In this document: positions 1 through 26,611 of the stretch, one piece after another
Position numbering within the stretch: the first letter of the stretch is position 1
Layout: each line of letters begins with the position of its first letter
Source of the DNA: Promethearchaeota archaeon
Lineage (GTDB): Archaea > Asgardarchaeota > Lokiarchaeia > Sigynarchaeales > SOKP01
Reading direction: 5' to 3'
Assembly (NCBI GenBank): GCA_016839635.1
Contig: JAEOTV010000225.1
Coordinates: forward strand, 1 to 26,611
DNA: 26,611 bases
The notes under the pieces: generated by a model
Told to the model about the DNA's origin: nothing
Databases searched by the model: none
The model's input: the letters and a program-made list of their open reading frames with translations, nothing else
Position numbers and translations under genes: made by a program

Positions 1-1172
1 ACTTAGAATTTACTGAAGAAGTTAGAGATGTTATTTTACCATGTATTACTTGTGGTCAATGTTCAGCTCAGTGTGAAAATAAAATTCGTACTGTTGATAT
101 TATTGAGGCTTTAAGAGCTGCATGTATAGAATCGGGAGTACCTATGATAGATAAGCATGAACTAGTAGATAGATTAGTAAAAGAGCGAAATAATCCATAT
201 GGTGGAGCTGCTAATGAACGATTTAAATGGGCTAAGGATGCGGGTTTGGAGAAATTTATCAATAATAAAGACGCTAAAATTGCTTATTATGTTGGATGTA
301 CTGCTAGTTATCGGCAAATTGAAGTTGCAATAGCAACTGCAAAATTATTTGAACAATTAGGTATGAATTTCACATTAGTTGCTGATGAAGTATGTTGTGG
401 AAGCCCATTCTTTAGAGTTGGGGCTGTTGATACTGCACAAGGATTAATGAGGAAAAATCTTGAAGCTTTTAAAAATGTACAAATGGTCTATTTCAGCTGT
501 GCTGGTTGTTATAGAACTTTTACTATTGATTATCCAAAATGGATGGCTGAAGATGAAAAACTTCCATTTAAGACTCAACATGCATTTGAACTTGTGGCCC
601 GATTAGTCCAACAAGAAAAAATCAAATTCAAACCTAACAAGGAATTAAAGGGTAAAGTGGTTACATATCATGATCCCTGTCACACTGGAAGACATTTTGC
701 AGTTGATATGGAACAAGAGATGATTGAGAAATCTGAAAATCTAATGATGGATAGTAGAAAAATTAAGAATGCAATCGAAGCGTGGTACGACGTTCCACGA
801 GTTATTCTTAGAAAACTTGAAGAAGATGTGGCAATTAAATTTAAAGAGATGTACCGTATAAAACTTGATAGCATGTGTTGTGGAGCAGGTGGAGGAGTGA
901 GGGCAGGATATCCTGAATTTTCTCTTAAAACCGCAAGTCTTCGATGTGATGAAGCGAATGCTGTAGGTGCGGATATTTTAACAACTGAATGTCCATTTTG
1001 TTGGAGGAATTTATCAGATTCGAACGATCAGTATAACCATGGTTTACAAGTCATGGGGATTCTTCAGATGATTACAGAATATAATCTTTTAGAGACTTTA
1101 GAAAAACCAAATGAAAAAGATTTCTTAACCCCTTCTATTAGAGAGACAATGGAAGAGAACCCAAAAAAATGA
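1..1172 (+). CDS. HdrD/GlpC-type iron-sulfur CCG-domain oxidoreductase, 5' partial
   Basis: The reading frame is open from the left edge (first full codon at 3), so the start lies outside the window and 389 residues are visible. Visible residues 14-24 hold a C-x2-C-x2-C-x3-C [4Fe-4S] motif. Two CCG (cysteine-rich) domains follow. The first has C99, CC131-132, C166 and C169; the second has C256, CC322-323, C360 and C363. CCG domains carry the noncubane [4Fe-4S] cluster of heterodisulfide reductase subunits HdrB/HdrD and occur in GlpC, LutA/LldE and related electron-transfer proteins. The first CCG spacing is canonical, but the second has 65 residues between C256 and the CC pair instead of the usual 31-39, an insertion of about 27 residues. 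Likely role: cytosolic thiol/disulfide or quinone-linked electron transfer in an anaerobe. The exact substrate cannot be told. The ferredoxin-plus-two-CCG order favours HdrD over HdrB. Confidence 0.88.
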   Translation, partial: LEFTEEVRDVILPCITCGQCSAQCENKIRTVDIIEALRAACIESGVPMIDKHELVDRLVKERNNPYGGAANERFKWAKDAGLEKFINNKDAKIAYYVGCTASYRQIEVAIATAKLFEQLGMNFTLVADEVCCGSPFFRVGAVDTAQGLMRKNLEAFKNVQMVYFSCAGCYRTFTIDYPKWMAEDEKLPFKTQHAFELVARLVQQEKIKFKPNKELKGKVVTYHDPCHTGRHFAVDMEQEMIEKSENLMMDSRKIKNAIEAWYDVPRVILRKLEEDVAIKFKEMYRIKLDSMCCGAGGGVRAGYPEFSLKTASLRCDEANAVGADILTTECPFCWRNLSDSNDQYNHGLQVMGILQMITEYNLLETLEKPNEKDFLTPSIRETMEENPKK

Positions 1173-1198
1173 GAAAGAACTCATAAAAATTTTATTTC

Positions 1199-1205
1199 TT
1201 TTTTT
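1199..1205 (+). terminator. Oligo-T transcription terminator after the HdrD-like gene
   Basis: A run of seven T lies about 27 nt after the stop codon, preceded by more T-rich sequence. Archaeal RNA polymerase stops at oligo-U without needing a hairpin. Placement fits, but the genome is so AT-rich that such runs also occur by chance. Confidence 0.4.
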
Positions 1206-1394
1206 ATATATTATCAAATATTAAGAATTTAAAAGTTACCGCAGCATGTTTTTTTTAGTTTCTGAATAATTTAATTTTTATCAAAGTAGAGAAGTAAGAT
1301 ATATATTAAAAACAAGTGTTATTCTACTTTATAGATATAAATTACATAAAAAATATCTTTCAAAAAGAAATAAGTAAACGTTAAGTGAAATTAC

Positions 1395-2900
1395 ATGGAT
1401 TTAAGAAGTAACGCTAGAAAATATCTTCCTTTAATTGGATTTGTTTTGATTATAGGCCTTGTTTTATCTGGGTGGATTATATATCTTCCAACAATTCCTG
1501 AAAAAATTCCAAAGCCCGCTAAAAGAAAAGCAATAATTTTATGTAGTGCAAACGATTTCTACGGTAGTGAATCTGAAGATGAATTTAATGGTGGAAATGA
1601 TGCTACATTTGTAAATGATGAGGGAAATTGGACCTTTTCAGGAACTCCAAATAGTGTGGGAGTTCATTCCTTATTTGGTAATGAAACCACTGGATCTATA
1701 TTTATTGAACCAACTGATGGTAATCCAATAAGTGGTGAATTTACACTAGATTATTCAAATTTTTATGGATTACATGAATATGCCCTTTATAACTTAACAG
1801 CTAATTTATTCATACAAAGTGCTGCTACGGTTGATGGTAAAGGTGCTCAAATTGCACTTCGTTGGTTAAATTCGACTGGTGGAGTTGTAAGAACAGACAA
1901 ATCTAACAGTCTTAACTCGACAATTGGTAAATGGGTATCTCTTAATATTGTAAGTGTATGTAATAATGAAACAGGAACTGAAATTACAGATTTAGAATTA
2001 GTTTTTTCATTTGAGGGTGTTTTTGCAGGAGGACCTGCAGATCATGTATACCTTGATGATTTAATTCTGGATAGATTAGTTCAAATTAACTTGACAGATC
2101 CCGCAGATCCACCTCCTGATGGTAAAATTAATTCAGATGGTTTTCCTGCTCAAGCGTTGCAAGTTTATTGGATTTTAAAAGATAATGGATATACCGATGA
2201 TAATATATTCTTAATGCTCTATCATACGGGAGATGATGTAATAGATATCGATGCGGCTGATATTTACACTAATGATTTAAATAGATCCGGAGTACTTGCT
2301 GGCATAGATGTTGAAAATGATGATGTGAATGCAAGTAGGTTTAAGCAAGAATTAGATGTGTTTAACCCGGGTTCCTTTGCCTCAAGTTTGCGTGCCAAGG
2401 ATCAATTGATAATTTTCATGACTGATCATGGTTCAAATGCAGTTCTTCCAGATAAAAATGCGACATTTCATTTCGAAGCAGATAATAGCTATATTAATGA
2501 AACAGAATTTTATGATTTAGTAAAAGAAATACCTTGTACGAGAATGCTTATTTGCGTGGATTGTTGTTTTAGTGGTAATTTTCTAAATGAAAATAGTAAT
2601 ATTGGTCAGAGTTGGTATAATTTACCTAATTGTATTTTAATAAGTGCTGCGTCAAATGTTTTATCTTGGTATTGGATTAACAATAAGAACCCAGATGGTT
2701 TTGCAGGATCATGGTTTTTTCATCCATTTTGGGAACAATTAGATCTAAATCAAACTTTATTATCTGCTTATAATTTTGCATTAGGATTTAATCCGAGTAT
2801 TAATTTTCCAAAATCTGTTGCCATTATTCAGAATCCGTTGATGAAAGATTATTTAGGAATAAATGATGCATGGAGTTTTGATACCGATCCTCAATTATAA
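1395..2900 (+). CDS. Membrane-anchored clan CD (caspase/legumain C13-like) cysteine peptidase with inserted jelly-roll domain
   Basis: This is a 501-residue protein. Residues 11-32 form one hydrophobic N-terminal segment (signal anchor), placing the rest outside the cell. The clan CD core starts at about 45 with beta-strand KAIILCSAND and resumes at about 248 with a helix (FPAQALQVYWILKDNGY). The catalytic pair is visible: H345 in TDHG and C391 in DCCFSG, matching the metacaspase/legumain D-x-C-x-S-G pattern. A following strand (CILISAAS, 413-420) is the usual one after the catalytic Cys. About 180 residues (60-230) sit between the first strand and first helix. They are beta-rich, carry N-x-S/T sequons and end in an HVYLDDLILDRL strand, like a galactose-binding or lectin-like jelly roll. 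Family and catalytic residues are seen; secretion, substrate and autoprocessing are inferred. The N-terminal anchor and many sequons suit a glycosylated archaeal surface protein. Confidence 0.82.
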   Translation: MDLRSNARKYLPLIGFVLIIGLVLSGWIIYLPTIPEKIPKPAKRKAIILCSANDFYGSESEDEFNGGNDATFVNDEGNWTFSGTPNSVGVHSLFGNETTGSIFIEPTDGNPISGEFTLDYSNFYGLHEYALYNLTANLFIQSAATVDGKGAQIALRWLNSTGGVVRTDKSNSLNSTIGKWVSLNIVSVCNNETGTEITDLELVFSFEGVFAGGPADHVYLDDLILDRLVQINLTDPADPPPDGKINSDGFPAQALQVYWILKDNGYTDDNIFLMLYHTGDDVIDIDAADIYTNDLNRSGVLAGIDVENDDVNASRFKQELDVFNPGSFASSLRAKDQLIIFMTDHGSNAVLPDKNATFHFEADNSYINETEFYDLVKEIPCTRMLICVDCCFSGNFLNENSNIGQSWYNLPNCILISAASNVLSWYWINNKNPDGFAGSWFFHPFWEQLDLNQTLLSAYNFALGFNPSINFPKSVAIIQNPLMKDYLGINDAWSFDTDPQL

Positions 2901-2905
2901 ATCTA

Positions 2906-2923
2906 TTTTTTCAATCCTTTTTT
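2906..2923 (+). terminator. Double oligo-T terminator after the caspase-like gene
   Basis: Two T6 runs separated by six bases begin 6 nt after the stop codon. This is typical of archaeal intrinsic termination and separates this gene from the next surface-protein gene. Confidence 0.45.
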
Positions 2924-3047
2924 GTTAATTTAATAGTGAACTCTTTGATTATATTGAGTTTTTTAGATATTTACTATTTTCTTCACTTAAATTTATATTA
3001 CAATTAGAATTTATTCTAAAATAATAAGGTACAAATATAAGGTCATT

Positions 3048-3689
3048 ATGAAAGAAGTTTTTAAGAAGCATCGCAATGAATTAATTTTCAATTTAATTAT
3101 CTTCATATCACTTCTTTTAACAGGTGTAAATTCTCAAATCTACATTGATTTAAATAATCAAGAAGATAAAGGCGATCTCCTTAATAAAAACAATACAATA
3201 TTTATTTCTCAAGGTTCTAATAATGATACTACAGCACCTATTATTACAGTCATTCAACCAGAATACAATAATAGTATAATTAGAATAAAATCTTACACAA
3301 TAATAGCAAATATAACCGATGAGAATCCACCCCTTTATGGTAATGTAACATTTCAAATCTCAAATTTTACTCACTTTTTATTTAATGCTTCAATGAATCT
3401 TGACGGAGGAAATCAATGGAGTTTTAATTGGGATAATATCAGTTTATATCCAAATAGATTTTATAGGTGTTATATAATCCAAATTGTAGCTAAAGATTCA
3501 TCATCAGATCACAACATTGGAATGAGTGGAGAATTTTATATGTATTTAAATTTACCCGGAGTTAATCCAGGTATGTTAAATATATTTCTCTATCTTATAA
3601 TAGTAAGCTTACTTTTTGCAGGAATCGTAGTTTACTTAAATAGAAAAATACTTCGTAAAGTACCAGGCAAAAAAGCAGAAGAGGGGTAG
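3048..3689 (+). CDS. Secreted/membrane-anchored Ig-like surface protein
   Basis: A 213-residue protein of unknown function. Residues 11-29 are a hydrophobic signal or anchor segment after a basic N-terminus. The middle (about 65-165) contains APIITVIQPEYNNS and IIANITDENPP, the strand pattern of archaeal Ig-like/cadherin-like extracellular domains, with several N-glycosylation sequons. Residues about 178-197 form a second hydrophobic helix followed by a basic tail (RKILRKVPGKK), so the ectodomain should face outwards and the C-terminus inwards. It sits between the caspase-like surface protein and the giant coiled-coil gene, each with its own upstream AT-rich spacer (147 and 209 bp), so co-transcription is not assured. 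Likely roles are cell-surface adhesion or structure. No catalytic motif is visible. Confidence 0.7.
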   Translation: MKEVFKKHRNELIFNLIIFISLLLTGVNSQIYIDLNNQEDKGDLLNKNNTIFISQGSNNDTTAPIITVIQPEYNNSIIRIKSYTIIANITDENPPLYGNVTFQISNFTHFLFNASMNLDGGNQWSFNWDNISLYPNRFYRCYIIQIVAKDSSSDHNIGMSGEFYMYLNLPGVNPGMLNIFLYLIIVSLLFAGIVVYLNRKILRKVPGKKAEEG

Positions 3690-3882
3690 GGAATCTACGA
3701 ATATTAAATAAAATTTCTTTAAAATTGATATTTTAAACAAAAACTAGGACCTAAGATACATAAAAATATAAGAAATTTCTCAAAATTCATTATTTACAAA
3801 TATTTTTAAGTATGGTAAATTTAATTCCAAAAAAATAAATGTCAAAATTTTCATTAATAACAAAACAGAAAGTTATGATTTT

Positions 3883-3887
3883 AGGAG
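3883..3887 (+). promoter_or_regulatory. Shine-Dalgarno AGGAG supporting a TTG start
   Basis: AGGAG lies 11 nt before the TTG at 3899. The only nearby in-frame ATG (3875) is followed by an in-frame TAG at 3893, so it cannot start the gene. The Shine-Dalgarno site therefore fixes TTG as the start. Confidence 0.6.
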
Positions 3888-3898
3888 TAATTTAGATA

Positions 3899-6800
3899 TT
3901 GACTATTCAAGATGATAAATCTGCTTATCCTTATATTACACAATTTAAAAAAGAGCCTTTTAAATCGTTTTTAAATATTAAAAGAAAAGAAATTAAAAGT
4001 TTCTATTACAAGAATTATACCAAACTAATTGAATTCTATCAATATTTTAATCAAAACCTATTAAATGCACCTCAATTAAATTTAGAAACAATTTATTGGT
4101 TCCTTTTACTTCGGAAATATCTTAAAGAAGATAAAAATGCAAATAGAGAAGAATTATTTAAATTTATAAAGAATTGTGAAGTTCATCAATATGAAAAAAT
4201 AGGATTCAAATTATCTCCTTATTCTGATAATATTCCCGACATTTATTCTACTTATTTAGCATTATCTTGCCTTAAAATTCTAGGTCTTTTAAAAGAATAT
4301 CTGCTTTCTGAGAAACAAACCCAAATTAAAGGAGAAATTAAAAATTTCGTTTTAGCCCATAAAAAAGGAAACAATTTTGTACATTGCCAAGATAAGGATT
4401 GTGAAACCTGCAAAAATTATCATCCTGCACAAATTTTATATTATGTATTGGAAATCTTCTCCCTCTTAGGAGTTGATGTTCGTAATAATAGGGACCAATT
4501 TCGTTCATTTCTCAGCGATAGAAAAAAAGACTCATCATTAATTTTTAGACTTTTATGCCTTAAATACATAGATCTTGATTCTGAAGTTAAAGATAAAGAA
4601 CTGCAATTCCTTCAACAACAGCAAAAAGAGAGTGGGGGATTCAGTTTTAATCAAGAAGCTAATATTAGTACAACTTTCTGGATGGGTTATACACTTGAGT
4701 TATATTCATGGTTATTAGACTATAATCCTACTGGGATTTATTCCTATATAAATCAAAAATTAGAGGAAATCATAACTGTTCAAGAAAATTGGGCGTTTCC
4801 TAAATTAAAAGAAGTCTCAAAATTAATTGTTCTTCTCTCATTGATTTGGCGGAAGTTTATTGAAGAAATTGAGAGAGAAATATTTAAGCATTTAGAAAAA
4901 GTAAATTATATTGACGTTAATCATTTAAAGACTACTTTTGGTTTTGCAGAATATATTGAAGATATTATATCATATATCAATCTTAATTACAATTTCAATT
5001 TACAGGTTGTAGACAATGAAGCTGAATTTAGGAAATATATCAATAACCTCAGCCAGGGAAAAAAAAAGTTCTTACAAGTCTTCTATGATAAACTAAAGAA
5101 CAATAGTATCATTTCTTTAACCGATCTCTCAAAGAAATATAGGTTTATAAACAATGAACCATTGAGATTGAGGGAAGAAATCTTTCCAATAATCAAAGAA
5201 ATGGTTGAAAAAAGGTTTTTTATAGGAAATATTAGAACAAAAAAGGTTTTTCTTGGTTTTAAAACAAAATACTTATTCTATTTGAACTATCTTTTGAAGA
5301 AAATTATTGTTTCTGATATGGATTTGAACACAGAAAGATTATATGAAGAAAAAGAAAAACTTGGAGACATTAGAAATGATATTTATAATATGACTTTAAA
5401 ATTAAATAGAGTTACCTCCCAGATAAAAGAAGAAATTGAAAGTTATCTTTTAATTGATGAGATTGAATATGCTAAAGTGAGGTTAAAATTCATATTAAGA
5501 GACGCTTTAATGGAAGCGGATTTTTTAAATGAAAATATCGAAAGCTCTTTTAACGAAATTCTTAAATATATCAACATACAAGCGAGTTTAGGTGCAGAGA
5601 TCGCTCAATGGAATAAATTATATTCTGTTTTACAGAAGAGATTATCAGATGTAGGTGCTTATCTTCAGAGTAAAATACAGGAAAAAGAAGATTTAAGAAA
5701 TCTAAATGACTTATTAGAAAATTTAAAAGAAAGAGTCGGTATCATTGAAGAAGATTTACACAAAAGATTAGATTCTTTCAGAAAGCTATTCAGCGATACT
5801 TTTGAAAAAGAATATGATAACGAGAAACTAAATCTTATTCTAGAGGATTTGGATCTAATTGCTCAAAATGTTAAAAAATATGATGCTATAATATATAATG
5901 TTTCTCAGCAGGTCACTACTAAGGAAAAGAAAATTGTTAAGAAACATAAAAAGACTATTGATAATTGGGTAAAGGTAAAGGATTTTTTCAATGTCGAATT
6001 CAATTATTATATTGATGGATTCCAACTTTTCAACATTAACTTACAAAAGATTGAAGAAATAAATGAACAAATTAAAATTGATATTAATGAAATCAACAAC
6101 AAAACAAGAAGTAAAATAGTGGCAAGTGCATTCCAAGATGCCTTTAATATTACCAAGAAAGAAACTGATCTGTTATTAAATAAGAGATTAAATGAAATTA
6201 AAGAACTTCAATCAGCAATTAAACAAGAAATTAAAAAAAAGCAGAAGCTCTATATACTTTATCGGCACATACAGGACAAATTAGAGGTTTTAGAATCTAA
6301 TGTGATCGAATTATTTGCTAACCAGGTAAAGGATTTAAAAAACAAAATCATAGAAGAAAGAAATCGAAGTAAATTGGAGGATTTTGATAATTATACTTCT
6401 CAAAATATTTCTGATCTCAAATCTCAATTGAAAAATACAAAAAGTAGTTTAAATTTATCTCATAATTTAACAATTGAGGATATTACCAAAAGATTTGATG
6501 TGTTAAAAAGTGATTATGATAAGATAAATAAAATTTATTTAAAAAAATTAAATGATTGTTATAAAAACATTGATAATTTTAAAGAAAAATCAGAGCTCAG
6601 TATAATTCAATGGGAGAAATTAAGTGAATTTTTTATCAATGAAATTTCAATTTTAAAGGATGAGTATGTCAATCGTATTATTTCATCAAAATTAAATGTA
6701 ATGGCTGTTGAGAAAAAAACAAATAATATTAAATTAGTTGATTTAAAGGATGAAATTAAATTATCTTGTAAGATTCTTGTAAATAGATTAAAGGATATGA

Positions 6801-8308
6801 TTGAGATTTCGAAAATCAATGCAGAACTTAATGAAGAAGAAAAATCTATTTTAGTATACACTGATCACTATTATTTAAATAAAGAACTCAAGAATTATAT
6901 TGATAATAACTTATTAAAATTAAATAGGGAGAGAATTGGTAAAATTTTAGCATTATATGATTCAAGCATTAGAAATAGGACTTTAAACACCAATATGTTA
7001 GAGCTCCAAAACAGAATTAATGATTTAAGAATTTTTAAAGATGTTCTCCCAAATCAATTCTATGAAAAAGTTCGGGAGCTTCAAATTAATCAGGAAAGGG
7101 AAGAATATATAGCTACAAAAAATAACTTTGAATCAATTCTAGAAAATGAAAGAGCAGCCATAAATAAAATAAACCAGAGTTTAAAGGTATTTAATGAAAT
7201 GCAGAGTTTTATAAGACAACAATTCAATAGCCTTAACATAGAAATGAAAGCGTATTCTGATAAAGTCTTCAAAGAACCCGAAAGTTATGATAATTACTTA
7301 AGAATTCAAGAAACTTTTGAAAGTAATAGACATAAAATTAATGAGGAATTGAAGAAATCTCAAAATAAAATTGAAGAACGAATAAATTCACTAATTAGTA
7401 AATCTGGTGATTCAAGTAAATTAGTTCCGGAAATAAGAGAGTTATATGTAAAAACAAAAAATGACTTTTCAAACTTTTTTAACAATAAAATACAAAAAAT
7501 TAATGATTATTTAAACAAGATGAAGAGTGAGTCATTTCGAGAGAAGTTGGTAAATCTTGTTAATAAAAAAAAGATTCATTTAAGCCAATTACTTGGTAAT
7601 TTAGAAAGAAAAGTAGAAGATAATATCGATATTAAAGAATTCAAGAAGAGTAATGTTTTAATTCAAAAGAGAGCAAAAAGTATTGAACTAGAGATCAAGG
7701 AGATTACAAAATCTATTGATAATACAACGAAAGAATTTACTAAACAATCTAAAAACTTTAGACATACGTCAAAATTTATACTAGAAGATTTCCATAAATT
7801 TATTGATGAATATACGGAGATTTTAACTGAAAAAGTTAAAGCTTTGGAACGTTTAATTCTAAAATCATATATAGATATGACTCTGAAAGCTGTTGCAAAT
7901 GGATATTTAACAGTTGGGTTTCTAAATAATGAATTAAAAATAAAAAAACAAAATATACAAGATCATTTACTCTTTCTAATCAGTGGCGAAGATTTAAATG
8001 GTAAATATGACCCCAGATTTGCTATATACTATGAAAATCCGGAAATACTTGAAGATCTAGATGAGGCCGAACTAGAAGTCATAAAAAGTACTAATTTTAA
8101 AATTAATATGATGATGCGTCATCTAAAAAATATAGCGAGTCAATATGGTTCCATTATTGCCTTCTTTGCGAGTGTTGTTACAATTTCATATTATTTATTC
8201 CTTTTTAGTGGAGGGAATCCTGCTGTACTTGCTTTACCAATTGTAATTACGGTACTTCTTATAGTATTTTATTTATTGAGAAAAAGTAAAGAAGAGAAGA
8301 TAAAGTAA
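3899..8308 (+). CDS. Giant coiled-coil protein with N-terminal prenyltransferase-like alpha/alpha toroid and C-terminal membrane hairpin
   Basis: 1469 residues, TTG start with a Shine-Dalgarno site. Residues about 60-300 are paired helices with the repeats DIYSTYLALSCLKILGLL and GGFSFNQEANISTTFWMGYTLELY. This is the GGF...TT/Y...L pattern of protein prenyltransferase/terpene cyclase alpha-alpha toroids (PF00432-like). A loop inside it has C163, C168, C171 and H175, a possible metal site. Residues about 340-450 look like a winged-helix or other small helical domain. Residues about 475-1320 are almost continuous charged coiled coil rich in K, E, N and L. Residues about 1330-1380 form a second winged-helix-like unit (GYLTVGFLNNELKI). 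Two hydrophobic helices at about 1418-1437 and 1444-1460 join through GGNPA, and a basic tail follows, so the bulk should face the cytosol on a C-terminal hairpin anchor. Function unknown; the layout recalls golgin-type tethers, which is analogy only. Prenyltransferase activity is not claimed. Confidence 0.8.
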   Translation: MTIQDDKSAYPYITQFKKEPFKSFLNIKRKEIKSFYYKNYTKLIEFYQYFNQNLLNAPQLNLETIYWFLLLRKYLKEDKNANREELFKFIKNCEVHQYEKIGFKLSPYSDNIPDIYSTYLALSCLKILGLLKEYLLSEKQTQIKGEIKNFVLAHKKGNNFVHCQDKDCETCKNYHPAQILYYVLEIFSLLGVDVRNNRDQFRSFLSDRKKDSSLIFRLLCLKYIDLDSEVKDKELQFLQQQQKESGGFSFNQEANISTTFWMGYTLELYSWLLDYNPTGIYSYINQKLEEIITVQENWAFPKLKEVSKLIVLLSLIWRKFIEEIEREIFKHLEKVNYIDVNHLKTTFGFAEYIEDIISYINLNYNFNLQVVDNEAEFRKYINNLSQGKKKFLQVFYDKLKNNSIISLTDLSKKYRFINNEPLRLREEIFPIIKEMVEKRFFIGNIRTKKVFLGFKTKYLFYLNYLLKKIIVSDMDLNTERLYEEKEKLGDIRNDIYNMTLKLNRVTSQIKEEIESYLLIDEIEYAKVRLKFILRDALMEADFLNENIESSFNEILKYINIQASLGAEIAQWNKLYSVLQKRLSDVGAYLQSKIQEKEDLRNLNDLLENLKERVGIIEEDLHKRLDSFRKLFSDTFEKEYDNEKLNLILEDLDLIAQNVKKYDAIIYNVSQQVTTKEKKIVKKHKKTIDNWVKVKDFFNVEFNYYIDGFQLFNINLQKIEEINEQIKIDINEINNKTRSKIVASAFQDAFNITKKETDLLLNKRLNEIKELQSAIKQEIKKKQKLYILYRHIQDKLEVLESNVIELFANQVKDLKNKIIEERNRSKLEDFDNYTSQNISDLKSQLKNTKSSLNLSHNLTIEDITKRFDVLKSDYDKINKIYLKKLNDCYKNIDNFKEKSELSIIQWEKLSEFFINEISILKDEYVNRIISSKLNVMAVEKKTNNIKLVDLKDEIKLSCKILVNRLKDMIEISKINAELNEEEKSILVYTDHYYLNKELKNYIDNNLLKLNRERIGKILALYDSSIRNRTLNTNMLELQNRINDLRIFKDVLPNQFYEKVRELQINQEREEYIATKNNFESILENERAAINKINQSLKVFNEMQSFIRQQFNSLNIEMKAYSDKVFKEPESYDNYLRIQETFESNRHKINEELKKSQNKIEERINSLISKSGDSSKLVPEIRELYVKTKNDFSNFFNNKIQKINDYLNKMKSESFREKLVNLVNKKKIHLSQLLGNLERKVEDNIDIKEFKKSNVLIQKRAKSIELEIKEITKSIDNTTKEFTKQSKNFRHTSKFILEDFHKFIDEYTEILTEKVKALERLILKSYIDMTLKAVANGYLTVGFLNNELKIKKQNIQDHLLFLISGEDLNGKYDPRFAIYYENPEILEDLDEAELEVIKSTNFKINMMMRHLKNIASQYGSIIAFFASVVTISYYLFLFSGGNPAVLALPIVITVLLIVFYLLRKSKEEKIK

Positions 8309-8333
8309 CCGATAATTTTTCTTAATACACTTC

Positions 8334-8343
8334 TTTTTTTTTT
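8334..8343 (+). terminator. Oligo-T terminator of the giant coiled-coil gene
   Basis: T10 occurs 26 nt after the stop codon, in the 45-bp gap between two convergent genes. This is a good archaeal oligo-U terminator for the plus-strand gene. Confidence 0.6.
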
Positions 8344-8353
8344 ATATTTCTGA

Positions 8354-10507
8354 TTAGTCATAATCCATAATGAATTGCACATGATTATCTGATTTCTTAA
8401 GATATCCTAAAAAACATGCTTGATTAAAATGAGTGTGAAATTTACGATCAATGATATCTTCATCACGAGCAAGTTCTTGAAATTTTCTGTAATCCAATGT
8501 TCCATTTGTGCCATAAGTTTTAACTATATTAATTAGTGATTTTAAATTTTTATTCAAATATTTTTTTTGTTCCTTAAATTTCTTACTTTTCTTAGATTTC
8601 AGTCTAATTATTTTTTCTCGAAGGTTGAATTCATTAATTCTTATTAAATCTGAGTAAAATGTTACACCACACTGTTTGAGGCTTTGGTATTCTTCACTCT
8701 CACAGAAATCATCCAATTGTGTGATAATTTCTTCTATCGATCGATTAGCTAATTGATTTTGCTCTAATTCTTTTCTCTCTCTAAAATTTTTAATTAATTC
8801 TACTCCTGAATAATGAACTGGTTGGTCAGGAAATATAATGTTCTTACGTTCTAAATCTTTGATTAACCTCAATTGGCCAGGATCAGAAAGAACTATGTTC
8901 ATTGTTTTTTCTTTTCTTCTGGCAACAATGTAAAAGGGAACATCAACTGTTTCTTCTGTTACAAGTATATAACATCTTCCCGGAGCATATCTTCCTGTTC
9001 TTCCGCGTCTTTGAATTAACCTGATTTCTGAAGGAACAGGTTCAAAAAAAATGATAGCGTCCACATTTGGAATATCTAAACCTTCTTCAGCCACACTTGT
9101 GGCGACCAAAATATTTATTAATCCTTCTCTAAATTTTCTTAAAATTTCTATTTGTAAATGTTGGGGAAATCCACTATCATCCATTTTAGTTGCTTGACCA
9201 ATGAATTTTTCAATTTTCAGTTGCTCATTAAATTCAGTTTGTAATTTATTCTTTAGAAATTCTGCCATTTCCCGAAATTGTGTGAAGATTAGTATTTTTT
9301 TATTGCCAAATTCTTCAATTTCATCTTTAATAAGTGATATAATCTTCTTTAATTTAGGATGGGAGAGATTTATGTAATCTTCACTTTCAATTACAGAATT
9401 TATATAGGTAAAATGTTCTGAATTTGCAATTCTTTTTGCAGATAGGATATCTTTATTCGCCTTATAATTAATTTTTTCTAAAAATGATTTAAAAAGAGAA
9501 ATATCCTGTGTCTCTAATAGATCTTTAGCATGGAGAACAGATATGCAACTTGAACAATAAGAATATATAGAAGGGAGATCAAGTTGGTTTTCTTTAACAA
9601 TATCTATAACCCTAGGATGAGTATAATACAACGACTCTAAATATTCATCTTCTGATAATTCTATACCTTCCCCTCTTTCATATTGTATAGATAATGTCAA
9701 ATCTCGAGCAATTCCTAAGAAATCCAATTTGGAGTAATATGGTTTATTGGGAGGAATTAAATTGTTTTTGACAAACCATTTTAAATATATTTCAAATAAA
9801 TTATACCAAACTGTACTTAATTCTCTTATTTTAATTGGCAAATCTATTAAATTAATGTAAGTATCGATATCATAGATATAATCTTTTACATCTTTATCTT
9901 CATAGTTTTTAAATACAATGTTTTCAATGTATAAGTTATCGCAGATTTGCTGAATTCGTTCATAATTCTTTCCGGGAGATGCTGTTAGTCCTAATATTAA
10001 TGGATCTGTACATGTATTAATATATTCTTCTGAAATTGAATTATACGCATAATTCCCTTTAGTTTTATGAGCTTCATCGAAAATAATTAGTGAAACTTGT
10101 GTTAAATCATATCTACCTCTCATTAAGTCATTTTTTATTACTTGGGGAGTGGAAATTATTATTTTTGAACTCTGGAATGATAAAATTCTCTTCTCTGGAG
10201 GGATTTTCCCGGTAAATAATGTAATCTCATTTATATCAATATCAAGAAATTTTTCGCATGAATCTCTATGCTGTGAAACTAATGGTCGTGTAGGAGCAAG
10301 GATAATAATTTTTGCTTTTGAATATTTTATCAAGCGATTAGCTATTAATAAAATACCAATTATCGTTTTTCCTAACCCGGTTGGTAAAACTACTAATGAA
10401 TTCTTATTTTTACAATTTTTTACAATATTTTTTTGATATTCTCTAAATAAAATTTGATTCTTCTTCAAGAATGGTTCATTTAAATATACTCCAGGTTCTT
10501 CTTTCAT
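8354..10507 (-). CDS. Hef/Mph1/FANCM-type superfamily 2 DNA helicase without nuclease domain
   Basis: 717 residues. All SF2 helicase motifs are visible: Walker A PTGLGKT (42-48), APTRP (71-75), DEAH (144-147), TAS (175-177), and a C-terminal RecA domain with ATSVAEEGLDIP and the arginine-finger motif QRRGRTGR. A long helical insertion (about 230-380) lies between the two RecA lobes, as in archaeal Hef and eukaryotic FANCM/Mph1, which remodel stalled replication forks and branched DNA. The roughly 150 residues after the helicase core hold basic coiled coil and a small helical end. There is no ERCC4/XPF nuclease signature (GDx(n)ERKx3D) and no evident helix-hairpin-helix pair, whereas euryarchaeal Hef has both. 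So this is a helicase-only form, as in some other archaea. The final domain (about 640-717) is unrecognised. The nuclease might be a separate gene elsewhere. A 146-bp AT-rich spacer before the start probably holds its promoter. Confidence 0.85.
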   Translation of the reverse strand: MKEEPGVYLNEPFLKKNQILFREYQKNIVKNCKNKNSLVVLPTGLGKTIIGILLIANRLIKYSKAKIIILAPTRPLVSQHRDSCEKFLDIDINEITLFTGKIPPEKRILSFQSSKIIISTPQVIKNDLMRGRYDLTQVSLIIFDEAHKTKGNYAYNSISEEYINTCTDPLILGLTASPGKNYERIQQICDNLYIENIVFKNYEDKDVKDYIYDIDTYINLIDLPIKIRELSTVWYNLFEIYLKWFVKNNLIPPNKPYYSKLDFLGIARDLTLSIQYERGEGIELSEDEYLESLYYTHPRVIDIVKENQLDLPSIYSYCSSCISVLHAKDLLETQDISLFKSFLEKINYKANKDILSAKRIANSEHFTYINSVIESEDYINLSHPKLKKIISLIKDEIEEFGNKKILIFTQFREMAEFLKNKLQTEFNEQLKIEKFIGQATKMDDSGFPQHLQIEILRKFREGLINILVATSVAEEGLDIPNVDAIIFFEPVPSEIRLIQRRGRTGRYAPGRCYILVTEETVDVPFYIVARRKEKTMNIVLSDPGQLRLIKDLERKNIIFPDQPVHYSGVELIKNFRERKELEQNQLANRSIEEIITQLDDFCESEEYQSLKQCGVTFYSDLIRINEFNLREKIIRLKSKKSKKFKEQKKYLNKNLKSLINIVKTYGTNGTLDYRKFQELARDEDIIDRKFHTHFNQACFLGYLKKSDNHVQFIMDYD

Positions 10508-10653
10508 ATTTAAAATTACTGAAGATTATTTACTTTTAAAAATAACATCGCTGTAAGATTATTATAATATTAAAATTACTTTTACCTAATAGAAGCTAAT
10601 TATTAATTTAGAAATAAGTTAATTAATTCCTTAGTTTTGTAGAAAATAATGTT

Positions 10654-11667
10654 TTAGCTTTTGTTCGGAGGGAAAAATAAAATTTTCTTTTTTGTATCTA
10701 CTCGTCTTATTAGGTTCTTATTTTCGAGTAGTTTTAATGTTAATACAACCCAACCTCTAGCAACCTGATGGAGAAATCTATTATTATTGGGATAAATAGC
10801 TTTAATTATTTCTTTTGGGGAGATTCCATTTTGTGAATTAAAATAAATTATATCTAATACTTGCTTCTCTCGGTCTTTCCTATGCTTTAAAATTTCAGCT
10901 ATTCTCTCTTGAGGTTTTTCTATAGGACTCCCATGAGCGGCAAGAATTAATTTAAGATTAGGCAATTCCCCAATCTTTTTAATTGTATTTACATATTCTG
11001 CTACATCAGAATTTGGTGGTCCCAACCAGGTAGTTATAGACCTTAAAATGTTATCACCTGAAAATAATATGCCTTTATCCTCGTTGTAAAGAGAAATATG
11101 GTCTATTGCATGTCCAGGGGAAGGGAATAATTTCCAGGATTCTCCATTAATTAAGATATCTGTGTTATCTTCAATAATTTCCTCCGGATCATTAATATAG
11201 GATGCCCCAAATATTCTTTGATAAAATAATCTTGAACCAGCATTTCTTAAAAAATTGATAATTTTACGAGTAGATTTTTTTCTAATTCTCAAATAATCCT
11301 GATAAGCATCTGTCTCAAATGTTTTTATAAAACTTTTTTTATCTCTAATAATCTCTTGGCTTTTTTTTGTTAATACAATCCTTATTCCTGACGCCTTTCT
11401 TATTCGTTTTAATCCACTGAAATGATCAGGATGACAGTGAGATACAAGAATTCTTGTTAGTTTGAACTCTTTGTTTTGCTCTTTAAAATAGTTCTCAATT
11501 TCCTTCAATTCATTAATTAAATGTTTTACTGCTCTTTTTGTACCATATCCTGCATCATAAATAAGTCCATCTGAGCCAGCTAAAACATATATATTTTCAG
11601 GGGGTTTGATTGCTCCAAATCTCCCTTTTTCCTTTATTAAAAAAATATCAGGATATACTTCTCTCAT
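10654..11667 (-). CDS. MBL-fold metallo-hydrolase with C-terminal winged helix (LACTB2-like)
   Basis: 337 residues. The metallo-beta-lactamase metal ligands are all present: HxHxDH at H77, H79, D81, H82; H186 in PSPGHAIDH; D205 in FSGDN; and H245 in AAHGSP. Residues about 262-337 form a winged-helix tail (NGISPKEIIKAIYP ... GWVVLTLKLLENKNLI), the BLACT-WH arrangement of LACTB2-like proteins, some of which are RNA endonucleases. The family also includes thioesterases and glyoxalase-like hydrolases, so the substrate is open. Compared with typical members (about 280-300 residues) it has a basic helical insertion at about 105-155. Its start is 56 bp from the divergent start of the 2H phosphoesterase gene, so the two may share a bidirectional promoter. 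Confidence 0.85.
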   Translation of the reverse strand: MREVYPDIFLIKEKGRFGAIKPPENIYVLAGSDGLIYDAGYGTKRAVKHLINELKEIENYFKEQNKEFKLTRILVSHCHPDHFSGLKRIRKASGIRIVLTKKSQEIIRDKKSFIKTFETDAYQDYLRIRKKSTRKIINFLRNAGSRLFYQRIFGASYINDPEEIIEDNTDILINGESWKLFPSPGHAIDHISLYNEDKGILFSGDNILRSITTWLGPPNSDVAEYVNTIKKIGELPNLKLILAAHGSPIEKPQERIAEILKHRKDREKQVLDIIYFNSQNGISPKEIIKAIYPNNNRFLHQVARGWVVLTLKLLENKNLIRRVDTKKKILFFPPNKS

Positions 11668-11723
11668 TCAACTTTTGTAAATCTCCAAAATATTTATTAG
11701 TTGGTCTTATTAAACTAGGTATT

Positions 11724-12272
11724 ATGCCATATGCAATTGTGCTTTCTTTTGATGAAGAAAGTTCGTATCCGATAAATCAAATTTTTGAAAATTTTCAAGA
11801 TAAAAAGATCGGGGCTATGCATTACGACCCAAAATACAAACCTCATATTACTTTGAATACTTATGAAAATATTAATACACAATCTGCGAAAGAAAGATTG
11901 ACTCTTTTCTCTATTGAGAATAAACACTTTAAAATCCAGCTAAGTAGTATTGGATATTTTCCCGTTGAGAAAAGCGTAATTTTCTTGAATCCGAAAGCAT
12001 CTAATGAGCTTTTAAATATTCAACAGAAAATATATAGTCTTTTTAAGGATTTTGAAACGGGAACATCTCCTTTAACTTGGGTTCCACATTGTACACTTGG
12101 TATGTATCTCCAAAAGGAAGATTTTGTTGAAGCTATTGATATAATAAAAAAGGAAATTGTGATTACAGAAGAAAATCCGTTTTATATCCAAACCACATCA
12201 ATTTCGCTTGTTAAATTTGAACGAGAGCCTTTAAAAATTGATTGGTGGTTAGATTACCCCCTTAAAGGATGA
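11724..12272 (+). CDS. 2H phosphoesterase (LigT / 2'-5' RNA ligase family)
   Basis: 182 residues. The family's two catalytic H-x-T motifs are visible: HIT at 41-43 and HCT at 122-124, each preceded by a Pro-containing strand (YKPHIT, WVPHCT), in the usual alpha/beta arrangement. 2H enzymes hydrolyse 2',3'-cyclic phosphates or open 2',5' bonds in RNA and nucleotides; the cellular substrate here is unknown. I chose the ATG at 11724 (MPYAIVLSF) because the protein then begins on the first beta strand as in homologues. The frame stays open upstream to an ATG at 11610, but that would overlap the divergent MBL gene by 58 bp and add a non-family extension. The next gene downstream (histone) is convergent. 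Confidence 0.85.
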   Translation: MPYAIVLSFDEESSYPINQIFENFQDKKIGAMHYDPKYKPHITLNTYENINTQSAKERLTLFSIENKHFKIQLSSIGYFPVEKSVIFLNPKASNELLNIQQKIYSLFKDFETGTSPLTWVPHCTLGMYLQKEDFVEAIDIIKKEIVITEENPFYIQTTSISLVKFEREPLKIDWWLDYPLKG

Positions 12273-12302
12273 AATTATTCTTTGATATTTGAATAAATAA
12301 AG

Positions 12303-12313
12303 AAAAAAAAAAA
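12303..12313 (-). terminator. Oligo-T terminator of the histone gene
   Basis: A run of eleven A on the plus strand is T11 on the histone's coding strand, starting about 25 nt after its stop codon. Strong oligo-U terminator in the 65-bp convergent gap. Confidence 0.6.
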
Positions 12314-12337
12314 GGTTTGAAAAAAGAATTAAGTACT

Positions 12338-12547
12338 TTAGAAGTATTTAATAGCTAAAAGGATTTCGTCCCGAGTTACTTTCTTTCTTTTGGCGTGCTT
12401 TGTTAATGATAAAGCAGTTTTTGTGATTTTGGTTGCTGATGAACCCATCCAATCAACTAATTCATCCACTGCATCACGAGCAACAATAATAGCACCATTA
12501 TGTTTCATTAATCTTCTAATGGGACTCCAACTAATATATTCGGACAT
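12338..12547 (-). CDS. Archaeal histone
   Basis: 69 residues, a single histone fold that aligns over its whole length with HMfB-type archaeal histones: SPIRRLMKHNGA (helix 1), RDAVDELVDWMGSSATKITKTALSLTKHA (long helix 2), RKKVTRDEILLAIKYF (loop and helix 3). The RK-K-T loop and the RDEI segment match the DNA-binding loop and the conserved Arg-Asp region. Histones of this kind dimerise and stack into filaments that wrap DNA. No N- or C-terminal tail is present. An upstream in-frame GTG (12560-12562) would add five residues, but it overlaps the Shine-Dalgarno sequence, so the ATG at 12545-12547 is taken as the start. The gene stands alone with its own terminator. Confidence 0.93.
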   Translation of the reverse strand: MSEYISWSPIRRLMKHNGAIIVARDAVDELVDWMGSSATKITKTALSLTKHAKRKKVTRDEILLAIKYF

Positions 12548-13136
12548 TTTGTATTCCTCCACTATATTATATTTTTTTTTAATTATTATTGAAATTTGTT
12601 ATTTTTTAAGAGTTTGTTATATAGATATACATCTTTTAGATATTTAAAGATTTTTATTCAATCTTAATTTTATGGAGAATAAAATGAAAAAAGTACAACG
12701 ACAAAATTCAAAAATAAGAAGATGATTAACCTCGTGAAAGTTAGACTTATTTTACGGATAGTGGATTTTTGTTGAAATTTGGGTATTTAATTGATATTAC
12801 TTATATTTTAATTCTCTATTTAATGATTATAGTCAAAATTAAAAAAGATAAGACGAAAATATTCAAATTTTGAAACGGTATATAGACAAATTTTTGAAGA
12901 TCTTCTATTTGAATTATTTAAAAAATTAGGGAGTTTAAAGTTCTTGAAGCTAAATTTTTAAACTATTTCATTAAAATGAAGGATTAAATCAATTGGATAT
13001 GTTTTGGCTTAAATTTCTTTAAATTAAAAAGAAGAATCTAATTATTGTTCTCTACTTTACTTTATTCATTCAATATATAAATCCTAAATAGCATTACATT
13101 CTTTTATAATAGAATAATTACTATGATAGAAAAATA
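12548..13136. other. 589-bp AT-rich intergenic region without a recognisable gene
   Basis: This is the longest gene-free stretch. It should contain the histone promoter (near 12560-12620) and that of the protease gene; a TATA-like TTTTATAATA at about 13102-13111 lies 30 nt before the ATG at 13137. A 17-codon reading frame (12672-12725, basic, with GGAG before an internal ATG) and small inverted repeats (GAAGATCTTC at 12896-12905; TTCATT/AATGAA at 12968-12981) were seen, but none is convincing as a gene or stable RNA. No tRNA, C/D-box pair or repeat array was found. Confidence 0.6.
12555..12560 (-). promoter_or_regulatory. Shine-Dalgarno GGAGGA of the histone gene
   Basis: On the minus strand GGAGGA lies 7 nt before the ATG, ideal spacing. 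It decides between this ATG and the in-frame GTG that overlaps it. Confidence 0.7.
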
Positions 13137-13757
13137 ATGATTAGAGATAAAACACTAAAATGGTTTTTCACTTATATGGGGGTATTTTTCATTGTTGTTA
13201 TCATAGGGACTCTTGCACATGAATTTGGGCACTATATTGTAGCAGTTATTTATGGTGTTCCTGCTCGAATATGCTATGCTTATACTTTTTATTTTAGTTC
13301 TTTAACAACAGATCAGAGATTTTGGTTTTTAATGGGTGGACCTATAAGTTCTTGGTTAGTTTCTACGATAGGTATTATAGTTATCCTTTTGAAATACAGA
13401 AATATGCACAATGAAACGAACCAGTCTATTGGAATTGGTCAGACTATTTCTATTGTGGCAACTTCATTTAGTATCCGTTTCATTTTTAATGCTGGATGGT
13501 ATTTTATTAATACGACCCTTCTTGGTATACCAAGTGGGGCGGATGAGGCTATAATTGCTCGTGATTATTTGGGAATTCATCCTGATTTCTTAATGTATGG
13601 CAGTGCAATAGTTGCTCTGATTGTTATTGTTATTGCACTTTATTATATCCCCCGTTTCCAGAGATATATTATCTTAATTGGAGGGATCTTCGGAGGGGTA
13701 TTCGGATACCTATTTTGGAATTATTGGATTGGTCCTATTGTTCTACCTGTACCTTAA
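13137..13757 (+). CDS. Multi-pass membrane metalloprotease, M50 (site-2 protease)-like
   Basis: 206 residues with about five or six hydrophobic helices. The zinc-binding motif HEFGH (H28, E29, H32) lies at the end of a transmembrane helix (IGTLAHEFGHYIVAVIYG), followed by a GGP turn (67-69, MGGPISSW) as in M50 and M50B proteins. A third metal ligand could be D136 in GADEAIIARDYLGIHP, between later helices; the family normally uses an Asp in that region. M50 enzymes cut transmembrane segments inside the membrane to release regulators. No PDZ or CBS domain is present, so this is a minimal form. The adjacent genes give no clue to the substrate. The fold and motif are clear, the activity is inferred. 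Confidence 0.72.
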   Translation: MIRDKTLKWFFTYMGVFFIVVIIGTLAHEFGHYIVAVIYGVPARICYAYTFYFSSLTTDQRFWFLMGGPISSWLVSTIGIIVILLKYRNMHNETNQSIGIGQTISIVATSFSIRFIFNAGWYFINTTLLGIPSGADEAIIARDYLGIHPDFLMYGSAIVALIVIVIALYYIPRFQRYIILIGGIFGGVFGYLFWNYWIGPIVLPVP

Positions 13758-13827
13758 AATTCAAAAAAAGTAATAGATTCATATAAACATAATCAATACG
13801 AGTATTATAGTCTAAATAAATGAATTT

Positions 13828-14817
13828 TTACCAAATTATTTGTTCAAAATTACAATTTGTACATAGAACTGGTTCCTTCTTTTGTGGAAAGTAAGGAAAA
13901 ACCGCACCACAGTTTTTGCATTCTAAATCATAGATATCGTCTTTAGATTTTACAATTCCATTTGAGATAAGAAGGTCTTTGAAATCATTTGAAATCTGCG
14001 TTAAAAGTGAGATTAATAGATAATGATTTAGCGATGATGCAATAATTTCAATTTTATTCGATATAATCTGTCCTATTACTAAGACGTCTTCTTTAATGAG
14101 GGATTCTGTTCCAAAATACCATAAGATTCTTTTATTGAGGTCTTTAGTAACTAACTGAAAATTTCTGTCATAGAAAAGTCGTTCTAAAATTTCAAAAAAT
14201 ATTTCAGGGTCTATTTGATGTTTGATTCCGACACCCATACTTATTATTGTTTTTTTAATTCCTGGTTGTTGAGCAAAGTTTCTAATGAAGCTTGAAGGAA
14301 CTACTTTTGGTTCGATGGTTATTCCGTCAATGGTTATTTCTGTAGGTTTTGAATCAAGAACTCTAATTGTATCTTTATTGTTCACATATGTCACAATTGT
14401 TCTTATTTCCCCTATATTATCAAGAGAATTTGGAGTAAAATGAAGATGGATCTGTTTATTACTTTTTTCATTTAATACATCGAATTCGAGATTTATTTGT
14501 TTTATATTTTTTTCAATCTTTATATTTGGAATGTTTATTGTAGGGGGATAACACCTTGAAAATGTAAAAAATTCTGGAAATTTTATTTTGATTTTCATTT
14601 CTGCAATTGGTGCTGAACTTTGGTTATCTATAAAAATCGTGTATTGGAAATGACTGCCGAATGGTCTATAATCAGTTGCTAGTTTGATTTTATCTTCTTG
14701 ATCAACTTTTTCAAAAGAATATGTATCGACTTCCTTAGCTCTAGTCTTTTCCTTAGTTTTAAAGAAAACTAATTCATGTGCCTTAAGAGGGGTTTTGTCA
14801 ATCTCTTTTTTCGCCAT
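13828..14817 (-). CDS. Cytosolic protein with Ig/appendage-like beta-sandwich and C-terminal zinc ribbon, function unknown
   Basis: 329 residues, no signal peptide or membrane helix. Residues about 50-170 are alternating beta strands (FQYTIFIDNQSSAPIAEMKIKIKFP, IVTYVNNKD, EITIDGITIEP), a CARDB/adaptin-ear-like Ig sandwich. Residues about 175-297 are a mixed alpha/beta domain with a strand-turn-strand-helix pattern (VLVIGQIISNKIEIIA then a long helix). The last 30 residues are a zinc ribbon with C300, C303, C319 and C322. A sandwich followed by a compact alpha/beta domain recalls the two-part appendage of clathrin/COPI adaptors, but I cannot show homology by eye. It shares the zinc-ribbon plus sandwich combination with the protein at 22406-24319, there in reverse order. 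Divergent from the DUF4443-like gene across 128 bp. Confidence 0.62.
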   Translation of the reverse strand: MAKKEIDKTPLKAHELVFFKTKEKTRAKEVDTYSFEKVDQEDKIKLATDYRPFGSHFQYTIFIDNQSSAPIAEMKIKIKFPEFFTFSRCYPPTINIPNIKIEKNIKQINLEFDVLNEKSNKQIHLHFTPNSLDNIGEIRTIVTYVNNKDTIRVLDSKPTEITIDGITIEPKVVPSSFIRNFAQQPGIKKTIISMGVGIKHQIDPEIFFEILERLFYDRNFQLVTKDLNKRILWYFGTESLIKEDVLVIGQIISNKIEIIASSLNHYLLISLLTQISNDFKDLLISNGIVKSKDDIYDLECKNCGAVFPYFPQKKEPVLCTNCNFEQIIW

Positions 14818-14914
14818 TTTATTTTACAATAATATTTATTTTTTGAAGTCGAATTTGAAATTTCGGAACATTGATATTTAATTAAATTGTATTCTGATTT
14901 ATATTTTTTTATAA

Positions 14915-14922
14915 CTTATATT
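14915..14922 (+). promoter_or_regulatory. TATA box of the DUF4443-JAMM operon
   Basis: CTTATATT is centred about 27 nt before the ATG at 14946. That distance places transcription start at or next to the start codon, so the mRNA is probably leaderless. Confidence 0.45.
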
Positions 14923-14945
14923 ATTTAATTATACTTGAATGCAAT

Positions 14946-15620
14946 ATGTTTGAAGAATTAGATACTTTATGGCGTTCGCCAACAATTAAACCTTCTTTTG
15001 AGCTAGTCCATGTTATCTTAGCACTTATTCTATTTGAAGAAAATAAGGAAGGAATTGGTAGGTACCGGCTACAAAAAGAACTTTCAATTGGTTCTGGGAC
15101 TGTAAAATCTCTTATCAAAAAATTGAATGAGGATTTGAATTTTATAAAGGTCTTAACAGAGGAAAATGTTATAAAAGGTCATATTTTAACTGAAATTGGC
15201 CTAGAATTTGTAAGAAAAATAACACAGAAATTACCATTAGTTACGGCAGGAGATTCTTCGGTAATGAAAGATATCGTTATAAAATCAGAAGGAAAGAATT
15301 CATATTTTTGTTTTGTCCGAAACGCCACTAATAAAATAACATATGGGATTGAACAAAGAGATGCTGCTATTAAAATTGGGGGTATGGGAGCAACTTGTTT
15401 GCTCTATAATGGTAAAAATTTAATTTTTCCATCTTATTCCCTTTCTGAGAACAATAAAGAACAAATGATAGTTGAGGATAAGGTTTTTGAATATATTTCC
15501 TCTGTGATTCAAAAAAAAAGAATTCAACTCAAAGAAAATGATGTAATTATTATTGGATTAGGTGAAAATCAGGAAAATGCAAGACTAGCTGCTTTAAATG
15601 CTGCATTAACATTAATCTAA
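14946..15620 (+). CDS. DUF4443-like protein with N-terminal winged helix
   Basis: 224 residues, an archaeal family of unknown function. Residues about 15-95 form a winged helix (LVHVILALILFEE ... YRLQKELSIGSGTVKSLIKKLNED) typical of DNA-binding regulators. The C-terminal domain (about 105-224) carries the conserved patch GIEQRDAAIKIGGMGATCLLY (134-154), which I associate from memory with DUF4443 (PF14544), and ends in an alpha/beta segment (DVIIIGLGENQENARLAALNAAL). The GIEQRDAAIK patch could bind a small ligand, making this a ligand-responsive regulator; that is inference. It is the first gene of an apparent operon with the JAMM peptidase: its TAA is followed after 24 nt by the JAMM TTG start, in the same reading frame. 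Confidence 0.66.
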   Translation: MFEELDTLWRSPTIKPSFELVHVILALILFEENKEGIGRYRLQKELSIGSGTVKSLIKKLNEDLNFIKVLTEENVIKGHILTEIGLEFVRKITQKLPLVTAGDSSVMKDIVIKSEGKNSYFCFVRNATNKITYGIEQRDAAIKIGGMGATCLLYNGKNLIFPSYSLSENNKEQMIVEDKVFEYISSVIQKKRIQLKENDVIIIGLGENQENARLAALNAALTLI

Positions 15621-15644
15621 TTTTGGGGGTTAGATATCTATCAA

Positions 15645-16136
15645 TTGAATTATGAAAAGGATATTATTCTATTTATTGAGGAAGAAATTCTTGAAGATAT
15701 AATACAATGTGTTGAGATGGCTTCTCCTAATGAAGCATGTGGTTTAATTTTTGGAAAAACAGAAGAAAAAAAAATACCCGACAGAGAAGATGAATATTCT
15801 TATTATTGTAATGCTTATAAATTTGAGTGTGTTGAATCGTTAAACAAAAATCCAGTTGCTTTCTTAATGGATGATTATGAGAGATTAGTAAGTCTCTCCA
15901 ATTCATATTCCGAAAGTTTTAATTATCAATTGCTAAGTATATTTCATTCTCATCCAGGAAGTGCTTATCCAAGTGGTATTGATTTGCCCTACATGGAAAG
16001 TTATTATAAAAGTAAAATATCAAAATTTAAGCATATAATCTGGACCATTATGAATGCTGAAAGTAAAGAACTGAATGGCTTTATCTTTATTTTTAATGAA
16101 CTTAAACAAATATCAATACAAATTAGAGAGCAATAA
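15645..16136 (+). CDS. JAMM/MPN+ (JAB) zinc isopeptidase-like protein
   Basis: 163 residues, a single MPN domain with the JAMM zinc site: E30 in NEACGLIFG, H101 and H103 in HSHP, S110 and D113 in PSGID. Eukaryotic relatives (Rpn11, CSN5) and archaeal/bacterial JAB proteins remove ubiquitin-like modifiers or process their C-termini. The segment between the second His and the Ser is six residues (PGSAYP) instead of the usual seven. The start is a TTG: no in-frame ATG exists between the upstream TAA and the first conserved strand, and a G-rich GGGGGTTAG (15625-15633) nearby could act as a ribosome site, though 14 nt is a long spacing. It is coupled to the DUF4443-like gene and ends 20 bp from the convergent proteasome beta gene. 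No ubiquitin, SAMP, E1 or E2 gene is in the window, so its substrate is unknown. Confidence 0.84.
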   Translation: MNYEKDIILFIEEEILEDIIQCVEMASPNEACGLIFGKTEEKKIPDREDEYSYYCNAYKFECVESLNKNPVAFLMDDYERLVSLSNSYSESFNYQLLSIFHSHPGSAYPSGIDLPYMESYYKSKISKFKHIIWTIMNAESKELNGFIFIFNELKQISIQIREQ

Positions 16137-16156
16137 TATTAATTTATGATAAGTTA

Positions 16157-16795
16157 TTAAACTTGTTTGAAACCGTTTTTATCAATACTACAAATTTGAA
16201 GTTCAGACCCAGAACCAGCATCTCGTTCTTTTGAGCTGGTGATTGCTGTTTTTATAAGCTCAATTCCCTTAGTTTTCGTAATATTTGGTTTCCAATCTGC
16301 TTCCAAGACACCTAAAGAAAAAGGACTACCGCTTCCAAATGAGATAAAACTTTCTTCCTCATACAATGTGCCTAGTAGGTCAATTCCGTAAAGTATACCC
16401 TTCTCTTCAGTTAAGGAGTAACCACCTACAATCATCATTGAAATGAAGTAGCTTCTTCCTGAGAAAAGAATGTTACGACAAATACTAGCTACGTATTTTG
16501 GCTCGGGCACTCTCTCTTCTTCAACTTCTTTTAACTTTGATAAAGCTCGCAGCTGATTAACGACATACTGACAATCTGCTACTCCACCTGCTATGGTGGC
16601 AGCAGTGAATTTATTTATTTCAAATAATTTTTGAGCTTGCTTAGAGGCTATAAAAGTACCTCCTGTAGCCTGACTTTCAGTACCTATTACGACTCCATCT
16701 TTTACAATTATGCCTACTGTTGTAGTACCTGTTTGCAGCATTTTTTCAATTTGTTTTTGATCCAATTGCCTAAGATTATTGTTATTTTCCATCAT
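16157..16795 (-). CDS. psmB: 20S proteasome beta subunit (archaeal, catalytic)
   Basis: 212 residues including a 23-residue propeptide ending QTG, which is cut off to expose Thr24 (mature Thr1) in TTTVGI. In mature numbering the catalytic set is present: Glu17 (as in Thermoplasma), Lys33 in KLFEI, the Ser129 region GSGSPF, and D166/S169 in ERDAGSG. This is the threonine protease of the cytosolic core particle, assembled with an alpha subunit not found here. The mature part has the usual core length but ends shortly after the last strand, lacking the extended tail of some homologues. Convergent with the JAMM gene and divergent from S8e. Two adjacent ATG codons make the start ambiguous by one residue. 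Confidence 0.95.
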   Translation of the reverse strand: MMENNNNLRQLDQKQIEKMLQTGTTTVGIIVKDGVVIGTESQATGGTFIASKQAQKLFEINKFTAATIAGGVADCQYVVNQLRALSKLKEVEEERVPEPKYVASICRNILFSGRSYFISMMIVGGYSLTEEKGILYGIDLLGTLYEEESFISFGSGSPFSLGVLEADWKPNITKTKGIELIKTAITSSKERDAGSGSELQICSIDKNGFKQV

Positions 16796-16820
16796 TTTGC
16801 GCGATAGTAGTATCTTTTAT

Positions 16821-16829
16821 CATATATAG
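16821..16829 (-). promoter_or_regulatory. TATA box of the proteasome beta gene
   Basis: CTATATATG on the minus strand is centred about 30 nt before the first ATG, so the transcript is likely leaderless or nearly so. No Shine-Dalgarno sequence is visible between this box and the start. Confidence 0.55.
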
Positions 16830-16975
16830 CTAATTTAATGTTTTATGTTAAATAAAAATTTTGTCTATATTTACTTTGCTTTAATAAATCATAATAAAGA
16901 GGAATTTTAAAAAAATTTTAAAGAAATACTTCCTTATCATACCTATTAATTTGGATATAATTTGGTAAATCTTTT

Positions 16976-17353
16976 ATGGCAAGAAGTCAAGCTCGAAGTA
17001 AGCGAAAATACACTGGAAAAAAGTATAAACACTTCAACAAAAAGCGAAAAAGAGAACTTGAAGGACCTACTTTAGATACAGAAATAGCTCCAGAAAAAAA
17101 GAAAAAGCAACGCACATTGGGAGGGAATTACAAGCTTAAGTTGTTTGCCACACAATTCATAAATGTTACCGATCCAGGCAATAATAAAACTCAAAAAGTT
17201 AGGATATTAGGCTTTGAAGAGAATATTGCTTCGAAAGATTTGAATCGAAGGCACGTGTTAACAAAAGGAGCTGTTGTTGAAACAGAATTGGGAAATGTGA
17301 GAATTACGAGCCGTCCAGGTCAACACGGAGTACTTAATGGAGTTTTAGTTTAA
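16976..17353 (+). CDS. rps8e: 30S ribosomal protein S8e
   Basis: 125 residues, the usual archaeal length. The N-terminus is very basic (ARSQARSKRKYTGKKYKHFNKKRKREL), followed by family blocks TLGGNYKLKLF, RILGFEEN, RRHVLTKGAVVETELG and RITSRPGQHGVLNGVLV. S8e is a small-subunit ribosomal protein shared by archaea and eukaryotes. Transcribed alone, divergent from the proteasome beta gene over 180 bp and convergent with the Nudix gene 19 bp downstream. Confidence 0.95.
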   Translation: MARSQARSKRKYTGKKYKHFNKKRKRELEGPTLDTEIAPEKKKKQRTLGGNYKLKLFATQFINVTDPGNNKTQKVRILGFEENIASKDLNRRHVLTKGAVVETELGNVRITSRPGQHGVLNGVLV

Positions 17354-17359
17354 AAAAAA
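17352..17359 (-). terminator. Oligo-T terminator of the srp19-hypA-Nudix run
   Basis: A8 on the plus strand, overlapping the S8e stop codon, is T8 on the minus strand 13 nt after the Nudix stop codon. Fits oligo-U termination of the minus-strand run. Confidence 0.45.
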
Positions 17360-17372
17360 GTTCTAATTCTTC

Positions 17373-18110
17373 TTATTTTGATGAGTTCTCAAATATCTTG
17401 GATTGATAATAGATTAATCCATCAAGTAATTGATTACTAGGAATTTGTTTTAATTCTTCATGAGAGAGCCATCTTAAACCATTTTTCCATTCATCTTGTT
17501 CAGCAGGAATTGTTTCATCAGGATTAAAATTGACGGAATCACGAATTGTTGTTGAAATTAAAAAAGTAACTGAAGTTCCATTCCATCCCTCTATTATTGC
17601 GCTTAGAGAGGTCTCTATTTTGATGGATAAATTAACTTCCTCATTAAGTTCTCGTATAAGAGCCTCATTTGGAGATTTATCTAAATCACTAATTTCTAAT
17701 ATTCCTCCCGGTATTGTTGTTGCTCCTGGAAAATAGGATTGAGATAATGCCCGTTCTCCTACTAAAAAATATTGTTTATTAGGAGAAAATACGAGATATT
17801 GAGTGCCCAGTAGACCAATTCCTTTTTTTACTCGAATTTCGTTTTTTACCATATATGTGGCAGTAGAAAACTTCATATAACTAGTATCTAAGAAAAGAAG
17901 ATTGCTTTTAAAATGAAGATCATCTAAAAATATTAAAGTTCCATTATAATCCTTGGGATTTTCTTTGACATGTTTATCCCAACAAGTTCGAATTTTAGAA
18001 TCGTGCTTAGAGGATAATTGAAATTCTTGGGGCCTTATTTGATTCCATCTAATATTATCTAATGGTAATTCCCCTGCCCAAAGTATATTGATGTGCTCCA
18101 TACTTTTCAT
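17373..18110 (-). CDS. Nudix hydrolase, substrate unknown
   Basis: 245 residues. The Nudix box is at 135-161: GG135-136, E139, then after an insertion NEA and the catalytic RELNEE (153-158), whose glutamates bind Mg2+. The Gly that normally follows EE-x is replaced by N160, and the loop before the box helix is longer than usual. Residues 1-95 form an N-terminal domain without a match I recognise; the Nudix fold begins at about 98 (GIGLLGTQYLVFSP). Nudix enzymes cleave nucleoside diphosphates linked to another group. The long N-terminal part may set specificity. Third gene of a minus-strand run after srp19 and hypA (22 bp after hypA). A second Met at residue 4 is an equally good start, and neither has a clear ribosome site. 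Confidence 0.78.
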   Translation of the reverse strand: MKSMEHINILWAGELPLDNIRWNQIRPQEFQLSSKHDSKIRTCWDKHVKENPKDYNGTLIFLDDLHFKSNLLFLDTSYMKFSTATYMVKNEIRVKKGIGLLGTQYLVFSPNKQYFLVGERALSQSYFPGATTIPGGILEISDLDKSPNEALIRELNEEVNLSIKIETSLSAIIEGWNGTSVTFLISTTIRDSVNFNPDETIPAEQDEWKNGLRWLSHEELKQIPSNQLLDGLIYYQSKIFENSSK

Positions 18111-18132
18111 AAAAATAATAGAATTTAAATAC

Positions 18133-18504
18133 CTATTCTTGAATTTTAATATTTTTTACATTAGCTTTTTTACCTTCAATTATTTCAGTATTATTACTTC
18201 CACAATTAGAGCATTTAAATAATTGAAGTCCTGTGAGTTGTGATTCTCGAGTTATGGATACTTCTGAGATTTGATTACATTCCCGGCATTTAATTTTACC
18301 CGGAAGTATTTTAATATTTAATTTGGCGCCTTCTGCAATTGACCCCTTAGTTGCCATTTCAAAAGATCGTTGAAGGAGTTCTGGGACTATAAGCGTTAAT
18401 TCTCCAATTTCTAGTATTACCTCAGTAATCTTTTTAGCATTATATTTAATGGCTGTAGCTTCAGCTACTTTAAAAATGTTATAAGCAAAAGCAAACTCGT
18501 GCAT
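18133..18504 (-). CDS. hypA: HypA-type nickel insertion protein for hydrogenase maturation
   Basis: 123 residues. It starts MHE, whose His2 is the nickel ligand of HypA, and has the zinc-binding pairs C73/C76 (CREC) and C98/C101 (CSNC) in the usual rubredoxin-like loop. The helical N-terminal half (FAYNIFKVAEATA ... VPELLQRSFEMATKGS) matches the family. HypA works with HypB to deliver Ni to [NiFe] hydrogenase precursors, which implies nickel hydrogenases elsewhere in this genome. No other hyp gene is nearby. It lies 10 bp after srp19 and 22 bp before the Nudix gene, so the three are probably co-transcribed, a grouping of convenience rather than pathway. Confidence 0.92.
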   Translation of the reverse strand: MHEFAFAYNIFKVAEATAIKYNAKKITEVILEIGELTLIVPELLQRSFEMATKGSIAEGAKLNIKILPGKIKCRECNQISEVSITRESQLTGLQLFKCSNCGSNNTEIIEGKKANVKNIKIQE

Positions 18505-18514
18505 AATAGGAAAT

Positions 18515-18811
18515 CTAGGTTTTTAATTGTATTTTTCTTATTTCTTTAGCAACTTCAAGCATTACCTTACTCTTCTTCTTCCCTTTTGCATCTATTATAA
18601 CTCTTCCAGGGTCTTCCCACCACGATCTAGGGTATTTATAACTACTTTCAGTTTCAGCATGGTAACCTAAATTGCGAGCTGCTTTTACCATCTCTTCTAG
18701 ATTAACTTTATCTATAGCAAATTTCCTTGGAAGTCGTCTACCATTACTCCGACTTCTTTTTGCATCAAAATATTGTGGCCAAAAAATTAAATAGGGTTTT
18801 CTAGTTCTCAT
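18515..18811 (-). CDS. srp19: Signal recognition particle protein SRP19
   Basis: 98 residues, the typical archaeal length. Family signatures are clear: the N-terminal LIFWPQYFDAKRSRSNGRRLPRKFAI block and the central YPRSWWEDPGRVII region, with a lysine-rich C-terminus. SRP19 binds 7S RNA and organises its assembly with SRP54 for membrane targeting. It is the first gene of the srp19-hypA-Nudix run and divergent from the small membrane protein at 18986. Confidence 0.95.
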   Translation of the reverse strand: MRTRKPYLIFWPQYFDAKRSRSNGRRLPRKFAIDKVNLEEMVKAARNLGYHAETESSYKYPRSWWEDPGRVIIDAKGKKKSKVMLEVAKEIRKIQLKT

Positions 18812-18985
18812 TTAGTCCATAAATAAATAAGTTTTTGATGGGAATAATAAGAAGTAAAACTTTTTAAGTAATTTAAAAATTATTACTATCAAAAAAACAT
18901 TTAAAGACAGAATAATCTTATTAAGATTAATTTACGGGATTGAAATTTAATTATCTTATTAGATCTTACAATTTTTAATAGTTAG

Positions 18986-19186
18986 GTGTTAGCTATTTCT
19001 AAAGATGAAGAAACTGAGAAAATGAAAAACTTTGGAGTTATTATATTTTTTGTTTTATTGATAATATTATTTTATTTAGCCTTGTTCGAATTCTCTGACA
19101 TTTCGAATATACCACTTTTGAATTACTTAAAATGGCTTATCGTTATTATAATCCTAATATTTTTATTTATTCGGACTAATAAATAG
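18986..19186 (+). CDS. Small two-helix membrane protein, unknown
   Basis: 66 residues if translation starts at GTG 18986, or 54 from the ATG at 19022. Two hydrophobic helices (about 17-33 and 47-63) are separated by a short polar loop (EFSDISNIPLLNYLK), with a basic end (RTNK). No family recognised. The hydrophobic pattern and clean two-helix layout make it a plausible gene, but neither start has a strong ribosome site. Confidence 0.5.
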   Translation: MLAISKDEETEKMKNFGVIIFFVLLIILFYLALFEFSDISNIPLLNYLKWLIVIIILIFLFIRTNK

Positions 19187-19295
19187 GATATTCATATCAA
19201 AAAAGAATAATACCTACCTTCTTGAGATGTGATAGATTTGATGGTTTAAAATTTATGGTTTAGTACAAAAAAGATTTAAGTACCAGATTTCACTA

Positions 19296-19309
19296 TTCTT
19301 TACATAATA
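19296..19309 (+). promoter_or_regulatory. Box A (TATA-like) of the tRNA-Pro gene
   Basis: TCTTTACATAATAA lies 21-34 nt before the first tRNA base, the expected place for an archaeal TATA box driving a tRNA gene. Confidence 0.4.
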
Positions 19310-19329
19310 AAATGAGCTCCTTTTTAATT

Positions 19330-19403
19330 GGGAGGGTAGTCTAGCTTGGTATGATACTCGGCTGGGGGCCGAGTGGTCGGGGGTTCAATTCCCCCCTCTC
19401 CCA
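19330..19403 (+). tRNA. tRNA-Pro (anticodon GGG)
   Basis: A 74-nt cloverleaf can be folded by hand: acceptor GGGAGGG with CTCTCCC (one G-U pair), D-arm with GGT in the loop, anticodon stem CTCGG/CCGAG around loop CTGGGGG giving anticodon GGG (codons CCC and CCU), T-stem GGGGG/CCCCC around TTCAATT, and discriminator A. No intron and no encoded CCA. An adjacent T-rich stretch may end transcription. Confidence 0.95.
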
Positions 19404-19486
19404 TGTATTTAATTTAATTGATTTTTACTATTAAAACTAATAATATTATAAATTACTTTTCCTTGAGTATCTAAATATTTTTTATA

Positions 19487-19753
19487 ATGAACTTTTATAT
19501 TTTTACCAAAAGTTATATAAAACAGATAAAAAGGTTATTAAAAATCATAGAATTGGAAGATATTCAGGATTATGAATGGGCAAACGATTGGAATATAATT
19601 GTCGAATTATTTGAGATGATTGACAGGTTGAAAGAATTATTTAATCGTTTAGATGTCACATATCTTCGTGAAGTAGAACAGCGAATTTTAAGTTTAAATT
19701 TTGAAAAATATGTATGTTCTCTACAAAACTATATCATTGAAAAATACTCTTAA
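19487..19753 (+). CDS. Small helical protein, unknown
   Basis: 88 residues, no membrane segment or signal. Basic N-terminal helix (KSYIKQIKRLLKIIEL) followed by an acidic, Trp-containing stretch (DIQDYEWANDWNIIVELFEMIDRLKELF) and two more amphipathic helices. No family recognised. Codon use resembles the neighbours, but start-site support is weak. It lies just downstream of the tRNA and may be lineage specific. Confidence 0.45.
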   Translation: MNFYIFTKSYIKQIKRLLKIIELEDIQDYEWANDWNIIVELFEMIDRLKELFNRLDVTYLREVEQRILSLNFEKYVCSLQNYIIEKYS

Positions 19754-19884
19754 TTTCTTTCTTAATGCAAATAAACAACACCTTATCTCCAGTATATTAA
19801 TGGAATCGTATATATATTGTTAAAATTTATAAGTGCATCAAGTCTATTTTTTGATAAACATACATAAAAAAAGTTGAGAAAAAA

Positions 19885-20187
19885 GTGCCATGGAGCAAGT
19901 TGCAAGAATCTGATATATGGATGCGAATTGTAGCCCTTGCAGGAGGTATTATTGCCCTCATAGAATCCTTATTACATTTAATAGGACTTCTCGAATTCTG
20001 GAGATTTGGATGGATTATAGAGGTAATTGCTATAGTTCTCGCAATTCTACCTATTTTATTAGCTTTAAAGCCAATTCATTATACACCTACAATTCTAGGG
20101 GGTATTGGTTTATTTCTAATAATATTTTCAGTCTTTATTGGTGGTATTGTTGTGTTTCTCGCAGCAATTATTGGAGCTATTACATAA
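19885..20187 (+). CDS. Small multi-pass membrane protein, unknown
   Basis: 100 residues starting at GTG 19885. The next possible start is an ATG at codon 13, after which the sequence is hydrophobic almost throughout, with three to four helices (about 13-35, 43-62, 70-98) rich in I, L and G and only a few charged residues. A second open frame over the same bases (19917-20195) is Cys- and Tyr-rich and looks like a shadow. No family recognised. A strong T tract follows directly, which supports a real transcript. Confidence 0.6.
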   Translation: MPWSKLQESDIWMRIVALAGGIIALIESLLHLIGLLEFWRFGWIIEVIAIVLAILPILLALKPIHYTPTILGGIGLFLIIFSVFIGGIVVFLAAIIGAIT

Positions 20188-20197
20188 TTTTCTAAAA

Positions 20198-20216
20198 TTT
20201 TTTTCTTTTTTTTTTT
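20198..20216 (+). terminator. Oligo-T terminator after the small membrane protein
   Basis: T7-C-T11 starts about 10 nt after the stop codon, one of the strongest oligo-U terminators in the window, in the gap before the convergent MtxX-like gene. Confidence 0.65.
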
Positions 20217-20301
20217 GATATAAATAAGAAATTATATTCAAATGCTTCAGATAAAGAAAAGATTCTCTCTTGCCATCAATATTTTAAAAAGAATTTATGA
20301 A

Positions 20302-21165
20302 TTACTTACTTAAAGCTAGAGCCAAAATTAAAGCCCCATAGAATTCAGAATAATCACCTACTCTAGAAGTATCAATAATAGTCTTATCAAGCCCCATATA
20401 AATAGCACCATATGCTTTACCACCACCTAAATGAACTAATGTACGGTATATTAAATTTCCAGAAATACCATCAGGTGCAATAATTAGATTTGATTTATTT
20501 TCGAGAGCATTTTCAATTAAGATTTCATCGTGAGAAATCATTAAATTCGGGTATTTATTCTTCATTAATTCATTGATTTTATTTGCATCTTGTATTGTTT
20601 GGTTAACTTTGGCATCTCGTCCAATATCGCCTAATCTACCTCCACTTAAAATACTTATTTTAGGAATAATCTCAATTTCTCGAAATTCTTTAAGAGCATA
20701 TTCTATAAAGGTCATTTTGTTTTCTATATTATTACATTCGTCAATCCCAACTGGACCGTAGAAGAACTGATCCTCTTTAACGGTTTCTAATATCGCTAAC
20801 CTATTGATTTCTCCAATATCTAGAGTTTGCTTAATATTTTTTAAGAATTTGCTTGAGCTTAATGATCCTCTAATAATTGCTTGAATAGAATTTTGTTTTA
20901 ATGCCTCAATAATAGATCTTTCGGGATCCTGACATTCAATAAATTTTAATCGTGAATTTATTTTGCTTTGTGAGATTTGCTGAATGTATTTATCTAAAAT
21001 TTCTTTTGTTCCAAAAATAAAAATAGTTGATTCAAAATTTTTTAAAAAATCTAAACTTGCTGTTAAGATTTTCTGATTATGGAATGTAGAATCTCCAAAT
21101 CCTATTCCTATGTTTATTGATTTTTTTTTTTTAGCTTTTAATTCATATTTTTGTAATATTTTCAT
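20302..21165 (-). CDS. MtxX (methanogenesis marker 4)-like, phosphotransacetylase-fold protein
   Basis: 287 residues. The pattern matches the phosphate acetyl/butyryl transferase superfamily, in particular the MtxX/methanogenesis-marker-4 branch as I recall it: RGSLSSSKFL (99-108), GPVGIDE (137-143), SILSGGRLGDIGRD (171-184), and the C-terminal APDGISGNLIYRTLVHLGGGKAYGAI block (230-255), which parallels the PDL-AGN-YK motif of phosphotransacetylases. Its biochemical role is unproven; it was named for its distribution in methanogens. Its presence beside an HdrD-like gene in an apparent non-methanogen is notable, though no methyl-coenzyme M reductase gene is here. It follows the CPBP protease gene by 18 bp on the same strand, so co-transcription is likely. 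A plain phosphotransacetylase is the main alternative but is less likely given the divergent motifs. Confidence 0.7.
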   Translation of the reverse strand: MKILQKYELKAKKKKSINIGIGFGDSTFHNQKILTASLDFLKNFESTIFIFGTKEILDKYIQQISQSKINSRLKFIECQDPERSIIEALKQNSIQAIIRGSLSSSKFLKNIKQTLDIGEINRLAILETVKEDQFFYGPVGIDECNNIENKMTFIEYALKEFREIEIIPKISILSGGRLGDIGRDAKVNQTIQDANKINELMKNKYPNLMISHDEILIENALENKSNLIIAPDGISGNLIYRTLVHLGGGKAYGAIYMGLDKTIIDTSRVGDYSEFYGALILALALSK

Positions 21166-21183
21166 ATTCCACGGTTTTGTATT

Positions 21184-22320
21184 TTAGAATGCATAAAGAT
21201 AAATATACGCTAATATTATTGTCAATGCATTGTATACTCCATGACAGATGATATTACTAATCAAATTCTCATTTCTCCAATAATAAATTAAACCTAAGAG
21301 CAATGAGATTATAAAGTAGGGGATAAAAGATAGAATAAATGAAATAAGAATTAGGATTGGTGAATCTATAAATAGAAGAACTATTCCCAACACATGAATC
21401 ATTGCAAATATGAACGCAGTTATCAATATCCCACCTATATTTCCTAAACTCCGCGTTAATCCTTTTTGCATAAATCCTCTAAATAAAATTTCCTCAGAAG
21501 TTCCTATAATTAATATCATTACTAAAGATAAGAGAATCAAGCTAAGAATATCACCTTCTGAGAGGAGGATTCCAGTATCACTAGAAGTACTACCTAGATC
21601 CTGTATAATCTCAACTCCAAAAAAAAACTCAAGAGTTATCTCAGTCAAAAATGAAACTCCATAAACTAAAAAATATCCGGCAACAGCAAATCCTAAGCCT
21701 ATTAAAATTTCTTTCAATAGTTTTTGTGTGTTGAATCCTTTTGAGGTAAAACCTAATAATCCTAATCTATTTTTTAAAGAAGGATTTCTGAGATATTTCC
21801 CAACGTATAATACTGGAACTAGTATAAAAATTAATTCGAAGAAAGAGCTAAATACTATGAAATATGGATTTGCTATAAAATCATATAAAGCCTCTAAATT
21901 AAAAGAAAAAAAAATCGTTATAGCTAGGATTCCCGCCGTAATAAAATTCATCAAAAGAAAGGACCCTAAGGATATTCCGATAGACGGCTTTAACCCCCAT
22001 AATTCATGATTTTTCGTATTAATTATTTCTTCGTCAGAAATTTTTAAAATTTCGTAAGAAATTAAAGGTACATCATGGTGAGAGTATTTTTCTGGTTGAA
22101 TATAAGGATTTATTGGGTTGGTTGGTTTTATTTGTTTATAATCTTTGAGATAGTTAAGATCAGTCCCGCATTTAATACAAAATTTAAGCTTCTGTATTTT
22201 TGGAATTTTATTACCACAAACAGGGCAAAAAGACCAAAATTTATTTTTTAATTCTTCTCTATTATCAGAATTAGAGATTTTTTGCTCAATAGTAGGATCT
22301 TGAATTTCTTTATCATTCAT
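21184..22320 (-). CDS. CPBP-family intramembrane glutamic protease with N-terminal zinc ribbon
   Basis: 378 residues. N-terminal zinc ribbon C32/C35 and C48/C51, then about eight membrane helices from residue 112. The CPBP (Rce1/CAAX-protease-like) motifs are all present: EEILFR (E276, E277, R281), F305-x3-H309 and H360-x3-N364. Rce1 removes the last three residues of prenylated CAAX proteins, but most prokaryotic members have other or unknown substrates. The cytosolic ribbon could recruit a substrate or partner. Its gene is followed 18 bp later by the MtxX-like gene. Confidence 0.85.
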   Translation of the reverse strand: MNDKEIQDPTIEQKISNSDNREELKNKFWSFCPVCGNKIPKIQKLKFCIKCGTDLNYLKDYKQIKPTNPINPYIQPEKYSHHDVPLISYEILKISDEEIINTKNHELWGLKPSIGISLGSFLLMNFITAGILAITIFFSFNLEALYDFIANPYFIVFSSFFELIFILVPVLYVGKYLRNPSLKNRLGLLGFTSKGFNTQKLLKEILIGLGFAVAGYFLVYGVSFLTEITLEFFFGVEIIQDLGSTSSDTGILLSEGDILSLILLSLVMILIIGTSEEILFRGFMQKGLTRSLGNIGGILITAFIFAMIHVLGIVLLFIDSPILILISFILSFIPYFIISLLLGLIYYWRNENLISNIICHGVYNALTIILAYIYLYAF

Positions 22321-22405
22321 TATCTATTTACAGTAAGAAATTTAATTACTAAAAGCTTTATGTTTCAAATTTAGAATTATCAAAATAAGTTTTTAACACA
22401 GACTT

Positions 22406-24319
22406 TTAAATGCCAATTCTCATAAATTTAGAAATCCTATTAATTTCAATGTCACTTTGTAAAAATCCTGACTTTGATAAGTTATAATATTTGAAATTAG
22501 CAAGTTCTTGATCGTTTTCAACTTCTAATTCAAGCTTTATTGAAGGCATCCAAAATGTTTTATTAATATGTTGGTATTCAACCATTACCATGAAGAGAAA
22601 TTTGCCTATTTTTTTCGGAACAACTTTAGTTTTGATTTTTGATATTTCATTAGATTTTAACCGTTTAATGCTTGTATATTCTAATTTAGATTCAAAAGAA
22701 TCTGACATAAAGAAATAAATCTTTATATCTTTAATTTCACTTAAGTTAGGATTCTCAATTGAAACTGTAATCATTTCTGGGTGATTTAACTCAAGTTTTT
22801 TATTATGTAATTTAAGATCTATGAAAAGAGGGTATGGTACAACTTTCTCATTCAAATTAAAACTTAAATCAATGAGTTTTTGAAGATTAGGCTTTACTTT
22901 TAAACTAAATTGACTTTTTTGTTCTTCTAAAGAAAGTACTTTTTTACTTCTTGCCTCATCAAATCGTTGAAAAATATAATTAATATATTTCAAGATGTAA
23001 TTATCAAATTCTGTGTGTTTTTTCGAGATTAACGAAATCAATTTTTTATAATATTCCGCTTCAAGATCTCGAAGTAAAGGCTTCTCGAAAAGATCTTTGA
23101 TGAAGTTTCTTAAGAGCTCATCTAATTGGATTAAATCATTATGTTCAATTTCAAATTTCTCAATAATTTTTCCATTTAACTTATCCTCTTGTAAAATGTC
23201 GCTTAGAGAACTCAATAGTTCAATAGCCTCAGAGTTATAACCATCAAGAGCTTTTAAAATCATAATTTCCAATAAATAATTGAATTTCTGAACATTTTTG
23301 TTTTTGTAATTGATGAATTCTGTGCGGTAAGTTTCTAAGTACTTAACCAATTTTCCAGAATGCAATTTTAAAAGGCTTCTTTGATATCTTTGGTATCTTT
23401 CAGAAAAATTTTCAATCCAATGTCGAACAGTATTTAGTTTCTCTATATTTGCTTCATTATTAAATATGAGGTTTTCTTCCAAATTATCCGTGGAGAGCAA
23501 TGGACAATCGATTTTTACTTTCTCTAAAACAACACTCGTTTCACGTTCTAGCTGATAAATATTTTCAATTTGACTATATAAATTATACTTTCGAAATTCT
23601 TCTGCTTTAATTTTAAAAAGCCTATCAAGCAAATCTTCTAACTTATCAGAATAAAATTTCGGATTATTATTTAAGATACCTCTCAATATTGCTGTAAATT
23701 CGGAAAGAATAGCATAAAAATCTTTTTCCTTATAAATGTTAGAACGTACATTCTCAAGTTTACTGATATTACAAAAATCTACAATATTTTGGTAGTTTTT
23801 CTCAGTAAGTCTATAATATTTCTCACAATTATCAGGAGATAATGAATTTTTTGCTAAATAACTATAATATAATGCTATCAATGATTTATTAATAATAAAG
23901 GAAAAATCTCTAAACTCTTCATATTTCTTTCTCTTTTCCTCATCTTCTATATAGGGTAAAATTATTTCCTCAAGAATTATCCCGAAATTACCTGCTGAAC
24001 GAATCGTATGGAATAATTTTAATGGATCGATATTTAAATTGTCTAATTTCGTAATTATTAAATGCCTATATTCATTAAAATCAGATTTAAGATTATAGAA
24101 AAATGATTCAATTAGCGATTTTCTTCTCTCAAGCTCTGAGATTTTAACTTTTTTTTCAGTCTTATATAATGTAAGATTTAATATTTCTCCTAAGTAATAT
24201 TTAAATGAATAGATAGATTCCATATATAAAGTTTTTGCCCCACAATAAGGACAGTGGGCAACAGATCCTTTAATGGCGGGTAGTGCAGACCCACATTTCT
24301 TGCATGGTAAATTCCGCAT
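22406..24319 (-). CDS. Zinc-ribbon, helical/coiled-coil and C-terminal beta-sandwich protein, unknown
   Basis: 637 residues without signal or membrane helix. The N-terminal zinc ribbon has C6, C9, C23 and C26 (CKKCG...CPYCG). Residues about 40-480 are all helical and charged, a long helical-repeat or coiled-coil body. Residues about 495-615 turn to beta (YPLFIDLKLHNKKLEL, EMITVSIENPN, FLFMVMVEYQH, IKLELEVEN), a CARDB/Ig-type sandwich. Ribbon plus sandwich is shared with the protein at 13828-14817. Helical body plus Ig-like C-terminal domain is also the layout of coat-adaptor large chains, but that is only a shape analogy. No family recognised with confidence. AT-rich promoter sequence lies about 30 nt before the start. 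Confidence 0.68.
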   Translation of the reverse strand: MRNLPCKKCGSALPAIKGSVAHCPYCGAKTLYMESIYSFKYYLGEILNLTLYKTEKKVKISELERRKSLIESFFYNLKSDFNEYRHLIITKLDNLNIDPLKLFHTIRSAGNFGIILEEIILPYIEDEEKRKKYEEFRDFSFIINKSLIALYYSYLAKNSLSPDNCEKYYRLTEKNYQNIVDFCNISKLENVRSNIYKEKDFYAILSEFTAILRGILNNNPKFYSDKLEDLLDRLFKIKAEEFRKYNLYSQIENIYQLERETSVVLEKVKIDCPLLSTDNLEENLIFNNEANIEKLNTVRHWIENFSERYQRYQRSLLKLHSGKLVKYLETYRTEFINYKNKNVQKFNYLLEIMILKALDGYNSEAIELLSSLSDILQEDKLNGKIIEKFEIEHNDLIQLDELLRNFIKDLFEKPLLRDLEAEYYKKLISLISKKHTEFDNYILKYINYIFQRFDEARSKKVLSLEEQKSQFSLKVKPNLQKLIDLSFNLNEKVVPYPLFIDLKLHNKKLELNHPEMITVSIENPNLSEIKDIKIYFFMSDSFESKLEYTSIKRLKSNEISKIKTKVVPKKIGKFLFMVMVEYQHINKTFWMPSIKLELEVENDQELANFKYYNLSKSGFLQSDIEINRISKFMRIGI

Positions 24320-24514
24320 GAATACTATTATCTCAACTGAAATTAATTTTTAATTCTTCTTATACAGTATAAATTACTAATTGTTTATTAAAATTTTATC
24401 CTCTAAGTCTAAATATCACAATATTTTGATGTGTTTTTATAGAAATTATTTGTCCACAAATTTAGATAAATCATTCAATAAAAATATGTTCTTATTCCTT
24501 GTAAATATAAAAAA

Positions 24515-26275
24515 TCAATGAGTAAAATAACAATAGAGATGATCTTTTTCACACTTTATAGGGTTAACAAATCCAAAACGCTCAAATTGAATTGTTTGAT
24601 TCATAGGTATTTCTAAAAGATTTATTTCCCCCTTGCCTTTTGAGACCATTCCATCAGGATTTAGAATTGAAACATTGATATTTTCGTCTTTAGGAACCCA
24701 GTGAATAATTGTAAATACTCGATCTAATTCCTTACTATGATATGAAGCAAAAATTGTATTTTTACTCAAATTAATGGAATTAATCTGAACATTAATTAAG
24801 TCTTTTAATCGAACAACCTGATTTTTTTTGAATTTTCTTGCATCGGATAATGAAATTAATAAATTCAATTGTTTATTTTTTGCAATGCATTTTATACTTC
24901 TTTTTCCTTTATTTGGTTTTGTTGGATGTAAAAATGGCTCAGCAACATACTTTTCTTCTGGAATGTTATCAATAATCGTTAATATTGGATTTTCAACATA
25001 AAAATATCTATCAGAGATTTCATCAATAATATCTTGATTTTTCGAATACAACCAATTTACCGAAAAAGTTATTCCTGATTGAGACATACCTAGTTCTAGT
25101 AATGTTTCTCTTAAAGCTTCAGGTTTTATTCCACGTTTTTTAAGAGATTGTAAACTCCAAGTTCTGGGGTCTTCCCATCCTTCATAAGTTCCATTCTGGA
25201 TATTATTTCTGGATTCTGTTTTACTTAATTTCATATCAGCAAAATTTAGTCTTCCATAATAAAGTAATTCAGCTTTTTTCCAATTAAAATGTTCCCAGAT
25301 GAATTCTTCTATAATCCCTTCTTTAACTAAATCTATACCTCTTAATATATGAGTTGCACCAATTAAATAATCATCAATTGCCCAAGAATATTCTAACATA
25401 GGCCATACAATATATTTATTACCAATTCTTGGATGCTCTGCCTCAGAAATCCTCATTATGATTTGGTCTCTTAAAGCGGGATCTTTCTGATCCATTCCCG
25501 TTTTTAATCTTACTACAGCTTTACCTTCAGAATACTTCCTATTAAGCATAGCTTTCCAATCTTCTAAGTTTTTCTCAATTGTTTGATCCCTGTGAGGACA
25601 ATTTTTCTTTTGTTTCTTAAAATTTTCTCGAAATTCGTCAGCAGAGCAAAAACAAACATAGGCAATATTATCTTTTATTAATTTTTCACAATAATCATAA
25701 AAAATCTCTAATCTTTCACTTTTGTAGTATGTTTTGTTGTATTTTACACCTAACCATTTTAAACCATCATTTATTAATTCGTAAGCTTCTGGCAAAACAT
25801 ATTTAGCTTTAGGACTATCACGTAATGATTTAGGACTTCCAATTGTATCATCATAAAAAAGAATAAGTTCGCCATTATATTTTTTAACATATTCATGGTT
25901 TAATATTATCATTCTAGCATTTCCTATGTGTAATGCTCCACTCGGGTAAGGCGCTAAACGCATAACAATTTTTTCAACTTTTGAAATATTAGGTAATTCT
26001 GGTAATACTTTCTTTTCTTCTTCTTTTTCTTTTCTATCCAAAGCATGAGGATCCAACTCCAATAATTTCTTTTTTTGTTCCTCAATATTTAGATTTAAAA
26101 TTTCGTTTATGACTTGTTCTAGATTGGGGATTATGGCTTTAGTTTGAGCTCTTAAGTCAGGTCTAGAAGCCATTAATTTTCCCATTATTGCCTTTTTATT
26201 TGGGATCCCATTAAATTGGACTGCATTTTTCAGACCATATAACCAAAGTAGTTGCTTAATATCTTTATCAGTCAT
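24515..26275 (-). CDS. gltX: Glutamyl-tRNA synthetase, archaeal type
   Basis: 586 residues, normal for the archaeal/eukaryotic-type enzyme. It begins with the archaeal helical N-terminal extension (about 1-95), then the class I catalytic domain with PSGALHIGNAR (HIGH motif, H116) and the KMSKS equivalent MKLSK (348-352). A zinc-like C208-x-C210 ... C226-x-H228 cluster and the archaeal signature GWEDPRTWSLQSLKKRGI, followed by the beta-barrel anticodon domain, complete it. It charges tRNA-Glu and, in many archaea, also tRNA-Gln for later amidation. The RFDDT region reads FYDDTIG (140-146): the normally conserved Arg is Phe and the following Asn/Asp-Pro is altered. Confidence 0.94.
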   Translation of the reverse strand: MTDKDIKQLLWLYGLKNAVQFNGIPNKKAIMGKLMASRPDLRAQTKAIIPNLEQVINEILNLNIEEQKKKLLELDPHALDRKEKEEEKKVLPELPNISKVEKIVMRLAPYPSGALHIGNARMIILNHEYVKKYNGELILFYDDTIGSPKSLRDSPKAKYVLPEAYELINDGLKWLGVKYNKTYYKSERLEIFYDYCEKLIKDNIAYVCFCSADEFRENFKKQKKNCPHRDQTIEKNLEDWKAMLNRKYSEGKAVVRLKTGMDQKDPALRDQIIMRISEAEHPRIGNKYIVWPMLEYSWAIDDYLIGATHILRGIDLVKEGIIEEFIWEHFNWKKAELLYYGRLNFADMKLSKTESRNNIQNGTYEGWEDPRTWSLQSLKKRGIKPEALRETLLELGMSQSGITFSVNWLYSKNQDIIDEISDRYFYVENPILTIIDNIPEEKYVAEPFLHPTKPNKGKRSIKCIAKNKQLNLLISLSDARKFKKNQVVRLKDLINVQINSINLSKNTIFASYHSKELDRVFTIIHWVPKDENINVSILNPDGMVSKGKGEINLLEIPMNQTIQFERFGFVNPIKCEKDHLYCYFTH

Positions 26276-26342
26276 ATACCAGATTCATTTTCCATTGTAT
26301 CATTAATGAAGTTTGAAATAAAATATAAAAATACATTAGAAT

Positions 26343-26611
26343 TTATAATTTAGAAAGGTTTTGAATGATATCATTAGTTTCCTTCATAATTCTTTCGATT
26401 AGATCTTTTACTGTAGGTATATCGTGAATAAGACCTACACCTTGACCAACTGAAACTATACCAACATCTAAATTACCTTCTTCGTACATCATCTTAGATT
26501 TAGCCCCAGCAGCAGCATTAAATATTTCCATTTGATTACTTTTAGAATTCTCTAACTCTATGACTTTCTGTGCTGCTTGATTATCCCATACTCGATGAGT
26601 AGCATTAAGTG
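26343..26611 (-). CDS. Nitronate monooxygenase-like flavoprotein (2-nitropropane dioxygenase family), C-terminal part
   Basis: Only the last 89 residues are in the window; the frame is open to the right edge and the start lies outside. The visible end contains HRVWDNQAAQKVIELE and, near the C-terminus, DVGIVSVGQGVGLIHDIPTVKDLIERIMKE. The G-Q-x-x-GLI-DIPTVKELI pattern is the usual end of NAD(P)H-dependent FMN oxidoreductases of the nitronate monooxygenase/FabK family. These are FMN TIM-barrels; the substrate cannot be assigned from this part. An internal ATG (26531) is not the true start. Confidence 0.82.
   Translation of the reverse strand, partial: LNATHRVWDNQAAQKVIELENSKSNQMEIFNAAAGAKSKMMYEEGNLDVGIVSVGQGVGLIHDIPTVKDLIERIMKETNDIIQNLSKL

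Follow-up and report, generated by a model that had tools for sequence, protein, structure and literature searches.

Gene, protein layout and conservation

The window, which here means the whole stretch of 26,611 nucleotides that was analysed, carries at positions 3899-8308 (+) a single open frame encoding a protein of 1469 amino acids. The frame starts with TTG, and a ribosome-binding-like AGGAG was read in the sequence 11 nt ahead of it (3883-3887, +). Both the TTG start and the protein length are identical in the homologues L001 and L002, which bears out the assignment of one 1469-residue protein made in an earlier, sequence-only reading of this DNA. The order given there, a head followed by winged helices, a rod and a hairpin anchor, was also correct. 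PF00432 was the only Pfam family in the protein (E 1e-8, residues 49-165). Known folds are recognisable in all of the parts, but their combination is undescribed in open-licence PMC papers, where searches (without preprints) found no protein with this order of parts, in agreement with the statement of the sequence-only reading.

Homology searches recovered 174 relatives at E 0.001 or better among about 5.8 billion proteins; 120 were listed, one being the window's own protein. Most of the matches listed have 1460-1490 aa and cover the query in full, with 47-88% identity, and the named relatives are Asgard archaea, mostly Loki- or Promethearchaeota. Some relatives carry Hermod-, Hod-, Thor-, Heimdall- or Odinarchaeota labels, following the source naming of the bins. 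Residue conservation was read from an alignment (A1) of the window protein and 60 homologues, selected out of the 119 other listed relatives (174 in total) so as to vary in spread and length; in alignments A6-A10 the window protein was joined by 22 full-length genes out of 41 retrieved.

The close relative L001 belongs to genome G001, named Candidatus Lokiarchaeia archaeon. In the phylum of G001, 74 of 227 genomes matched at E 1e-5, and all 74 were inside the 83-genome class of G001 (Lokiarchaeia). A search of Asgard genomes for the same layout, as the sequence-only reading had proposed, thus succeeded within this class but found nothing in the other genomes of the phylum (0/144). The family mostly occurs once per genome in the class. 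One match covering at least 85% of the protein was present in 58 of the 74 genomes (G102 among them, with an internal stop), and the remaining 16 had pieces only, many at contig ends. An apparent truncation in G123 was rejected as genuine, the fragment being directly preceded by a run of N (scaffold gap). Nine of the 83 class genomes (G087, G090, G128, G150 and G158-G162) showed no match at E 1e-5. A profile search reached 79 of the 227 genomes, and the extra five (G003, G177, G178, G179 and G187) matched parts only, in other proteins.

Predicted C-terminal membrane hairpin

The protein ends in a two-helix membrane hairpin (residues 1417-1468; 8147-8302, +), recognised from hydrophobicity, alignment and the predicted model. 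The helices (1417-1436 and 1441-1468) are connected by a short G-G-N-P loop and flanked by basic residues on either side, suggesting that both ends lie in the cytosol in this predicted topology. All 61 aligned sequences have two hydrophobic peaks within their last 75 residues, and the hairpin was found in 13 of 16 loci inspected; of the other three, two are paralogues without a hairpin and the third is a gene that a contig end interrupts. The two-helix hairpin of the sequence-only reading therefore stands; that reading had named absence of the hairpin in homologues as grounds for abandoning its proposal, and on examination this did not occur.

A duplicated rod of constant length

The rod region begins with a helical cap bundle (residues 478-603; 5330-5707, +), identified by model and alignment, within which residues 526-550 form the 25-residue block with the highest conservation in the protein. 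Two units follow. The rod of unit A (604-912; 5708-6634, +) was delimited by the helix pattern of the model and as the duplicate of the rod of unit B (991-1300; 6869-7798, +), whose helical bundles are predicted to be arranged like three spectrin repeats. Unit A closes with a PCI-type winged helix, WH3 (913-990; 6635-6868, +), and unit B with its homologue WH4 (1301-1382; 7799-8044, +; E 6e-13 between them); in the models, these two winged helices lie at 943-986, inside the rod stretch, and at 1336-1378, at its end. The earlier assignment of about 850 residues of coiled coil did not hold, as models of 478-1320 show alternating long and short helices with a period of about 105-112 residues, plus winged helices. 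One long coiled coil was rejected for the monomer, whose models show bundles instead, and the stretch is internally duplicated; a dimer might still form a coiled coil.

Profile comparison revealed that rod plus winged helix is a tandem duplication. The rods of units A and B matched each other at E 5.5e-14 over 299 columns, and with their winged helices the units (607-981 on 995-1374) matched at E 5.8e-19 over 370 columns with a score of 151. WH3 against WH4 scored 73 (reversed control, 11). For the rods alone the true score was 104, compared with 40 and 43 for reversed profiles and 27 for the best of 40 heptad-block shuffles; the E values of the reversed profiles (2e-4 and 7e-5) indicate some background from composition.

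The lengths of these parts are nearly constant. They were tabulated in 42 rows representing 41 genes, because L048 repeats L011; L003 and L004 (repeats of L001 and L002), L032, L043, L044 and L046 were left out. The cap measures 125-128 residues across all rows and unit B 387-398, and unit A measures 381-389 in the 38 rows with at least 24% identity and 403-414 in the four at 17-19%. The rod alignment is nearly gap-free over 61 sequences. Lengths kept this closely while identity is low are consistent with a ruler. Spectrin repeats are about 5 nm long, and by analogy the rod might extend about 30-40 nm. With duplicated helical bundles and PCI-type winged helices, a length of tens of nanometres, as opposed to about 125 nm, would be expected, and dimerisation would not be required.

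The serial helical bundles predicted here, of about 105-112 residues, would be arranged like those in the rods of spectrin, whose repeats are three-helix bundles of about 106 residues, of plectin and alpha-actinin and of bacterial EzrA; at the sequence level no relation to these rods was detected. The protein might accordingly cross-link or space other proteins along the membrane in a spectrin- or EzrA-like manner, with the head as one more protein-protein interface. Spectrin chains were the top seven structural matches when the second rod was searched; plectin, alpha-actinin and nesprin ranked lower. The constant rod length would suit this role. However, these structural matches are at background level for helical models, the spectrin model was seen neither in the Pfam scan of the window protein nor among the matches listed in two further searches (25 of 70 families in one), and Pfam (E up to 1) showed no actin-binding domain; a mere interface also sits poorly with the head's F-W pair and H-C-x4-C site, both of them invariant in 61 of 61 sequences. 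We consider a membrane skeleton unlikely.

Winged helices and similarity to PCI proteins

Between head and cap, residues 338-472 (4910-5314, +) make up a pair of winged-helix-like segments, of which the second has a long wing. The sequence-only reading had placed two such segments here, and model secondary structure, by itself, locates them at about 338-382 and 386-472. The paralogue L043 gave a weak PCI match at the second segment (E 8.5e-4, below the Pfam cut-off), and the stretch 338-472 recurs at the end of HEAT proteins in two other Asgard genomes.

WH3 and WH4 are related in fold to the winged helices of PCI proteins. The WH3 profile matched best in PDB a UFL1/DDRGK1 chimera (E 2.4e-5), followed by DDRGK1 (0.005), Rpn6 (0.006) and eIF3e (0.02), and the top match of the WH4 profile was Rpn6 (E 0.001). 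Of 23 members, 7 showed Pfam DDRGK with an E value of 1 or better. PCI was above its Pfam cut-off in five of six relatives scanned (P0097, P0101, P0104, P0024 and P0121), a cut-off that the window's own protein did not reach. A winged helix ending a helical stretch is thus shared, by profile and fold matches, with Rpn6/PSMD11, CSN2, eIF3e and DDRGK1/UFL1; the archaeal chain differs in having two PCI-type units in tandem and a membrane anchor.

These matches raise the possibility of a membrane-bound assembly platform akin to the UFL1/DDRGK1 scaffold of the UFM1 E3 or to a lid/CSN/eIF3 hub, in which the winged helices would nucleate a multi-subunit complex. A JAB gene and a proteasome subunit gene located 7-8 kb away within the window would suit it. 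However, PCI-type winged helices are widely alike, cullin-2 also matching the WH3 profile at E 0.04, and a JAB gene was near the gene in just two of 32 loci, many of them with short flanks. Such a platform is not a likely explanation, and it is compatible with a tether.

Prenyltransferase-beta-like head

The N-terminal head (residues 34-335; 3998-4903, +) is an alpha/alpha toroid, as the sequence-only reading had recognised: besides the Pfam match, helices span residues 40-335 in the predicted model, and RabGGTase beta is a structural match to residues 34-321. A failure of residues 60-300 to match the toroid fold, which would have told against that reading, was looked for and did not occur. 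Of the prenyltransferase/terpene-cyclase kind proposed there, only the first part was retained, since protein-prenyltransferase beta subunits are closest among solved structures, which sets the head apart from a generic terpene-cyclase toroid. All 50 VIA structural matches listed for the head were protein-prenyltransferase beta chains, although cyclases may rank lower, and a profile search returned only such chains at E 1 or better; by both searches, the toroid is of the FTase/GGTase beta kind. A generic squalene-cyclase head was rejected on these results, although squalene-hopene cyclase was top in Foldseek.

D238, C240 and H290, whose letters were read in HMM alignments with RabGGTase beta, form the catalytic zinc triad Asp-Cys...His of the rat enzyme. 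The corresponding head positions 255, 257 and 307, inferred by a constant offset of 17 from the structural-match end points, are not D, C and H. R232 and K235 bind the diphosphate, and at their inferred equivalents the residues are not conserved: position 249 is S in 46 of 61 sequences, and 252 is Q in 21 and K in 21. The head thus apparently lacks a prenyltransferase active site, and we class the protein with membrane-anchored rod proteins, not with prenyltransferases, because the catalytic triad is missing. No canonical zinc triad (D-x-C) was seen in five other toroid proteins of the phylum either.

Other positions of the head are strictly kept. F260 and W261 (4676-4681, +), the offset-based equivalents of W243-W244 of RabGGTase beta, are each present in 61 of 61 sequences of A1. 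A putative zinc site H-C-x4-C-x2-[C/D] (residues 162-171; 4382-4411, +) has H162, C163 and C168 in all 61 and C (38), D (20), E (2) or N (1) at position 171; D114 is found in 60 of 61. The distant member L038 is without the H-C-x4-C motif. An active membrane-anchored prenyltransferase or isoprenoid enzyme is very improbable. Its zinc site would have moved to H162/C163/C168/C171, in an earlier repeat, and D114, one repeat before that, might be a further ligand. This conservation and the pairing of the D114 repeat with the D238 or D287 repeat of RabGGTase beta in HMM alignments, which makes a rotated register possible, speak for it, but neither the triad nor the Arg that binds diphosphate is conserved where it was inferred to lie (252 is Lys in 21 of 61), L038 has no motif, and 23 of 61 sequences have D, E or N at 171.

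Paralogues with other C-terminal ends

In L044 (G082), L059 (G101) and L060 (G102, partial), the last winged helix is followed not by the hairpin but by a terminal domain of some 135 residues, and the Helarchaeota proteins P0126, P0127 and P0133 end likewise; Pfam detected the toroid in L044, L059, P0126, P0127 and P0133. In L097 (G084) and L096 (G100), the stretch read includes the rod, the last winged-helix region and this domain. L043/L072 and L058 stop after the rod with neither hairpin nor domain. G082, G101 and G102 carry a hairpin-type gene too, which in G101 is flanked on both sides by genes with the 135-residue domain. The domain was found in 72 of 227 genomes at E 1e-20, many matches being in open frames of more than 1000 aa, and in G179, outside the class, it is fused to a prenyltransferase toroid (L068).

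Roadblock/longin-like domains are of a kind known from small-GTPase regulation. Relatives of the 135-residue domain match roadblock/longin families weakly but repeatedly; the weak longin-type matches, in a broader set of 12, were Sybindin (5), Intu_longin (4) and Fuz_longin (2), and MglB occurred at E 0.05 among unrelated matches. Longin was not found in narrower searches with the domain of the paralogues. On these circumstantial links, we favour a tether or scaffold related to GTPases, and not a simple spacer. A GTPase beside the longin-ended L044 was rejected as a recurrent partner, since none appeared in scans of four neighbours of L059 and of the one neighbour that L060 has before its contig ends.

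Proposed function and comparison with known systems

We tentatively favour the reading that the protein is a cytosolic scaffold or tether, anchored in the membrane by its C-terminus, whose head binds a ligand without catalysis. A membrane tether or scaffold was likewise what the sequence-only reading saw a resemblance to; its readings of head and rod have since been revised, and the other ends of the paralogues added. The hairpin would hold the chain in the membrane with both ends cytosolic, and the two tandem units, helical bundles each closed by a PCI-type winged helix, would build the rod, along which the winged helices may serve as docking or oligomerisation points. At the far end, the RabGGTase-beta-like toroid would have lost catalysis and probably kept its hydrophobic pocket, which might bind a prenyl or other isoprenoid group or the C-terminus of a partner protein. 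We propose that the carrier of a ligand bound in this way would be kept at a fixed distance from the membrane. A more specific and rather improbable version is a prokaryotic prenyl reader, a silent RabGGTase beta relative standing 30-40 nm off the archaeal membrane on a duplicated helical-bundle/PCI ruler and capturing isoprenoid-bearing or GTPase-linked cargo, with a paralogue swapping its anchor for a roadblock/longin-like domain.

Lokiarchaeia are relatives of the ancestors of eukaryotic cells, and in eukaryotes a RabGGTase-type enzyme attaches lipids to traffic proteins. A family that matches in 74 of the 83 Lokiarchaeia genomes and sets a RabGGTase-beta-like head on a constant-length, membrane-anchored rod bears on whether, and by what, Asgard archaea organise internal membranes, and this single defined gene product offers a tether or scaffold candidate that can be tested. 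If the prenyl reader were true, Lokiarchaeia would have invented a tethering system from the kinds of parts that eukaryotes use in Rab prenylation, PCI complexes and spectrin rods.

The toroid is shared with RABGGTB and other protein-prenyltransferase beta subunits, which pair with an alpha subunit as heterodimers, whereas the archaeal head is without conserved catalytic Zn ligands, has the extra H-C-x4-C-x2-[C/D] site and is fused to a rod and anchor that together span about 1100 residues. Golgins are described as long cytosolic rods with a C-terminal membrane anchor and a projecting end (PMC4707255). They bind Rab/Arf GTPases and vesicles. Compared by description only, they share the C-terminal membrane anchoring of a rod (hairpin in 61/61; rod extension predicted). 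The archaeal protein differs in its hairpin anchor, its prenyltransferase-like head, the PCI-type winged helices along its rod and the helical bundles that its monomer models show where golgins have a parallel two-stranded coiled coil. Prenyltransferases are marked absent from Lokiarchaeum in a table of PMC4917890, and PMC4915359 reports archaeal GGTase beta subunit-like folds and archaeal Rab-like proteins without C-terminal cysteines.

Genomic neighbourhood

The neighbourhood indicates no pathway. The survey of 32 loci sought the window's own neighbours only. The genes upstream, for a C13 peptidase and an Ig/TM protein, were rejected as operon partners, since each is present in 11 of 32 loci and the Ig/TM gene accompanies only rod proteins of at least 58% identity. 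An Rfam scan of the window returned tRNA-Pro and nothing else. Downstream, an SF2 helicase gene in convergent orientation accompanies the gene in 23 of the 32 loci.

Gene neighbourhood of the rod protein

Immediately 5′ of the rod gene, and on the same strand, the window encodes two proteins (window 1395-3689). One is a C13 (legumain-like) peptidase whose N-terminus carries a hydrophobic segment; the other is small and has such a segment at each end. Among the 32 rod-protein loci in which neighbours of the window's gene were sought, the peptidase gene was found near the rod gene in 11, and the gene for the small protein likewise in 11 of 32. Downstream, an SF2 helicase gene (window 8354-10507) is convergent with the rod gene; this arrangement was found in 23 of the 32 loci, even at a rod-protein identity of 25-26%.

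Farther along the window, genes for a JAB-domain protein, a proteasome subunit and ribosomal protein S8e adjoin one another (window 15645-17353); the first two are also found together in locus L002. A 637-aa protein (window 22406-24319) gave no match in a Pfam scan at E 0.01. At 13 kb from the prenyltransferase-like rod gene, the window also encodes a CAAX protease of the Rce1-like kind (window 21184-22320), in which a zinc ribbon is weakly matched ahead of the protease part.

Related domains in other Asgard proteins

Stretches homologous to the first two winged-helix-like segments of the rod protein (WH1-WH2) form the C-terminal ends of HEAT-repeat proteins (L065:2219-3598 and L066:1302-2684) in two Asgard genomes, G177 and G178, both outside Lokiarchaeia. 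Prenyltransferase toroids occur in proteins of 1030-1063 aa (L061:923-4105, L062:939-4130 and L063:3163-6255), and that of L061 has an ABC ATPase domain after the toroids according to Pfam. In a 428-aa protein (L068:986-2272), a toroid is fused to a roadblock/longin-like domain.

The roadblock/longin-like domain of the paralogues is without a good Pfam model. Of the 227 Asgard genomes covered by the phylum search, 72 contain it at E 1e-20, frequently within very large open frames. Convergent with the longin-ended paralogue of locus L044 is a gene (L044:7209-8219) for a Ras-family GTPase that is extended at its N-terminus by about 175 residues.
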